Shown here: positions 1 through 64,000 of the stretch, piece after piece
Position numbering within the stretch: position 1 is the stretch's first letter
Layout of the letters: each line of letters opens with the position of its first letter
Source: an uncultured Clostridia bacterium
Lineage (GTDB): Bacteria > Bacillota > Clostridia > Christensenellales > Borkfalkiaceae
Direction: 5' to 3'
NCBI GenBank assembly: GCA_947631005.1
Contig: CANRJR010000002.1
Coordinates: forward strand, 1 to 64,000
DNA length: 64,000 nucleotides
Translations under genes and position numbers: made by a program
Notes under the pieces: generated by a model
What the model saw: the letters and a program-made list of their open reading frames with translations, nothing else
Told to the model about the DNA's origin: nothing
The model's database searches: none

Positions 1-245
1 GAGATTTCTCCACGCGCCGCTATCGCGGCTTGGTCGAAATGACAAAAAAAGAAGCGGCGGGGCGAAATGACAAAAAAAGAAGCGGCGGGGCGAAATGACA
101 TCGTAAGACTGCAGGAGATTTCTCCACGCGCCGCTATCGCGGCTTGGTCGAAATGACAAAAAAAAGCGGCGGGGCGAAATGACATCGTAAGACTGCGGGA
201 GATTTCTCCACGCACTCACTACGTTCGTTCGGTCGAAATGACAAA
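1..245. repeat. Cluster of MITE-like repeat arms (CGAAATGACA family)
   Basis: The stretch holds three copies of a roughly 44-bp arm at 1-44, 115-158 and 200-243. Each runs from GAGATTTCTCC through a short palindrome to GGTCGAAATGACA. Extra copies of the terminal decamer CGAAATGACA lie at 63, 91 and 175, joined by GC-rich linkers. The first two arms carry the same internal palindrome (CCGCTATCGCGG); the third carries a different one. The sequence after the last arm (244-290) recurs after an arm at 6676-6710. From about 290 to 440 I see nothing further. No reading frame here looks coding. Confidence 0.85.
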
Positions 246-442
246 TTGGGAATGTCTTGTCGATAACATGATAAATAGGGAAAGGGGAGCGACGTATTCG
301 AACGGGCGGGACGGGGCACAATAAAAGCACGGAAAGGGGACGGATTTTGACCGAATCGCGCCGAAAAAGTCGCCTGCGTGCAAAAAATAAATAAAAAATT
401 TTGGCTGCGGCTTCCGAAAATTGCACATTTGTAAAGAAATTC

Positions 443-471
443 TTGACACAACGTGTCGAATATGATATAAT
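443..471 (+). promoter_or_regulatory. Sigma-A promoter of the amino-sugar operon
   Basis: A perfect -35 TTGACA (443-448) and a perfect -10 TATAAT (466-471) are separated by 17 bp. The start codon of the first gene lies 57 nt downstream of the -10 box and is preceded by a GGAGGG ribosome binding site at about 518-523. This is as strong a promoter as the window contains. Confidence 0.9.
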
Positions 472-527
472 CGTGAAAACTCGGCAAGCGGATCGGCGCA
501 ACGCTTTGCTCCGCTGCGGAGGGTGGC

Positions 528-1196
528 ATGCTGTATTTTCAGAACCTGTTCGACTATCGAAAATCCCTGGCGGGAAAATATCTGCAAGCACTCGAAAATC
601 CTTGGGAGATCTTCCCCCGCCTCAAAGACTTGATCCCAAAAATCGCGCAAACGCTCGACCGCTCGGAGTACGACGAGGTATCCGAGGGCGTTTTTGTGCA
701 TAAGACCGCGACGGTCGCCCCCACGGCGTACCTCGGCGGACCTGCGATCATCGGCGCGCATACCGAAGTCCGCCACTGCGCCTTTATCCGCGGCGCGGCA
801 CTCGTCGGCGAGGGGTGCGTGGTCGGCAATTCCGTCGAGCTCAAAAATTGCGTGCTGTTCGACGGCGTGCAAGTCCCGCATTACAATTACGTCGGCGATT
901 CCGTGCTCGGCTACCGCGCGCATATGGGGGCGGGCTCGATCACCTCGAACATCAAGTCCGACCGTACCGACGTGACAATCCGTTGCGAGGGCGGGCGCAT
1001 CCAAACGGGATTGCGGAAATTCGGGGCTCTGCTCGGTGATTTTGCGGAGATCGGCTGTAATTGCGTGCTCAATCCCGGAACGGTCGTCGGCGCGCGTACG
1101 TCGGTCTATCCGCTGCTGTCGCTGCGCGGAGCGTATCCCGCAGACTGTATCGTAAAGGGGACGGAGCAAATCGTACCGCGCCGCCCCGCTGAATAA
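528..1196 (+). CDS. Stand-alone left-handed beta-helix acyltransferase, GlmU C-terminal-like
   Basis: This 222-residue protein has the hexapeptide-repeat pattern of a left-handed beta-helix (about residues 55-200). It matches the acetyltransferase half of GlmU: a PHYNYVGD motif at 117-124 keeps the equivalents of the GlmU catalytic His (H118) and the acetyl-CoA/substrate Tyr (Y121), followed by GAGSIT (134-139). The N-terminal uridylyltransferase half is absent and the GlmU lysine after the NYDG motif is not conserved. Such proteins are often labelled UDP-GlcNAc pyrophosphorylase, but there is no nucleotidyltransferase domain. With glmM and glmS directly downstream, N-acetylation of glucosamine-1-phosphate is the likely role, by inference. 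The start is set by GGAGGG 5 nt upstream. Confidence 0.8.
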   Translation: MLYFQNLFDYRKSLAGKYLQALENPWEIFPRLKDLIPKIAQTLDRSEYDEVSEGVFVHKTATVAPTAYLGGPAIIGAHTEVRHCAFIRGAALVGEGCVVGNSVELKNCVLFDGVQVPHYNYVGDSVLGYRAHMGAGSITSNIKSDRTDVTIRCEGGRIQTGLRKFGALLGDFAEIGCNCVLNPGTVVGARTSVYPLLSLRGAYPADCIVKGTEQIVPRRPAE

Positions 1197-1209
1197 TTTC
1201 GGAGAAACT

Positions 1210-2787
1210 ATGGGAAAATATTTCGGAACGGACGGATTTCGCGGCGAAGCGAACGTCACGCTGACCACCGACCAAGCCTATCGCGTCGGCAGATATCTCG
1301 GAAACTATTTCCGTACCCGCAAAGAGGACGGTCGGGCAAGGGTGGTGATCGGCAAAGACACCCGCATTTCGAGCTATACGTTCGAATACGCGATCGCGGC
1401 GGGCATCGCCGCTTCGGGCTCGGACGTCTATATCATGCACGTCACGACCACGCCTTCGGTCGCGTACATCACCCGTACCGACGAGTTTGACTGCGGCGTG
1501 ATCATTTCGGCGAGCCACAACCCGTTCCACGACAACGGGATCAAGCTCATCAACCGCAACGGCGAGAAGATGGACGGCGAAGTGATCGCGGAGATCGAAC
1601 GCTATCTCGACGGCGAACCCGCCGACCTGCCCTTTGCGGTGGGCGATCAGATGGGTCAGATCATCGACTATGTTTCGGGGAGAAACCGCTATATCGGCTA
1701 TCTCATCTCCCTCGGCATGTTTTCTTTCCGCGGCGTCAAAGTCGGGCTCGACTGCGCCAACGGCTCGTCGTGGAGCATCGCAAAATCGGTATTCGAGGCA
1801 CTCGGCGCAACCGTTCATGTCATCAACGCAGACCCCAACGGACTCAACATCAATGAGGACGCGGGGTCTACGCATATCGAGGGCTTGCAAAAGCTCGTCA
1901 AAGAGAACAAGCTCGACATCGGCTTCGCCTACGACGGCGACGCCGACCGCTGTCTCTGCGTGGACGAGAAAGGCAGAGTGCTCACGGGCGACCATATCCT
2001 CCTGCTCTATGCAAAATATATGAAGTCCCGCGGCAAACTGACGGGGAATACCGTCGTCACCACGGTCATGTCCAACCTCGGGCTCTATAAGGCGTTGGAC
2101 GACAGCGGCATCGAGTATGCTAAAACCGCGGTCGGCGATAAATACGTCTATGAGTACATGAAAGAGCACGGCAACCTCATCGGCGGCGAACAGTCGGGAC
2201 ACATCATTTTCTCGAAATACGCCACCACGGGCGACGGGATCTTGACCAGCTTAAAGATCATGGAAGTGATGCTCGCGCGGAAGATCCCCGCAAGCAAGTT
2301 CTACGACGAACTCACGATCTATCCCCAAACGCTCATCAACGTGCGCGTCCAAGACAAACAGACCGCCCTTTCAAACGAGACCGTACAGGCGTTGATCCGC
2401 GAAACCGAGGACAAGCTCGGCGAGGACGGGCGCGTTCTCGTCCGCGAATCTGGCACAGAACCCTTGGTCCGCGTCATGGTGGAGGCGAAGTCCGAACGCG
2501 AATGCAAAAAACTCGCCCAGCGGATCGCCGACGCCATCAAGACAACGCAAAAGCCGCAAAAGGCCAAGAAAGAGAAAGAGCCGCCCAAGGCAAAAAAAGA
2601 GCCTACCGAGGCAAAAAAAGAGCCGCCCAAGGCGAAGAAAGAGCCGCAAAAAGCCGCGCCGGGCGACGCTTCAAAATCCGAACAACCGAAAGCCCAAAAG
2701 GCAAAGCCCGAAAAGAAAAGAGCCGAAAAACCGAAAGCGGACAAGAAAAAAGCCGACAAGGCTTCCAAAGCCGAAAAGAGGGAATGA
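1210..2787 (+). CDS. glmM: Phosphoglucosamine mutase with lysine-rich C-terminal tail
   Basis: GlmM interconverts glucosamine-6-phosphate and glucosamine-1-phosphate in UDP-GlcNAc synthesis. All family landmarks are present: the N-terminal KYFGTDGFRG, the phosphoserine loop SASHNP with the catalytic serine at 102, the metal loop DGDADR at 242-247, and the C-terminal phosphate-binding RESGTEP at 412-418. The family normally ends near residue 445-450. Here about 78 extra residues follow, almost entirely Lys, Ala, Pro and Glu, with several AKKEP-type units, so the tail is a highly basic, probably disordered extension. It sits 13 nt after the acyltransferase gene and 3 nt before glmS, clearly in one operon. 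Confidence 0.96.
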   Translation: MGKYFGTDGFRGEANVTLTTDQAYRVGRYLGNYFRTRKEDGRARVVIGKDTRISSYTFEYAIAAGIAASGSDVYIMHVTTTPSVAYITRTDEFDCGVIISASHNPFHDNGIKLINRNGEKMDGEVIAEIERYLDGEPADLPFAVGDQMGQIIDYVSGRNRYIGYLISLGMFSFRGVKVGLDCANGSSWSIAKSVFEALGATVHVINADPNGLNINEDAGSTHIEGLQKLVKENKLDIGFAYDGDADRCLCVDEKGRVLTGDHILLLYAKYMKSRGKLTGNTVVTTVMSNLGLYKALDDSGIEYAKTAVGDKYVYEYMKEHGNLIGGEQSGHIIFSKYATTGDGILTSLKIMEVMLARKIPASKFYDELTIYPQTLINVRVQDKQTALSNETVQALIRETEDKLGEDGRVLVRESGTEPLVRVMVEAKSERECKKLAQRIADAIKTTQKPQKAKKEKEPPKAKKEPTEAKKEPPKAKKEPQKAAPGDASKSEQPKAQKAKPEKKRAEKPKADKKKADKASKAEKRE

Positions 2788-2790
2788 ATC

Positions 2791-4623
2791 ATGTGTGGTA
2801 TCGTGGGGTATATCGGCAACAAACAAGCCGCGCCCATTTTGCTCGCAGAATTACAAAAATTGGAATACCGCGGATACGATTCCGCGGGGATCGCCGTGTA
2901 CGGCGCAGACGGGATACGCGTCGTCAAGGCGCAAGGCAAGCTCGAAAATCTCGTCCGTAAGGCGGACGGCGGCGCGGCACTTCCCGGGACGGTCGGGATC
3001 GGGCATACCCGCTGGGCGACGCACGGCGTGCCGAGCGAGACCAACGCGCACCCGCATACGAGCGACGGCGGCGCGATCACGGTTGTCCACAACGGAATTC
3101 TCGAAAATTTCCGCGAGATCAAACAAAAACTGACGCGGCGCGGTTACGTCTTTCAGACGGAGACGGACACCGAAGTCATTGTAGACCTCATCGATTATTA
3201 TTACAACAAATACAAGGGCGGGCCGCTCGACGCGCTCTCACGGTTTATGACGCGCGCCCGCGGCGCGTATGCGATCGCGGTCTTGTTCCGCGATTTTCCC
3301 GATGAAATTTACGTCGCCCGCAAAGACAGCCCGATGATCGTCGGTGTGACGGAGAACGAGGCGTTCGTCGCTTCCGACGTCCCCGCGATCATCAACTACA
3401 CGCGGGACGTCTATTATATCGACAATCTCGAAATGGCTTGTCTCAAAGCGGGCGGGGCGACCTTTTATAATTTAGACCGCGAAGTTGTCGAAAAACAGCT
3501 CGTCACGGTCGATCTCGACGCTTCGGCGGCGGAAAAAGAGGGCTGGGAGCACTTCATGATCAAGGAGATCCACGAACAGCCCCGCACCGTTGAGAATACC
3601 TTCCGCCGCTATGTGAACGGCGGCAAGGTGGATTTTTCGGAATGCGGCATTACGGCGCGCGATCTTACGCCCTCCCGCATCGTCATTACGGGGTGCGGCT
3701 CGGCGTATCACGTCGGCGTCGCGCTGCAATACGTCATCGAACAGCTCGCCCGCATTCCCGTGCGCGTCGAGCTGGCTTCGGAGTTCCGCTACCGCGATTT
3801 CATTTTCGAAAAGAACATGCTCGTCATCGCCATCAGCCAAAGCGGCGAAACGGCGGATACGCTCGCCGCGGTGCGCGAGGCGAAGGCGCACGGGATCAAG
3901 ACGCTCGCGATCGTCAACGTGCAAGGCTCGTCGATCGCCCGCGAAGCGGACAATACCGTCTTTACCGTCGCAGGACCGGAGATTGCCGTCGCCACGACGA
4001 AGGCATACAGCGCGCAGCTCATCGTCGGATATTTGTTCGCGCTCGAATTTGCCCGCGCCTCGAAGAAAATGGACGGGGCGACCTATTCGGCTTTGCTCGG
4101 GGAGATCGCGTCCATCCCCTCCAAAATGGAGACGATCCTCGCGCAGAAAGAGATCTATCAACAATTCGCCGCCGAACACGTCACGATGCACGACGTATTC
4201 ATGATCGGCAGAGGGATCGACTACGCCGTCTGCATGGAGGGCGGGCTCAAACTCAAAGAGGTAAGCTATGTCCATACCGAGGCGTATGCGGCGGGCGAAC
4301 TCAAACACGGGACGATCAGCCTGATCGAACAGGGCACGATCGTCGTCGGCGTTTTGACGCAGAGCAATGTCTATGAAAAGACGGCGAGCAATCTCGAAGA
4401 GGTGAAGTCGAGGGGTGCGAACGTCGTCGGGATCACGTTTGCGGGCAAGAAATTGTCCAAGGAGGCGGCTTCCGTCAATTGGACCATCCCCCATATCGCG
4501 GAATGTTTTGCGGGGAGCTTGCTTGTCGTCCCGCTGCAATTATTGAGTTATTACGTCAGCGTCCAGCTCGGGCTGGACGTCGATAAGCCCCGTAATCTCG
4601 CCAAGAGCGTCACCGTGGAGTGA
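2791..4623 (+). CDS. glmS: Glutamine--fructose-6-phosphate aminotransferase
   Basis: GlmS makes glucosamine-6-phosphate from fructose-6-phosphate and glutamine, the first committed step to UDP-GlcNAc. The 610-residue protein is full length. It begins MCGIVGYIG, so the N-terminal nucleophile is Cys2, followed by an Ntn-type glutaminase domain (about 1-235), two SIS sugar-isomerase domains, and the typical C-terminal DKPRNLAKSVTVE. The gene starts only 3 nt after the glmM stop, and its ribosome binding site lies inside the glmM tail. That spacing leaves no room for the glmS ribozyme that controls this gene in many Bacillota. Confidence 0.98.
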   Translation: MCGIVGYIGNKQAAPILLAELQKLEYRGYDSAGIAVYGADGIRVVKAQGKLENLVRKADGGAALPGTVGIGHTRWATHGVPSETNAHPHTSDGGAITVVHNGILENFREIKQKLTRRGYVFQTETDTEVIVDLIDYYYNKYKGGPLDALSRFMTRARGAYAIAVLFRDFPDEIYVARKDSPMIVGVTENEAFVASDVPAIINYTRDVYYIDNLEMACLKAGGATFYNLDREVVEKQLVTVDLDASAAEKEGWEHFMIKEIHEQPRTVENTFRRYVNGGKVDFSECGITARDLTPSRIVITGCGSAYHVGVALQYVIEQLARIPVRVELASEFRYRDFIFEKNMLVIAISQSGETADTLAAVREAKAHGIKTLAIVNVQGSSIAREADNTVFTVAGPEIAVATTKAYSAQLIVGYLFALEFARASKKMDGATYSALLGEIASIPSKMETILAQKEIYQQFAAEHVTMHDVFMIGRGIDYAVCMEGGLKLKEVSYVHTEAYAAGELKHGTISLIEQGTIVVGVLTQSNVYEKTASNLEEVKSRGANVVGITFAGKKLSKEAASVNWTIPHIAECFAGSLLVVPLQLLSYYVSVQLGLDVDKPRNLAKSVTVE

Positions 4624-4642
4624 AGCGGGGAAGAGGGAAAAG

Positions 4643-6484
4643 ATGAAAAAAATCAGCCGTCAGACACAAATCAAGATCGGGAAGATCGCGCTGTTTGCTT
4701 TGAGCGATCTCGTCTCCGTCTTTCTTTCCATGATCGTCGCTTTGGCGATCACGGAACGGAGCGTGGATTTCGATCTGAATTTCCTGTATTGGTTTTTGTT
4801 TAACTTTGGCGTCGTTTACGCAAGTTTCATCCTTTTCCGCGTGTATTCCATCATCACCCGTTCGGCGGGGTTGCTCGATTCTCTGAAACTGTACATAGCC
4901 GTCATTCTCATTTGCATTTGCAACATATGTTTTGCATTGGGGACGGATCTCGTCGGAAGCCTCACCTGCCTCGTTTACAGCATCGTCGTCGTGAATTTGT
5001 TCCTGCTGACCCGCTATGCGCGGCGGATCTACGCGGCGTTTCGGTATGTGTTCCGCCGCACGCAGCACGGGCAGATCCGCGCGATGGTCGTGGGCGCAGG
5101 TAGAGCGGGAACGGACTTGATACGGGAGATGCAGACGTCGGACAAGATCAACTATTTGCCCGTCTGTCTCGTGGACGACGACGAGTCCAAACGCGGCAAG
5201 ACGATCGGCGACGTAAAGGTGGCGGGAACGTCGGAAGATATCCCCGCGCTCGTGGCAAAATATAAGATCTCGCAGATCCTGATCGCGATCCCGTCTGCAC
5301 CCAAAAAAGAGGTCGGACGCATTTACGAGATCTGCAAAAAGACGCCCTGCGTGGTGAAGATCCTGCCGGGGGTCTACCAATTCGTCAGCGGCGAGGCGAC
5401 GATGGCGTCCCTGCGGGAAGTGGAAATTTCCGATCTCCTCGGCAGAGAACAGGTCCGCGCCGATCTTCAAGAGATCGCGGGGTATATCAAAGATCAGGTC
5501 GTGCTCGTTACGGGGGGCGGCGGTTCGATCGGCAGCGAGCTTTGCCGCCAGATCGCAAGGAGCGACCCCAAACGCCTGATCATTCTCGATATCTACGAAA
5601 ATAACGCATACGATATCGAGCAGGAGCTCAAACGGCATTTCCCCGCGCTCGATTTGTTGGTGCTCATCGCAAGCGTACGCGATAAGGGGAAAATGGAGGA
5701 CGTATTCCGCACCTACCGTCCCGATATCGTGTTCAATGCGGCGGCGCACAAGCATGTTCCCTTGATGGAGACAAGCCCCAACGAGGCGGTGAAAAACAAC
5801 GTGTTCGGCACGTTGAACTGCGCCCGTCTCGCCGACCGATACGGGGTGAAAACGTTCGTGCAGATCTCGACGGACAAGGCAGTAAACCCGACCAACGTGA
5901 TGGGTGCGACCAAACGCATATGCGAAATGATCATCCAGACGATCGGGCGGCACAGCAAAAATACGAATTTCGTGGCGGTGCGGTTCGGCAACGTGCTCGG
6001 GTCGAACGGTTCGGTCATCCCCCTGTTCAAGAAGCAGATTGCGGAGGGCGGTCCCGTTACGGTCACCGATCCGAATATCATCCGCTATTTCATGACAATT
6101 CCCGAAGCCGTTCTCCTCGTTTTGCAGGCGGGCGCATACGCGAAAGGCGGTCAAATTTTCGTGCTCGATATGGGCGAACCCGTGAAGATCTACGACCTCG
6201 CCTACAACCTCATCAAACTTTCGGGATTCGAGCCGAACGTCGATATCGAGATCAAATGCACGGGGCTTCGCCCGGGCGAAAAGCTCTACGAAGAGCGGCT
6301 GATGGACGAAGAAGGATTGCAGACGACGGCGCACGGGTTGATCAGCATCGCGCGCCCGATCGCGCTCGATGAGGAGGAGTTTTGGAAAAAGCTCGACGAG
6401 CTTTACGCCGCCGCATATGCGGAAACCCGCGATATGAAACACCTCGTCTCTTCCCTCGTCCCGACGTATAAAGTGCAGGATTGA
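4643..6484 (+). CDS. Membrane UDP-GlcNAc 4,6-dehydratase (CapD/FlaA1/PglF family)
   Basis: The protein has 613 residues. Four predicted membrane helices fill about residues 12-135, followed by a CoA-binding-like Rossmann region and then a short-chain dehydrogenase domain with TGGGGSIGSE near 286-295. The STDKAVNPTNVMGATKR segment near 407-423 is the signature of inverting or retaining UDP-GlcNAc 4,6-dehydratases of the CapD/PglF/WbpM type. They convert UDP-GlcNAc to a 4-keto-6-deoxy sugar at the inner membrane face for capsule, glycan or polysaccharide synthesis. It is the last gene of the amino-sugar operon, so it can draw directly on the UDP-GlcNAc made by the upstream enzymes. The exact product stereochemistry cannot be told from motifs. 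Confidence 0.9.
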   Translation: MKKISRQTQIKIGKIALFALSDLVSVFLSMIVALAITERSVDFDLNFLYWFLFNFGVVYASFILFRVYSIITRSAGLLDSLKLYIAVILICICNICFALGTDLVGSLTCLVYSIVVVNLFLLTRYARRIYAAFRYVFRRTQHGQIRAMVVGAGRAGTDLIREMQTSDKINYLPVCLVDDDESKRGKTIGDVKVAGTSEDIPALVAKYKISQILIAIPSAPKKEVGRIYEICKKTPCVVKILPGVYQFVSGEATMASLREVEISDLLGREQVRADLQEIAGYIKDQVVLVTGGGGSIGSELCRQIARSDPKRLIILDIYENNAYDIEQELKRHFPALDLLVLIASVRDKGKMEDVFRTYRPDIVFNAAAHKHVPLMETSPNEAVKNNVFGTLNCARLADRYGVKTFVQISTDKAVNPTNVMGATKRICEMIIQTIGRHSKNTNFVAVRFGNVLGSNGSVIPLFKKQIAEGGPVTVTDPNIIRYFMTIPEAVLLVLQAGAYAKGGQIFVLDMGEPVKIYDLAYNLIKLSGFEPNVDIEIKCTGLRPGEKLYEERLMDEEGLQTTAHGLISIARPIALDEEEFWKKLDELYAAAYAETRDMKHLVSSLVPTYKVQD

Positions 6485-6556
6485 CCATATTCCGCCGTAT
6501 GGCGTTTGAATCATGTCATGCCGAGGCAAAAATTGTTTCATTTGTCATGGTGAGCC

Positions 6557-6605
6557 GAGAGCCCGCGTCGAAGAGACGCGGGCTCTCGTGTCGAAACATT
6601 TTTCT
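6557..6605 (+). terminator. Hairpin terminator, part of a dispersed element
   Basis: A 13-bp perfect stem, GAGAGCCCGCGTC (6557-6569) pairing with 6575-6587, is followed after a short gap by an ATTTTT tract at 6599-6603. It lies about 70 nt after the dehydratase stop and can end that operon. About 49 nt around it recur almost unchanged at 12095, and the same stem recurs at 52250. It is therefore a dispersed sequence as well as a terminator. Confidence 0.7.
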
Positions 6606-6615
6606 TATTTTTAAG

Positions 6616-6786
6616 GGCAATAAGACTGCGGGAGATTTCTCCACGCGCCGCTATCGCGGCTTGGTCGAAATGACAAATTGGGAATGTCTTGTCGATAGCA
6701 TGATAAACAGGGAAGTGAGGAAATGGGGAGAAATGACAAATAGGAAGAGGGGCGAAATGACATCGTAAGACTGCGGGAGATTCTTC
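6616..6786. repeat. MITE-like repeat arm and fragments
   Basis: A full arm (GAGATTTCTCC ... GGTCGAAATGACA) ends at 6675, with the same CCGCTATCGCGG palindrome seen at window position 20. It is followed by an extension shared with 244-290. Further CGAAATGACA-type decamers occur at about 6729 (variant GAGAAATGACA) and 6753, and a truncated arm start lies at 6775-6786. The preceding TAAGACTGCGG also precedes other arms at 106, 190 and 6768, so it belongs to the unit. Confidence 0.8.
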
Positions 6787-6877
6787 GTTTCACGCTGAAT
6801 GCAAATAAGAATGTTGCCGCATGCCAAAATGAGAACGGTACGCCTGCGGGCGTTCTGTTCTCATTTTGGCGTGAAAC
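6787..6877. repeat. Nested inverted repeat just upstream of a promoter
   Basis: An inner perfect 14-bp inverted repeat, GCCAAAATGAGAAC (6823-6836) with its complement at 6857-6870, is enclosed by an outer pair, GTTTCACG (6787-6794) and CGTGAAAC (6870-6877). The structure ends 2 bp before the -35 box of the GLUG lipoprotein gene. It may be a decayed insertion or a regulatory palindrome; there is no U-tract that would make it an obvious terminator. Confidence 0.65.
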
Positions 6878-6879
6878 AC

Positions 6880-6908
6880 TTGACAAAATACGAAAGAAAA
6901 ACTATATT
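6880..6908 (+). promoter_or_regulatory. Sigma-A promoter of the GLUG surface lipoprotein
   Basis: The -35 TTGACA (6880-6885) and -10 TATATT (6903-6908) are 17 bp apart. A TATAAT overlaps immediately downstream (6908-6913) but would need a 22-bp spacer. The start codon follows about 80 nt later, with a GAAAGAGGGGG ribosome binding site. Confidence 0.8.
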
Positions 6909-6989
6909 ATAATGGCACGGGAAATGAACGAAAATAGATCCAAAAAGAACTTTTCCGCGAAAAATTAGTCGGGAAAGAGGGGGCTGTCC

Positions 6990-9900
6990 ATGAAAAAACG
7001 GCTGTATATGATATTGACGGTTGCGGCGGGGGCGATGCTCGCGTGCGGGATCCTTGCGGGGTGTTCGTCAAAGGAGAGCGCGTGTGCGAAAGGTCACACA
7101 TGGGCGGACACGCAAGTTGTGACCGCGGCGACCTGCGAAAGCGGCGGGTCTGTTTTGCAGACTTGTACGGTCTGCGGAGCAACGCAGACGGTGGAGACCG
7201 CACCCGCAGGACATCAGTATGCGGTGGCGACGACGATCGAACCGACCTGCACGACGGACGGCGTGATCCGTTCGGTGTGCTCGGTCTGCGGCGACATGCG
7301 TCAACAGACGCTCGAAAAGCTCGGGCATCAAACGCGAAAGATTGCGGGAGTCGCACCGACCTGTACGGCAGACGGTTATACCGACGAGACCGTATGCGAC
7401 AGGTGCAATGAAGTGATAGAGGCAAAAACGGTTTTACCAAAGACGGCGCACACCTACGAACGCGGCGTCTGTTCCGCGTGCGGCGCGGAGAAACAGCTCA
7501 CGGCGAAATTCCTTGCGGGGAACGATACGGTCAAAGAGATCTCCTTTACCGTGAGCACCAAAGACGCGGTGCTTGCGCAAGCACCCGCCGTCCCTGCGCG
7601 CGACGGGTATGAAAACGGGCGTTGGGAGGAGTACAGCATCGGCTGGGAGGACGTGACGATCCACGCGATCTATGATATTGTCCACTATACGATCACCTAT
7701 CAAGACAGCAAAAACGCGCCGAATCAGAATCCCGCAGAGTACACCGTGGAGCAGGCGGTCGAGTTTACCTCGCCCGAACTGACGGGATACAAGTTCGAGG
7801 GATGGTATTCGGACGGGGAAAAGATCGACCGCATTCCCGTGGGGACGATGGGCAACTATACGCTCGAAGCGCGTTGGTCGCCCGTGCGGTATTCCATTAC
7901 CTACGAGGGGGTCGATCCCAAAGCCTTCGATCTTCCCGAGGAGTACACCGTGGAACAGGCAGTCGCGTTGCCCGCAAATATTGAGGTGCGGGGGCGCACA
8001 TTCCTCGGATGGGAGGCGGACGGGCAGGCGATATTGTCCATCCCGCGGGGGTCGTACGGCGATAAGACGATCCACGCGACATTCGACGTCATCCGTTATA
8101 CGATCACCTATCAAGACGACAAACACGCGCCGAATCAGAATCCCGCAGAGTACACCGTGGAACAGGCGGTCGAGTTCACCTCGCCCGAACTTATCGGGTA
8201 CAAGTTCGAGGGTTGGTATTCGGGCGGAGAAAAGATAGAGCGCATCCCCGCGGGGACGATCGGCAACTATACGCTCGAAGCGCGTTGGTCGCTCGTGCGG
8301 TATTCCATTACATATGAGGGAGTCGACCCCGATGCGCTCGGGCTTCCCGCGGAGTACACCATTGAATCGGAAGTCGCGCTGCCCGAAGATCTGGGGGAGA
8401 AAGGGCGCGAGTTCCTCGGTTGGGAAGCAAACGGCAGAACGGTGAATTCCATTCCCAGAGGCTCGCACGGCGATGTGACGCTTCGTGCGCGGTTCAAGGC
8501 GGTCACGTTCCGCGTGACGCTCGACGCGGCGGGCGGGAATGCCGCAAAGGCGTTCGTCTATGTGGGCTATGCGGAGAAATACAACCTGCCCGTGCCCGAG
8601 CGCGAGGGATACGATTTCCTCGGCTGGTACACCAATTCGGGTGCGTCGGGAACGCCTTGCACGGACGCAGAGGGCGCAAGTCTCGGAACGTATTTGCAAT
8701 ATTCCGACAAGGTGTTTTATGCGCATTGGGCGAGCAAGACCCTCCTCGTGACGTACGACAGCCAAGGCGGCGAACCCGTTGCGGAAAAGACGTATCGGTA
8801 CGGCGACCCGTTTATTCCCGCGGAGACGGATAACGAAAACGGCTATCTGCTCGACGGCTGGTTCAACGCCGACGGGACGGTGAAATATACCGAAGCGACC
8901 CCCGTTACGGAAAACATGACGGTTTACGCCCATTGGATCGAGAGCATTCCCGTCTCCACGAAAGAGGGGCTGTTGGCGATTGCGCAGAACCCGTCCGCAA
9001 ACTATCATCTCACGCGGGATATCAATTTGGGCGGCATTGTATGGACGCCCATAGAGGAATTTTCTGGGATCTTGAACGGCAACGGATATTCCATCATCAG
9101 CATCATTTTGAATTGCACGGGCGACGCCGAAAAGTTCGGATTCATCTTGACGAATCGGGGACGCATTGAAAATCTCACGATGAAAGATGTCATCTATTCG
9201 GTCGCGCTTAACGAACCCCAACAGGGGATGAACGGAGGGATTTTCGCCGCAGTGAATGAGGGCTCGATCTGCGGCTGCAAAGTTGAAGTCGGCTCGTTCC
9301 ATGTATCGTTTTACAGGCATGCGGAAGGCGGTAGTATCACTTTCAATCTGAACTACGGAGAGATCGCGGGCTACAATGCCGAGGGTGCGCTCATTGAGAA
9401 TTGTCGCACGGGCATCGACATCGTTGCGTCGATCGACGTGCGCGGGAGCGGCGACAACTCGCATTCCAAGGATATGAGATTGTATATCGGCGGCATTGTC
9501 GGCAATAACGCGGGCACGACGACAAATTGCGAATGCTCGGCGAAGATCGACAGCACCAACATTGCGAGTGGCTATTCCACCCATTGGGGATCGGGTCATG
9601 AGGTGGGCATTGCGCGCCCGTATATCGGCGGGATCGCGGGATTCACCGACGGCGTAGGAAAAATCACAAAATGCTACGCGACCGTCGGGATTACGATCGT
9701 TTCGACAAGTCAGGCGGTAGAAGGACAAATTTACACCCATGCGGGCGGAATATGCGGCGAATTGAGCGGAAAAGAAAGCAGCATCGATTCGTGCTATTCT
9801 TACGGTACGATCTCGGGCGGCGGGTACAATCAAACGTATTTCGGCGGGCTCGTCGGGTACGTCCTCGCGGAGGCGATGCTCACGAGCAGTTATTCGCATG

Positions 9901-12038
9901 TCTCCATTTCGGCGAACATCGTCGGCGAATACGGCGGGCTGGTCGGGAGGAACGAAGCGATCGTCCGCAACTGCTATGCGACGGGAAACGTCTCCTGCAC
10001 GAGCACGGACGCCAACACCTGTCTCGGCGGTTTCGTCGGACACGGTTCTGCGTCGAGCAACATCTCCATGTGCTATTCCACGGGGAACGTGAGCGCAAAG
10101 GGCGGCAATACGGGATACTTCATCGGGCTCAACGACCTCGGCGGCTCGGTGTATAAGGTTTACTATTTGAGCGGGGCGACCGTCGAGCTCAACGGCACGG
10201 TCCTCAATCAGGTCACCGAATTCGGCGTCGCGTCCAAGCAGCTCGGCGAGCTTTGGAGCGAAGAATTTCTCGTGTCCGAACTCTATTGGGACGCGGAGGG
10301 GTGGATCATCCTCTTCGACGAAGATCCCATTCTCGATTGGGAGACCTCGGTCAGCCACAGCTACGAGACCTATGTCGTCGAGCCCACCTGTGAGGATTTC
10401 GGATATACCGTTTACGTCTGCCGCGATTGCAACCGCATTTTCGTCCGCGGCTACACCGTGCCGCTCGGGCATGATTACGATTACGATGATCCCGTCGTGC
10501 ACGATCGCACCTGCGAGGACGACGGGCATACCTATTACCGTTGCCGCAACGAGGAAGAGGACATCCTGCACGACAGCGGATTGGTCGATCCCGCACAGGG
10601 GCACATAAAAGGGAAGATCGAAGAACAGCAGGATGCGACCTGTACCGAAGAGGGCTTCGTGCGCTACCTCTGCACCGTATGCGGGGAGGAGGTCATTGAA
10701 ACGATCGCGCCCAAAGGGCACACTTTGCCCGCGACGGGCGACGACGGCAATGCGACGGAGGGATCTTGTTCCAAGGACGGCGATGTCGTCATGGGACATA
10801 CGGCGCGCGTCACCTGTACGGTATGTCATGAAGTCATCCGCGAGAGCGAGGATGTTTCGCCTCACAAATACACGGTTGTGGAGGAGGGGAGCAGCAAAGC
10901 GACCTGCCTCACCGACGGGAAAGAGATCCGCAAGTGCGTCATCTGCGGGCATGTGGAGGAGATCGTGCTTCCCGCGACGGGACACACCGTCCTCGAGGGA
11001 ACGGCGCGGTGCGTGGTCTGTCAGCAATTTGTCATCGACGAAAAGCAGATCGTCGAGATCAAGAACGTGCAAGATCTCAAAAATATCACCCTCAATCCCG
11101 CGGGGATCTATATGCTCAAAGCCAATATCGACCTGCAAGGCGAAGATTGGATCCCGCTCGGCACGGAGCAGTCTCCTTTCACGGGCTGGCTGTTCGGGAA
11201 CGGCTTCAAGATCTCCAATCTCACCGTCACAGGCAAGAAGTACGGCGGGCTGTTCGCTTTCAACGAGGGTCGCCTCGTCGGGCTTACCGTCGAAAACGCC
11301 ACTCTCATAGCGGAGAACGTCGGCGGGGCGACGCTCGGCACGTTCGCTGCGGTCAACCGCGGTTCGATCCTGAATTGCACGCTCGAAGGCGATGTGTTCT
11401 TGAAACTCTCGATCGCCCGCGTCGTGGACGATTTCAACGCCCATTTCGAAGATTACGCGGGTTATGCGGGCGGCTTCGCGGGCGAAAACGCCTCCCGCGG
11501 CGAGATCTCCAAGTGCAACATGGACGCGTCTATCGTGTTCACGCTCACGCACAGTATGCAGAATACGGCGCAGGTCGATTGGAGATATTACGTCTTGAAA
11601 ATGTGGAAGCGCGACTATGCGATCTCCCTTGCTTCCTTCTACGCGGGCGGTATCGCGGGGATCAACCGCGGGGTCATCGCGTCGTGCGGAGCGTTGGGTT
11701 CGACCTATGTGCAGAACGTGCAAAAGCTCGACATCCGTCACAGCGGCACGCTCCCCACCCTCCTCGGCGAAAAACAATACTTCTACAACGCAGGGTTCGG
11801 AACGCTCACCACCGACATCTATGCGGGCAGTCTCGCGGGGTACAACGTCAATACCGTACGCGAATCCTCCGCGCGCCGTATCGCGTTCGAACAGGCGGAC
11901 GGCGTCACCTCCTCCGAAGGGTTGCTCTTCGGCATGACTATGGAGATGAAAACGCAGTGGGGAATGGATAACGGCTACGGCGCGCTCGTCGGCGCAAACG
12001 CCACCGAAGGCATTTGCGACAACCTCGTCGTCTATTGA
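6990..12038 (+). CDS. Giant surface lipoprotein with CxxC, InlB-like and GLUG repeats
   Basis: This 1682-residue protein starts with a lipoprotein signal peptide: basic MKKR, a hydrophobic core, and the lipobox ILAGC with the lipidated cysteine at 25. Next come CxxC-containing repeats of roughly 40 residues (about 30-170), a run of beta-grasp repeats of the InlB/Listeria-Bacteroides type with GYKFEGWY-like motifs (about 180-650), a GLUG-like stretch rich in GGIVG and GGLVG motifs (about 660-1110), a second CxxC block (about 1130-1340) and a second GLUG-like region to the end. An almost identical 137-residue unit is duplicated in tandem (from residues 233 and 370). Adhesion or matrix binding at the cell surface is likely by family; the ligand is unknown. 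It is transcribed alone from its own promoter and flanked on both sides by repeat clusters. Confidence 0.88.
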   Translation: MKKRLYMILTVAAGAMLACGILAGCSSKESACAKGHTWADTQVVTAATCESGGSVLQTCTVCGATQTVETAPAGHQYAVATTIEPTCTTDGVIRSVCSVCGDMRQQTLEKLGHQTRKIAGVAPTCTADGYTDETVCDRCNEVIEAKTVLPKTAHTYERGVCSACGAEKQLTAKFLAGNDTVKEISFTVSTKDAVLAQAPAVPARDGYENGRWEEYSIGWEDVTIHAIYDIVHYTITYQDSKNAPNQNPAEYTVEQAVEFTSPELTGYKFEGWYSDGEKIDRIPVGTMGNYTLEARWSPVRYSITYEGVDPKAFDLPEEYTVEQAVALPANIEVRGRTFLGWEADGQAILSIPRGSYGDKTIHATFDVIRYTITYQDDKHAPNQNPAEYTVEQAVEFTSPELIGYKFEGWYSGGEKIERIPAGTIGNYTLEARWSLVRYSITYEGVDPDALGLPAEYTIESEVALPEDLGEKGREFLGWEANGRTVNSIPRGSHGDVTLRARFKAVTFRVTLDAAGGNAAKAFVYVGYAEKYNLPVPEREGYDFLGWYTNSGASGTPCTDAEGASLGTYLQYSDKVFYAHWASKTLLVTYDSQGGEPVAEKTYRYGDPFIPAETDNENGYLLDGWFNADGTVKYTEATPVTENMTVYAHWIESIPVSTKEGLLAIAQNPSANYHLTRDINLGGIVWTPIEEFSGILNGNGYSIISIILNCTGDAEKFGFILTNRGRIENLTMKDVIYSVALNEPQQGMNGGIFAAVNEGSICGCKVEVGSFHVSFYRHAEGGSITFNLNYGEIAGYNAEGALIENCRTGIDIVASIDVRGSGDNSHSKDMRLYIGGIVGNNAGTTTNCECSAKIDSTNIASGYSTHWGSGHEVGIARPYIGGIAGFTDGVGKITKCYATVGITIVSTSQAVEGQIYTHAGGICGELSGKESSIDSCYSYGTISGGGYNQTYFGGLVGYVLAEAMLTSSYSHVSISANIVGEYGGLVGRNEAIVRNCYATGNVSCTSTDANTCLGGFVGHGSASSNISMCYSTGNVSAKGGNTGYFIGLNDLGGSVYKVYYLSGATVELNGTVLNQVTEFGVASKQLGELWSEEFLVSELYWDAEGWIILFDEDPILDWETSVSHSYETYVVEPTCEDFGYTVYVCRDCNRIFVRGYTVPLGHDYDYDDPVVHDRTCEDDGHTYYRCRNEEEDILHDSGLVDPAQGHIKGKIEEQQDATCTEEGFVRYLCTVCGEEVIETIAPKGHTLPATGDDGNATEGSCSKDGDVVMGHTARVTCTVCHEVIRESEDVSPHKYTVVEEGSSKATCLTDGKEIRKCVICGHVEEIVLPATGHTVLEGTARCVVCQQFVIDEKQIVEIKNVQDLKNITLNPAGIYMLKANIDLQGEDWIPLGTEQSPFTGWLFGNGFKISNLTVTGKKYGGLFAFNEGRLVGLTVENATLIAENVGGATLGTFAAVNRGSILNCTLEGDVFLKLSIARVVDDFNAHFEDYAGYAGGFAGENASRGEISKCNMDASIVFTLTHSMQNTAQVDWRYYVLKMWKRDYAISLASFYAGGIAGINRGVIASCGALGSTYVQNVQKLDIRHSGTLPTLLGEKQYFYNAGFGTLTTDIYAGSLAGYNVNTVRESSARRIAFEQADGVTSSEGLLFGMTMEMKTQWGMDNGYGALVGANATEGICDNLVVY

Positions 12039-12094
12039 TATTCGTCGCGTTTCCTATGTTGCGCCTCGCCCGTAATTTGGGAGCATAATAGTGT

Positions 12095-12140
12095 CATGTT
12101 GAGCCGAGAGCCCGCGTCGAAGAGACGCGGGCTCTCGTGT
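12095..12140 (+). terminator. Hairpin element after the GLUG lipoprotein
   Basis: The 13-bp stem GAGAGCCCGCGTC (12106-12118, pairing with 12124-12136) is the same as at 6557, with the same GAAGA loop. Directly after it there is no uniform T-run; TTTTATTTTTTT follows some 20 nt later. It probably ends the lipoprotein transcript, but the sequence identity with 6540-6592 marks it as a dispersed element. Confidence 0.55.
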
Positions 12141-12172
12141 CGTGCTCCCGCAGTTTTATTTTTTTATTCCGA

Positions 12173-12409
12173 TGTCATTTCGCCCCGCCCGAAGTTTCTG
12201 ATACGTTCCAAGGGCGGCACGAGCGGGCAACGCCCGCGAAGTAGCGGAGGCGAGTAGAACGAGCGCGTCGAGAAATCCCCTTGGTCGTTGATGAGGCTTA
12301 AAAATAATTGAGATTTCTCGATTCCGCGGGCTTCGCCCGTTTCACTCGAAATGACATATTGGGGAATGGGGCGAAATGACAAATAAGAAGCACGTGGGTC
12401 GAAATGACA
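12173..12409. repeat. MITE-like repeat cluster upstream of rpsB
   Basis: A composite element runs from TGTCATTTCG (12173-12182) to CGAAATGACA (12347-12356). Inside are the opposing subterminal motifs GAGAAATCCCC and GAGATTTCTC, and a GGTCGTTGATGA segment between them. Palindromes such as CGGGCAACGCCCG lie in the arms. Two further terminal decamers follow at 12372 and 12400. The inner part is the reverse complement of the element at 51940-52066, so the family inserts in both orientations. From 12410 to 12579 I see no other structure. Confidence 0.8.
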
Positions 12410-12579
12410 TATTGGGAATGCCTGTTTGAATTCGGGAGCGGCGAGAACAATGACAGTATCATACACTGCAATGCGGTCAACAATCGTGGTATGGCAATAT
12501 CGGCGACCGTGCCGAGAAGCGGGCAGAAAAGAATCGTGCAAAAAGCCGCAGAAATCGGGGAAAAGTGGTGTAAAACAAG

Positions 12580-12608
12580 TTGCAAAAAAGTTTCGGCTAT
12601 GGTATAAT
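12580..12608 (+). promoter_or_regulatory. Sigma-A promoter of rpsB-tsf
   Basis: TTGCAA (12580-12585) and a perfect TATAAT (12603-12608) are separated by 17 bp. The leader to the rpsB start codon is about 112 nt, long enough for an autoregulatory S2 leader, though I do not recognise a specific motif. Confidence 0.85.
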
Positions 12609-12726
12609 TTGAAAAGCTCAAAGAGCGAATCCACACCCGAAACGCGCCGCTCGCCGTGTCCCGTAAATCTTTTCTGCGGGAAAGGAGCGGAACTGCCGCG
12701 GATCGGGGAGGGAAAACGGAGGAAGT

Positions 12727-13470
12727 ATGGCAGTTATCAGCATGAAGCAACTTCTCGAAGCGGGCGTCCATTTCGGTCACCAAACGAGAAAGTGGAATCC
12801 CAAGATGAAGAAGTACATCTTCGCCGCCCGTCACGACATCCACATCATCGATCTCGAAAAGACGGCAAAGCTCATCGAAGAGGCGTATTCGTTCGTCGTC
12901 GAAACGGTGAAGCAGGGCAAGAGCGTTCTCTTCGTCGGCACGAAGAAGCAGGCGCAGGACGCGATCAAGGAAGAGGCCGTCCGTTGCGGGCAATTCTACA
13001 TCAATTCCCGCTGGCTGGGCGGCACGCTCACCAATTTTAAGACCATCCGTTCGCGGATCGACTATCTCGAAAAGCTCGAGCGCATGGAGACGAGCGGTGA
13101 GTTCGATCTTCTCCCCAAAAAGGAAGTTCTCGGGCTCAAAAAAGAGATGGCGAAGCTCGAAGAGAACCTCGGCGGCATCAAGCAGATGCGCGGCATGCCG
13201 GGCGTCATGTTCGTTGTCGACCCGCATAACGAGGACATCGCGGTCGCCGAAGCGCGGAAGATGCACGTTCCGATCGTCGCGATCACCGACACCAACTGCG
13301 ATCCCGACCTCATCGACTATGTGATCCCCGGCAACGACGACGCGATCCGCGCCATCAAGCTCATCTCGTCCGTGATCGCGAACGCGGTTATCGAGGCGAA
13401 CCAGGGCGAGACCCCCGTCCCCGAGACGGAGGAAGCGGCGGAAGATCCCGCCGACCCCAAGGAGGACTGA
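12727..13470 (+). CDS. rpsB: 30S ribosomal protein S2
   Basis: The 247-residue protein opens with [20 protein letters not shown], the conserved S2 start, followed by [11 protein letters not shown]-type and [10 protein letters not shown] motifs and the DPHNE and [11 protein letters not shown] segments of the family. The C-terminus ends in a short acidic tail rich in Glu, Pro and Asp. A GGAGGA ribosome binding site lies 3-4 nt before the ATG. It is cotranscribed with tsf 3 nt downstream, the usual arrangement. Confidence 0.98.
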
Positions 13471-13473
13471 CTT

Positions 13474-14382
13474 ATGGAATTTACGGCAAAAGACGTGATG
13501 AAGCTCCGCGAACAGACGGGCGCGGGCATGATGGACTGCAAGCGCGCCCTCGTGGACGCGGACGGCGATTTTGAAAAAGCCGCCGATCTTCTCCGCGAGC
13601 GCGGCATTGCGAAGGCGGCAAAGCGCGCCTCCAAGATCGCGGCGGAGGGCATCGTGTATGCCTACGTCGAGAACTGCACGGGCGTGCTCGTCGAAATCAA
13701 CTGCGAGAGCGACTTCGTCGCCAAGGGCGAGAAGTTCCACGCGCTCGCCGAGACCGTCGCCAAGCAGATCGCGAAAACCGCGCCTGCCACGGTCGAGGAA
13801 TTGCTTGAAAGCGACCTCGGCGGCGAGACGGTGAACACCTTCATCCAAGAGCAGGTCGGCATCATCGGCGAGAAGATCTCGGTGCGCCGCTTCACCGCCT
13901 ACAAGTCGCAGGGACTGATCGAGACGTATATCCACATGGGCGGCACGATGGGCGTTATGCTCGACTTCGATTGCCCCGAGACCGCGGCGACCAAGGAGCT
14001 TGCGCACAACGTCGCGCTCCACACGGCGTTCTCCAAGCCCGCCTATCTCACGGCGGCGGAAGTGCCCGCGGAGACGCTCGAAAAGGAAAAGGAGATCTTG
14101 AAGCAGGAAGTGATCAACGAGGGCAAGCCCGAGGCGATCGCCGAAAAGATTGTGCTCGGCAAGATCAAGAAGTTCTACGAAGAGAACTGCCTCCTCGACC
14201 AGAAGTTCGTAAAGGACGACAAGGTGACCATCGCCCAGCTCATCGCGCAGACGGCGAAAGAGGCGGGCGTGCCCGTTGCGTTGAAGCGGTTCGTGTTCTA
14301 TGTCATGGGACAGGGGCTCGAAAAGAAGAGCGAGGATTTGAGCGAGGAAGTCGCCAAGCAAGTCCAAGCGATGAAGAAATAA
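13474..14382 (+). CDS. tsf: Translation elongation factor Ts
   Basis: EF-Ts is the guanine-nucleotide exchange factor for EF-Tu. The 302-residue protein begins with the UBA-like domain carrying the LREQTGAGMMDCKRAL signature, then the core with the ESDFVAKGEKF motif that contacts EF-Tu. Length and order are normal. It follows rpsB with a 3-nt gap and is ended by a clear hairpin terminator at 14388. In many bacteria pyrH and frr come next; here a surface lipoprotein gene and repeats intervene. Confidence 0.98.
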   Translation: MEFTAKDVMKLREQTGAGMMDCKRALVDADGDFEKAADLLRERGIAKAAKRASKIAAEGIVYAYVENCTGVLVEINCESDFVAKGEKFHALAETVAKQIAKTAPATVEELLESDLGGETVNTFIQEQVGIIGEKISVRRFTAYKSQGLIETYIHMGGTMGVMLDFDCPETAATKELAHNVALHTAFSKPAYLTAAEVPAETLEKEKEILKQEVINEGKPEAIAEKIVLGKIKKFYEENCLLDQKFVKDDKVTIAQLIAQTAKEAGVPVALKRFVFYVMGQGLEKKSEDLSEEVAKQVQAMKK

Positions 14383-14387
14383 CCGCG

Positions 14388-14416
14388 ATCCCGTCTGCAA
14401 AGGACGGGATTTTTGT
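14388..14416 (+). terminator. Terminator of rpsB-tsf
   Basis: The 8-bp stem ATCCCGTC (14388-14395) pairs with GACGGGAT (14403-14410) across a 7-nt loop and is followed by TTTTT. It starts 5 nt after the tsf stop codon. Confidence 0.88.
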
Positions 14417-14444
14417 AAAAATACCGAAATTTTCATAAAACCTC

Positions 14445-14471
14445 TTGACAAGCCGGGGGGGGTAGTATAAT
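14445..14471 (+). promoter_or_regulatory. Promoter with 8-G tract in a short spacer (candidate phase-variable)
   Basis: A perfect TTGACA (14445-14450) and perfect TATAAT (14466-14471) are only 15 bp apart instead of 17. Eight consecutive Gs (14455-14462) occupy most of the spacer. Slippage of two Gs would restore optimal spacing. Promoters of surface antigens controlled this way are known in other bacteria; that this one switches is inference. Confidence 0.8.
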
Positions 14472-14509
14472 AAAGGAAAGCGAGATTTGCAGATCCAGCG
14501 AGGAACACT

Positions 14510-16804
14510 ATGAAGAGGAAAATTTTCTTGATCTTTTGTACGCTCATCGCGTGCGCCTGTCTGTGCTTGGGTCTCGCCGCTTGCGGCGGCGGCAAGTGCA
14601 AGGCGGGGCATACCTATACCGCAGATAACAAATGCAGCGTCTGCGGTGCGAAATGGAAGTACACCGAGGGGTTGCAGTTCGAGTACACTCCCGACGGATA
14701 CAGCGTAGTCGGGATGGACACGTCGCGCGGCAAGGTCGTCATCCCTTACGGCTACAACGGAAAATCCGTGATCTCGATCGGGGTAGAAGCGTTCAAAGGG
14801 CGCACCTCTCTTACGAGCGTGACGATCCCCGACAGCGTGACGGAGATCGGGAGAAATGCGTTCTATAACTGCGCCTCTCTTACAAGCGTGAAGATCGGGG
14901 ACGGCGTGACCTCAATCGGGAATTGGGCGTTCCGTAATTGCACCTCGCTTACGAGCGTGACGATCGGGGGCAGCGTGACCGAGATTGGAGATTTAGCATT
15001 CAGTGGATGCGAATCTCTCACGAGCGTGACGATCCCCGACAGCGTGACCGAGATTGGGGGGGCGGCGTTTTATAATACAGGATATTATCAAGACGCGTCG
15101 AATTGGACGGGGGACGCGCTCTACATCGGGAAGGATTTGATTGAGGTGAAAGATACGCTTTCGGGTGCGTATAGCATACAACAGGGGACAAAAGTGATTG
15201 CGGATCGGGCGTTCTCTGCTTGCGCCTCTCTTACGAGTGTGACGATTCCCGACAGTGTGACCTCGATTGGAGGTGCGGCGTTCTCCGCTTGCCCCTCTCT
15301 TGCGCGGGTGGATATCACCGACCTTGCGGCGTGGTGTAACATTGATTTCGGTTACTTTAATGCTAACCCGCTCTATCATGCAGAGCATTTGTATTTGAAA
15401 GGTGAAGAGGTGACCGCGCTCACGATCCCCGACGGGGTTACGGAGATCAAACCGTATGCGTTCGCTTATTACACCGCTCTTACGAGCGTGACGATGGGAG
15501 ACGGCTTAACTTCGATCGGGGGGGAGGCATTCTATCATTGCACCTCTCTTGCGAGCGTGACAATTCCAAACAACGTGACCTCGATTGGAGATGAGGCGTT
15601 CCGTAATTGCACTTCTCTTACGAGCATAACGATTCCCGACAGCGTGACCTCGATCGGGTGGTATGCGTTCGCTGATTGCACCGCTCTTACAAGCATGACG
15701 ATCCCCGATTCCGTGGCCGTGATTGGGGAGGGGGTGTTCGCCGATTGCACTTCGCTGGCGAGCGTGACGATCGGGGGCAGCGTGACGGAGATCGGGAGAT
15801 TTGCGTTTTTCGATTGCACCGCGCTTACGCGCGTGACGATTCCCGACAGCGTGATGGTGATAAGGCAGAATGCGTTCTATGGTTGCTATAAACTCATAGA
15901 AGTCTGGAATTATTCGGAATTGTATGTTCATCAAGGAGATGATTCGTACCAGGGCGGCGTTGCGGCATATGCAAAGTATGTTTATACGGTCAACGAAGAG
16001 GGCAAACAGACGGTGACGGACGACGGGTATATCTTCTATGAGGACGGCGAGGAAATTTATCTTCTCGGATATACGGGAAAAGAAACGCAGCTTACCCTGC
16101 CCGCCGCGTCGCCGAGCGGAAAACGGTATGCGATTTATCAGTATGCGTTCAGCGATTGTACCTCTCTTACGGGCATTACGATCCCCGACGGCGTGACCTC
16201 GATCGGGGACGGGGCGTTTAAGGATTGCACCGCTCTTACGGGCGTGACGATCGGGGATGGCGTGACAAAAATCGGGAGAGATACGTTTTCGAATACAGGA
16301 TATTACAATGACGCGTCGAATTGGACGGGGGACGTGCTCTACATCGGGAAGTATTTGATCAAAGCGAAAAATACGCTTTCGGGGGCATATACCGTGCAAC
16401 AGGGGACAAGGGTGATCGCGGGGGATGCGTTCGAGGAGTGCACCGCGCTGACGGGCGTTACGATCCCCGAGGGCGTGGTCTCAGTCGGGGAATATGCGTT
16501 CTATCATTGCGGATCTCTTACGGGCGTTGTAATTCCCGACAGCGTGACCAAGATCGGGGACTATGCGTTCAAGGATTGCACCTCGCTTACGGGCGTGACG
16601 ATCGGGAGCGGCGTAACGGAGATCGGCGTACAGGCGTTTGAGGGTTGCACCGCACTGACGAACATCACATTTAAGGGGACGGTCGCCGATTGGCAACAAG
16701 TGAAAAAAAGAATGTATTGGAATGATGGCACAGGCGATTATACCGTTACTTGCACGGACGGGACGATCGACAAACAGGGGAATGTGACGATGTTTAAGGC
16801 GTAA
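14510..16804 (+). CDS. BspA-type leucine-rich-repeat surface lipoprotein
   Basis: The 764-residue protein has a lipoprotein signal peptide with lipobox LAAC (Cys25). It then carries a short CxxC module (residues 30-47: CKAGHTY ... CSVCG) like those in the large lipoprotein at 6990. The rest is about 20 LRR_5/BspA repeats of 23 residues, built on LTSVTIPDSVTEIG and AFxxCTS, interrupted by two related inserts (NTGYY.DASNWTGD ... YIGK) and one acidic spacer. BspA-type proteins bind host matrix or other bacteria; the ligand here is unknown. At DNA level the repeats are nearly identical, so recombination can change their number. Expression is from the G-tract promoter at 14445, and the gene lies where pyrH usually follows tsf. 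Confidence 0.92.
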   Translation: MKRKIFLIFCTLIACACLCLGLAACGGGKCKAGHTYTADNKCSVCGAKWKYTEGLQFEYTPDGYSVVGMDTSRGKVVIPYGYNGKSVISIGVEAFKGRTSLTSVTIPDSVTEIGRNAFYNCASLTSVKIGDGVTSIGNWAFRNCTSLTSVTIGGSVTEIGDLAFSGCESLTSVTIPDSVTEIGGAAFYNTGYYQDASNWTGDALYIGKDLIEVKDTLSGAYSIQQGTKVIADRAFSACASLTSVTIPDSVTSIGGAAFSACPSLARVDITDLAAWCNIDFGYFNANPLYHAEHLYLKGEEVTALTIPDGVTEIKPYAFAYYTALTSVTMGDGLTSIGGEAFYHCTSLASVTIPNNVTSIGDEAFRNCTSLTSITIPDSVTSIGWYAFADCTALTSMTIPDSVAVIGEGVFADCTSLASVTIGGSVTEIGRFAFFDCTALTRVTIPDSVMVIRQNAFYGCYKLIEVWNYSELYVHQGDDSYQGGVAAYAKYVYTVNEEGKQTVTDDGYIFYEDGEEIYLLGYTGKETQLTLPAASPSGKRYAIYQYAFSDCTSLTGITIPDGVTSIGDGAFKDCTALTGVTIGDGVTKIGRDTFSNTGYYNDASNWTGDVLYIGKYLIKAKNTLSGAYTVQQGTRVIAGDAFEECTALTGVTIPEGVVSVGEYAFYHCGSLTGVVIPDSVTKIGDYAFKDCTSLTGVTIGSGVTEIGVQAFEGCTALTNITFKGTVADWQQVKKRMYWNDGTGDYTVTCTDGTIDKQGNVTMFKA

Positions 16805-16827
16805 TTTCGCCTTGGGAAACCATTTTG

Positions 16828-16868
16828 CCGCGCCCGCGTCCTCCCGACGCGGGCGCGGTCTTTCTTTC
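16828..16868 (+). terminator. Terminator of the LRR lipoprotein gene
   Basis: A 13-bp GC-rich stem, CCGCGCCCGCGTC (16828-16840) pairing with 16846-16858 over a CTCCC loop, is followed by TCTTTCTTTCT. It shares its GCCCGCGTC core with the hairpins at 6557, 12106 and 52250. Confidence 0.85.
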
Positions 16869-16890
16869 TGTCATGTTGCCCCATCCTTTT

Positions 16891-17140
16891 TGTCATTTCG
16901 ACCGAAGCGGGCGAAGCCCGCGAAGCGGAGAAATCCCCTTGGTCGTTGATGATACTTGGAATATAATGCGGGAGATTTCTCGACGCGCTCGTTTCACTCG
17001 CTTGCTCGAAATGACAATTTGGGAAGCGGTTTGGTACTTCGCCCTGCGGGCTCGTGCCACCCTTGGTGTGCAAAAAAGCCGTTAGCGGGGCGAAATGACA
17101 ATTTAGAACGCCCGTTCGCTTCTCATATATCACTTATATC
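16891..17140. repeat. Complete MITE-like element plus fragments
   Basis: A 125-bp unit runs from TGTCATTTCG (16891-16900) to CGAAATGACA (17006-17015). Its arms are inverted copies of each other: GCGGGCGAAGCCCGC then GAGAAATCCCC on the left; GAGATTTCTCG then a CGCTCGTTTCACTCGCTTG palindrome on the right. GGTCGTTGATGA lies between the arms. A second decamer sits at 17091-17100, followed by AATTTAGAACGCCCGTTCGC, a module that recurs at 52209 and 53045. Between 17141 and 17216 I see only a short CGGGCA/TGCCCG hairpin at 17174-17194. Confidence 0.85.
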
Positions 17141-17216
17141 ACTCCCCGTGCGCCCATTATTCTGTTTCTTGAACGGGCATTTCTTTTTTGCCCGACGGGG
17201 ATTTTTTACCAAAGTC

Positions 17217-17245
17217 TTGCATTTTCCCTGCGGGTGTGTTATACT
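17217..17245 (+). promoter_or_regulatory. Sigma-A promoter of pyrH-frr-uppS
   Basis: TTGCAT (17217-17222) and TATACT (17240-17245) are 17 bp apart. The pyrH start codon lies 29 nt after the -10 box, with AAGGAGG as ribosome binding site. Confidence 0.8.
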
Positions 17246-17274
17246 GATGAAAACAAGGTTATAAGGAGGCTGCC

Positions 17275-18012
17275 ATGTCGGACGCCGCAATCGGAAAAAC
17301 GCCCAAATATAAGCGCATTTTGCTCAAACTCTCGGGCGAAGCACTCGCGGGCGAACAGCGGTTCGGGCTCAACGAAGCGGTCATCGCGCAAGTGGTCGAC
17401 CAGCTCGTCAAGGTCCACGAAATGGGGGTGGAGATCGCCCTCGTCATCGGGGGCGGCAACTTTTGGCGGGGACGGCAGGGGACGAATATGGACCGCACCA
17501 CTGCCGACCATATGGGCATGCTCGCCACGGTGATGAACTCCCTCGCGATGATGGACGCCATCGAACAGCGCGGCATTCCCACCCGCGTGCAGACCGCGCT
17601 CAACATGGTCTCCGTCGCCGAGCCCTACATTCTGCGCAAGGCACTCCGCCACTTCGAAAAGGGGCGCATCGTGATCATGGCGTGCGGCACGGGCAACCCG
17701 TACTGCTCGACGGATACGGCGGCGGCGCAACGCGCCTGCGAGATCGACGCCGACGTCTTGCTCATGGCGAAGAACGTCGACGGCATCTACGACAGCGATC
17801 CGCGCGTCAACCCGTCCGCCAAGAAGTACGACCGCATCACCTTTTTCGACGTCGTGTCGGGCGGGCTCAAAGCGATGGACGCGACCGCCGCGACGATGTG
17901 CATGGAGAACGACATCCCCGTGCTCGCTTTCGCGCTCGGCGAACCCGATTCCATCCTCCGCGCCGTATGCGGAGAGCAGATCGGCACGCTCATTTCCAAT
18001 CAACCCAAATAA
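17275..18012 (+). CDS. pyrH: UMP kinase
   Basis: PyrH phosphorylates UMP to UDP, feeding pyrimidine nucleotides and UDP-sugars. The 245-residue protein shows the amino-acid-kinase fold landmarks: KRILLKLSGEAL near the start, the VIGGGNFWRG glycine loop, DRTTADHMGMLATVMN, and the GTGNPYCSTDTAAAQRA segment that contacts nucleotide. A strong ribosome binding site precedes the ATG. It begins the pyrH-frr-uppS-cdsA run. Confidence 0.98.
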   Translation: MSDAAIGKTPKYKRILLKLSGEALAGEQRFGLNEAVIAQVVDQLVKVHEMGVEIALVIGGGNFWRGRQGTNMDRTTADHMGMLATVMNSLAMMDAIEQRGIPTRVQTALNMVSVAEPYILRKALRHFEKGRIVIMACGTGNPYCSTDTAAAQRACEIDADVLLMAKNVDGIYDSDPRVNPSAKKYDRITFFDVVSGGLKAMDATAATMCMENDIPVLAFALGEPDSILRAVCGEQIGTLISNQPK

Positions 18013-18024
18013 GGAGAATTTGCA

Positions 18025-18597
18025 ATGATCGACAACGAACAAGTGGAGGAGATCTTCCTCGTCCTCGACGACAAACTCGAAAAGACGGCGGCTGTCCTCA
18101 AAGACCAATACAATTCCGTCCGCGCGGGGCGCGCCAATCCGCACATCCTCGACCGCTTGCAGGTGGAAGCCTACGGCGGCATGAGCCCGCTGCAACAGCT
18201 CGGCAACGTCGCGGTTTCCGACGCCCGCTGTCTCGTGGTGAGCCCGTGGGATAAATCGCTGCTCAAACCCATCGAAAAGGCGATCCTCGCCTCCAACATC
18301 GGCATTACGCCCACCAACGACGGAACGGTCATCCGCCTCGTGTTCCCCGAACTCACCGAGGAACGCCGCCGCGACCTCGTAAAACAGATCCGCCGCATGG
18401 GCGAGGACGCCAAGGTCGCCGTCCGCAACAACCGCCGCGAGGCGATGGAAGCCCTAAAAAAACTCAAAACCGCAAAAGCGATCTCGGAGGACGAGAGCAA
18501 AAACTGCGAGATGGACGTGGAAGAGAGCGTCCGCAAGAGCATCGAAGAGATCGACAAGGCGATCGCGGCAAAAGAAAAGGAGCTTCTCACCGTCTGA
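18025..18597 (+). CDS. frr: Ribosome recycling factor
   Basis: RRF splits post-termination ribosomes together with EF-G. The 190-residue protein has the family pattern: an N-terminal helix, VRAGRANPHILDRLQVEAYG, the SPWDKSLLKPIEKAI segment, and the DLVKQIRRMGEDAKVAVRN helix. The gap to pyrH is 12 nt with a GGAGAA ribosome binding site, and its TGA overlaps the uppS ATG by one base. Confidence 0.98.
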   Translation: MIDNEQVEEIFLVLDDKLEKTAAVLKDQYNSVRAGRANPHILDRLQVEAYGGMSPLQQLGNVAVSDARCLVVSPWDKSLLKPIEKAILASNIGITPTNDGTVIRLVFPELTEERRRDLVKQIRRMGEDAKVAVRNNRREAMEALKKLKTAKAISEDESKNCEMDVEESVRKSIEEIDKAIAAKEKELLTV

Positions 18598-19277
18598 TGA
18601 AGTTTCCCGAGCATATCGCCGTCATCATGGACGGCAACGGCAGATGGGCGAAAAAGCGTCTGTTGCCGCGGAGCGCGGGGCATCGCGCGGGCATGAACCG
18701 CATGATCGCCCTCTCCGAACACGCCTTCGACCGCGGCGTAAAGTATTTTACGCTCTACGCGCTGTCGACCGAAAATCTCAACCGTCCCGCCGAGGAACTC
18801 GACGGGCTGATGAAGCTGTTTCGCGAATATTTCGCCGAAAACGCCGAAATGCTGCGCAAAAAGCACATTACGCTGCGCGTCATCGGCGATTTATCTTTGC
18901 TTCCCGCCGACGTCTCCGCGATCATCGGCGACGGGGTGCGGCGCACCGCGGGGGGAGAGCGCGGCGTGCTGACGCTCGCGATCGGCTACGGGGCGCGGCA
19001 GGAGATCGTCGCCGCCGTCAACCGCGCCGTGCGCGCGGGAAAAGAGGTATCGGAAGCCGACTTTGCGGACATGCTGTCTACTGCGGGCGTGCCCGATCCC
19101 GATCTTCTGATCCGCACGGGCAAGGAAAAGCGGCTCTCCAATTTCCTGCTCTGGCAGTGCTCGTACACCGAATTGTACTTTACCGACCGTCTGTTCCCCG
19201 ACTTTTCGGACGGAGATCTGGACGCCGCCATCGAAGATTATGCGCGCCGCGACAGGCGGTACGGGAGAACGGAATAG
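18597..19277 (+). CDS. uppS: Isoprenyl (undecaprenyl diphosphate) transferase
   Basis: UppS is a cis-prenyltransferase making the C55 lipid carrier for peptidoglycan and wall polymers. The 226-residue protein carries the signature MDGNGRWAKKR with the catalytic Asp at 12, the FTLYALSTENLNRP region, and the C-terminal NFLLWQCSYTELYFTD. It is slightly shorter than the usual 240-250 residues. Context with cdsA, dxr and rseP is the classic isoprenoid/envelope cluster. Confidence 0.95.
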   Translation: MKFPEHIAVIMDGNGRWAKKRLLPRSAGHRAGMNRMIALSEHAFDRGVKYFTLYALSTENLNRPAEELDGLMKLFREYFAENAEMLRKKHITLRVIGDLSLLPADVSAIIGDGVRRTAGGERGVLTLAIGYGARQEIVAAVNRAVRAGKEVSEADFADMLSTAGVPDPDLLIRTGKEKRLSNFLLWQCSYTELYFTDRLFPDFSDGDLDAAIEDYARRDRRYGRTE

Positions 19278-19287
19278 GAGAAAAGGC

Positions 19288-20301
19288 ATGAGCGAACCCG
19301 TTGTCGAAGCGACGCCCGCGGCGTCCGAAAAGAAAGGAAATTTGAAAATACGGCTTGCGACGGGGACGTGTTACGTCCTCGTACTTCTGGCTTTCTTCGT
19401 GTTGAAGCTCTTCGTGAGCAAGCTGTGTTTCGACATGCTCGTGCTGCTCATGTCCGCGCTCGGCACGTTCGAAATGGTGCGCGCCTTTTCGGGGAAGTTG
19501 CACATGTCGCAGGTCGTCATCGTCATGCTCTTCTCGTCGCTCGTCATTCTCACCTATGCGCTCGCAGACTATTACTATGCCGACCTTTTGGGGATCCGCC
19601 TGCCCGCCCCGGGCGAGGGCGTGACCGCGGTGACGGGGCGCAACTATTCCCTGCACATCACCTCGTTCGTCTTTCTTACGGGCATCGCCGCGCTCTTTTC
19701 GCTGCTCGTGTTCTGCCATAAGGAGGTAGACCTCGCCTCCACGGGCTTGTCCGCTCTGTGCTATCTCTACCCCTCCTCTTTCCTCGTGGTGCTCTCGGTG
19801 TGCAACCACCTCGAACTGTATTCGGAGATGGCGATCCTGCTCATCTTCGTCATCTGCCCGTTCGCCGATTCGCTCGCGTATGTGTTCGGCAGGCTGTTCG
19901 GAAAAAAACTTCCCGCCAAAATGGCACCCCACATCTCCCCCAAAAAGACGATCATCGGCGGCTTCGGCGGGCTGGTGGGCGGTGCGATCGGCGCGGTTGC
20001 GTCCTTTTTCGCCTGCGTGCTGCTCGTGTTTTTGCAGGATAGAGGCATTCTGCACCTCGGCTGGTCGTTTCAGATCGACGCGTTCAACCTCGTCTTTTTC
20101 ATCGCGCTCGGGATCTTGACGTCGGCGTTCTCGCAATTCGGCGACCTCGTGGAGAGCGCGATCAAGCGCAAGCTCGGCATCAAGGACATGGGGAAACTTC
20201 TCCCCGGGCACGGCGGCATCCTCGACAGGATCGATTCCACGCTCTACGCCGCGCCCATCGTATGCGCCGTGATGGTGCTTCGAATCATGTTGCTCGGTTG
20301 A
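19288..20301 (+). CDS. cdsA: Phosphatidate cytidylyltransferase
   Basis: CdsA makes CDP-diacylglycerol for phospholipid synthesis in the membrane. The chosen ATG (19288) is preceded by AGGAG; an in-frame upstream ATG at 19240 would overlap uppS and lacks a ribosome binding site. The 337-residue protein has a polar N-terminus, about eight membrane helices, and the CdsA signature near the end (KRKLGIKDMGKLLPGHGG followed by DRIDS). It is longer than the usual 260-280 residues, through an N-terminal extension and a loop near residues 95-125. Confidence 0.95.
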   Translation: MSEPVVEATPAASEKKGNLKIRLATGTCYVLVLLAFFVLKLFVSKLCFDMLVLLMSALGTFEMVRAFSGKLHMSQVVIVMLFSSLVILTYALADYYYADLLGIRLPAPGEGVTAVTGRNYSLHITSFVFLTGIAALFSLLVFCHKEVDLASTGLSALCYLYPSSFLVVLSVCNHLELYSEMAILLIFVICPFADSLAYVFGRLFGKKLPAKMAPHISPKKTIIGGFGGLVGGAIGAVASFFACVLLVFLQDRGILHLGWSFQIDAFNLVFFIALGILTSAFSQFGDLVESAIKRKLGIKDMGKLLPGHGGILDRIDSTLYAAPIVCAVMVLRIMLLG

Positions 20302-20322
20302 GCGGCATACAATAACATCGGA

Positions 20323-20352
20323 CGCCCGCCGCGGCTTGGCGGGCGAAATTTT
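20323..20352 (+). terminator. Possible attenuator/terminator between cdsA and dxr
   Basis: The stem CGCCCGCC (20323-20330) pairs with GGCGGGCG (20338-20345) and is followed by AAATTTTT. The dxr ribosome binding site comes directly after. It may only partly stop transcription, because no promoter is visible between it and dxr. Confidence 0.5.
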
Positions 20353-20365
20353 TACGGAGAAAGAT

Positions 20366-21439
20366 ATGGTAAACATCGCCCTCGTCGGTTGCACGGGGAG
20401 CATCGGGAGGCAGGTGACGGAGGTCGTGCGCGCCCATCCCGACCGCTTCCGCATCACCGCGCTCGTCTGCAAGGAGAACACCGCCGCGCTTCACGCGCTC
20501 GCCGCGGAATTTTCGCCGCGCGTCAGCTGTCTCGCCGCCGACGTGAAAGACGACCTGTTCGACGGTTGCGACGTTGCGTTCATCGCCGCGGGCGGCTTCG
20601 GCGGGCTCGCCTATACGCTCGCCGCCATCCGCGCGGGCAAGAAGATCGCGCTCGCCAACAAGGAATCCCTCGTCTGCGGCGGGGAGATCGTCATGCGGGA
20701 GGCGGAAGCGCGGGGGGTGGAAATCGTCCCCGTCGACAGCGAACATTCCGCGCTCTTTCAGGCTCTCTCGTTCCGTCGGGACGCCCCCTTTCGGAAGCTC
20801 ATCCTCACCGCGAGCGGCGGACCGTTTTTGCACGCGACCCAAGAAGAATTGCGGCGGGTCACCGCGGCGGACGCTTTGAAGCATCCGAATTGGAAGATGG
20901 GGGCGAAGATCACCGTCGACAGCGCGACCATGCTCAACAAGGGATACGAGGTCATCGAGGCGAAATGGCTGTACCGCACGACGTTCGACAAGATCGAGGC
21001 GGTCGTCCATCCCGAGAGCATCGTGCATTCCGCCGTCTGCTTCGAGGACGGCGCGGCGATCGCCCAGCTCGGCTACCCCGATATGCGCGTGCCCATCCAG
21101 CTCGCGCTCACCTATCCCGAGCGGCTCTCCTGCGCCCCGCAGCTCGATTTTTCCAAACTCGGCAAGCTCACGTTTTTGCCGATGCCAGACTTCCCGTGTT
21201 TCCGTCTCGCCTTGCAGGCGGGCAGGGAGGGGGGCACTGCGCCGACCGTGCTCAACGCCGCGGGCGAGGTTGCGGTGAACGCCTTTTTGCGGGGAGGAAT
21301 AGGGTTTTTGCAAATCGCCGAAACTATTGAAGAAACGCTCTCCGCGGTCGCATCCCGTCCCGCAGACAGCTTCGGGACGTTGCAGGAGGTTGACGGCGCG
21401 GCGCGGGCGGCGGCGAGACGGTATCTCTATGGAACATAA
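20366..21439 (+). CDS. dxr: 1-deoxy-D-xylulose-5-phosphate reductoisomerase
   Basis: Dxr is the second enzyme of the MEP isoprenoid pathway and supplies precursors for the UppS product. The ATG at 20366 is preceded by ACGGAG and begins MVNIALVGCTGSIGRQV, a normal NADPH-binding start; a further in-frame ATG at 20336 lies within the hairpin and is unlikely. The 357-residue protein has LANKESLVCGG, VDSEHSALFQ, LTASGGPF and MGAKITVDSATMLNKG, all active-site segments of the family. Its 3' end overlaps rseP by 11 nt. Confidence 0.96.
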   Translation: MVNIALVGCTGSIGRQVTEVVRAHPDRFRITALVCKENTAALHALAAEFSPRVSCLAADVKDDLFDGCDVAFIAAGGFGGLAYTLAAIRAGKKIALANKESLVCGGEIVMREAEARGVEIVPVDSEHSALFQALSFRRDAPFRKLILTASGGPFLHATQEELRRVTAADALKHPNWKMGAKITVDSATMLNKGYEVIEAKWLYRTTFDKIEAVVHPESIVHSAVCFEDGAAIAQLGYPDMRVPIQLALTYPERLSCAPQLDFSKLGKLTFLPMPDFPCFRLALQAGREGGTAPTVLNAAGEVAVNAFLRGGIGFLQIAETIEETLSAVASRPADSFGTLQEVDGAARAAARRYLYGT

Positions 21440-22658
21440 TTTGCTTTCCGTGTGGGGGACGGTTTGGTCTGTCCTCCTCGCCATTCTCATATTGCTCGCG
21501 ATGATCACCATCCACGAATTCGGACACTATCTCGCGGGCAAGCTGCTCGGGTTCGGCGTCGAGGAATTTTCCATCGGCTTCGGTCCTGCCGTCTTTCGGC
21601 ACACGAGCAAACGGTCGGGCGAGCTGTTCGCGCTTCGCCTCATCCCCCTCGGCGGCTATTGCGCCTTTTTGGGGGAGGACGGGCTCGACCCAACGCCGTC
21701 CGAACTTCCGCAAGCCGAACAGGGCGAAACGGGCGGGCAGGAAAAGACGGGCGAGGGCGAAATGTCCCGTCCGCACGAGACAAAAAATGGGGAGAGTGCG
21801 GTACATGGTATGCCTTTTACCCAAAAAAAGCCGTGGGAGCGCATCATCGTTCTGGTCGCGGGCGCGGCGATGAATTACCTGCTCGCCCTGTTTCTCATTC
21901 TGCTTCTCTTCGCCTGTTACGGACAAAATCTCGTCTGCGTGCGCGGGGTGGCGGTGAGCGAGGAATATCCCGCCGAATACTCTTTCCGCGAGGGGGATAT
22001 CCTGCTCGGGGCGGGCAAGCGCGACCTCTATCTCACGACGGACATCGTGCGCGCCGTCAACGGCAAGAAGGCGGGAGACCTCGTGGTCTTTCGGGTCGCC
22101 GCGCCGCTCGGCGGGGGCAAGTATGCCGAAGAGGAACGCACGATCATGCTTCGCACCGACGTCAAAGTGAAGAACAGCGCGAACGTCTCCTCGGTGTGGG
22201 GCGCGCTCGGGATCGGGATCGAGGAGCTCGACGACGGGCGGTATTACATGCTCTCCACGCAGAGCTACCGCTTCGGGTTTTTCCCCACGGTCGGCAGGTC
22301 GTTCGTGTATTCGTTTAAGATTGCGGGCTCGATCTTCCGCGTCATCGGCGAACTTCTCACGGGGAAGCTGGGGCTGTCCGCGCTCGGGGGACCCGTGACG
22401 ACCATTACGACGACCTCGCGCATCGTCTCGCAGGGCTTTGCGAGCTTTTTGGAGATCGCGGCGTTCATCGGCGTCAACCTCGCCGTATTCAATCTCTTGC
22501 CCATTCCCGCGCTCGACGGGAGCAAGGTGGTGTTCACCGCCATCGAATGGGTGCGCGGGAAGCCCATTTCGCGGAAGGTGGAGGCGGTCATCCACGCCGT
22601 GGGGTTCGTACTCCTGCTCGGCTTCGCCATCCTCGTCGACGTGTTACAATTTCTTTGA
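21429..22658 (+). CDS. rseP: Site-2 zinc metalloprotease (RseP/RasP)
   Basis: This intramembrane protease cleaves membrane-bound regulators and signal-peptide remnants. The 409-residue protein has HEFGH in the first membrane helix (H29, E30, H33), a PDZ domain in the middle, and the second metal-binding motif NLLPIPALDG near the C-terminus. A hydrophilic insert of about 45 residues, rich in Glu, Gly and Thr, lies between the first helix region and the PDZ part. The ATG at 21429 lies inside the dxr 3' end; a longer frame would encroach far into dxr. Confidence 0.93.
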   Translation: MEHNLLSVWGTVWSVLLAILILLAMITIHEFGHYLAGKLLGFGVEEFSIGFGPAVFRHTSKRSGELFALRLIPLGGYCAFLGEDGLDPTPSELPQAEQGETGGQEKTGEGEMSRPHETKNGESAVHGMPFTQKKPWERIIVLVAGAAMNYLLALFLILLLFACYGQNLVCVRGVAVSEEYPAEYSFREGDILLGAGKRDLYLTTDIVRAVNGKKAGDLVVFRVAAPLGGGKYAEEERTIMLRTDVKVKNSANVSSVWGALGIGIEELDDGRYYMLSTQSYRFGFFPTVGRSFVYSFKIAGSIFRVIGELLTGKLGLSALGGPVTTITTTSRIVSQGFASFLEIAAFIGVNLAVFNLLPIPALDGSKVVFTAIEWVRGKPISRKVEAVIHAVGFVLLLGFAILVDVLQFL

Positions 22659-22673
22659 ATGCGCGCGCCGACC

Positions 22674-22702
22674 TTGACAGCGGCGCGCCCGTATGATATA
22701 CT
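22674..22702 (+). promoter_or_regulatory. Sigma-A promoter of an unknown gene
   Basis: A perfect TTGACA (22674-22679) and TATACT (22697-22702) are 17 bp apart, just after the rseP stop. The following gene thus has its own strong promoter. Confidence 0.85.
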
Positions 22703-22739
22703 GAACGCGGCGGAACTTTCCGCATTTTCGGAGGAGACC

Positions 22740-23336
22740 ATGTTGTATTCCCACGAATCGGCGATCCTTATGACAAAAAGCGAACTCGGCAGTTTGATGT
22801 CCGATTGTTCGTATCGCCACGAACGGGCGATCGCGGCTGTGCGCGTGTTTCGCGGCGTGTCCGCAGACCTCTGCAAAGACCGTCTGCAAGACGCCGTGCG
22901 CTCTATCGTGCAATGCGCGCTCCTGCGGATGCTGACGAACGTAGGGACGTTCACCGCGGAGGACGGGGATCTCATCGACCGCGCGGCAGACGCGCCCTTT
23001 TCCCGCATGGGCAACGGGACGGTGCGCAGTTGGCGGCTCGCCGCGGGCTCGGGGTCTGCGGTACGCGCGGCGGTGGACGAGGCGTTCGCGCGGAACAGGG
23101 AGGAATTCGAGGCGTACGCGCGCTGGCGCGGCGCGGCGCAATACCGCGCGCGGGAGAGCGGCACATACGACGACTTTTCCCACCGCGTCGAACTCGTCGC
23201 CGAACCGCTCATCCGAACGCATTGCGACGACGCGGATCTCAACCGCGCATACGCCTATCGCCATGCGCTCGTCTGCGCCCAACAGGAGATCTATCTCGAC
23301 CTTTGGCGGCGCACCGTGCGCAACAAAGGGGTCTGA
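22740..23336 (+). CDS. Unknown 198-residue helical protein
   Basis: I do not recognise this protein. The ATG at 22740 is placed by GGAGGAG 4 nt upstream and by the promoter at 22674; an earlier frame start would lie upstream of that promoter. The product is soluble, with no signal peptide or membrane helix, probably mostly alpha-helical, and rich in Ala and Arg. Features include a cysteine at 23, a LCKDRLQDAVRSIVQCALLR helix, an SRMGNGTVRSWRLAAGSGSA loop, and many charged residues in the C-terminal half. It is monocistronic, between rseP and a strong bidirectional terminator. Confidence 0.8.
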   Translation: MLYSHESAILMTKSELGSLMSDCSYRHERAIAAVRVFRGVSADLCKDRLQDAVRSIVQCALLRMLTNVGTFTAEDGDLIDRAADAPFSRMGNGTVRSWRLAAGSGSAVRAAVDEAFARNREEFEAYARWRGAAQYRARESGTYDDFSHRVELVAEPLIRTHCDDADLNRAYAYRHALVCAQQEIYLDLWRRTVRNKGV

Positions 23337-23342
23337 CGATAT

Positions 23343-23382
23343 GAAAACCCGCCCGCCGCAGTCTGCGGCGGGCGGGTTTTTC
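23343..23382. terminator. Bidirectional terminator between convergent genes
   Basis: A 17-bp near-perfect stem, AAAACCCGCCCGCCGCA (23344-23360) pairing with 23364-23380, has A-runs on the left and T-runs on the right. It serves both the plus-strand unknown gene and the minus-strand transporter gene. Confidence 0.92.
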
Positions 23383-23392
23383 GATGCCGCGG

Positions 23393-24598
23393 TCATTCCG
23401 CGGTTTCGGTTTGTTTTTTGGGACGGAAGCGGCGCACCGCCTTCACAAAGGAGGGGGAGCTGAACACGAGCACGCCCGCGGCGATCGCGATGGCGATGTC
23501 GATGAACACGAAAGAATTGTAGGCGAGGCTGTAAAGCCACGGGTTCATCGCCGCGCCCGTCGACCAGTGGAAGGCGTATTCGGAGAAAGCGAACACCCCC
23601 GAAAGGACGTGGGAGAGATAGCGCAGCGCGCTCGCCACGACCGCGCCGAGGGCGAACTGCACCTGCGGGAGCTTATCGAGTTTTTCCATCCGCGAGAACA
23701 GTCCCGCCGCGCCGATGCCCGCAAAGGCGATGGGATAGTCGAGCAAGAACTGCGCGGGATGGATGATCCACGGGTCTTGCACCGCCTGCAAAATGCCGTA
23801 GATGAGCCCCGCGAAAATGCCCTTTTTCACTCCGAACATATAGGAATAGATCATGAGGGGCAACAGCGAGGCGATAGTCACCGAGCCTCCCTGCGGCATG
23901 TGGATGGGCGCAAGGTAGGAGAGCGCGAAGCTCATCGCGATACATACGGCGGCGTAGGAGATTGCCTTGGTATCGAACCCGCCCTTGTCTCCCCGTCCGA
24001 GGAAGAGGGCGATGAAGAGCAGAAGCGCGACGATGAGAGCCGCGCAAACATAGAGCATGGCGTTCTCGGTCACCGTGATCTCCAACCCGTTGTTCTCTTC
24101 GCCCGCGCCCGAGGAGAGATATACGCCGAGGCAGACGAGGAGGGCGACGAGTGCCGCGCCCGCCGCCGCGGCGGCAGTGGCGATAGTGATCGTTTGGGCG
24201 GTCTTTCCGAAGAAAGTGCTCACATATACCGCCGCCGCGCCCAAAACGACGCACGCCCCGAGCACCACGGAGGGCACGAGCACGAGGTCGAATACCGCGC
24301 CGCTCTCCGCCATGTCGTAAAATTCGAGGGCGAGCATGGCGACGATGACGGCGGCGGAGAATCCGACGGCGAGGGAGACGGCTACCGTGAGGTAACTTTT
24401 GAGCGATTCCGCCCGCTTCCAGCGGACGAAAATGCCGACGAGGAGCAAGATCGCGGCGAGCGCGATCGCGGCATAGAGGAACACAGAGGACAGGGAGTCC
24501 TTGGCAAAGGACGTCCAGACGTCGGGGTAGTCGTAGTGTTTGACGCCCGCGTCGTCCTTGTAGTAGTCGCCGTAAGCGGCGAGCAGGGCAAGTGGCAT
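23393..24598 (-). CDS. ThiT-like thiamine ECF S component with extra N-terminal membrane domain
   Basis: The C-terminal part (about residues 210-380 of 401) matches the thiamine-binding S component ThiT/YuaJ. Key stretches are QGGSVTIASLLPLMIYSYMF, GLIYGILQAVQDPWIIHPAQ and LLDYPIAFAGIGAAGLF. ThiT is normally about 190 residues; here about 200 residues with roughly five extra membrane helices precede it, which I do not recognise. The start at 24598 is set by GGAGG 8 nt upstream; upstream in-frame codons fall inside the riboswitch. A TPP riboswitch and terminator precede the gene and strongly support thiamine uptake. EcfA/EcfT energising subunits are not in the window. Confidence 0.88.
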   Translation of the reverse strand: MPLALLAAYGDYYKDDAGVKHYDYPDVWTSFAKDSLSSVFLYAAIALAAILLLVGIFVRWKRAESLKSYLTVAVSLAVGFSAAVIVAMLALEFYDMAESGAVFDLVLVPSVVLGACVVLGAAAVYVSTFFGKTAQTITIATAAAAAGAALVALLVCLGVYLSSGAGEENNGLEITVTENAMLYVCAALIVALLLFIALFLGRGDKGGFDTKAISYAAVCIAMSFALSYLAPIHMPQGGSVTIASLLPLMIYSYMFGVKKGIFAGLIYGILQAVQDPWIIHPAQFLLDYPIAFAGIGAAGLFSRMEKLDKLPQVQFALGAVVASALRYLSHVLSGVFAFSEYAFHWSTGAAMNPWLYSLAYNSFVFIDIAIAIAAGVLVFSSPSFVKAVRRFRPKKQTETAE

Positions 24599-24636
24599 AA
24601 AAAAACCTCCGATGGTGTATTTCGAATGCCCGTCCC

Positions 24637-24666
24637 GAAAAAAATGCCCACGCAAAAGCGCGGGTA
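24637..24666 (-). terminator. Riboswitch-controlled terminator
   Basis: On the minus strand a 7-bp stem with one G-U pair and a TTTT loop (24664-24658 with 24653-24647) is followed by CATTTTTTT. It lies between the TPP aptamer and the ThiT-like gene, as expected for transcriptional control by TPP. Confidence 0.8.
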
Positions 24667-24679
24667 TTTTCAATTCGAC

Positions 24680-24760
24680 CGTACCGTACTTTCGTGCAAG
24701 CATTACCTTGCCCGATTCCAATGGTATTATCTCAGCCTTGCGGCACCCACGACGGATATT
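24680..24760 (-). promoter_or_regulatory. TPP riboswitch
   Basis: Read on the minus strand, the region has the thi-box hallmarks in order: GGGTGCC, GGCTGAGA, ATACC, and then GGCAAGGTAATGC with GCACGAAAG. The terminal parts (CCGT and ACGG) can close P1. The aptamer bounds are approximate. Position 80-160 nt before a ThiT-like gene fits. Confidence 0.88.
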
Positions 24761-24772
24761 CAATTCAAAGGG

Positions 24773-24801
24773 ATTGTAGCACGAACGCGGCGCAAAGTCA
24801 A
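24773..24801 (-). promoter_or_regulatory. Promoter of the TPP riboswitch transcript
   Basis: On the minus strand TTGACT (24801-24796) and TACAAT (24778-24773) are 17 bp apart, putting the transcript start just ahead of the aptamer. Confidence 0.8.
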
Positions 24802-24835
24802 CCCATTTGCGCGGATTTTGTCCGTTTTCGCCGCA

Positions 24836-26671
24836 TTATTTTTTCATACTCAAATAGATGGTGAGCACGGCGATGTCGGCGGGGGACACCCCCGAAATGC
24901 GTTCGGCTTGTCCGAGATCGAGCGGACGGACGCGGTCGAGCTTTTCGCGTGCCTCCAAGCGCAGTCCCGCAATGGAGAAATAGTCGATGTCGGGCGGCAA
25001 CGGCTTGGTCGCCATGCGCCGCACCTTGTTACGCTCTTCCTCGCTCCGTTTGAGATACCCCTCGTAGCGGATCTCCGTCTCGCAACAGAGCAAAATGTCG
25101 TTGGGGACGTCTTGCAAGATCCCGAACGCCTCTTTGAGCGTTTGGAGGGGGACGCCGCGGCGGATGAGGTCGGCATATGTGCCGTGCCCGAGCCCCGCCG
25201 CGTCCGCTTTCTCCCGCGCGGGACGGCGGGAGAGTTCGTCGAGAGCCGCCCGCTTGACGTCCCGCCGCCGCAAAAACGCCGCATAGCGCGCTTCGGTCAC
25301 CAGCCCCGCCCGATAGCCGAGCTCGGTGAGCCGCTCGTCGGCGTTGTCCTGACGGAGATAGAGACGGAATTCCGCGCGCGAGGTCATCATGCGGTAGGGC
25401 TCGTCCGTGCCCTTGGTCACGAGGTCGTCGATGAGCACGCCGATGTACGCCTGTTCCCGTCCGAGGACGAGGGGCGGGCGTCCGCGCAGCGCGAGCGAGG
25501 CGTTGAGCCCCGCCATGAGCCCCTGCGCCGCCGCCTCTTCGTAGCCGCTCGTGCCGTTGATCTGCCCCGCCGCGTACAGCCCCGTCACCCGTTTGGATTC
25601 GAGGGTGGGAAGAAGGTCGAGGCTGTCGATGCAGTCGTATTCGATGGCATAGGCGTACCGCTCGATCTCGCACCGTTCGAGCCCTTTCACCGTGCGGTAC
25701 ATCTCCTTTTGCAGGTCGTGGGGGAGGGAGGTGGAGAGCCCCTGCACATACACCTCCGTCGTGTCGCCGCCCTCGGGTTCGAGGAACAGCTGATGCCGTT
25801 CCTTGTCGCGGAAGCGGACGACCTTGGTCTCGATGGAGGGGCAGTAGCGCGGTCCCGTCGAGGAGATCTCCCCGTTATAGAGGGGGGCGCGGTCGAGATT
25901 GCTCAAAATGAGTTCGTGCGTGCGCGCGTTGGTATAGGCGAGATAGCAGGGGGTCTGCGCGGCGGGAGGATCGGCGTTCAGAAAAGAGAACGGGTACACG
26001 TTCGCCCCCTCTTGGCGGGTGAGGACGGAATAGTCGACCGTCCTGCCGTCGATGCGGGCGGGCGTGCCCGTCTTGAAACGGCGCACACGGAAGCCGAGAT
26101 CGATCAAATTTTTCGTGAGGAGGGTGGCGCGTTCGAACCCGTTCGGACCGCTCTCCTTGATGTATTCGCCCGTGATGGTGCGCGCGCCGAGGTAAACCCC
26201 CGTCGCCACGACGACGGCGCGGCAGGAAAGCACGCCGCCGTAAGCCGTTCTCACGCCCGTCACGCGCCCGTTTTCCACGAGGATCTCCGCCGCCTCGCCC
26301 TGTAAAATGCGCAAGTGGTCGGTGTGTTCGAACACCCGCTTCATCTCGGTGTGATAGCGTTGCTTGTCCACCTGCGCGCGGAGGGATTGCACCGCCGCAC
26401 CCTTGCCCTCGTTGAGCATGCGGTATTGCAGGGCGCAACGGTCGGCGTTGCGTCCCATTTCGCCGCCCAAGGCGTCAATCTCGCGCACGAGATGTCCCTT
26501 TGCCGTGCCGCCGACCGAGGGATTGCAGGGCATATATCCGATGCTGTCGAGGTTGAGGGTGAGCACGACGGTTTCCAGCCCCGTGCGGGCGAGCGCAAGC
26601 GCGGCTTCCGCGCCCGCGTGCCCCGCGCCGATGACCACCGCGTCGCACCGTCCCTCCGAAAAAGTCTGCAT
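24836..26671 (-). CDS. mnmG: tRNA uridine-34 carboxymethylaminomethyl synthesis enzyme
   Basis: MnmG (GidA), with MnmE, installs the cmnm5 group at wobble uridine 34, using FAD. The 611-residue protein starts with the FAD-binding [14 protein letters not shown] and has the family motifs [24 protein letters not shown]-like [12 protein letters not shown] and the C-terminal [10 protein letters not shown] helical region. The ATG at 26671 has CGGAGA upstream. The gene follows dnaA in the same direction by 43 nt, but a strong hairpin terminator lies in that gap, so its transcription probably depends on read-through or an unseen promoter in dnaA. Confidence 0.97.
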
Positions 26672-26681
26672 AAATTCTCCG

Positions 26682-26711
26682 AAAAAAGCCCGCCCTTGCA
26701 AGGACGGGCTC
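26682..26711 (-). terminator. Terminator after dnaA, 11 nt before the mnmG start
   Basis: On the minus strand AGCCCGTCCTTG folds with CAAGGGCGGGCT (one G-U pair) and is followed directly by TTTTTT at 26687-26682. The mnmG ribosome binding site begins a few bases later. Confidence 0.82.
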
Positions 26712-26714
26712 TCA

Positions 26715-28055
26715 TTACTGCTTCAAAACGATACTTCGGATATCGTTGACGTCTTTTACGATCTTGTCGTTGACCCGCATGAGATCGGCGACCTTATCCC
26801 GCGCGTAAATGACGGTGGAGTGGTCTTTCCCGCCCATCTCCTTTCCCACCGAAACGAGGGGGAGGGTGAGCATGTCGCACATGAGATAGATGCAGATCTG
26901 CCGCGCCCGCACGAGTTCCTGCCGCTTGTTTCTGCTAAGAAGATCCTCTTTGGTGATGGAAAAGTACGAGCAGGTCGCGCGGATGATCGCCTCGGGGGTC
27001 ACCTCTTCCTGTTCCTCCACGTTGATCGCCTGTTCGAGCGCGGTCGCCGCGAGCGTCATCGTAATCGGCTCTTCGCGGAGTTTGCTCGCGAAGATCACCT
27101 TGTTCAGCCTGCCCTCGAGGGTGCGGACGTTGCTGTCCGACGTCTTTGCAAGGAATGCGAGCACGTCGTCGGGCACGAGATATTTCTTTTCGAGTGCCTT
27201 GCGCTTCAAGATGGCGATCTTGGTTTCGAGATCGGGCGGTTGGATGTCGGCGATGAGCCCGCCCTCGAAGCGGGTGCGCAGACGCTCTTCGAGCGTGGTG
27301 AGATCTTTCGCGGGGCAGTCGGACGAAATGACGATCTGCTTGTTCTGCGAGAACAGCTCGTTAAAGGTATGGAAGAACGCCTCCTGCACGCCGTATTTTC
27401 CCGCCCAGAATTGGATGTCGTCGATGAGCAGAACGTCGACGTTGCGGTAGTGGTTGCGGAAGCGCGCCTCCTTTCCCTCTCCCTTTTTGCTCGAATAGAG
27501 GCTCTCCACATAGTCGTTGAGGAACTTCTCGCTCGTCGTGTAGAGCACTTTGAGGGAGGGCTTTTTCTCGGCGATCTCGTTGGCGATCGCCTGCATGAGG
27601 TGGGTCTTGCCGAGCCCCGTCCCGCCGTAGATGTAGAGGGGGTTGAAGTTCTCGCCGGGCGCGCTCGCGACCGACTTCGCCGCCGCGCACACGAATTTGT
27701 TGGAATTTCCCACGACAAAGGAATCGAACGTGAACCGCTTGTCGGGCTTTACCGAGACTTCGCCGATCACGTCGGTTTCCCGCACGACGTATTCCTCGCT
27801 GCCGTCGACGATGAGGGCGAAGTCCTGCAAGCCGACGTCGGCGGTGACGACCGCCTCGCGCAATTTATCGGCATGGCGCAAGGAGATGGTGTCGGCGGCA
27901 AATTCCGTCTCCGCTTTCAGGTAGATGGTTTTGTTTACGATGTCCGCGGGTTCGAGCCCCACGATAAACGCATCGAACGACATCGGGCTGATGAGTTTCG
28001 CCGCCCGATCCTTGATTTTTTCCCACAGTACTTCGAATTGTGCTTTTTCGGTCAT
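26715..28055 (-). CDS. dnaA: Chromosomal replication initiator protein DnaA
   Basis: The 446-residue protein has an N-terminal domain I, a short linker, an AAA+ domain with Walker [11 protein letters not shown] (144-153) and Walker [11 protein letters not shown], and a C-terminal DNA-binding domain with [14 protein letters not shown]. The ATG at 28055 is preceded by GAGGGG. It is transcribed away from recF across a 119-bp gap, with no dnaN or gyrB next to it, unlike the common dnaA-dnaN-recF-gyrB order. I see no TTATCCACA-type DnaA boxes in the gap. Confidence 0.98.
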
Positions 28056-28174
28056 TTTCCCCTCGCAAACGCTTTTCCTTTTTCGCGCAATTTGGTATAA
28101 TAGACAAAACGGAAACAAACGCCGTAGGTTTATTATAATACAAATCCCGCGGAAAAGAAAGTGTTTTTGCCGAA
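28056..28174. promoter_or_regulatory. Divergent dnaA/recF intergenic region
   Basis: This AT-rich 119-bp gap has TATAAT at 28096-28101 and 28134-28139 on the plus strand and TATTAT-like boxes on the minus strand. None has a convincing -35 at 17 bp. Promoters for both genes should be here, but I cannot fix them. No DnaA boxes are evident. Confidence 0.4.
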
Positions 28175-29257
28175 ATGCTCGTAAAAAAATTGAGACTTGA
28201 AAATTTCAGAAATTACGAGGAGGAGACCTTTTCGTTTACGGAGGGGCTCAATGTGCTCGCGGGACGGAACGCGCAGGGCAAGACCAACTGCGCCGAAGCC
28301 GTATTCTACCTCTGCACGGGCGCGTCCCTGCGCATCCGTCACGACCGCCAGCTCATCCGCTACGGCGCGGAATACGCCTGCGTCTCCGCGATCTGTTCGA
28401 CCCGCTACGGCGAGATCTCGCTCGAAGCGCGCATCTTCGAAAACAAGCGGGAGCTCTACGTCAACGGCAACCGCATGACGCGCGCCGTCGACTTCATCGG
28501 CAACATGAACTGCGTCTTTTTCTCGCCCGGGGAACTCCGCCTCGTGCAGGACGGACCCGACGAGCGGCGGCGGTTTCTCAATCTCTCCCTCTCGCAGACC
28601 TCGCGGGAATACTGCACCGCCCTGTTGCGCTACCAGCGCATCCTCGAACAGCGCAACAACCTCTTAAAAGAGCGGGACGTCTCCCTCGTGCTCGAAACGC
28701 TTCCCGTATGGGACGCGCAATTTGCGCAGTACGCCGCCCGCATCGCCTGTAAGCGCAGGGAATATCTGTCCGCGCTCTCCTCGCTTGCCGCCGAAGCGCA
28801 CGCCTACCTCACCGACGGCGCGGAGGAGCTCTCGCTTCTTCCCGAGCGGGAATACCGCGGCGGGGAAGAGGAGGTTGCGGCTTCCCTCGTGCGCGAGCTC
28901 GGCGCGAGCTACGAGCGGGATCTTCGGCTCGGGTTTACCACGGTCGGCCCGCACCGCGACGACGTCCGCATCCTCATCGACGGCAAGGACGCCCGCGGCT
29001 ATTCCTCGCAGGGACAGGCGCGCACCGCCGCGCTCTCGGTCAAGCTCGCGGAGGCGGCGATCTTCCGCAAGCTGACGGGGGAAACGCCCGTCCTCATCCT
29101 CGACGACGTGATGAGCGAACTCGACCTGCCCCGCCGCAAAAAACTGCTGTCCCGCATCGACGGGCTGCAATGTATCCTGACCTGCACGCACGCCGCGCGC
29201 GGGCTGTACGGCGCGTCCGTCAACAAGATCCGCATCCAAGGAGGAAAGATCGTATGA
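28175..29257 (+). CDS. recF: DNA replication and repair protein RecF
   Basis: RecF is an SMC-like ATPase that helps load RecA at gaps. The 360-residue protein has the start LRLENFRNYEEE, Walker A GRNAQGKTN (30-38), the FFSPGELRLVQDGPDERRRF region, the signature SSQGQARTAALSVKLAEA, and Walker B LILDDVMSELD. The stop overlaps the PHP gene start (ATGA). Usually recF follows dnaN; here it heads a different operon (recF-PHP-vanW). Confidence 0.97.
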   Translation: MLVKKLRLENFRNYEEETFSFTEGLNVLAGRNAQGKTNCAEAVFYLCTGASLRIRHDRQLIRYGAEYACVSAICSTRYGEISLEARIFENKRELYVNGNRMTRAVDFIGNMNCVFFSPGELRLVQDGPDERRRFLNLSLSQTSREYCTALLRYQRILEQRNNLLKERDVSLVLETLPVWDAQFAQYAARIACKRREYLSALSSLAAEAHAYLTDGAEELSLLPEREYRGGEEEVAASLVRELGASYERDLRLGFTTVGPHRDDVRILIDGKDARGYSSQGQARTAALSVKLAEAAIFRKLTGETPVLILDDVMSELDLPRRKKLLSRIDGLQCILTCTHAARGLYGASVNKIRIQGGKIV

Positions 29258-30156
29258 GAGCCGATCTCCATTTGCATACCCTCTATTCGGACGGTTCTTT
29301 CCCGCCCGCGGAGATCGCGCGCCGCGCGCATGCGGCGGGGGTGGAACTCTTCGCGCTCACCGACCACGATTCGCTCGCGGGCAATGCGGAGGGCGCGCAG
29401 GCGGCGAAATCGCTCGGGCTTCACTACGTCCGCGGGATCGAGGTGTCCGCCTATCTCGGCGCAACGAAAGTGCACGTTTTGGGATACGGCTGCGAGGAGG
29501 GAGAGGCGTACCGCGAATTTTTGCGGGCGCGCGTGGAGGGCGCGCGGGTACGCGCCGAAGATATTCTGCGCAAGGCGAACGCCTATTTCTCGCTCGACGT
29601 CACTCTCGACGACGCAGAGGCATACCATGTCGCGGGGACGCCCATCCATACCATGCACCTCGTCAAGGCGTACGCAAAGCGGTTGGGCGCGGACATGGGT
29701 GCACTCTACCGTTCGGTTTTCGCGCCTGCCAAGCCCGCGTTCTCGGACATGTGCCGCCCCACGCCCAAAGACGCCGTCCGTATTGTGCATGCCATGGGGG
29801 GACGCGCGGTGATCGCCCATCCCGTGCAGATCCTCGTGTTGCCGCCCGACGTTTCGGCGCGCTTTCATTTGTATGGCGAAGCGGAGAAAGAGGAGGCGAA
29901 GCGGGTGTACGCGCCCGCGCGGAACGCGCTCATGGAGGAACTCGTCGAAGAGGGCGCGGACGGCATAGAATGCTATCACTCGACGCATACTGCGGAGGAG
30001 ACGGAGGAATTTCTTGCGTTTGCCAAGGCGCACGGTCTGTTCGCGACGGGCGGTTCTGACTTCCATGCGGACGGCGCAAACCGCCGCGTCGGCAGTCCCG
30101 CGTTCGACGCTTCTCACATCGCGGAAGTTCTTCTCTCTCTGAAAGGGAGCGTATGA
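29254..30156 (+). CDS. PHP-domain phosphoesterase (TrpH/RNase AM-like)
   Basis: The 300-residue protein has the four PHP metal-binding motifs: ADLHLHTLYSDG, ALTDHDSLAG, a histidine in the HPVQ segment, and GGSDFHADG near the end. The layout matches the TrpH/YciV group, which contains 3',5'-nucleoside bisphosphate phosphatases and 5'-3' exoribonucleases. It could act on RNA ends or nucleotide phosphates; motifs do not settle this. It overlaps recF and the VanW gene by 4 nt each. Confidence 0.88.
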   Translation: MRADLHLHTLYSDGSFPPAEIARRAHAAGVELFALTDHDSLAGNAEGAQAAKSLGLHYVRGIEVSAYLGATKVHVLGYGCEEGEAYREFLRARVEGARVRAEDILRKANAYFSLDVTLDDAEAYHVAGTPIHTMHLVKAYAKRLGADMGALYRSVFAPAKPAFSDMCRPTPKDAVRIVHAMGGRAVIAHPVQILVLPPDVSARFHLYGEAEKEEAKRVYAPARNALMEELVEEGADGIECYHSTHTAEETEEFLAFAKAHGLFATGGSDFHADGANRRVGSPAFDASHIAEVLLSLKGSV

Positions 30157-31409
30157 AATTTCGGCGTGGATGTGCGCTCCTCCTTGCGGGGAGCTTTTTT
30201 TGTTGCGGATGCGCGGTCGGGCGCGTCAAGAGCGGCGTTACGATCGGCGGCGTAGAGGTCGGCGGGCTGACGTATGCCGAGGCAGAGGCGCGCGTGCGGG
30301 AGGAGCTCGAAGCGCGGTATCTGCCCCTCGTCGTCCGTACGCCCGCGGGCGATTTTTCCGCCGCGCTCGACTATTCCGACGACGTGGGCGCGCTCGTGCG
30401 TTCGGCAAGACGGGGGGAGACGTATGAGCCGCGCGTCACGCGCGAATGGGCGGACGCCGAGGCGCGGCTCGAAGAGATCTGCGCCGCCAACGCGCGGGAG
30501 AGCGAGGACGCCCGCCTCACCTTTTCGGCAGACGGCTTTTCGTACGAGGAGGGAAAAAGGGGCGTCGCGTGCGACTACGGCGCGTTGCTTTCCGACTGCG
30601 TCGAGGCGTTGAAAGGGGAGGGGACGGAGATCTCGCTTCGCTGCCGCGAGACAGAGCCGCGCGTCGGCGTTGAAGAGCTCAAAGCACGCACCGCCCCGCT
30701 CTCGGAATTTTCGACGGGGTACGACGTATCCAACGCCGCCCGCGCGGGGAACATCGCGCTCGCCGCTTCCCGCCTCACGGGGACGGTCATCGAGGCGGGC
30801 GAAATTTTTTCCTTTAATGAATGCGTGGGCGCGCGCACGCGTGAGAACGGATTCGGCGAAGCACCCGTCATCTACGACGGGGAATTTGTGCAGGGCGTGG
30901 GCGGGGGCGTGTGTCAGGCAAGCACCACGCTGTTCGGCGCGGCGTTGCGCGCGGGGCTCGAGATCGTGGAGAGCCATCCCCATTCGCTCGCCGTCGGCTA
31001 CGTCCCGCCCTCGGAGGACGCGATGGTCTCCTCGTCGAGCGACCTTGTGTTGCGCAATCCCTTTCCCACGCCCGTGTATCTGCTCGGCGGCGCGGAGGAC
31101 GGCAGGGTGCATTTCGCCTTTTACGGTCTGCGCGGCGAGATCGCCTATACGGTGGAGAGCGCGGTGCTCTCCCGCGTCCCCCCGCCCGCGGCGCAGATCG
31201 TGGAAGGCAAGCAAAACCGCACTTTGCGCGCCGCGAAGGAGGGGATCGTGAGCGAAAGCTACCTGCTCGCGTACGGAAAGGACGGCGTATTGCTGTCGCG
31301 GACGCGCATCCGCCGCGACGTCTACGCGCCCGTGCGGGGCATTTTGGAACGCGTCCCCGCGCCCGACACCCCCGAAACCATCCTCTCTTCGGAGGACGAA
31401 ACGCCGTAG
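30153..31409 (+). CDS. VanW-family protein
   Basis: The 418-residue protein begins with a secretion signal (KFRRG, hydrophobic core, FFCCGC); Cys20 might be a lipidation site but the lipobox is weak. Residues 30-170 resemble the peptidoglycan-binding region (PG_binding_4 type) found ahead of VanW domains. The VanW domain (about 190-330) has TGYDVSNAARAGNI, GEIFSFNECVG, APVIYDGEFVQGVGGGVCQ and the HPHSLAVGY segments. Named after a gene in some vancomycin-resistance clusters, the family's biochemical role is not established; the cell envelope is likely. Confidence 0.9.
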   Translation: MKFRRGCALLLAGSFFCCGCAVGRVKSGVTIGGVEVGGLTYAEAEARVREELEARYLPLVVRTPAGDFSAALDYSDDVGALVRSARRGETYEPRVTREWADAEARLEEICAANARESEDARLTFSADGFSYEEGKRGVACDYGALLSDCVEALKGEGTEISLRCRETEPRVGVEELKARTAPLSEFSTGYDVSNAARAGNIALAASRLTGTVIEAGEIFSFNECVGARTRENGFGEAPVIYDGEFVQGVGGGVCQASTTLFGAALRAGLEIVESHPHSLAVGYVPPSEDAMVSSSSDLVLRNPFPTPVYLLGGAEDGRVHFAFYGLRGEIAYTVESAVLSRVPPPAAQIVEGKQNRTLRAAKEGIVSESYLLAYGKDGVLLSRTRIRRDVYAPVRGILERVPAPDTPETILSSEDETP

Positions 31410-31464
31410 CGGCAAGAAAAAAGCGTCCGGGCGCGAAAATTTCGGGAAAGTGGGGCAAAAACGT

Positions 31465-31493
31465 TTGCTTTTTCGGAAAGAATCCTCTATAAT
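31465..31493 (+). promoter_or_regulatory. Promoter of rplS
   Basis: TTGCTT (31465-31470) and a perfect TATAAT (31488-31493) are 17 bp apart. The leader to the start codon is about 62 nt and contains CTCTGCCGCAGAG, a palindrome that could fold into a small hairpin. Confidence 0.8.
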
Positions 31494-31562
31494 GAACAAG
31501 TGACTTCGGGCGGTCCTCTGCCGCAGAGCATGAACGCCGCGTAAAATTTGGAGGTAAAGTCA

Positions 31563-31904
31563 ATGGGTCTCATCGAAGCGATCGAAGCCGAGGGGATGAA
31601 AGAAAGCGTTCCCCAATTCAATGTCGGCGATACCGTGAAAGTGGGCTACCGCATCATCGAAGGCGGCAAGGAAAGGATCCAGAACTTCGAGGGCGTCGTC
31701 ATCGCGAAGAAGAACGGCGGCATCCGCGAGAGTTTCACCGTGCGCCGTCTGTCGTTCGGCGTGGGCGTGGAACGCTGTTTCCCCCTGCACTCCCCGAGAG
31801 TGGCATACGTCAACGTCGTGCGTGCGGGCAAGGTGAGAAGAGCAAAGCTCTACTACCTGCGCGGTCTTACGGGCAAAGCCGCAAAGATCAAAGAAAAGAA
31901 GTAA
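31563..31904 (+). CDS. rplS: 50S ribosomal protein L19
   Basis: The 113-residue protein is full length with the family motifs [29 protein letters not shown] and [15 protein letters not shown] lies 8 nt before the ATG; an upstream in-frame TTG overlaps that site and is discarded. It is a single-gene unit here. In many Bacillota it follows trmD, next to rpsP-rimM, which is not the case in this window. Confidence 0.97.
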
Positions 31905-31941
31905 AGAAAAGCTCGCCGAGGCGGCGAGCTTTTCTTTTCCG
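31905..31941 (+). terminator. Terminator of rplS
   Basis: A 13-bp stem, AGAAAAGCTCGCC (31905-31917) pairing with 31923-31935, has a GAGGC loop and a T-rich 3' side. It begins directly after the stop codon. Confidence 0.92.
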
Positions 31942-32082
31942 CATTTGCGCGGGAGCTCTCTTCGGTAAGGACGACCCTATGAGCGATCCCGAAAGGAAAG
32001 CGGAAAATCAAAAGCCGTAAGCGCGGCGTTCGGCGCGCGCGGAAGAATTTCCCGCGGATTTTCGAAAACCGCAAAAAAACCG

Positions 32083-32111
32083 TTTACTTTTTTGCGGATA
32101 TCGGTTAGAAT
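32083..32111 (+). promoter_or_regulatory. Promoter of the GT-C/comM/dprA/topA run
   Basis: TTTACT (32083-32088) and TAGAAT (32106-32111) are 17 bp apart, 31 nt upstream of the next start codon. It matches less well than other promoters in the window. Confidence 0.65.
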
Positions 32112-32141
32112 AGAAAATATCAATATAATAGGGAAAGAATC

Positions 32142-34172
32142 ATGAGAAACACTTTCGGAAAATGGAAACGGCTCGACGGATTTTTCCGCGCGTTCCTGAT
32201 CCTCGCGGTCGTGTTTTTGGCGATCGGGCTCGGAACGCTCGGCTCGGTGCGCGGCACGGGGAAAGCCTATGAGCTTCGCTCCCAACTTTCGGGCGACGAA
32301 CAGCGTCCGTCCGTCGTCTTTCGGCTGTCCAACCTGACGCAAAAGGGGGAGGACGGCGAAACGGAGACGGTCAATCTTCGCCTCATGGGCGTTTCGGTGA
32401 ACGTCGCGGCGATCTACGGCGCGGACGGCACGTCCGCAACGTTGCGCATCGAACGGCGCACGTCGAGCGGGACGAGCTTCTCTTCCGCGCTCGACGCCAC
32501 GTTCGACAACATCGGCTTCCCCACCCAGAACGGGGTTGAGGACGGACTGTTCCGCTTTGTGTCCCCGTTCGCGCTTCCCGACGAGGGGTGGCGGGTCTCG
32601 CTCTATCCTTACGTCCGTCTCTCGGTGTCGAGCTGCAACGTGCTCATCAACGAGGTGGTGTTCCTCGGCGAGAAGCTCGACAGCGACTATAAGGGGACGG
32701 GGGAGATGTGCGTCATTCCCGCTTCCATCCACGAGGCGACGCCTTATGCGAACGAGTCGGTGGAACAGTCCGCCTTGCGCGCGGGCGCGCTTCTCGACGC
32801 CCAGCAAATGCCCTCCTCGTCTATGTCGTCGTTCGTCCGCTACAAGAACGAGGAGATCCCCGTATTGCAGACGATCGCCGAGATGCGCATGGGCGGGCAG
32901 TACGCCGCAGACAACAACGGCGGCGCAACGGATACCTACCGCATCGATACGGCGAGCGGCGCGCTCGGGATCGACTTCCTTGCGCTCGGCACGCGCATCT
33001 TCGGCATGAGCCCGTTCGGGCTTCGCTTTTTCCCCATGCTCTTCGCCTTTGTCGCGCTCGTGGCGTTTTCCCGCCTCACAGCGCGCCTCATGAAGAGCGA
33101 GAGGGCGGGCTTTGCGTTCGCGCTTTTGTTCGCGCTCTCCTGTTTGACGCTCGGGCTCGGACAGCTCGGCATTCCGCTCATGATCGCGATCGGCTTTTTC
33201 GCGGTCTCCCTCGACCTCGTGCACCGCTTCTATCAGAGCGGTTGCAAGGCGTCGCCGCTCGGCGTGCTTCCGCTCTTTGTCGGCGGGCTCTGCTCCGCCG
33301 CCGCCATCTGCGTGTACGGACCGTTCGCCGTTCCCGCCGCGGGGGTCACGGTGCTCTTCATCCTCGCGCTCGTGCGCCAGAAGGCGGTCGGCAAATACCG
33401 CGTCGGCAAGGCTCTGAAAGCCGCGCCCGCGGAGGGCGTTCCCGCGGAGGGCGTTCCCGCAGAGAGCGCAGAGGGCGGCGGGACGGACGGGGAGGCGCGC
33501 GCCGCGCAGATCGCCGCCGAGTTCCGCTATAAAGACAGGGCGACGCCCGTGTGTTTCTTCGCGGGGCTCTTGCTCGGAACGCTTCTGCTCGCGCTCCTGG
33601 GCATGCTTCCCGCCTACTTCGTCTATCTGAAATATTACGCAGGGCCGCAGAACACGGCGAACATCTTCGTTCTCGCATGGCACTCCTTTGCCAACGGCTT
33701 TACGGGCAATTACGGCGTGGGACGTTTGGAGAGCTGGAACTTCTTCCATATCCTCTACCGCGGGAGCGGCACGCTCTATGCGGTGACGGGGCTCACCGTC
33801 AACCTTGCCGCCATGGCTGCCGCCCTCGTCGGCGTGGGGATCGCCGCCGTCCGTCTCGCCCTCGCGCTGTTTCACGGGGAGAAAGGGAAGGCGCGCCGCG
33901 CCGAGATCCGCGCCTGCGCGATCCCGCTCGTCGGATTTTTGATCTCCGTTGCGGTCGCCGCCGCGCTTCCCTATGCGCCCGCCTTCCTCACGCTCGCCTA
34001 TCTCTTCGCCTTTATGCTCGGCGCAAAGGGGTGGTCGGAACTCAAAAAGGGCGCGGCTTATAAGACCGTCGGGATCATGGCGGCGGTATTTCTCACATTG
34101 TTCTTTCTCCTGTCCGCGGCGTTCGTGTTCTCGATCCCGCTTCCCGCGGCGTTCATGGACGCGATCTTCTGA
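32142..34172 (+). CDS. Polytopic membrane protein resembling GT-C/PMT glycosyltransferases
   Basis: The 676-residue protein has one N-terminal helix, an extracytoplasmic domain (about 40-250) rich in beta structure, and then about ten membrane helices. The stretch around residues 265-330 (GMSPFGLRFFPMLFAFVALVAFSRL) resembles PMT_2/ArnT-type lipid-linked sugar transferases. The preceding loop has the order typical of these proteins, but where they have a catalytic DE pair this one reads YKNEE. A low-complexity segment near 428-445 holds tandem EGVPA units. Function as a glycosyltransferase is therefore tentative. It begins a run of closely spaced genes. Confidence 0.6.
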   Translation: MRNTFGKWKRLDGFFRAFLILAVVFLAIGLGTLGSVRGTGKAYELRSQLSGDEQRPSVVFRLSNLTQKGEDGETETVNLRLMGVSVNVAAIYGADGTSATLRIERRTSSGTSFSSALDATFDNIGFPTQNGVEDGLFRFVSPFALPDEGWRVSLYPYVRLSVSSCNVLINEVVFLGEKLDSDYKGTGEMCVIPASIHEATPYANESVEQSALRAGALLDAQQMPSSSMSSFVRYKNEEIPVLQTIAEMRMGGQYAADNNGGATDTYRIDTASGALGIDFLALGTRIFGMSPFGLRFFPMLFAFVALVAFSRLTARLMKSERAGFAFALLFALSCLTLGLGQLGIPLMIAIGFFAVSLDLVHRFYQSGCKASPLGVLPLFVGGLCSAAAICVYGPFAVPAAGVTVLFILALVRQKAVGKYRVGKALKAAPAEGVPAEGVPAESAEGGGTDGEARAAQIAAEFRYKDRATPVCFFAGLLLGTLLLALLGMLPAYFVYLKYYAGPQNTANIFVLAWHSFANGFTGNYGVGRLESWNFFHILYRGSGTLYAVTGLTVNLAAMAAALVGVGIAAVRLALALFHGEKGKARRAEIRACAIPLVGFLISVAVAAALPYAPAFLTLAYLFAFMLGAKGWSELKKGAAYKTVGIMAAVFLTLFFLLSAAFVFSIPLPAAFMDAIF

Positions 34173-34190
34173 TCGCGGAGGAGGGGCGCG

Positions 34191-35702
34191 ATGATCGCGA
34201 AAATCATCTGTTTTGCTCTGAATGGTCTCGAAGGCGTCCCCGTCGAAGTGGAGACGGACGTCAACAAGGGCGTACCCGCCTATGAGATGGTCGGGCTGCC
34301 CGATACCGCCGTCAAGGAGAGCAAGGAGCGGGTGCGTTCCGCGCTCAAAAACAGCGGTCTGCTCTTCCCGATGAACAAGATCACCGTCAACTTCGCGCCC
34401 GCGGATATCAAGAAAGAGGGCGCGGCGTTCGACCTCGCCGTCGCCGTCAGCCTGCTCAAAGCGAGCGAACAGCTCGTGGGCGCGGACGTGTCGGACACCG
34501 TTTTTCTCGGCGAGCTCGCGCTCAACGGCGATCTTCGCCCCATTGCGGGGCTTCTGCCCATTCTCATCTCGGCAAAGGGGCACGGCTTTCGGAAATTTCT
34601 CATCCCCGCCGCCAACGCCAACGAGGCGAAGTTCCTCGGCGGCGCGGAGATCTACTGCGCGCGCACGCTCACCGAAGTGGTGCGCCACCTCGTCGGCACA
34701 GCCCCGCTCTCTCCCCTCGAAACGGCGGAATTTGCCGTCCGCAGGGGGAAGAACAGCGTCGACCTCAAATATGTCAAGGGACAGCCGATGGCGCGCCGCG
34801 CGCTTGAAATCGCCGTCGCGGGCGGGCATAACCTGCTCATGATCGGACCTCCCGGGACGGGAAAGACCATGCTCGCGCGGTGTATTCCCACCGTCATGCC
34901 CGACCTCACATTCGAAGAGGCTCTCGAAATCACCAAGATCCACTCGGTCGCGGGAATTCTCGGCGAAGAGGGAATCGTAACGGCGCGTCCGTTCCGCACC
35001 CCGCACCATACGGCGACGACCGTCGCGATGTGCGGCGGCGGCAACAAGAGCGTGCACCCGGGGGAGATCAGTCTCGCCCACGGCGGCGTGCTCTTCCTCG
35101 ACGAACTCCCCGAATACAACCGTTCCACGCTCGAAGCGTTGCGCCAGCCCCTCGAGGACGGCAAGATCACCGTCTCCCGCGCGGGCGGGACGGTGTCCTT
35201 TCCCGCGCGGTTCATGCTGTGCGCGAGCATGAATCCCTGTCCCTGCGGCAACTACGGCTCGGCGGAACGCACCTGCTCGTGCACGCCCGCCGAAATCAGA
35301 CGCTACCGCCGCAAGATCTCGGGACCCCTGCTCGACCGCATCGACCTGCAAGTGGAAGTGGACGACGTTCCCTACGACGCCCTCGTGGACGTCCGCGAGG
35401 GGGAGAGCTCGGAGGCGGTGAAGGCGCGGGTGGATTTCGCCCGCCGCGTCCAGCGCAACCGCTTCGGCGGGGGCGTACATACCAACGCCGACATGGACGA
35501 GGGCGAGCTCGCCCGCCACTGCGCCCTGACCGCGGAGGGAGACGATATTCTGCGCGCGGCGTTCGAGCGCATGAACCTATCCGCGCGCGCCCGCGTGCGG
35601 ATCGTAAAAGTCGCGCGGACGATCGCCGATCTCGACGCAAGCGAGCAAATTTTGCCGCGGCACGTCTTTGAAGCGGTCTCTTACCGTATCGTGGAAAAAT
35701 AG
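34191..35702 (+). CDS. comM: YifB/ComM-family Mg-chelatase-like AAA+ ATPase
   Basis: ComM is a hexameric helicase promoting branch migration during integration of taken-up DNA. The 503-residue protein has the N-terminal ChlI-like domain (FALNGLEGVPVEVE, GLPDTAVKESKERV), Walker A GPPGTGKTML (219-228), the RPFRTPHHTAT segment, Walker B GVLFLDELPEY and the C-terminal cysteine cluster NPCPCGNYG ... CSC. The strong GGAGGAGG ribosome binding site precedes the ATG. It is 8 nt upstream of dprA, which supports a DNA-uptake or recombination role. Confidence 0.94.
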   Translation: MIAKIICFALNGLEGVPVEVETDVNKGVPAYEMVGLPDTAVKESKERVRSALKNSGLLFPMNKITVNFAPADIKKEGAAFDLAVAVSLLKASEQLVGADVSDTVFLGELALNGDLRPIAGLLPILISAKGHGFRKFLIPAANANEAKFLGGAEIYCARTLTEVVRHLVGTAPLSPLETAEFAVRRGKNSVDLKYVKGQPMARRALEIAVAGGHNLLMIGPPGTGKTMLARCIPTVMPDLTFEEALEITKIHSVAGILGEEGIVTARPFRTPHHTATTVAMCGGGNKSVHPGEISLAHGGVLFLDELPEYNRSTLEALRQPLEDGKITVSRAGGTVSFPARFMLCASMNPCPCGNYGSAERTCSCTPAEIRRYRRKISGPLLDRIDLQVEVDDVPYDALVDVREGESSEAVKARVDFARRVQRNRFGGGVHTNADMDEGELARHCALTAEGDDILRAAFERMNLSARARVRIVKVARTIADLDASEQILPRHVFEAVSYRIVEK

Positions 35703-35710
35703 AGGGAGAC

Positions 35711-36772
35711 ATGGAATATACTGCGGACGAGAGGGCAATGCTTTGGCTGTGCGCCTGCACGGAGCTTTCCGAGCGGGAGCGCGTCGCCGCGCTGCGTTGC
35801 GCCAAATGTCCGTCCCGCATCATGGAGGACGCGGAGGAGGTGTTCGCCGCGGCGCATGTTTCGGCGCAGTCTGCCCGCACCCGCAAGCGGCGGGAGGAGG
35901 AGACCGACCGCATGGTCGAATCGCTCTCCCGCAAAAAGCAGTTCTTCGTGTCGCTCGCGGGGGAGGACTATCCCGAGGCACTCTCCTTTATCCCCTCCCC
36001 GCCCCTGCTGTTATACGGACAGGGCAGGCGGGAACTATTGAAGAAAGAAAAATTCTGCATCGTCGGATCGCGGATCACGCCGCCGTGGGCGGCTGCGCTC
36101 GGAAAGCGCGTCGCGGGGGAACTTACGGCGCATTTCGTCATCGTCACGGGGATCGCCGAGGGGGGAGACCGCGCCGCCATCGAGGGCGCGTCCGATTCGG
36201 GCGAACTCATCTCGGTGCTTCCCTGCGGGCTGGACGAGTGCTATCCCGCGGCGCATGCGGCTCTCAAAGCCGCCGTCGCCGAACGGGGACTGCTCCTCAC
36301 CGAACTTCCCCCGCAGGACAAGGCGAAGAAATATTCCTTTCATGCGCGCAACCGTCTGCTCGCGGGGCTGACCCGCGGGACGCTCGTCATCTCGGCGGGC
36401 GAAAAGAGCGGCGCGCTCATCACGGCGAATTGCGCCCTCGATTACGGACGGGACGTATTCGCTTTTCCGCACAACGCGGGCGCGGCGCAGGGCGTCGGCT
36501 GTAACGATCTGCTCAAAAAGGGCGCGTATGTGGCGACGGAGGCGGCGGATATCCTCTCCGTGTACGGTTTCGAGAGCAAACCGTCCGCCCAAACGCTCTC
36601 CGAAGAGGAGAGGCGGGTATATGACGCGCTCAAAGCGCGGGGAGAGGCGCACGCGGCGCAGCTCGCCGCGGACGCGGGCATGCAACCTTTCGAGGTCTTG
36701 CCCGTGCTCTCGTCGCTCGAACTCAAAGGGCTCGCGGTAAAGGCGGGCGGCAACCGCTATCAGGCGGTATAA
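35711..36772 (+). CDS. dprA: DNA-processing protein DprA
   Basis: DprA binds incoming single-stranded DNA and loads RecA. The 353-residue protein has an N-terminal helical region, the Rossmann-like core (IVGSRITPPWAAALG, VTGIAEGGDRAAIEGA, ARNRLLAGLTRGTLVI, KSGALITANCALDYGRDVFAFP) and a C-terminal winged-helix domain. The usual SGLARGID motif is degenerate (TGIAEGGD). The gene sits between comM and topA, a common Bacillota order. Confidence 0.94.
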   Translation: MEYTADERAMLWLCACTELSERERVAALRCAKCPSRIMEDAEEVFAAAHVSAQSARTRKRREEETDRMVESLSRKKQFFVSLAGEDYPEALSFIPSPPLLLYGQGRRELLKKEKFCIVGSRITPPWAAALGKRVAGELTAHFVIVTGIAEGGDRAAIEGASDSGELISVLPCGLDECYPAAHAALKAAVAERGLLLTELPPQDKAKKYSFHARNRLLAGLTRGTLVISAGEKSGALITANCALDYGRDVFAFPHNAGAAQGVGCNDLLKKGAYVATEAADILSVYGFESKPSAQTLSEEERRVYDALKARGEAHAAQLAADAGMQPFEVLPVLSSLELKGLAVKAGGNRYQAV

Positions 36773-36816
36773 AACGCGAAATTTCAAGGCTTCCCCAAGG
36801 GGAGCGAGGAGTGACT

Positions 36817-39024
36817 ATGGATCTCATCATTGTGGAATCGCCTTCCAAGGCAAAAACGATCGCGCGGTATCTCAAAGGGAAATACCGCGTCGACGCGTCG
36901 GGGGGACACATCCGCGACCTGCCGCCCAAAAAGCTTGGCGTCGCCGTCGATAAAAATTACGAACCCAAGTATGTGACCTCCCCCGGGAAGGAGGAGATCA
37001 TCCGCCGCCTCACCGAAGAGGCGCACAGGGCGGGAAAGGTATATCTCGCAACCGACCCCGACCGCGAGGGCGAAGCCATTTCGTGGCATCTGCAAACGGT
37101 GCTCGGGCTGGACGAGAACGGCGAGAACCGCATCGAATTCAACGAGATCTCCCCGCGCGCCGTCGAACGCGCCCTCGAACATCCCCGCAAGATCAACTAT
37201 AATCTCGTGGACGCGCAACAGGCGCGCCGCGTGCTCGACCGCCTCGTCGGTTACAAACTTTCCCCCCTGCTCAACAACAAGATCCAGAACGGACTTTCGG
37301 CGGGCAGGGTGCAGTCTGTCGCCCTGCGGCTGGTGGTCGACAGGGAGCGGGAGATCGACGCGTTCCGTCCCGAAGAGTATTGGACGATCGCGGCGGAACT
37401 GCAAGACCCCGAAGCGAAGTTCTCCCCGTTCCGCGCCGTGCTCGACAAGACGGGCGGCAAGAAGGCGAAAGTGGGGAGCAAAGCCGAGGCAGACGCCGTT
37501 CTCGCCGCGCTCAATGCGGGCGAATACGTCGTGGCGAGCGTGAAAAAGACGGTCGCAAGGTCGCACGCGCCCGCGCCGTTCACCACCTCCACCCTTCAAC
37601 AGGACGCCTCCAACAAGCTCGGCATGACCGCGCCCGAAACCATGCTCATGGCGCAGCATCTGTATGAGGGCATGGATCTCGAGGGGGAGGGGCACGTCGC
37701 GTTCGTCACCTACATCCGAACGGATTCCACGCGCGTCTCGTCGGACGCGCAGGCGGCGGCGCGCGCCCTCATCGCCGAGCGGTACGGCAAGGAATACGTC
37801 CCCGAGAAGCCGAATTTTTACGCGTCCAAAAAGGGCGCGCAGGACGCGCACGAAGCCATCCGTCCCATCGACCTTTCGCGCACGCCCGAGTCGGTGAAAA
37901 AATTGCTCGACCGCAAGCATTACAACGTATATAAGCTCATTTACGAGCGGTTTTTGGCGTCGCAGATGTCCGAGGCACTCTACGATTCCATGCAGATCGA
38001 GATCGCCAACGGCGGCTATACCCTCCGCGCGGGCGGGCGGGCGTTGAAGTTTCAGGGCTTTACCGCCATCTACGCCGATTTCCGCAAGGAGGACGAGGAC
38101 GAGGCAAAGGGCTTGCTTCCCCCGCTCGAAGAGGGGACAAAGGTGCGCGCTCTCTCCCTCGGCGGCGAGCAGAAGTTCACCAAGCCGCCCGTCCGCTATA
38201 CCGACGCTTCCCTCGTAAAGGCGATGGAAGATAAGGGCATCGGACGGCCGTCTACCTACGCCTCCATCATCTCGGTGCTCACCAAGCGCAAATACGTCGA
38301 AAAAGACGGAAAATACATGAAGCCGACCGAGATCGCCTACCGCATCACCGATATGCTCGTGCAGTATTTCACCGACATCATGGACGTCGGGTTCACCGCC
38401 GACATGGAGGAGAAGCTCGACGAGATCGAGGACGGCGGCAAGGATTGGCATTCCATTATCGCGGCGTTCTATCCGCCGTTCGAGGAAAAACTGCGCTACG
38501 CCAATACCGACGGCGACGAGATCACCGACGTGCTCTGTTCCAAGTGCGGGCATCCCATGGTCCGCAAGATGGGCAAATACGGCAAATATCTCGCCTGTTC
38601 CAACTATCCCGCCTGTTCCAACATCGTGAGCGAGGGGGAGGCGGAGGTCTCGGATACGCCCTGCCCCAAGTGCGGAAAGATGATGGTCGTAAAGAGCGGG
38701 CGATACGGCAAATTCCTCGCCTGCCCCAACTATCCCGCCTGCCGCTCCACCCTGCCCTACGGACAGGAGAAAAAGGAAGAGGACGTGTTCGAGGGGATCT
38801 GCCCCGAATGCGGAAAGCCCGCCAAGCGGCTCAAAACGCGCACGGGAAAGGTGTACTACGGTTGCAGCGGCTTCCCCGAATGCCGCTTCATGAGCTGGGA
38901 TATCCCTACGGGGGAGAAGTGTCCCAAGTGCGGTGGCGCGCTCGTGCGGACGGCGCGCGGCGCGGTGAAATGTTCCCAGCGCGCGTGCGACTACCGCATT
39001 CCCGCAAAAAAGGGGAAGGCGTGA
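36817..39024 (+). CDS. topA: DNA topoisomerase I
   Basis: TopA relaxes negative supercoils. The 735-residue protein has the TOPRIM start LIIVESPSKAKTIARYL with ATDPDREGEAI, the active-site FVTYIRTDSTRVS with Tyr at about 299, and four C-terminal zinc-ribbon units of CxxC ... C type (about 570-735), the last one degenerate. ATG at 36817 is chosen over an in-frame GTG at 36811 because the latter overlaps the AGGAG site. The last 4 nt overlap trmFO (GTGA). Confidence 0.97.
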   Translation: MDLIIVESPSKAKTIARYLKGKYRVDASGGHIRDLPPKKLGVAVDKNYEPKYVTSPGKEEIIRRLTEEAHRAGKVYLATDPDREGEAISWHLQTVLGLDENGENRIEFNEISPRAVERALEHPRKINYNLVDAQQARRVLDRLVGYKLSPLLNNKIQNGLSAGRVQSVALRLVVDREREIDAFRPEEYWTIAAELQDPEAKFSPFRAVLDKTGGKKAKVGSKAEADAVLAALNAGEYVVASVKKTVARSHAPAPFTTSTLQQDASNKLGMTAPETMLMAQHLYEGMDLEGEGHVAFVTYIRTDSTRVSSDAQAAARALIAERYGKEYVPEKPNFYASKKGAQDAHEAIRPIDLSRTPESVKKLLDRKHYNVYKLIYERFLASQMSEALYDSMQIEIANGGYTLRAGGRALKFQGFTAIYADFRKEDEDEAKGLLPPLEEGTKVRALSLGGEQKFTKPPVRYTDASLVKAMEDKGIGRPSTYASIISVLTKRKYVEKDGKYMKPTEIAYRITDMLVQYFTDIMDVGFTADMEEKLDEIEDGGKDWHSIIAAFYPPFEEKLRYANTDGDEITDVLCSKCGHPMVRKMGKYGKYLACSNYPACSNIVSEGEAEVSDTPCPKCGKMMVVKSGRYGKFLACPNYPACRSTLPYGQEKKEEDVFEGICPECGKPAKRLKTRTGKVYYGCSGFPECRFMSWDIPTGEKCPKCGGALVRTARGAVKCSQRACDYRIPAKKGKA

Positions 39025-40301
39025 TCCGCGTCATCGGCGCGGGTCTTGCGGGGAGCGAAGCCGCCTACGCGCTCGCAAACCGCGGCGTACAGGTGGAGCT
39101 CGCCGACATGAAGCCCCGCCTCACGCCCGCCCATCAGAGCGGCGGGTTTTGCGAGCTCGTCTGTTCCAATTCTTTGAAGAGCGACGACATCGCGGGCAAC
39201 GCCTGCGGATTGTTGAAAGAGGAGATGCGCCGCCTCGGTTCGATCACCATGGAGGCGGCGGAAAAGACGCGCGTCCCCGCGGGCGGCGCGCTCGCCGTCG
39301 ACAGAGACGCGTTCTCCGCATACGTCACGAACGCGTTGTGTTCGCATCCCAACATCACCGTGATCTCGGAGGAAGTTTCGTCGCTTCCCGCGAGCGGGAT
39401 CGTCGCCACGGGTCCGCTCACGGCGGGCGGCTTATACGACGACATCGCCCGCCTCGGCGCGCTGCACTTTTTCGACGCGTCCGCGCCCATCGTCTCGCGG
39501 GAGAGCATCGACATGGCGCACGTCTTTTCGCAGGACCGCTACGGCGAGGGGGAGGGCGACTATTTGAACTGCCCCATGTCCGAGACCGAGTACAAGGAAT
39601 TCGTACATGCCCTGCTCGCGGCGGATCGCGCCGTGCTGCGGGATTTTGAAAAAAAGGAGATCTTCGAGGGGTGCATGCCCCTCGAAGTCATGGCGGCGCG
39701 CGGGGAGGACACCCTGCGGTTCGGACCGTTCAAACCCGTGGGGCTCTCGGTCGGGGGAAAGCGTCCGTACGCCGTCTTGCAGCTGCGCAAGGAGAACGCG
39801 CAGGGGACGAGCTACGGGCTGGTCGGCTGTCAGACCAACCTCAAATTCGGAGAGCAGAAGCGGGTCTTTTCGCTCATCCCCGCCCTACATAACGCCGAGT
39901 TCGAGCGGTACGGGGTGATGCACCGCAACACCTATCTCGAATCGCCGCACATCCTCAACGCCGACCTTTCGGCGCGGGCGAATCCCGCGCTCTTCTTCGC
40001 GGGGCAGATCACGGGCGTGGAGGGGTACGTCGAGAGCGCGGCTTCGGGTCTGCTTGCGGGGATCGAGGCGTATTTGCGGCTGTCGGGACGGGAGACCGTC
40101 GTCCCGCCGTCCTCTTGCATGATGGGCGCGCTGGCGCGCTATGTCGCAACGCCCAATCCCGCGTTCGAGCCCATGAACGCCAACTACGGCATTCTTGCGG
40201 GCGGCTTCGAGAAGGTGCGCGACAAGAAAGAACGCAGGCGGCTTCTCGCCGTCCGCGCGCTCGATGAGATCGAGCGTTTCAAAACGCAGATTTGCGGGTA
40301 A
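39021..40301 (+). CDS. trmFO: Folate-dependent tRNA (uracil-54) methyltransferase TrmFO
   Basis: TrmFO makes m5U54 in tRNA using FAD and methylenetetrahydrofolate; it is typical of Bacillota. The start is GTG at 39021, overlapping the topA stop. The 426-residue protein opens with the FAD motif [12 protein letters not shown], then [59 protein letters not shown] and the C-terminal [17 protein letters not shown]. Length is normal. Confidence 0.97.
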
Positions 40302-40330
40302 ATAAAAAGAAAAGGGGTTTTGGAGGAAGT

Positions 40331-40863
40331 ATGGAATTTCGCGGAACAACCATCTGCGCCGTCAAAAAGGACGGCGTAACGGCGATCGCAGGGGACGGAC
40401 AGGTCACCATGGGCGAGAGCGTCGTATTCAAGAATACCGCCATCAAGGTGCGCCGCATCTACGGGGGCAAGGTGATCCTCGGCTTTGCGGGCTCGGTGAC
40501 GGACGCGTTTTCGCTCTCCGAGCGGTTCGAGGGCATGCTCAACAAGTTTGCGGGCAACCTCATGCGCTCGGCGGTCGAGCTCGCGGATATGTGGCGGTCG
40601 GACAAGATCGGCAGAAAGCTCGACGCGATGATGATCACGGCGGATAAAGACACCCTGCTCATTCTCTCGGGCACGGGCGAAGTGATCGAGCCCGACGAGG
40701 GGATCTGCGCCATCGGAAGCGGCGGGAACTACGCGCTCGCGGCGGCGCGCGCCCTTGCGCAGAACACAAGCTTCGGCGCGGAGGAGATCGCGCGCAAGTC
40801 GCTCAAAATCGCATCCGAGATCTGCGTGTACACCAACGACCACATCATTTGCGAGGTGATATA

Positions 40864-40864
<1 letters not shown>
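40331..40864 (+). CDS. hslV: ATP-dependent protease subunit HslV
   Basis: HslV is the threonine peptidase ring of the HslUV protease. The 177-residue protein has the catalytic Thr-Thr pair at residues 6-7 (RGTTICAV), so it needs removal of five N-terminal residues, similar to ClpQ/CodW-type short leaders. [10 protein letters not shown] and the [14 protein letters not shown] segment confirm the family. GGAGGA lies 3-4 nt before the ATG. Its stop overlaps the hslU start by one base. No codY or xerC is attached, unlike Bacillus. Confidence 0.96.
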
Positions 40865-42174
<1,310 letters not shown>

Positions 42175-42182
42175 GGAGAGAT

Positions 42183-42626
42183 ATGACCCCCGAACAATTC
42201 AAACAGCTCTATGCCCGCGCCAAAGCGGGCGATATCATGGCGCAGTACGATCTCGGCGTCGCCTATCAAAAGGGCGACGGCGTGAAGCGGGACGACAAGC
42301 GCGCCGTAAAGTGGTGGGAAAAGATCGCCGAACAGCACGGCATCGCCGCCTATAACCTTGCCGTCTGTTATCAGCACGGCGTGGGCGTAAAGCGGCGTCC
42401 CGACCGCATGATCCGCTACTACGAGCTCGCCGTCTCCATGAAGTTCGCCCCCGCGATGTACAACCTCGGCGGGTGCTATCTCGTGGGCGACGGCGTGCAA
42501 AAAGACCCCAAAAAGGCGGTACAGCTTTGGTCACAGGCGGCGGATATGGGCTTTCTCGAAGCCCAGCGCAGGCTCGACCTCATCGCCAACCAAGTGCGGC
42601 GGGGAGAGTTCCCGCGCGCCGATTGA
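42183..42626 (+). CDS. Small Sel1-repeat protein
   Basis: The 147-residue protein consists of about three to four Sel1-like repeats of roughly 36 residues, with the pattern AQYDLGVAYQKGDGVKRD, AAYNLAVCYQHGVGVKR and AMYNLGGCYLVGDGVQKD. There is no signal peptide, so it should be cytoplasmic. Sel1 repeats mediate protein contacts. Its position 8 nt after hslU with a GAGGAG site suggests cotranscription with the protease genes; a link in function is only inference. Confidence 0.88.
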   Translation: MTPEQFKQLYARAKAGDIMAQYDLGVAYQKGDGVKRDDKRAVKWWEKIAEQHGIAAYNLAVCYQHGVGVKRRPDRMIRYYELAVSMKFAPAMYNLGGCYLVGDGVQKDPKKAVQLWSQAADMGFLEAQRRLDLIANQVRRGEFPRAD

Positions 42627-42635
42627 GGAGGAACT

Positions 42636-43880
42636 ATGATCCCGATCCAGAAAGGTTGTAAAGACGTGTTGCCCGCGCAGTCCTATGCGTGGCAGACCCT
42701 CGAATCGCTCGCCCGCCGCACCGCGAAGAAGTACGGCTTCCGCGAGATCCGCACCCCGATGTTCGAGGCGACCGAGCTGTTTGCCCGCGGCGTGGGGGAC
42801 ACGAGCGACATCGTCACCAAGGAGATGTACACGTTCAACGACAAGGGCGGGCGTTCGGTGACCCTCCGTCCCGAGGGGACGGCGGGCGTGGCGCGCGCTT
42901 TCGTCGAAAACGGCTTGCAGGGGGACGTGCTTCCCTTTAAGGCGTACTACATCATCTCCGCTTTCCGCTACGAGCGGCCGCAGGCGGGCAGACTGCGCGA
43001 GTTCCACCAATTCGGCGCGGAACTCTACGGCGCGGAGAGCCCCGCGGCGGACGCCGAAGTCATCGCGCTCGCGTCGAACTTCCTCAAAAGCGCAAAGATC
43101 AAAGCCTCCCTGCGCCTCAATTCCATCGGCTGCGCCGCCTGCCGTGAGAAGTACGTTGCGGCGTTGCGCGAATATTTCAAGCCCCATCTCCCCGAAATGT
43201 GCCGCGACTGCAACGTCCGTTTCGAGAAGAATCCTCTCCGCATGCTCGACTGCAAGGAGGAGGCTTGCGCCCGTCTGCGCGACGGCGCGCCCCGCATCAC
43301 CGACTATCTCTGCGACGATTGCAGGGCGCATTTCGAGGGGGTCAAAGAATACCTCGACGGGGCGGGGATCGCCTATACCGTCGACCCGCGCATCGTCCGC
43401 GGGCTCGACTATTACAGTCGCACCGTCTTTGAGTTCGTAAGCGACGCGCTCGGCGCGCAAAGTGCCGTCCTCGCGGGGGGGAGATACGATACCCTGCTCG
43501 AAAAAATGGACAGCAAACCCACGCCCGCCGTCGGCTTCGCGGCGGGGCTCGAAAGGCTGTTGATGTTGCGCGGCGAGAGCACGCCGCCCCCGCATATTAC
43601 CTGTTACATCGCGGGCATGGACGCCGCGTCGCGTAAAAAAGCCTTCCTTTTGGCGGAAGAGTTGCGCGCGGCGGGCGTACCCTGCGAAGCCGATCTCATG
43701 GAGCGTTCGTTGAAGGCGCAGATGCGCTATGCGGACAAGCTGCGCGCAAAGTATGCGATCGTGCTCGGCGAGCGGGAGCTCGCGGAGGAAGAAGCCGACG
43801 TGAAGAATATGAAAACTTCGGCGGCGGAGCGCGTAAATCTGCGGAAACTCGCGCAATATTTTAAGGGGAGGAAAGCATGA
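42636..43880 (+). CDS. hisS: Histidyl-tRNA synthetase
   Basis: The 414-residue class II synthetase has motif 2 YYIISAFRYERPQAGRLREFHQFG, the histidine-specific RGLDYYSRTVFEF, motif 3 AVGFAAGLERLLML, and the C-terminal anticodon domain. A cluster of six cysteines lies in residues 165-235 (CAACREK, CRDCN, CKEEAC, CDDC), consistent with a metal-binding insertion seen in some Bacillota HisRS. GAGGAGG precedes the ATG. No T-box is visible upstream because the gap to the Sel1 gene is only 9 nt. Confidence 0.96.
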   Translation: MIPIQKGCKDVLPAQSYAWQTLESLARRTAKKYGFREIRTPMFEATELFARGVGDTSDIVTKEMYTFNDKGGRSVTLRPEGTAGVARAFVENGLQGDVLPFKAYYIISAFRYERPQAGRLREFHQFGAELYGAESPAADAEVIALASNFLKSAKIKASLRLNSIGCAACREKYVAALREYFKPHLPEMCRDCNVRFEKNPLRMLDCKEEACARLRDGAPRITDYLCDDCRAHFEGVKEYLDGAGIAYTVDPRIVRGLDYYSRTVFEFVSDALGAQSAVLAGGRYDTLLEKMDSKPTPAVGFAAGLERLLMLRGESTPPPHITCYIAGMDAASRKKAFLLAEELRAAGVPCEADLMERSLKAQMRYADKLRAKYAIVLGERELAEEEADVKNMKTSAAERVNLRKLAQYFKGRKA

Positions 43881-44197
43881 AGATCGAAGAAATGACGGGC
43901 AACGCGCTCGACGAACTCGTCGGAAAGGGCGGGAAAGTGGTATGCGATTTTTGGGCGAGCTGGTGCGGACCTTGCCGCATGCTCGCACCCGTTCTCGAAC
44001 AGATGGCAGAGGAGTTTTCCGACCGCGCCGCATTCGCCAAGGTGAACGTCGACGAGAACGGCGACCTCGCCGCCTCGCTCGGGATCTATTCCATTCCCGA
44101 CGTATTCGTGTTCGAAAACGGCAAGGTGAAGGCGCACCAAACGGGGTACGTCCCCGAGGAGCGCATGCGGGAATTTTTACGGGAGAACCTCGGCTGA
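43877..44197 (+). CDS. trxA: Thioredoxin
   Basis: The 106-residue protein has the active site WASWCGPC (cysteines 30 and 33), the following KVNVDENGDLAASLGIYSIPDVFVF with the cis-proline, and the G-x-x-P-E-E C-terminal helix. It is a standard cytosolic disulfide reductase. It overlaps hisS by 4 nt and ends the long run that begins at 32142. A 9-bp inverted repeat at 44244-44269 may help end transcription, although it lacks a T-tract. Confidence 0.95.
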   Translation: MKIEEMTGNALDELVGKGGKVVCDFWASWCGPCRMLAPVLEQMAEEFSDRAAFAKVNVDENGDLAASLGIYSIPDVFVFENGKVKAHQTGYVPEERMREFLRENLG

Positions 44198-44271
44198 CGC
44201 CCGCGCCGCGGAAGCGTCTCTTTTGCGGGAGAGGATTTTAACGGTTTGCGCCGAAAAGCGGGCGCAAACTC

Positions 44272-44300
44272 TTGACAACGGCAGGACGGCGCGCTATAAT
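44272..44300 (+). promoter_or_regulatory. Consensus promoter of the FMN riboswitch transcript
   Basis: Perfect TTGACA (44272-44277) and perfect TATAAT (44295-44300) are 17 bp apart. The aptamer starts about 19 nt later. Confidence 0.92.
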
Positions 44301-44318
44301 GCCGTTTGATCGAATATT

Positions 44319-44430
44319 CTTTGGGGCGGAGTGAAATTCTCCACCGGCAGTAAAGTCTGCGAAGGGCGCGAGCCCCCGAACGGGTGCAATTCCCGTACCG
44401 ACGGTATAGTCCGGATGAGAAAAGAACGTA
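44319..44430 (+). promoter_or_regulatory. FMN riboswitch (RFN element)
   Basis: The RFN hallmarks appear in order: TTGGGGCGGAGTGAAATTCT, CACCGGCAGTAAAGTCTGCGA, a variable GC-rich arm, GGGTGCAATTCCCGTACCGA, and CGGTATAGTCCGGATGAGA followed by AAAGAACG. The last segment pairs with the first. It precedes a RibU-type riboflavin transporter and should switch it off when FMN is high. Confidence 0.97.
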
Positions 44431-44432
44431 GG

Positions 44433-44457
44433 AACGCCCCTTTCGGGGGCGTTTTTT
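44433..44457 (+). terminator. FMN-riboswitch terminator
   Basis: AACGCCCC (44433-44440) pairs with GGGGCGTT (44446-44453) and continues into TTTTTT. It sits directly after the aptamer and 40 nt before the ribU start, as expected for transcriptional control. Confidence 0.92.
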
Positions 44458-44496
44458 CAAAGAATATCCGAAATTGATGTTGATTGAGGTGTTCTT

Positions 44497-45186
44497 ATGA
44501 AGATCAAAGAGACGGTCGCATCCCACTTCACGGCGACGCATATCGCCTACATGTCGCTCTTCACCGCGCTGGCGTTTGTGGTCACCTTCCTCGAATTTCC
44601 CATCTTTCCCGCCGCGCCCTATTTGAAGCTCGACTTCGCCAACGTCTTTTTCATGATCGAGGGCTTCATCTTCGGACCTGTGGAGGCGATCTTTTCCATT
44701 CTGGTGAAAGAGCTTCTGTGCTTTGCCAAGTCCTCGTCGGGCGGCGTGGGCGAGCTCGCGAACTTCCTCATGTCCGTCGCCTACATCCTCGTCCCGTCCG
44801 TCGTTTACCGCTTCAAAAAGGGACGGGCGTGGGTCGCGCTCTACCTGCTGTGCGCATGTCTTTTACAGATCGCCGTGAGCCTGCCCGCCAACCGCTACCT
44901 CACCTTTCCCTTTTATATGGGAGACGGCGCGGCGGACGCTTTCCGCGGCGCGTGGCTGTTCGTCCTCGCTTTCAACGCGATCAAGAGCGTGCTCATCTCG
45001 CTCATCGTCCTGCTGATCTATAAGCCGCTCTCCTCCCTCATCAAGGCGACGCAGGCGCGCGTCAACAAGAAGCGCGAACGCCGTGCCCGCAAAAAGGACG
45101 CGCAAGCCGCCGAACAAGCCGAACCGCTTTCCGAAGAGCAAGTAAAAGCGCAAGCCGCGGGGGAGCAAGGCAAGACAACGCCGTGA
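44497..45186 (+). CDS. ribU: Riboflavin ECF transporter S component
   Basis: RibU binds riboflavin and works with a shared EcfA/A'/T module, not present here. The 229-residue protein has the RibU-type FPIFPAAPYLKLDFANVFFM near the N-terminus, the KELLCFAKSSSGGVGELANF loop, and about six membrane helices ending near residue 185. An extra basic-then-acidic tail of about 45 residues (RVNKKRERRARKK then EQAEPLSEEQ) follows. The FMN riboswitch directly upstream supports the substrate. Confidence 0.94.
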   Translation: MKIKETVASHFTATHIAYMSLFTALAFVVTFLEFPIFPAAPYLKLDFANVFFMIEGFIFGPVEAIFSILVKELLCFAKSSSGGVGELANFLMSVAYILVPSVVYRFKKGRAWVALYLLCACLLQIAVSLPANRYLTFPFYMGDGAADAFRGAWLFVLAFNAIKSVLISLIVLLIYKPLSSLIKATQARVNKKRERRARKKDAQAAEQAEPLSEEQVKAQAAGEQGKTTP

Positions 45187-45225
45187 CGTTCCGCGAAGAA
45201 AAATGCGCAAAATGCGCGGAAATTC

Positions 45226-45254
45226 TTGCAAAAAACAGCCGTATGCGATATAAT
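45226..45254 (+). promoter_or_regulatory. Promoter abutting the tsaE start (leaderless)
   Basis: TTGCAA (45226-45231) and a perfect TATAAT (45249-45254) are 17 bp apart. Only 6 nt (ACGCGT) separate the -10 box from the tsaE ATG, so transcription would start at or within a base of the start codon. Confidence 0.82.
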
Positions 45255-45260
45255 ACGCGT

Positions 45261-45653
45261 ATGGCTGTTTTTCTTTCCCGTTCCGAAGAGGAGACGGTTG
45301 CGTTCGGGCGGGAGTACGCGAAAACGTTGAAGGCGGGGGACACCGTATGTCTCGAGGGAGAACTCGGGGCGGGCAAAACCGCGCTCTGCCGCGGGATCTT
45401 GCAGGGGCTCGGGGTCAAAGACGAGGTGACGAGCCCCACCTATGCCTATGTCAACGAATACGGCAACGTCTTTCATTTCGACTGCTACCGCATCTCGTCC
45501 GAGGCGCAGGCGTACGCGCTCGGGCTCTTCGATTACTTCGGGCGGGGTGGAATTTGTCTCGTCGAATGGGCGGAGAACATCCGCGGGTTGATCCCCGAAA
45601 ATCACAAAACGCTGCGCATTACGGGGCGCGGCGTACGGGAGATAAGCGATTGA
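45261..45653 (+). CDS. tsaE: tRNA t6A biosynthesis ATPase TsaE
   Basis: TsaE supports TsaB/TsaD in making t6A37 on ANN-decoding tRNAs. The 130-residue protein has Walker A GELGAGKT (33-40), SPTYAYVNEYGN, FHFDCYRI, and VEWAENI. ATG 45261 matches the usual family start, but there is no ribosome binding site before it; the promoter -10 box occupies that place. An in-frame GTG at 45183 overlapping the ribU stop would add 26 atypical residues and is a less likely alternative. TsaB follows with a 4-nt overlap; tsaD is not in this cluster. Confidence 0.93.
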   Translation: MAVFLSRSEEETVAFGREYAKTLKAGDTVCLEGELGAGKTALCRGILQGLGVKDEVTSPTYAYVNEYGNVFHFDCYRISSEAQAYALGLFDYFGRGGICLVEWAENIRGLIPENHKTLRITGRGVREISD

Positions 45654-46234
45654 ATTTTCTTGCGATCGACACAAGCAGGCGGCGTTTGACCGTCGCCGCC
45701 GTCAAAGGGGAGAAAACGGTTCTTTCCGACGCCGACTGCCCCATGCAGCATTCGGTACGTCTGATGGGGGAGATCGACGGCGCACTGCGCGGGATCGGGC
45801 TGACCTTGCCCGAGCTCGACTTTATCGCGTGCGTGGTAGGACCGGGGTCGTTTACGGGCATCCGTATCGGCATTTCCACGGTGAAAGGGCTGTGCCTCGG
45901 CGCGGAGAAGCCCGCCGTAAAAGTCACCTCTTTCGACTGCCTCGCATATGCTGTGGAAGAGCGCGACAAGATCGCCCTCGTCGACGCGGGTCACGGCGCG
46001 GTGTACGCGCAGGGCTTCGGCGGGGCGGACGTGAGCAAGGGATATTATCCCGCCGAAGAGATCCTCGCAAAAAGCGCGCTCCTGTTGAGCGCAGAGCCGC
46101 TTTCGTTCCCCACGCGCGTCGTCAATCCCGCGCAGGGGCTGGTGCGCGCCCTGCGCGCCCATGCCGAGCTCATTCCCGCGGAGGAACTTGCGGCGGAATA
46201 TTTGCGCAGATCGCAGGCGGAGGAGAGGGCATGA
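45650..46234 (+). CDS. tsaB: tRNA t6A biosynthesis protein TsaB
   Basis: TsaB is the ASKHA-fold partner of TsaD in t6A synthesis. The start is TTG at 45650, overlapping the tsaE stop, preceded by CGGGAG. The 194-residue protein begins with NFLAIDTSRRRLTVAAV and contains GPGSFTGIRIGISTVKGL, the family signature. It is slightly shorter than the usual 220-230 residues. Confidence 0.94.
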   Translation: MNFLAIDTSRRRLTVAAVKGEKTVLSDADCPMQHSVRLMGEIDGALRGIGLTLPELDFIACVVGPGSFTGIRIGISTVKGLCLGAEKPAVKVTSFDCLAYAVEERDKIALVDAGHGAVYAQGFGGADVSKGYYPAEEILAKSALLLSAEPLSFPTRVVNPAQGLVRALRAHAELIPAEELAAEYLRRSQAEERA

Positions 46235-46662
46235 ACACGCGTCCGTGGAGCTATCGCGATCTCGACCGCATCGAAGAACTCGAAGCGGAGTGTTTTTCCG
46301 ACCCGTGGCCGCGCCGCGCGCTCGCCGACAGCTTTTTATCGGACATCTTTTTCGGGGTCGCGCTCGAAGAGGAGGAAGGGCTCGTCGGTTACGGGGGCGT
46401 CCGCGTCGCGGGCGACGAAGCGGAGATCGAACTCATCGCGGTGAGCGAGATGTACCGCCGTTGCGGGCGGGGCGGAAAAATTCTGTGCGACCTGCTCGAA
46501 ATCGCAAAAGAGCACGGGGCGCGGCGGGTCTTTCTCGAAGTGCGCGTCTCCAACGCGGCGGCGCAACTGCTCTACTTAAAGGCGGGATTCCGCGGTCTGT
46601 ACGCCCGCTCGCGCTACTATCCCGACGGCGAGGACGCCGTTGTCATGGTCAAGGAGATATGA
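46231..46662 (+). CDS. rimI: Ribosomal-protein-alanine N-acetyltransferase RimI-like
   Basis: The 143-residue GNAT protein has the RimI pattern: ECFSDPWPRRAL near the start, ELIAVSEMYRRCGRGGKIL as the acetyl-CoA loop (variant of the R/Q-x-x-G-x-G/A motif), FLEVRVSNAAAQLLYLKAGF and the ARSRYYPDGEDAVVM end. It likely acetylates a ribosomal protein N-terminus. It overlaps tsaB by 4 nt; tsaE-tsaB-rimI is a common order. Confidence 0.93.
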   Translation: MNTRPWSYRDLDRIEELEAECFSDPWPRRALADSFLSDIFFGVALEEEEGLVGYGGVRVAGDEAEIELIAVSEMYRRCGRGGKILCDLLEIAKEHGARRVFLEVRVSNAAAQLLYLKAGFRGLYARSRYYPDGEDAVVMVKEI

Positions 46663-47363
46663 ACTTATCCTATACGATGTGCGGAGAGGGACGCGACCTC
46701 GTGATGTTGCACGGCTACCTCTCCCGCAAGGAAAGTTTTTTACCCCAGATAACCTATTTTCGACAATTCTACCGCGTGACCGCGCTCGACTTCCCCGGCA
46801 TGGGGGAGGCGGGGGAACTGCCCGCGGCGTGGTCGGTGGACGACTACGCCGATTGGACGGAGAACGCGCTTTCCCGCCTCGGGATCTGCCGTCCGCTTCT
46901 GCTCGCGCATTCGTTCGGGGGACGGGTCGCCGTCAAACTGCTCTCGCGGGGGCTGGATTGCGGCGGCGCGGTGCTCGTGGGGTGCGCGGGGATCGTCCCG
47001 CGGCGGACGCTTTGCTACCGCATGCGGGTCGGGTGCTACCGCTTGGTCAAAAAGATCGCGCCCGCCTACGCCGAACGCAGGTTCGGGAGCGCGGAATACA
47101 GAAGCCTTTCCCCCGTCATGCGGGAAAGTTTCAAACGCATCGTCAACGAAGATCTTCGGGAGGACGCAAAGCGCATCCGCTGTCCCGTCCTCTTTGTGTA
47201 CGGGGAGAACGACCGCGAAACGCCGCTCTCCTCGGCGCAGATCTACCGTGCGTGCGTACCGAACGCCAAACTCGCCGTGCTGGCGCATTGCGGACATTTC
47301 GCCCATCTCGACGATCCGCTTGCCTTTCAGCTCGCGGCGGAGGAGTTTTACAATGCCGTTTGA
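46659..47363 (+). CDS. Alpha/beta-hydrolase
   Basis: The 234-residue protein is an alpha/beta-hydrolase fold enzyme: oxyanion-hole LHGYL, nucleophile motif AHSFGG, acid YGENDRET and histidine CGHFAHLDDP. No cap domain beyond a short helical insert (about 125-165) is seen. Substrate cannot be named. It sits where tsaD often follows rimI, overlaps rimI by 4 nt and murF by 11 nt. Confidence 0.88.
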   Translation: MNLSYTMCGEGRDLVMLHGYLSRKESFLPQITYFRQFYRVTALDFPGMGEAGELPAAWSVDDYADWTENALSRLGICRPLLLAHSFGGRVAVKLLSRGLDCGGAVLVGCAGIVPRRTLCYRMRVGCYRLVKKIAPAYAERRFGSAEYRSLSPVMRESFKRIVNEDLREDAKRIRCPVLFVYGENDRETPLSSAQIYRACVPNAKLAVLAHCGHFAHLDDPLAFQLAAEEFYNAV

Positions 47364-48921
47364 TGCCGTCATCGTAATCGCTGCCTTTTCCGTCCTCTTT
47401 GCGGCGGCGTTCTTCTTTGCGTCCTTCCCGCTCATGGGGATCTTGCAGCAGGAGGGATATTCGCCGCGCGCTTTTTTGCGCTGGTTCTTCAAGCGGCGCA
47501 ACGTCGTGCGGCAGAGGTATGGACTTCTGGCGACGGCGTTCCTCTTCCTCGGCGGGATCTTCGCGGTCGCGTTCTCCTTTTTGGGTGCGACGGCGGCGGT
47601 GTGCGCGTCGCTTCTCGCCTGTATCGCGCTCTGCGCGGTGTTTTGCTACGCCTTCCGCGCCGCCCTCAAAGTCCCGCTCGTATTCACCCGCCGCATGATC
47701 CGCCTCGGCGTCGCGTACGCCGTCTGTATCGGGCTGGTCTGCGCGGGGGCGCAGTGCGGGCTGTGGTTCTGCGCCGAAGCGGTGGGCGGGCGCATCGCGC
47801 ACGCGCTTCTTCGCACCCTCCCGCTCGCGGTACTGCCGCTTCTGCTTCCCCTCGTCCTCTGCGCGGCAAACCTCATCATGCAGACCTATGAAGTTCCGAG
47901 AAGCCGCGCGCTTCTTCGCCGCGCGGCGCGCTTGTTGCGGGAGAGCGACTGCGTAAAGATCGGCATTACGGGCTCGTTCGGCAAGACGAGCGTCAAGGAA
48001 TACGCCCGCGTCCTGCTCGGTGACGGCGCGTACGCCACGCCCGCCTCCTACAATACGCCGCTCGGGATCGCGCGGTGCGTCAACGAGCACGGGCTCAACT
48101 GCCGCTATTTCCTCGCCGAAATGGGGGCGCGGAAGGCGGGGGATATCGCCGAGCTCTGCGACCTCGTGTCGCCAGAATACGGCGTCGTGACGGGGATCTG
48201 TCCCCAGCACATTCAAACGTTTGGCTCGCTCGAAGCGATAAAACGCGAAAAGGGGGTGCTCGCGCGGCGCGCCAAAACCGTCGTCGCGGGGCGCACCGCC
48301 GCCGACCTTTCGGAGGACGCCTTCGCCGAGGGACGGGACTTTGCCTGCGAGAACATCGAACTTACCAAGGCGGGTTCGTCGTTCGATTTGGTGATCGCGG
48401 GCGAGCGCGCGCGGGTGCATACCGCGCTGTTGGGGCGGCACGCCGCCGAGGACGTCGCCATCGCCGCCGCGCTCTGCTATCGTCTCGGCATGCCGTTTGA
48501 ACAAATCGCGGCGCGTATCCCCCTGCTCACGCCCGTCCCGCACCGTCTGCAACGTCTCGACGGGAACGGCGCGGACGTCCTCGACGATTCCTACAACGCG
48601 AACATCGAGGGTGCGAAAAACGCCGCCGAGGTACTGTCGCTGTTCGGCGGGCGGCGGTTCGTCGTCACCCCGGGCATCGTCGAGCTGGGAGAACTCGAAG
48701 AGGACATCAACTTCGAACTCGGGAAACTGCTTGCCCCGTTCGAGCTCATCCTCGTCGGCGAAACGCTCGTTCTGCCCGTCAAACGGGGATATCTTGCGGC
48801 GGGCGGGAGCGCGGTGAGCGTCGTCCCCACGCTGTCCGCTGCGCGCGATCTCTTGTCCGAGCGGCTCGGCGCGGGCGACTGCGTGCTCTTTTTGAACGAC
48901 CTGCCCGACAAATACCTTTGA
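47353..48921 (+). CDS. MurF-like Mur ligase with N-terminal membrane domain
   Basis: The 522-residue protein has about five membrane helices in residues 1-185, then a Mur ligase central domain with P-loop GITGSFGKTS (204-213), NTPLGIARC, the FLAEMGARKAGDI metal segment, and the C-terminal domain starting near LDGNGADVLDDSYNANIEG, which is characteristic of MurF. MurF adds D-Ala-D-Ala to the UDP-MurNAc tripeptide. The usual N-terminal UDP-binding domain is replaced by the membrane part. The ddl gene directly downstream supports a D-Ala-D-Ala ligation role, though another acceptor is possible. Confidence 0.85.
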   Translation: MPFDAVIVIAAFSVLFAAAFFFASFPLMGILQQEGYSPRAFLRWFFKRRNVVRQRYGLLATAFLFLGGIFAVAFSFLGATAAVCASLLACIALCAVFCYAFRAALKVPLVFTRRMIRLGVAYAVCIGLVCAGAQCGLWFCAEAVGGRIAHALLRTLPLAVLPLLLPLVLCAANLIMQTYEVPRSRALLRRAARLLRESDCVKIGITGSFGKTSVKEYARVLLGDGAYATPASYNTPLGIARCVNEHGLNCRYFLAEMGARKAGDIAELCDLVSPEYGVVTGICPQHIQTFGSLEAIKREKGVLARRAKTVVAGRTAADLSEDAFAEGRDFACENIELTKAGSSFDLVIAGERARVHTALLGRHAAEDVAIAAALCYRLGMPFEQIAARIPLLTPVPHRLQRLDGNGADVLDDSYNANIEGAKNAAEVLSLFGGRRFVVTPGIVELGELEEDINFELGKLLAPFELILVGETLVLPVKRGYLAAGGSAVSVVPTLSAARDLLSERLGAGDCVLFLNDLPDKYL

Positions 48922-49016
48922 CATTTCGGGCAGAGGCGCGGAACGCAATACCGAAGAAACACCGAAGAAACACCGAAGAGAGAACGCCCGTTCGGGCAAA
49001 TCGCGGAGGTGTTTTT

Positions 49017-50093
49017 TTGATCGTCGCCGTCTTTTTCGGAGGAAGATCGAACGAAAGAGAAATCTCCGTCATCACGGGGCTGTATTGCGTCAATTTGCTC
49101 AAAAGCAAGGTAAAAGTGCTGCCCGTCTACCTCCCGTTCGAGGGGGGAATGACGCTCGCCGCGGGGGCGCGGTTGGAGGACTTCCGCGCGCCGAATTTTC
49201 CCGCCGTCCGTCTCGAAGGGCGCGCCCTCGTCAGGAAGCGGAAAAAATACCCGTTCGACTGCGCGCTCAACTGCTGCCACGGCGGGGCGGGGGAGGACGG
49301 CACGCTCGCCGCGCTCCTGCGTTGGAACGGCGTTCCGTCGGCTTCGCCCGATATGCCCGTCTCCGCGGTGTTCATGGATAAAACGCTCACCAAGTTCGCC
49401 GCCGCGGGCATGCAGATCCCCACCGCCCCCTCCTTTTGGGTGGACGAAGCGGCGTGGCGGGAGCGGGAAGAGGTCTTTGCGCGGGCGGAGGCGTTCGGCT
49501 ATCCCGTCGTCGTCAAGCCTGCGCGGCTGGGTTCGAGCATCGGGGTGACGGTCGCGCGGACGGAGGAGGAACTTTCCCGCGCGCTCACGCTCGCTTTCCG
49601 TCTCGACAGCCGCGCCCTCGTCGAGCGGTACTTCGAACAAAAGCGGGATATCAACTGCGCCGCCTACCGCCGCGGCGGGGAGATCGTGCTCTCTCCGCTC
49701 GAAGAGGTGTATTCGGACGGGGACATCCTCACGTTCGGCGAAAAGTACGAACGCGCGGCGCGGACGAGCGACCTGCCCGCCGTCCTGCCGCCCGAGACCG
49801 AGCAAAAGATCTGCGCCTACACCCGCGCGCTCTACGAGGGGTTCGGCGTCCGCGGGGTGGTGCGCGCCGATTTCCTGCTCGCGGGGGAGGAGGTGTACTT
49901 CAACGAGCTGAACACCGTGCCGGGGTCGCTTGCGTGCTATCTGTTCGGCGAAACGCTCACCGCCCGCCGCGATTTTCTGCTCACCCTCGTCGGAGAGGCG
50001 CGGGAGGAGGAGAAAAAGGAGATCGTCTGCGCCGACATCTTGCGCCGCTACGAGGGCGCAAAGGGGTGCAAACGCAGGGGAAATATTTTATGA
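49017..50093 (+). CDS. ddl: D-alanine--D-alanine ligase
   Basis: Ddl makes the dipeptide used by MurF. The start is probably TTG at 49017, with GGAGGT 6 nt upstream; it gives the family start IVAVFFGGRSNEREIS. The 358-residue ATP-grasp protein has CCHGGAGEDGTLAALL, DKTLTKFAAAGMQIPTA, VVKPARLGSSIGVTVA and the NELNTVPGSLACYLF end. An H-to-P type change is not obvious, and the ligand-specificity residue (D-Ala versus D-Lac) cannot be judged safely. A short direct repeat of ACCGAAGAAAC (three units, last imperfect) lies upstream at 48949-48980. Confidence 0.93.
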   Translation: MIVAVFFGGRSNEREISVITGLYCVNLLKSKVKVLPVYLPFEGGMTLAAGARLEDFRAPNFPAVRLEGRALVRKRKKYPFDCALNCCHGGAGEDGTLAALLRWNGVPSASPDMPVSAVFMDKTLTKFAAAGMQIPTAPSFWVDEAAWREREEVFARAEAFGYPVVVKPARLGSSIGVTVARTEEELSRALTLAFRLDSRALVERYFEQKRDINCAAYRRGGEIVLSPLEEVYSDGDILTFGEKYERAARTSDLPAVLPPETEQKICAYTRALYEGFGVRGVVRADFLLAGEEVYFNELNTVPGSLACYLFGETLTARRDFLLTLVGEAREEEKKEIVCADILRRYEGAKGCKRRGNIL

Positions 50094-50097
50094 GAGC

Positions 50098-50124
50098 CGC
50101 CCGCGCAAGACGCGGGCGTTTTTT
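50098..50124 (+). terminator. Terminator after ddl
   Basis: CGCCCGCG (50098-50105) pairs with CGCGGGCG (50111-50118) and continues into TTTTTT. It starts a few bases after the ddl stop and ends one base before the -35 box of the obgE promoter. Confidence 0.88.
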
Positions 50125-50125
50125 G

Positions 50126-50154
50126 TTGCCAAGCGCGAAAAAATTTGCTATACT
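50126..50154 (+). promoter_or_regulatory. Promoter abutting the obgE start (leaderless)
   Basis: TTGCCA (50126-50131) and TATACT (50149-50154) are 17 bp apart. Six nucleotides (TTGCGT) separate the -10 box from the obgE ATG. Confidence 0.8.
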
Positions 50155-50160
50155 TTGCGT

Positions 50161-51435
50161 ATGGCAAATTACGGCTTTACCGATAAAGTGAAGATCACGG
50201 TCAAGGCGGGCGACGGCGGCGACGGCATGAATTCGTTCAAGGCGTACAAGGGCAAGCCCGCCTGCGGGCCTGACGGCGGCGACGGCGGCGACGGCGGCGA
50301 CGTCGTTTTCGTCGGCGACAAGGATATGCACGACCTGCTCTCTTTCCGCTTCACCACCAAGTATTTCGCAGGGAACGGCGAGCGCGGCGGGGTCAACCGT
50401 TGCACGGGCAAGCGGGGCGCGGACGCGGTCGTCAAAGTCCCCTGCGGAACGCTCGTGCGGGACGCCGAAAGCGGCAAGATCCTCTGTGACGTGTACGAGG
50501 ACGGCGAACAGGTCGTCCTGTTGCGGGGCGGCCGCGGGGGAAAGGGGAACGTCCGCTTTACCACCGCGCGGCGGCACGCGCCCGACTTTGCGCAAAAGGG
50601 CGGGCTCGCCAAGCCGCACGCGCTCATTCTCGAAATGAAAGTCATCGCCGACGTCGGGTTTGTCGGCTTCCCCAATGCGGGAAAATCCACACTGCTTTCT
50701 AAGATCTCCGCGGCGAAGCCCAAGATCGCCGACTACCATTTTACCACGCTCTCGCCCAATCTCGGCGTCGTGAGCGTGTACGGCGAACATTTCGTGGCGG
50801 CGGATATCCCCGGGCTCATCGAGGGCGCGGCGGCGGGCGCGGGGCTCGGGCACGACTTTCTGCGCCACATCGAACGCACCCGCATGCTGCTGCACGTTCT
50901 CGACATTTCGGGGATGGAGGGGCGCGACCCGCTCGACGATTTCAGAGTAGTCGACGCCGAGCTCAAAGCGTATTCGGAGAAGATCGCCGCGCTTCCGCGG
51001 CTCGTCGTGCTCAACAAGACGGACGCGTTCGGCGCGCAGGAAAATATCGCGCGGTTTCGCAGGAAATACGGCAAACGCTATGCGATCTACGGGATCTCCG
51101 CACTGCGCGGCGACGGGCTCGAAGAACTGCTCAACGCCACCGTTGCCATGCTCAAAACGCTTCCTCCCGCCGAGAAGATCCCCTCCGACGAATTTGCGTT
51201 CGAGGACGAGGACAACACTTCGTTCGAGATCTTCCGCGACGAGAACGGCGCGTACGTCGTCGTGGGGGGGCTGGTCGATCTGCTCTGCCGCAACGTCGTG
51301 CTCTCCAATCCCGATTCCTATGCGTACTTTCAGCGGGTCTTGAAACTGCGCGGGGTGTTCAAAGAGCTCGAAGCGGCGGGGTGCACGACGGGCGACACCG
51401 TGGTCGTCGGCGACGTGGAATTTGAATACGTATAG
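50161..51435 (+). CDS. obgE: GTPase Obg/CgtA
   Basis: Obg is a ribosome-assembly GTPase. The 424-residue protein has the glycine-rich Obg fold (KVKITVKAGDGGDGMNSF ... GGDGGDGGDVVF), the G domain with G1 GFPNAGKS (169-176), G3 DIPGLIEGAA and G4 NKTD, and a C-terminal OCT domain (about 345-424). The ATG at 50161 fits the family start exactly, yet has no ribosome binding site; the promoter -10 box ends 6 nt before it. Confidence 0.97.
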   Translation: MANYGFTDKVKITVKAGDGGDGMNSFKAYKGKPACGPDGGDGGDGGDVVFVGDKDMHDLLSFRFTTKYFAGNGERGGVNRCTGKRGADAVVKVPCGTLVRDAESGKILCDVYEDGEQVVLLRGGRGGKGNVRFTTARRHAPDFAQKGGLAKPHALILEMKVIADVGFVGFPNAGKSTLLSKISAAKPKIADYHFTTLSPNLGVVSVYGEHFVAADIPGLIEGAAAGAGLGHDFLRHIERTRMLLHVLDISGMEGRDPLDDFRVVDAELKAYSEKIAALPRLVVLNKTDAFGAQENIARFRRKYGKRYAIYGISALRGDGLEELLNATVAMLKTLPPAEKIPSDEFAFEDEDNTSFEIFRDENGAYVVVGGLVDLLCRNVVLSNPDSYAYFQRVLKLRGVFKELEAAGCTTGDTVVVGDVEFEYV

Positions 51436-51516
51436 CGATTTGCGGAAATTCCGACCGCAAAAGCGCGGGAAAGAACCTGAAACAAAAATCATGAAAATCA
51501 CGAAAGGGGTGGGAAT

Positions 51517-51810
51517 ATGTTCACAAGCAAACAGCGCGCGAAGTTGCGTTCGATGGCGAGCACGGAAAAGCCGATCGCCCAAGTGGGGAAAGAGGGGATC
51601 TCCGAAAATCTCGTGGCGGGATTGTCCGACGCGCTCGAAGCGCGCGAGCTCATCAAGATCGCGCTATTGCCGTCCGCGGGGGAGGACGGCGACAACCTCG
51701 CCGAAAATCTCGCCGAACTGCTCGGCGCGGAGGTCGTCGCGGTGATCGGGAGAAAGGCGATCCTGTACCGCCGTTCCTCCAAACGCGACTTCCGTCATAT
51801 CGAATTTTAA
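51517..51810 (+). CDS. yhbY: CRM-domain RNA-binding protein YhbY
   Basis: The 97-residue protein matches YhbY: TSKQRAKLRSMASTEKPIAQVGKEGISE, the later ELIKIALL segment and VVAVIGRKAILYRRS at the C-terminus. It associates with pre-50S ribosomes in other bacteria. The ATG is preceded by AAAGGGGTGGG. It follows obgE by 81 nt, the usual neighbour, and probably shares its transcript. Confidence 0.94.
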   Translation: MFTSKQRAKLRSMASTEKPIAQVGKEGISENLVAGLSDALEARELIKIALLPSAGEDGDNLAENLAELLGAEVVAVIGRKAILYRRSSKRDFRHIEF

Positions 51811-51850
51811 GCGTTTATTGCGGCGTTAGGAACGCCCGCCGCTTCTATAA

Positions 51851-52207
51851 TGTCATTTCGCCCCGCCTGCGGCTTCTATTTGTAGACCAAGGGCGGCACG
51901 AGGAGCGAAGCGACGAAGTAGCGGAGGCGGCTTCCAATCTGTCATTTCGAGTGGAGCGGGCAACGCCCGCGGAATCGAGAAATCTCCCTTATTTTTATTT
52001 TAAGACTCATCAACGACCAAGGGGATTTCTCCGCGCGCTCACTGCGTTCGCTTGGTCGAAATGACAGAGAGAAGAATGCCGAAATGACAGAGAGAAGAAT
52101 GCCGAAATGACAGAGAGAAGAATGCCGAAATGACAGAAAAGGCGGGTCGAAATGACAAAATGGGCGGGTCGAAATGACAAAGGCGAAATGACAAAGGTGA
52201 AATTACC
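51851..52207. repeat. Largest MITE-like repeat cluster with tandem CGAAATGACA array
   Basis: A 127-bp complete element runs from TGTCATTTCG (51940-51949) to CGAAATGACA (52057-52066). It has a GCGGGCAACGCCCGC palindrome in the left arm and GCGCTCACTGCGTTCGC in the right, with opposing GAGAAATCTCCC and GGGGATTTCTCC. A second left end lies at 51851. After the right end the decamer repeats at 52080, 52103, 52126, 52148, 52170 and 52184, with spacings of 23, 23, 23, 22, 22 and 14 bp. The first three units share the filler GAGAGAAGAATGC. The rest of the gap (51811-51850, 52208-52249) holds only fragments of the same family. Confidence 0.9.
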
Positions 52208-52249
52208 AATTAGAACGCCTGTTTGCGCTTGATGTTATTTTATTGAACC

Positions 52250-52280
52250 GAGAGCCCGCGTCGGGGAGACGCGGGCTCTC
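52250..52280. terminator. Bidirectional hairpin between yhbY and the HAD gene
   Basis: The same 13-bp stem GAGAGCCCGCGTC (52250-52262, pairing with 52268-52280) as at 6557 and 12106, here with a GGGGA loop. It lies between convergent genes, but lacks a long T-run on either side. Confidence 0.6.
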
Positions 52281-52319
52281 ATGTTGTGCTTTTGCAAGCG
52301 TACAAACGTATCACGGATC

Positions 52320-52970
52320 TCAAAGGAGTTCTTGGTACGAGGTGATGTAGAGGTCGCAGATGGCGCGCATGCGGGGTCGGTCGGCGGCGTCGTGGGGGTC
52401 GAAAACGCCCACAGTGAAAAAGCCGCCCGTCTTTGCGCTCTGCGCGCCGAGCGGGATATCCTCGAACACGGCGCATTCCGCCGCGGGCAGGGCGAGCCGT
52501 TTCGCCGCTTCGAGGTAGACGTCGGGGAAAGCCTTGCTCTTGCCCGCCTCGCGGGTGGTGACGAACGCCGAAAAGAGGGCGTCGACGCCCGCGCGTCGGA
52601 GGGCGGGCAGAAAGAGTTCGGGGGCGGACGACGTGGCGATCGCGAGTTTTACGCCGCGCGCCGCGAGCGCGCGCAAAAAATCGCAGACGTACGGCTTGGG
52701 CAGAACGTTGCAAGCGTATTCCTCGCGCATGAGCCGCCGCCACTCTTCCACGATGCTCTCGGGCGGTTCGGGGAGGGAGAAGCGCGCCTTGGTATAGACG
52801 GCGGCGTCGATGAGGTCGAGTGCCTCGATGGCGTGCGGATAATCGTCGGGCAGGACGATCCCCCGTTCGGCGAAAAAGCGGACGTCTACATTCTTCCATG
52901 CGTCCAATGAGTTGAGAAGCGTCCCGTCGAGATCGAAGATCGCGCCGCGGACATATGCGGGTAAATTCAT
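52320..52970 (-). CDS. HAD-superfamily phosphatase, beta-phosphoglucomutase-like
   Basis: The 216-residue protein has HAD motif I IFDLDGTLLNS, a helical cap, motif II ATSSAPEL, the conserved KSKAFPDVYLEAAKRL lysine/motif III segment, and motif IV FEDIPLGAQSAK. The class resembles PgmB/phosphatase subfamily IA; substrate is unknown. The ATG at 52970 has no ribosome binding site; a perfect -35 and a TATACT lie directly upstream, giving a leaderless layout. It is monocistronic. Confidence 0.9.
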   Translation of the reverse strand: MNLPAYVRGAIFDLDGTLLNSLDAWKNVDVRFFAERGIVLPDDYPHAIEALDLIDAAVYTKARFSLPEPPESIVEEWRRLMREEYACNVLPKPYVCDFLRALAARGVKLAIATSSAPELFLPALRRAGVDALFSAFVTTREAGKSKAFPDVYLEAAKRLALPAAECAVFEDIPLGAQSAKTGGFFTVGVFDPHDAADRPRMRAICDLYITSYQELL

Positions 52971-52976
52971 ACGCGC

Positions 52977-53005
52977 AGTATAGCACATTTTCCCTATTTT
53001 GTCAA
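52977..53005 (-). promoter_or_regulatory. Promoter abutting the HAD gene start (leaderless)
   Basis: On the minus strand a perfect TTGACA (53005-53000) and TATACT (52982-52977) are 17 bp apart, and 6 nt (GCGCGT) separate the -10 box from the ATG. Confidence 0.88.
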
Positions 53006-53036
53006 ACAATGCTTTTCCGCGCATATGCGGGCGGCT

Positions 53037-53075
53037 CAACATGACAATTTAGAAACGCCTGTTCGTTTTCTGATT
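53037..53075. repeat. Remnant of the MITE-like family
   Basis: ACATGACAATTTAGAAACGCC followed by TGTTCG matches the tail module seen after decamers at 17096-17125 and near 52209. Only the end of the element is left. Confidence 0.6.
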
Positions 53076-53133
53076 TTGTTTCAGGCAATTCGGCGAACAA
53101 AAAAAGATTTTTTTGCGAACGGCTGCGAAAGGA

Positions 53134-53162
53134 TTGTGTTTTGTCTGGAAAAATGCTATAAT
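53134..53162 (+). promoter_or_regulatory. Promoter of plsX-rnc-smc-ftsY
   Basis: TTGTGT (53134-53139) and a perfect TATAAT (53157-53162) are 17 bp apart, with a 43-nt stretch to the plsX ATG. I see no FapR-type operator. Confidence 0.75.
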
Positions 53163-53205
53163 TGTTCTGTGCGCGCATGATGTTCGCGCGGATCGGAGAT
53201 GTATC

Positions 53206-54231
53206 ATGTTAAAAATCATCGTAGACGCCATGGGGGGCGACAACGCTCCGCAGGAGATCGTAAAGGGCGCGCTCGACGCGCTCGGACAGCGCAAGGATTT
53301 CAAAGTCGTCTTTACGGGCGACGAATCGCTCGTGGGGCGCGAACTTGCCAAATATCGATACGACCCCGCGCGGGTCGAGCTCGTTCCCTGTTCGGAGGTC
53401 ATCACCAACGACGACGTACCCACGCACGCCGTGCGTTCCAAGCGGGACAGCTCGCTCGTCGTCGGGCTCAAACTTCTCAAAGAGGACAAGGAGGCGGGCG
53501 GATTCGTTTCGGCGGGTTCGACGGGCGCAGTCCTCACGGGCGGGATCATGCTCATCGGCAGGATCAAGGGCGTGATGCGTCCCGCGCTCTGCCCGGGGAT
53601 TCCAAACGTGCGCGGCGGGAGCACCCTGCTTTGCGACTGCGGGGCGAACGCCGAATGTAAGCCCGCCTATCTCGCGCAGTTCGGGGTGATGGCGAGCGCG
53701 TACGCCAAGGTGCTCGGCATCCGCGCCCCCCGCGTGGGACTGCTCACCAACGGGACGGAAGAGCACAAGGGCGATACCCTCCACCGCGAAGCGTACGCCC
53801 TTTTGAAGGAGACCCGCGGCATCGACTTTGTGGGCAACGTCGAGGGACGGGATATCATGTACGGCGACGTAGACGTCGTCGTGTCGGACGGATTTTCGGG
53901 CAACATCGCCTTAAAGGCGTGCGAGGGGTGCGGCAAGACGGTCGCCGATGTGCTCGGCAAAGAGTTCCGCCGCTCGCTCGGCACGAAGATCTCCTATCTC
54001 TTCGCCAAAAAGCCCATCGGCAAACTGCGTTCCATGCTCGACTATTCGCGGCAGGGCGGCTCGATCTTTTTGGGGCTCAAAAAGGCGGTTTTGAAGTGCC
54101 ACGGCTCGTCCAAGGCGAAATCGGTGACGCCCACCGTCTGTCAGGCGGTCGACGCCTACCGCGGCGGTCTCATCGGCAACATCGCCGCCATGCTCGACGG
54201 GGCGGGGTTTGCGGAGGACGCGGGTGAATAA
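53206..54231 (+). CDS. plsX: Phosphate acyltransferase PlsX
   Basis: PlsX turns acyl-ACP into acyl-phosphate for phospholipid synthesis. The 341-residue protein starts with IIVDAMGGDNAPQEIVKGA and has SAGSTGAVL, RPALCPGIPN, LLCDCGANAE and VVSDGFSGNIALKACEG. CGGAGATG serves as ribosome binding site. The next gene is rnc with an 8-nt overlap; acpP, which often lies between them, is missing. Confidence 0.97.
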   Translation: MLKIIVDAMGGDNAPQEIVKGALDALGQRKDFKVVFTGDESLVGRELAKYRYDPARVELVPCSEVITNDDVPTHAVRSKRDSSLVVGLKLLKEDKEAGGFVSAGSTGAVLTGGIMLIGRIKGVMRPALCPGIPNVRGGSTLLCDCGANAECKPAYLAQFGVMASAYAKVLGIRAPRVGLLTNGTEEHKGDTLHREAYALLKETRGIDFVGNVEGRDIMYGDVDVVVSDGFSGNIALKACEGCGKTVADVLGKEFRRSLGTKISYLFAKKPIGKLRSMLDYSRQGGSIFLGLKKAVLKCHGSSKAKSVTPTVCQAVDAYRGGLIGNIAAMLDGAGFAEDAGE

Positions 54232-54880
54232 CGGCGAAGATTGGACGGAGAGCACCTACGCCCTCGCCGAAGAGGCGATCGGGTACGCCTTTTCCGACAA
54301 GGCGTTGCTTCTGCGCTGTTTCACCCATTCGACGTACGCGGGACGGGAGGCGAGCAACGAGCGTCTGGAATTTTTGGGGGACGCCGTGTTGCAGCTCATC
54401 GTCACCGAAATGCTCTACCGCACGAGCGGCGCGGACGAGGGAAAGCTCACCGAAACGCGCAAGCAGTACGTCTCCCAGCGCGCGCTCGAAACCGCCGAAT
54501 CGCGGGTACGGCTCATGCGCTTTCTGCGGCACGCGGGCGGGGAGAGCAACGTCGGCGGCAAGACGCGTTCGAGCCTGTTCGAGGCGGTGCTCGGAGGGAT
54601 CTATCTCGACGGCGGGATGGGGGAAGCCGAACGGTTTGTGTCGCGGTTTTTGTCGGAGATCGAAACGGACAACTATAAAACGCTCTTGCAGGAGTACGTG
54701 CAGGAGCGGCAGAGAGCGACGCCGCACTATGCGACGTCGGAGACGGAGGCGGGATACCGCTGTACCGTAACCGCGCTCGGCGCGTCGGCAGAGGGGGAAG
54801 GCGGGAGCAAAAAGGAGGCGGAGACGCAAGCCGCCAAACGCCTGTACCGTTATTTTTCGGAAAAGAGGACACATTCGTGA
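54224..54880 (+). CDS. rnc: Ribonuclease III
   Basis: RNase III cuts double-stranded RNA, including rRNA precursors. The start is GTG at 54224 with GCGGAGGA upstream. The 218-residue protein has the catalytic signature ERLEFLGDAVLQL near residue 45, the second acidic motif in SLFEAVLGGIYLDGG, and a C-terminal dsRNA-binding domain (about 150-218) with the GGSKKEAETQAAKRL helix. Overlaps plsX by 8 nt and smc by 4 nt. Confidence 0.97.
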   Translation: MNNGEDWTESTYALAEEAIGYAFSDKALLLRCFTHSTYAGREASNERLEFLGDAVLQLIVTEMLYRTSGADEGKLTETRKQYVSQRALETAESRVRLMRFLRHAGGESNVGGKTRSSLFEAVLGGIYLDGGMGEAERFVSRFLSEIETDNYKTLLQEYVQERQRATPHYATSETEAGYRCTVTALGASAEGEGGSKKEAETQAAKRLYRYFSEKRTHS

Positions 54881-57800
54881 ATTTCAAAGAAGTCAGGCTC
54901 GTGGGGTTCAAGTCCTTTGCGGACAAGACCTCGATCAAATTCGACGACGGCGTTACCTGCATTGTCGGACCGAACGGTTGCGGCAAGTCGAACGTCGCGG
55001 ACGCGGTGCGCTGGGTGCTCGGCGAGCAGTCGGCAAAGACGCTTCGCGGTTCGAGCATGCAAGACGTCATTTTCGGCGGCACGGAGGCGCGCCGTCAGCT
55101 CTCCTATTGCGAGGTGACGCTCGTCTTTGACAACAAGGACAAGCTCTTCGACATCGAATACGACGAGGTCGCCATGACCCGCCGCCTGTACCGCTCGGGG
55201 GAGAGCGAATATTTGCTGAACATGCAACCCTGCCGTCTCAAAGATATCGTCGCCCTGCTGCACGGCGTGGGCATCGGCAAGGAGGGATATTCCATCATCG
55301 GGCAGGGCAAGGTCGAGCAGATCATGAACGCCAAGCCCGAGGAACGCCGCATCGTATTCGAAGAGGCGACGGGCGTGATGCAGTTCAAACTGCAAAAGGG
55401 GGACATCGAGCGCAAACTCGAAAACGCGCGGGACAACCTCACCGTGTTCAGCCAGCGCATGGACGAGACGGAAAAGATGCTCCGTCCCCTCGAAGAACAG
55501 GCGGAGACCGCCAAAAAATACCGCGAATATTCCGAACGTCTGCGCTACGAGGAGATCAACGCCTATCTCGTGCGCAGCGATTCGTTCGCAAACGAGACCG
55601 CAAAATTCCGCGCCCGCATCGACGACGCTTCCGCGCGGCTTTCCGAGATCGAAACGCGGCTTGCGGCGGTGGACGCCGAACAGAGCGAGAGCCGCGACAA
55701 GATCGCCCGCGCCGACGACGCCCTCCGTTCGCTCAACGAAAAACTTCGCCTCTTCGAGGTGGACATGGAGCACAAGAGCGGGGAGGCGAGGGTGCTCGAC
55801 ACCAACATCCGCGCCTATCGCCGCGAGCTCGACCGTGCGAGCGAGGAGGTCGCCTATTCCCTCCGCCGCACCAAGGATATCGACGCGCTCGTCGCGGCGA
55901 GCGCGAAAAAGACGGCGTCGGACGAACAGCGCGCCCAAGAGATCGAGCGGGAGGCGGCGGCTCTCCAAAAGAAGCTCGAAGAGGCGGACGCCCGCGTCGC
56001 CGCGTACGAGAAGATCACGGGCGAGAAGCGCGCCCACGAGCTCTCCTCCGTGGAGGACCTTGCGGACGTGCGCGCCAACGTGGGAAGTCTGTCGGCAAAG
56101 CGCGACGCCGCCAAGGGCAGGATCGGCGAGGTCAACCAAGCCATCCAAAAGGCAAAGGAGCGCGAAAAGACCTATACCGAACAGCTGAACAGCTGTCTTG
56201 CGGAGAAGAAGGCGCGCGTCGACTTTCTCGACGGGAAGGACGCCGAGGAGGCGCGGGCGAACGCTTCGATCGGGGAGCTCTCCCGCCGCGAGGAGGAACT
56301 TTCGCAGAAGATCGTCGATTGCAACACCTCCGTCGCCAACCTCTCCAACAATCTCGAAATGTACCGCGACCTCAAAAACCGCTTCAACGGCTACCGCGAC
56401 GCGGTGCGGCGGCTGCAACTCGACGCAAAGAACGATCCCGCGCTGGCGCAACGCATCAAGGGCACGATCGCGGACATCGTCTCCACCGAGAAGAAATACG
56501 AGGTCGCCGTCGAAACGGCGTTCGGTCCCGCGATGCAATATCTCGTCACGGCGACCCTCGACGACGCGCAATACCTCGTCGACTATTTGAAACACAACCG
56601 CCTCGGCGTGGTCACGTTTTTGCCCGTCTCCTACATGCGTCCGCGGGGAGACAGCCGCGAAGCCAAACTCGCCTGCGGCGAAGTCGGGGCGATCGGGCTC
56701 GCGGGCGAACTCGTGAAATACGACCCGTATTATGAGAACGCCATCCGCAATTCGCTCGACAATACGCTCATCTGCGATACCCTCGGCAACGCCAAGCGCA
56801 TCGCCCTCAAATATCCGCGCGCCTTCCGTCTCGTCACCCTCGAGGGGGACGTGATCGCGGCGAACGGCTCGGTGACGGGCGGCTCGCAGCGCAGGGAGAG
56901 CGGAAACCTGCTCGCGGGCGAGCGGCTCATCAAGGAGTGCGAAGAGGGGATCGCGCGCAAAAGAGCGGAGGGGGAGAAACTGACCGCCGCGCTCGCCGCC
57001 TGCCGCAAGCAACTTGCCGACGCGCGCGCAGAGTATGAGAACTTCCGCGTACGCGTGCAGGAAGAGACCGCCGCATTCGCCGCGGTCTCCCAGCGCGAGA
57101 TCGCCATCCGCGACCTCATCCACGACGCCCAAACGGACGCGGAGGAATACGCCGCCCTGCTTGCCAAACTCTCCCGCACGGTAGACGACCTCGAAAGCGA
57201 AGTACATATCTCTGCGGAGAGCGAGGCACTTCTCAACAAGATCCGCACGGAGGCGGCGCAGGAGGCGCAGGCGCGTGAGGAGGAGATCGGTTCGCTCAAA
57301 GCGCGGCGGGATTCCGTCGCGGCGCAGCTTCACGACCTGCGGGTCGAGGGGGCGGGCGTCGCCTCGGGCAAGATCGCCGAAGCCGAGAACGTACGCCGTC
57401 TCACCGCGGAAAAGACCGAACTCCTGCGCAAAGTGGAACAGACGCGGCAGAACATCGCAAAGACCGAACAGCTCATCGAACAGTTGAAGCGGGACGAGGA
57501 GCGCGCCGCGCTCACCGAAGAGGAACAGCGCACGGTGGCGGCTCTGCGCGATCGGCTGGGCGAAGCCGAGGAAGAGAAGCGCGCGGTCAGCGAAGCGGAG
57601 AAGAAGCTCGACGAAGAGAAGCGGTCGCTTCTCACCGCGCAGATGCGCGTGAGCGAGGAGCGTCACGCCGCCGAGATCGAGATCTCCCGCGCCGAGACCA
57701 ACCTCGACAACATGAAACAGCGGATCGAGGAGACGTACGGGCTCGACTACGAGAGCGCGAACGCCATGCGCGATCCCGAATACGATTCCGCGCAAGCCAA

Positions 57801-58473
57801 CGCGAATATCAATTCCCTCAAACACAAGATGAACGCGCTCGGGGACGTCAACCAGAAGGCGGAGGAGGACTACGCCAATCTCCTTGCGCGGTACACCGAC
57901 ATGCAGACGCAACGGGAGGACCTCGAAAAGGGGATCGCCGACCTTACGGGCGTGCTCAACGACCTGCGCGACGAGATGCAAAAGCAGTTCGACGCGGGCT
58001 TTCAGGAGATCAACGAGAATTTCTCGCGCATCTTCAAGGAACTGTTCGGCGGCGGGCGCGCCGAGATGCAGCTCGACTACACCGACTGCGACGACCCGCT
58101 GAACGCGGGCGTGGAGATCATCGCCTGCCCGCCGGGGAAGAAGCTCACCAAAATTTCCCTCCTCTCGGGCGGCGAGCGGGCGTTCACGGCGATTGCGATC
58201 TTGTTCGCCATTTTGAAGAGCCGCCCCATGCCGTTCTGTATCCTCGACGAGATCGAAGCCGCGCTCGACGAAGCCAACGTCGAACGGTTCGCGAAATATC
58301 TCAAAAAGTTCTCGCGGGATACGCAGTTCATCGTCATCACGCACAGAAAGCCGACGATGAACCAGGCAGACACCCTGTTCGGGGTGACGATGGAGGAAAA
58401 GGGCGTTTCCAAGATCGTCTCGGTCAAACTCTCCGAGGTGGAATCCCGCCTCGGCGGCGACACCGTTCAATAA
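54877..58473 (+). CDS. smc: Chromosome segregation protein SMC
   Basis: The 1198-residue ATPase has Walker A GPNGCGKSN near residue 32, two long coiled coils, a hinge at about 520-680 (YEVAVETAFGPAMQYLV, NRLGVVTFLPV), and the C-terminal signature LLSGGERAFTAIAILFA with Walker B ILDEIEAALDEANV. The start is GTG, overlapping the rnc stop. Partner genes scpA/scpB are not in the window. rnc-smc-ftsY is the standard order. Confidence 0.98.
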   Translation: MNFKEVRLVGFKSFADKTSIKFDDGVTCIVGPNGCGKSNVADAVRWVLGEQSAKTLRGSSMQDVIFGGTEARRQLSYCEVTLVFDNKDKLFDIEYDEVAMTRRLYRSGESEYLLNMQPCRLKDIVALLHGVGIGKEGYSIIGQGKVEQIMNAKPEERRIVFEEATGVMQFKLQKGDIERKLENARDNLTVFSQRMDETEKMLRPLEEQAETAKKYREYSERLRYEEINAYLVRSDSFANETAKFRARIDDASARLSEIETRLAAVDAEQSESRDKIARADDALRSLNEKLRLFEVDMEHKSGEARVLDTNIRAYRRELDRASEEVAYSLRRTKDIDALVAASAKKTASDEQRAQEIEREAAALQKKLEEADARVAAYEKITGEKRAHELSSVEDLADVRANVGSLSAKRDAAKGRIGEVNQAIQKAKEREKTYTEQLNSCLAEKKARVDFLDGKDAEEARANASIGELSRREEELSQKIVDCNTSVANLSNNLEMYRDLKNRFNGYRDAVRRLQLDAKNDPALAQRIKGTIADIVSTEKKYEVAVETAFGPAMQYLVTATLDDAQYLVDYLKHNRLGVVTFLPVSYMRPRGDSREAKLACGEVGAIGLAGELVKYDPYYENAIRNSLDNTLICDTLGNAKRIALKYPRAFRLVTLEGDVIAANGSVTGGSQRRESGNLLAGERLIKECEEGIARKRAEGEKLTAALAACRKQLADARAEYENFRVRVQEETAAFAAVSQREIAIRDLIHDAQTDAEEYAALLAKLSRTVDDLESEVHISAESEALLNKIRTEAAQEAQAREEEIGSLKARRDSVAAQLHDLRVEGAGVASGKIAEAENVRRLTAEKTELLRKVEQTRQNIAKTEQLIEQLKRDEERAALTEEEQRTVAALRDRLGEAEEEKRAVSEAEKKLDEEKRSLLTAQMRVSEERHAAEIEISRAETNLDNMKQRIEETYGLDYESANAMRDPEYDSAQANANINSLKHKMNALGDVNQKAEEDYANLLARYTDMQTQREDLEKGIADLTGVLNDLRDEMQKQFDAGFQEINENFSRIFKELFGGGRAEMQLDYTDCDDPLNAGVEIIACPPGKKLTKISLLSGGERAFTAIAILFAILKSRPMPFCILDEIEAALDEANVERFAKYLKKFSRDTQFIVITHRKPTMNQADTLFGVTMEEKGVSKIVSVKLSEVESRLGGDTVQ

Positions 58474-58488
58474 CGCAAAGGAGACCGT

Positions 58489-59385
58489 ATGGGACTGTTT
58501 TCCAAACTTCGCGCGGCACTCAAAAAGACCAAGGAGGGCGTGGCGCAAAAGATGCGCCGCCTCTTCCTCAAAAACAAGCTCGGCGACGAATTTTACGACG
58601 AGCTCGAAGAGATCCTCATCTCCGCCGACGTCTCGGTGCGCACGGCGGAGGCGGTCGTGGACGAGGTGCGCGGGGAAGCCATCGGCAACCGCGTCAAAGA
58701 CGAAAGTTTCGTCACCGATCTTCTCAAAGACATCCTCGAAGAGACGCTCAACGAAGCCCCCGTCCCCGAGATCGAATATCCCTGCGTGATGATGTTCGTC
58801 GGCGTGAACGGCGTCGGCAAGACCACGACGATCGGGAAGATCGCAAACTATTTCGTGCGGGACAAGAAGAGCGTCACGGTGGCGGCGGCAGACACCTTCC
58901 GCGCCGCGGCGATCGACCAGCTCAACGTGTGGGCAGACCGCGCCAAGGTGCGTATCGTCAAGCACGAGGAGGGGAGCGATCCCTCCGCCGTCGTGTTCGA
59001 CGCGGTCTCCTCGGCGCGCGCAAAGAACACCGACGTGCTCCTCATCGACACGGCGGGACGGCTTCACGTCAAAGACAACCTCATGAATGAGCTCAAAAAG
59101 ATGGACCGCGTGGTCGCGCGCGAATATCCCGAGGCGAAGTTCTACAAGTTCCTCGTCCTCGACGCCACGACGGGGCAGAACGCCTACGCGCAGGCAAAGG
59201 TGTTTCAAGAGGCGGTCTCGCTCGACGGCATCGTGCTCACCAAGCTCGACGGCACGGCAAAGGGCGGGTTCGTGTTCTCGCTGTGCGGCGAGCTCAAAAT
59301 CCCCGTCGTCTTTGCGGGCGTGGGGGAGGGGATCGACGACATCGAACGCTTCGACGCGACCGAGTTCGTCGAGGGATTTTTCTGA
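58489..59385 (+). CDS. ftsY: Signal recognition particle receptor FtsY
   Basis: FtsY is the membrane-bound receptor for SRP. The 298-residue protein has the N domain helices and the G domain: GVNGVGKTTTIGKI near 105, DTFRAAAIDQL, LIDTAGRLHVKDNLMNEL, TKLDGTAKGG and the end GVGEGIDDIERFDATEFVEGFF. It lacks the long acidic A domain of E. coli, as is usual for Bacillota. Confidence 0.97.
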   Translation: MGLFSKLRAALKKTKEGVAQKMRRLFLKNKLGDEFYDELEEILISADVSVRTAEAVVDEVRGEAIGNRVKDESFVTDLLKDILEETLNEAPVPEIEYPCVMMFVGVNGVGKTTTIGKIANYFVRDKKSVTVAAADTFRAAAIDQLNVWADRAKVRIVKHEEGSDPSAVVFDAVSSARAKNTDVLLIDTAGRLHVKDNLMNELKKMDRVVAREYPEAKFYKFLVLDATTGQNAYAQAKVFQEAVSLDGIVLTKLDGTAKGGFVFSLCGELKIPVVFAGVGEGIDDIERFDATEFVEGFF

Positions 59386-59403
59386 TCCCCGCAAAAAATT
59401 TTT

Positions 59404-59440
59404 CGTCTGTCAAGGAAAAATGCTTGACGGGCGTTTTTTT
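59404..59440 (+). terminator. Terminator of ftsY overlapping the next promoter
   Basis: CGTCTGTCAAG (59404-59414) pairs with CTTGACGGGCG (59423-59433), with two G-U pairs, and is followed by TTTTTTT. Its 3' arm contains the -35 box TTGACG of the ylxM promoter. Confidence 0.85.
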
Positions 59441-59452
59441 CTTTGTTATAAT
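59424..59452 (+). promoter_or_regulatory. Promoter of ylxM-ffh
   Basis: TTGACG (59424-59429) and TATAAT (59447-59452) are 17 bp apart. The ylxM ATG lies 18 nt after the -10 box with GGAGGGG as ribosome binding site, so the leader is only about 11 nt. Confidence 0.85.
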
Positions 59453-59469
59453 GGCGATCGGAGGGGCGG

Positions 59470-59847
59470 ATGAAGGATCTCACCTATCTTCAACTATGGG
59501 ACGCTTACGGCGCGCTCCTCACCGACACGCAGCGGGAGATCTGCGAAAAGTATTATCTCTACGATCTCTCCCTTTCGGAGATCGCCGAGGAGAAGGGCGT
59601 CTCCAAGCAAGCCGTGTCCGACGCGCTCAAAACCAGCCGCGAACTGCTCGATTTTTACGAGGGCAAACTGCATTTCAACGCGCAGAATCAGGCGTATTCG
59701 CACGAAGTCTCGTTCATGATGACGGACGTGGAGCGCGCGCTCGAACAATTCAAGCGGCAACATCCCGAATACGCGCGGGAGATGGACGATATCATCGCAA
59801 AGGTCAAGGTCGGCGAACTTGTCGATCTCGACGCGGGGGAGGAGTAA
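59470..59847 (+). CDS. ylxM: YlxM-family SRP-associated DNA-binding-like protein
   Basis: The 125-residue protein has a sigma-70 region-4-like helix-turn-helix (LSLSEIAEEKGVSKQAVSDAL) and the YlxM start LQLWDAYGALLTDTQREICEKYYLYDLS. It acts with Ffh and modulates SRP GTPase activity in streptococci. The stop abuts the ffh ATG directly, the typical neighbour. The C-terminal 30 residues beyond the usual end are acidic. Confidence 0.93.
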   Translation: MKDLTYLQLWDAYGALLTDTQREICEKYYLYDLSLSEIAEEKGVSKQAVSDALKTSRELLDFYEGKLHFNAQNQAYSHEVSFMMTDVERALEQFKRQHPEYAREMDDIIAKVKVGELVDLDAGEE

Positions 59848-61158
59848 ATGGCTCTCTTTGCATCGCTTTCCGAGCGGCTCAACCACATCTTTTCCAAACT
59901 GACCAAGCGCGGCAAACTCACCGAGCTCGAGATCCGCACGGCAATGCGGGAGGTCCGCATCGCGCTTTTGGAGGCGGACGTCAACTTAAAGGTCGCAAAA
60001 GAATTCATCGCCGAGGTGTCCGAGAAGGCGGTGGGACAGCAGGTCTTGCAGTCGCTCAACCCCGCCCAACAGGTCATCAAGATCGTCAACGACGAGCTCA
60101 CCGCGCTCATGGGTTCGGGGAATGCCAAACTCGAAGTGAGCCCCAAGCCGCCCACGGTCATCATGATGTGCGGGCTGCAAGGCGCGGGCAAGACCACGAT
60201 GTGCGCAAAGCTCGCCGTCCAGCTCAAAAAACAGGGCAAAAAGCCGCTGCTCGCCGCCTGCGATATCTACCGCCCCGCGGCGATCGACCAGCTCAAAGTG
60301 GTCGGCGGCAAGGCGGGCGCGGAAGTGTTCGAAAAGGGGACGCAAGACCCCGTAAAGACGGCGAAACAGGCGGTCGAATACGCCAAAAAGATGGGCTACG
60401 ACACCGTCGTGATCGACACAGCGGGACGGCTTCATATCGACGATAAGCTCATGCACGAGCTCGAAGAGATCGAAAAGGCGGTCTCCGTCACCGAAATCCT
60501 GCTCACGGTCGACGCCATGACGGGGCAGGACGCGGTCAACGTCGCCGAAACGTTCAACGCGCGGCTCAACATCACGGGCGTCATCCTCACCAAGCTCGAC
60601 GGCGACACACGCGGCGGCGCGTGCCTCTCCATCAAGGCGGTCACGGGCAAGCCCATCAAATTCATCGGCGTCGGCGAGAAGATCACCGACCTCGAACCGT
60701 TCTATCCCGACCGCATGGCGTCCCGCATTCTCGGCATGGGCGACGTGCTCTCCCTCATCGAAAAGGCGCAGGAGGCGGTCACCGAACAGCAGGCGAAAGA
60801 GATGGAGCGCAAGATGCGCGAAAATTCTTTCACGCTCACCGACTATTTGACGCAGTTCGAAACGCTCAAACGCATGGGCGGGGCGAGCGCGCTCATGAGC
60901 ATGCTCCCGGGGGCGGGGAAATACCGCATCCGCGAGGAGGATATCGACGAGAAGAAGCTCGAACGCATCCGCGCCGCCATCCTCTCCATGACCCCCAAGG
61001 AGCGCGAAAATCCGCAGATCATCAACGCCTCGCGCAAGCGCAGGATCGCGCTCGGCTCGGGGACGACGGTACAGGACGTCAACCAACTTTTGAAGCAATT
61101 CGAACAGACCAAACTGCTCATGAAGCAGATGAAAGGCAAAAACAAAATTCGGTTCTGA
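59848..61158 (+). CDS. ffh: Signal recognition particle protein Ffh
   Basis: Ffh binds signal sequences and 4.5S RNA. The 436-residue protein has the NG domain with GLQGAGKTT near 109, DIYRPAAIDQL, VIDTAGRLHIDDKLM, TKLDGDTRGG, and the methionine-rich M domain from about 295, which ends with SRKRRIALGSGTTVQDVNQLLKQF and an RF terminus. GGGGAGGAG precedes the ATG. Confidence 0.98.
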   Translation: MALFASLSERLNHIFSKLTKRGKLTELEIRTAMREVRIALLEADVNLKVAKEFIAEVSEKAVGQQVLQSLNPAQQVIKIVNDELTALMGSGNAKLEVSPKPPTVIMMCGLQGAGKTTMCAKLAVQLKKQGKKPLLAACDIYRPAAIDQLKVVGGKAGAEVFEKGTQDPVKTAKQAVEYAKKMGYDTVVIDTAGRLHIDDKLMHELEEIEKAVSVTEILLTVDAMTGQDAVNVAETFNARLNITGVILTKLDGDTRGGACLSIKAVTGKPIKFIGVGEKITDLEPFYPDRMASRILGMGDVLSLIEKAQEAVTEQQAKEMERKMRENSFTLTDYLTQFETLKRMGGASALMSMLPGAGKYRIREEDIDEKKLERIRAAILSMTPKERENPQIINASRKRRIALGSGTTVQDVNQLLKQFEQTKLLMKQMKGKNKIRF

Positions 61159-61207
61159 ACTCACGGCGCAATCGGCGCGTGAAGATAAATTTCGGAGGTA
61201 ACAAACA

Positions 61208-61501
61208 ATGGTCAAAATGAGATTGGTACGGCTCGGCGACAAGAAGTCCCCCGTCTACCGTATCGTGGTGGTCGACGCGCGCAAGGCGGCGACGGGAGAA
61301 TATATCGAGAAGATCGGCTTCTACGATCCCAAGTCTAACCCCGTCACCCTCGAAGTCGACGCGGAGAAGGCGAAGAGCTGGCTTCAAAAGGGCGTTCAGC
61401 CGACGGAAACGGTGAGAAGCCTCCTCGTCCGCGCGGGCGCGATCGAGAAGTCCGAAAAGCTCTCCCCCTCCAAGACGAAAGGCAAGAAAAAGAAGAAGTA
61501 A
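61208..61501 (+). CDS. rpsP: 30S ribosomal protein S16
   Basis: The 97-residue protein has VKMRLVRLGDKKSPVYRIVV, the family start, and a lysine-rich C-terminus. CGGAGGTAAC is the ribosome binding site. It lies between ffh and khpA as in many Bacillota. No promoter is visible in the 49-nt gap after ffh. Confidence 0.97.
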   Translation: MVKMRLVRLGDKKSPVYRIVVVDARKAATGEYIEKIGFYDPKSNPVTLEVDAEKAKSWLQKGVQPTETVRSLLVRAGAIEKSEKLSPSKTKGKKKKK

Positions 61502-61522
61502 TTTTCTCAAAGGAGAGGTCGC

Positions 61523-61762
61523 ATGCTGGAACTCATCAAGTATATCGTGGAACAGTTTGCCGAGCAAAAAGACAAGATCGAATACCTCACCGAGGAGACC
61601 GACGACGCCGTTACCGTCACCGTCGTCCTCGCCGACTCGGATATGGGCAAGGTCATCGGCAAGCAGGGCAAGATCGCCAAGGCACTCCGCACCCTCGTGC
61701 GCGCCGCCACGCCCGCAGGCTCGAAGAAGTATAACGTCGAGATCAAAGAGCGGGAAGAATAA
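61523..61762 (+). CDS. khpA: KH-domain RNA-binding protein KhpA
   Basis: The 79-residue single-KH protein has the GxxG loop in DMGKVIGKQGKIAKALRTLV. KhpA partners KhpB in regulating cell elongation and sRNA binding in other Gram-positives. It follows rpsP by 21 nt. Normally rimM, trmD and rplS come next; none is here. Confidence 0.96.
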   Translation: MLELIKYIVEQFAEQKDKIEYLTEETDDAVTVTVVLADSDMGKVIGKQGKIAKALRTLVRAATPAGSKKYNVEIKEREE

Positions 61763-61810
61763 TTCCCCGTTTACGGGGCGTTGGCGGGCGTCGCCCGCTC
61801 GGGAGGAGAA

Positions 61811-62560
61811 ATGAAGATCACGCAAGACGCGGGAAGAAAGTCGCTCGGGCTGTTTGCGCCCGAGTTCGCCCACTATAACGACGACGTCCTGTTCGGCGAG
61901 AATTGGAACAACCGCGACATCGACCACAAGACGCGGTGCATCGTCACCGTCGTCGCGCTCATGGCTTCGGGCGTCACCGATTCCTCGCTCAAATACCACC
62001 TTGAAAACGCAAAAAAAGCGGGCGTCACCAAAAAGGAGATCGCCGCGGTCGTCACGCACGTCGGCTTTTATGCGGGCTGGCCCAAGGCGTGGGCGGTGTT
62101 CAACATGGCAAAGGACGTTTGGGCGGAAGAGGGCGCGGAAACCGCAAGGGCGGCGCACGAACGTTCGATGATCTTCCCCATCGGCGCGCCCAACGACGGA
62201 TTCAAGCAATATTTCAGCGGAAAGAGCTATCTCGCCCCCGTCTCACGGGAACAGGTCGGCATCTTCAACGTCACGTTCGAACCGGGCTGCCGCAACAATT
62301 GGCATATCCACCGCGCAAAACAGGGCGGCGGACAGATCCTCATCTGCGTTGCGGGACGCGGCTGGTATCGGGAATGGGGCAAAGAACCCGTCGAAATGCG
62401 GGCGGGCGACGTCGTGAACATCCCCGCGGGCGCGAAGCATTGGCACGGCGCGGCAAAGGACAGCTGGTTTTCCCATCTCGCGGTCGAGGTCGCGGGCGAG
62501 GATTGCGCTAACGAATGGTTAGAGCCCGTCTCGGAGGAGGAATATCTAAAACTGCCGTAA
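61811..62560 (+). CDS. Carboxymuconolactone-decarboxylase-like and cupin fusion protein
   Basis: The 249-residue protein joins an N-terminal CMD/AhpD-like helical domain (about 1-115: RDIDHKTRCIVTVVALMASG, ITHVGFYAGWPKAW-like) to a C-terminal cupin_2 domain (about 130-235). The cupin has WHIH and later a WHGAAKDSWFSHLAVE, giving the metal-binding histidines. A single cysteine replaces the AhpD CxxC. Such fusions are common in gut anaerobes; the reaction is not established. GGGAGGAG precedes the ATG. Two small palindromes (61765-61777, 61784-61798) fill the gap after khpA. Confidence 0.88.
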   Translation: MKITQDAGRKSLGLFAPEFAHYNDDVLFGENWNNRDIDHKTRCIVTVVALMASGVTDSSLKYHLENAKKAGVTKKEIAAVVTHVGFYAGWPKAWAVFNMAKDVWAEEGAETARAAHERSMIFPIGAPNDGFKQYFSGKSYLAPVSREQVGIFNVTFEPGCRNNWHIHRAKQGGGQILICVAGRGWYREWGKEPVEMRAGDVVNIPAGAKHWHGAAKDSWFSHLAVEVAGEDCANEWLEPVSEEEYLKLP

Positions 62561-62600
62561 CGGTATGTTTTTCAAAACGGGAATGATGCGGGAAACCGCA

Positions 62601-62641
62601 AAAAAAGCCGTCCCCGACAGGTTGTCGGGGACGGCTTTTTT
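62601..62641. terminator. Bidirectional terminator between cupin gene and pgi
   Basis: An 18-bp perfect stem, AAAAAGCCGTCCCCGACA (62602-62619) pairing with 62623-62640, has A- and T-runs on its flanks and a 3-nt loop. It serves both convergent genes. Confidence 0.95.
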
Positions 62642-62647
62642 GATGCG

Positions 62648-64000
62648 TTATACGATGTAATCGCGGTCGCTCGCGGCTTTGTCGAGCTCGGTTTTCTGCG
62701 CCTCGTAACCGGGCTTTCCGAGCAGGGCGAACGTCGCTTTCTTGCCCGCTTCCACGCCGGGCTGGTTGAACGTGTTGATGTTGAACATCGCGCCCGCGTA
62801 CGCCGTCTGCAATTCGAAGAAGAAGAGCAGCTGACCGAGGGTGAACTCGTTTACTTCGGGCAGGTTGATGGTGTAGTTGAGCCGTCCCGCCTTGGTGAGC
62901 GCGTACGCCGTCGCCTTGTTCTCCGCCTGGATGAGCTCTTCCATGGTGTGCCCGCCGAGGAAAGATACGTCGGGAATGTTCTCGCATCCGTGCGGGATGG
63001 GGGACTTTTCCTTATACGACCCGACCGAGAGGAAGGTGACGACCTTGTCGTAAGGACCTTCGGTATAGAGCTGGACCTGCGAATGCTGGTCGGTGACGCC
63101 GAGTGCCTTCACGGGGGTCTGACCGACGTTGCAGGGCTTGCCCGCGAGCGTCTCGTTCTTGCCGAGCGATTCCGCCCAAAGCTGCGCGTACCAATCGGAG
63201 ACGTAGCGCAGGTTGTCCGAATAGGGCATGAGCACGCCGATATTTTTGCCTTCGGACATCGCGATGAATTGCAGGGTCGCGGCGAGGAGGGCGGGATTCT
63301 TGCGCAAATCGTTGATCTTGCAGATCCTGTCCATATATGCCGCGCCTTTGAGCATGGCTTTGATGTCGATGCCGAGCACGGCGGCGGGGAGAAGTCCCAC
63401 GGGGGAGAGTTCGGAGAATCTGCCGCCCACGCCGTCGCCGAGCACGAACGACTTCACGCCGCCGAGTTCCTTGCTGATCTTCACGAGATTGCCGCGGGAG
63501 GCGTCCGTCGTAAAGATCACATGGTCTTTCACGTCTACGCCCGCCTTGCGCAGGAGGTCGGAGATGATGAGGTATTGCGCCATGGTCTCGCTCGTCGCGC
63601 CCGACTTGGAAATGACGTTGAAGCAGGTCTTTTTCACGTCGATCACGTCGAGCAGTTCTTTCATGCGGACGGGGTCGACGTTATCTTCCACGAAGAAGCG
63701 CGGACCTTTCCGTTTGGTGCGCGGGAGGTCGTTGTAATGCAGGTGGCAGAGGGCGTTGAACGCCATGGTCGGACCGAGCGCAGAGCCGCCGATGCCGAGC
63801 ACGACGAACGCCTCGAACTTCTTGCGGATCGCCCGCGCGGTGGCGATGATGTCTTTTACGACTTCGGTCTGGTTGTAGGGCAGTTCCGTCCAACCCATAA
63901 AGAGTTCGTCTTTGCCGCGGTTCTGCATCACATAGGCGTGCGCCTGTTTGGAGAACCACTTATACCCGTCGAGCGTCCTCTGGGAGATGCCGCGTGCGCC
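62648..64000 (-). CDS. pgi: Glucose-6-phosphate isomerase (5' end outside window)
   Basis: Pgi interconverts glucose-6-phosphate and fructose-6-phosphate, the latter being the GlmS substrate. The frame is open to the window edge, so the start codon lies beyond 64000; about 450 residues are visible. Motifs include VLGIGGSALGP, SKSGATSET, the signature GDGVGGRFSELSPVG, and QLLFFFELQTAYAG near the end. The visible length already approaches the whole of Gram-positive Pgi, so little is missing. Confidence 0.97.
   Translation of the reverse strand, partial: GARGISQRTLDGYKWFSKQAHAYVMQNRGKDELFMGWTELPYNQTEVVKDIIATARAIRKKFEAFVVLGIGGSALGPTMAFNALCHLHYNDLPRTKRKGPRFFVEDNVDPVRMKELLDVIDVKKTCFNVISKSGATSETMAQYLIISDLLRKAGVDVKDHVIFTTDASRGNLVKISKELGGVKSFVLGDGVGGRFSELSPVGLLPAAVLGIDIKAMLKGAAYMDRICKINDLRKNPALLAATLQFIAMSEGKNIGVLMPYSDNLRYVSDWYAQLWAESLGKNETLAGKPCNVGQTPVKALGVTDQHSQVQLYTEGPYDKVVTFLSVGSYKEKSPIPHGCENIPDVSFLGGHTMEELIQAENKATAYALTKAGRLNYTINLPEVNEFTLGQLLFFFELQTAYAGAMFNINTFNQPGVEAGKKATFALLGKPGYEAQKTELDKAASDRDYIV

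Follow-up and report, generated by a model that had tools for sequence, protein, structure and literature searches.

The question raised by this locus is whether a run of eight guanines in the promoter of a lipoprotein gene serves as a switch of its transcription. In the window, which denotes the whole 64,000-nucleotide stretch analysed here, the −35 hexamer TTGACA (14445–14450) and the −10 hexamer TATAAT (14466–14471) were read on the forward strand, separated by the 15-bp spacer AGCC-G8-TAG (14451–14465, forward strand). The run of eight Gs at which slippage is proposed occupies positions 14455–14462 of the same strand, and the ATG of the lipoprotein gene follows downstream of the promoter at 14510. 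The earlier note had reported two perfect hexamers and a 15-bp spacer with eight of its bases in a single G run; this description was exact, and so was its arithmetic that two further Gs would give 17 bp.

The proposed switched gene is an open reading frame of 764 residues (14510–16804, forward strand), whose signal peptide ends in LAAC, taken as a lipobox by eye, and whose LRR_5 repeats match PF13306 with an E-value of 6.7e-154. Since LRR_5 repeats and a lipoprotein signal peptide are both present, the product was assigned as a putative BspA-type leucine-rich-repeat (LRR) surface lipoprotein, in line with the repeat-rich surface target proposed beforehand. We infer that this protein and its counterparts in the genus are exposed at the cell surface. 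The 5′ neighbour is tsf, encoding elongation factor Ts (13474–14382, forward strand; PF00889, E-value 2e-65), and is followed by a stem with a T-run (14387–14415, forward strand; −15.8 kcal/mol, z −3.3). This element is likely a terminator parting tsf from the tract promoter; a stem at these positions was absent from the listing of a consensus terminator scan. Downstream lies an open reading frame (17275–18012, forward strand), which, from its protein sequence, we take to be pyrH-like. Among the ten relatives' loci in which the script located the end of tsf, four (L047, L052, L053 and L057) carry a pyrH-like frame 77–216 bp past tsf, and the remaining six have other frames or none 3′ of it. 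One possible reading is that the window lipoprotein gene was inserted between tsf and pyrH. Another large protein of surface type, of 1682 residues with List_Bact repeats and a GLUG motif, is encoded a few kilobases upstream (6990–12038); the sole G8 of the window does not precede it.

Three paralogous LRR lipoprotein genes elsewhere in the genome (C7:43862, C7:51326 and C11:17506) have ordinary promoters, with spacers of 17, 18 and 17 bp, respectively. The second of these is 79% identical to the window sequence from the −10 hexamer through into the signal peptide, so that the window gene carries a tract that a close paralogue lacks at this position. As a separate observation, the 18-bp spacer of this paralogue (C7:51326–51355, locus L253) holds an inverted repeat, ATACAGTTT-C-AAACTGTAT, found by eye and overlapping the −10 hexamer, which is possibly a repressor site.

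The assembly of the genome itself (G000) comprises 2.0 Mb in 75 contigs and contains 117 perfect TTGACA/TATAAT pairs, of which the 100 listed, or 99 without that of the window, were used for spacer counts. A 17-bp spacer was present in 80 of these 99 other promoters listed and a 15-bp spacer in none, which bears out the statement that 17 bp is usual elsewhere. Three perfect pairs are found within the window (spacers of 17, 15 and 17 bp), against 0.01 expected from shuffled sequences. One explanation of the tract is chance, namely that in a GC-rich genome a G run landed in a promoter by coincidence, and a G8 is indeed not rare for this composition (one found in the window versus 2.4 expected from shuffles). 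As the count itself is unsurprising, it is the placement of the tract inside a promoter that matters. In this respect, four of the 11 distinct tracts of at least eight Gs in the assembly are flanked by a TTGACA and a −10-like box in front of a lipoprotein gene, which argues against chance, as does the reversed-pattern control given below. The tract promoters found in this genome thus number four, three with an imperfect −10 hexamer. Near-identical promoters of the form TTGACA-AATGCAC-G8-TAATATATAAG precede three paralogous lipoprotein genes on the short contigs C62 (1249–1279), C63 (3235–3265) and C64 (2929–2959), corresponding to loci L042–L044 and L255–L257; the possible −10 hexamer is either TAATAT, giving a spacer of 15 bp, or TATATA, giving one of 18 bp. 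When the tract length was left free in this pattern, only these three copies were retrieved from the genome, all with G8 (3/3).

The survey was extended to a genus set of 103 genomes, one per species, using the pattern TTGACA-N0–12-G7-N0–12-TATAAT, with the reversed pattern as the control. The tract-promoter pattern was present in 74 of the 103 genomes and the control in none; 29 genomes were devoid of any match. The looser pattern TTGACA-N2–12-G7 matched in 86 of the 103, with its reversed control matching in 11 (once with 13 matches; hand-counted controls). An even sample of the order returned matches in 49 of 296 genomes, against none for the reversed control. Taken with the placement of the G8 tracts in the own assembly, these empty controls make chance placement a scarcely credible account of the promoter. 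Within the order sample, hand counts gave 8/10 genomes for the genus, 3/13 for other genera of the family, 12/21, 13/21 and 6/21 for families f19, f32 and f28, respectively, and 7/210 for all others; beyond the order, the class gave 7/372 matching genomes. With four families rich and the rest of the order and class poor in these samples, tract promoters are a habit of certain clades within the class. A collection-wide scan, which allowed 2–9 bases before the tract and 0–6 after it, yielded at least 118 stretches with 124 sites and revealed tract promoters in other taxa as well. The matches listed include Saccharibacteria, Acholeplasmatales, Anaeroplasma, Faecalibacterium, Borkfalkia, Pumilibacter, Streptobacillus and a Helicobacter; the resulting set contains two or more genomes of the genus, and the window's own genome is perhaps absent from it.

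Two further observations arose from these searches. Genome G008 gave 85 raw matches to TTGACA-N2–12-G7, in which one tract may count repeatedly, and just two with a perfect TATAAT; this excess could reflect either a variant −10 hexamer at many tract promoters or a repeated element. A C7 run behind TTGACA was matched in 24 of 103 genus genomes (for example, G018, G084 and G024) against 12 of 103 for the reversed control (hand count), and given these control matches a C-tract counterpart of the device is no more than possible.

Spacer lengths were tabulated from the genus matches listed, which derive from 55 genomes, after merging copies with identical flanks in one genome. The resulting 127 spacers were distributed as 13 bp (5), 14 bp (4), 15 bp (27), 16 bp (26), 17 bp (9), 18 bp (16), 19 bp (26), 20 bp (10), 21 bp (2), 24 bp (1) and 27 bp (1). 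They lie on both sides of the optimum of 17 bp, which added or lost tract bases would therefore cross. The 81 distinct strings from the rest of the order, from which repeats were removed by hand, included spacers of 15 bp (4), 16 bp (21), 17 bp (8), 18 bp (16) and 19 bp (12). Likewise, the 107 collection-wide sites from host-associated or isolate records, which overlap slightly with the genus, included 15 bp (20), 16 bp (22), 17 bp (8), 18 bp (18) and 19 bp (17). The dip at 17 bp relative to 16 and 18 bp had p values of 0.01 for the genus and 0.016 for the remainder of the order, or 0.0005 when the two were pooled, under an assumption of independent promoters that does not fully hold. We read the consensus genomes as showing mostly off-optimal promoter states, and the avoidance of 17-bp spacers would, if the tracts slip, be the signature of switches that are mostly off.

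The same 127 listed promoters displayed tracts of G9 (71), G8 (24) and G10 (20), with all lengths from 7 to 11 represented, and across the genus matches listed and that of the window the tract began or ended anywhere from 0 to 10 bp from the −35 hexamer and from 0 to 11 bp from the −10 hexamer. Such free placement within the spacer fits a device that acts through length and is unlike a protein-binding site. This bears on a second explanation, according to which the tract is a regulator-binding site or a DNA-structure element, either through A-like poly-G DNA or through spacer twisting as in MerR systems. MerR regulators use spacer twisting at 19-bp spacers, and some of the genus spacers do measure 19 bp. 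The tracts are nonetheless found at any position in the spacer without a dyad, they vary over the full range of 7–11 Gs, and the genes downstream belong to many families, all of which render a regulatory or structural element improbable.

The genes behind the tracts were characterised from the genus matches listed, comprising at least 150 sites, the window's own site not among these. With one G002 copy merged, 149 listed matches and the promoter of the window made up the 150 promoters used for gene and pair statistics; ten of these had no clear open reading frame, which left 140, and removal of 24 same-genome relatives left 116. Among these matches, 71 of 116 genes encode lipoproteins according to a simple lipobox rule and 92 of 116 an N-terminal hydrophobic segment. 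Perfect promoters without a tract preceded lipoprotein genes in two of 33 cases (Fisher p = 5e-9, again assuming promoters to be independent, which they are not fully), this control group being small and drawn largely (28 of 33) from the own genome. The rules for lipobox, hydrophobic segment and open reading frame were home-made and uncalibrated, and the window gene itself was mis-started by the last of these and therefore falls outside the 71. Pfam families among the 116 were the Listeria-Bacteroides repeat (List_Bact, 15), the InlB B-repeat (10), collagen (8), LRR_5 (7), ABC transporter (5) and zinc ribbon (5). LRR relatives of the window protein, with 37–44% identity, lie behind tracts in four more species, with spacers of 16, 15, 13 and 19 bp, and genome G002 carries 15 copies of one promoter form, of which the first five read all precede one lipoprotein family. 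In the collection-wide set, classed by record titles, host-associated or isolate records gave 21/94 lipoproteins and 73/94 N-terminal hydrophobic segments, compared with 1/10 and 2/10, respectively, for environmental or doubtful records; the gene class is less clear here than in the genus.

Differences in tract length between related promoters were then compiled. The orthologous regions of G001 and G076 are 98.5% identical over 827 bp with three gap columns, and their tracts are G8 and G9 within spacers of 16 and 17 bp. A lipoprotein trio from G062, G001 and G076 has spacers of 16, 14 and 15 bp, and two promoters of G030 with the same core flanks have G8 and G9. For between-genome homologous pairs with at least 85% identity over aligned blocks, the G count was unequal in 4/11, and for within-genome pairs it was unequal in 7/63 at this threshold and in 0/16 at 95% or above. 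Eighteen pairs were also hand-picked from the top 40 homologous pairs and scored over 150 bp of flank on each side, and the two counts by identity differ in that one scores aligned blocks only and the other these flanks. Between genomes, hand-picked pairs with approximately 80% or more flank identity differed in spacer length in four of six cases, or at two of four loci if the trio is taken as one. Gap openings in the flanks amount to approximately 0.08 per 16 bp, which yields P = 0.03 for two of four loci being unequal. This excess lends modest support to slippage. No orthologous promoter at the window site was found among the matches listed for the 60 relatives searched. Viral contigs returned no match to the window promoter or to that of C62–C64 with the tract left free; with a looser pattern, the spans among the viral matches listed corresponded mostly to the 17 bp typical of ordinary promoters.

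These comparisons bear most directly on a third explanation, that of fixed promoter tuning, in which the G tract sets a weak but stable promoter through an off-optimal spacer and does not switch on biological time scales. Paralogues do tend to keep one length, with 14 of the 15 G002 copies at G8 and one at G7 when the tract was left free in the pattern, and with the uniform G8 of the three own-genome copies. Mismatch-repair genes are moreover present, with MutS_I in 10/10 sampled genus members and MutL_C in 99/103 genus genomes, including 60/60 good ones, and eight Gs are few for a rapidly switching tract. A weak stable promoter, however, requires no homopolymer, the unequal spacers at two of the four loci stand against the low rate of flank gaps, and the tracts are enriched before surface genes. 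On balance, we consider fixed tuning unlikely, albeit the least so of the three alternatives. The presence of these repair genes also led us to reject loss of mismatch repair as the cause of the tracts, and, together with the equal lengths among paralogues, it fits slow or moderate switching better than very fast switching.

The reading we prefer is that the G8 tract is a slipped-strand phase-variation switch, which would act at the level of transcription on the surface lipoprotein gene; we hold this to be probable, judging from sequence comparison. Replication slippage would add or remove Gs and shift the distance between the −35 and −10 hexamers, and this shift would alter the use of the lipoprotein promoter by RNA polymerase. 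The predicted output is low for G8 (15 bp), intermediate for G9 (16 bp) and high for G10 (17 bp), and low expression is thus a plausible prediction for the sequenced state. The promoter belongs to a genus-wide set found chiefly in front of surface and secreted proteins. The phase-variable promoter suggested in the earlier note has gained from its recurrence in the genus with no reversed-control matches, the enrichment of lipoproteins, the free tract position, the avoidance of 17 bp and the unequal tract lengths of some orthologues, and the switch interpretation may be regarded as well supported by comparison. Weighing against it are the ordinary promoters of the three LRR lipoprotein paralogues in the own genome, the 29 genus genomes devoid of a match and the G count preserved in most close between-genome pairs. 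We infer slippage as the source of the length differences, an effect of these on transcription, and switching within populations. A broader proposal, to which we assign even chances, is a clade-wide promoter phasome, in which several families of one order would run their surface lipoproteome, paralogous families included, through independently slipping G tracts. These would settle mainly one to two bases away from the 17-bp optimum, with few members ON per cell and rare slippage choosing which. On this proposal, the poly-G promoters of host-associated bacteria at large would commonly be encountered with spacers other than 17 bp.

Comparable devices have been described. In Treponema pallidum, tp0126 has a poly-G between the −35 and −10 hexamers and is transcribed best with a 17-bp spacer, and in Neisseria meningitidis the spacer of porA contains a poly-G, and shortening of this spacer from 17 bp abolishes transcription, as stated in the excerpted text of PMC7864442. 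Going by that excerpt, tp0126 shares the geometry found here, with a G tract in the −35/−10 spacer of a surface-protein gene, but it belongs to a spirochaete pathogen, whereas the present tract promoters occur in 74 of 103 species genomes of an uncultured Clostridia genus. The porA promoter likewise has its poly-G in the spacer; the genes behind the tracts described here differ in being mostly lipoproteins, some in paralogous families. For a gut commensal, Bifidobacterium breve, an ON/OFF switch of a pilus by replication slippage is given in the excerpt of PMC9187656. As excerpted, this system resembles the present proposal in the switching of a surface structure by slippage, and it differs in phylum. 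The slippage tract of the pilus study reportedly lies within the coding sequence. Promoter-level phase variation in gut bacteria is further represented by invertible promoters (reference 56 in PMC11868660, as cited in the portion seen), which rely on DNA inversion instead of the homopolymer slippage envisaged here. Within the open-licence literature, as represented by titles and the starts of abstracts, nothing was found on tracts within promoter spacers of gut Clostridia or of the present clade, and the homopolymer-slippage cases retrieved in this material concern mostly pathogens. The kind of mechanism is thus known; what appears to be new is the lineage concerned, together with the scale and the shunning of 17-bp spacers. 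If the tracts slip, a whole uncultured Clostridia lineage would bet on surface-protein variation at the promoter level, and its states would be readable straight from metagenome reads already at hand. The deficit of 17-bp spacers provides a simple, testable signature for which any collection of genomes could be screened.

Two minor observations concern other sites in the own genome. Behind the promoters on C62–C64, inspection by eye revealed TGTCATT-ATA-AATGACA, a perfect 7-3-7 palindrome with the look of an operator. Finally, a G10 on the reverse strand of locus L038 (at the end of contig C30) and a G8 in locus L036 (C15:47381) lie inside open reading frames near apparent signal peptides, where translational phase variation by frameshifting is possible.
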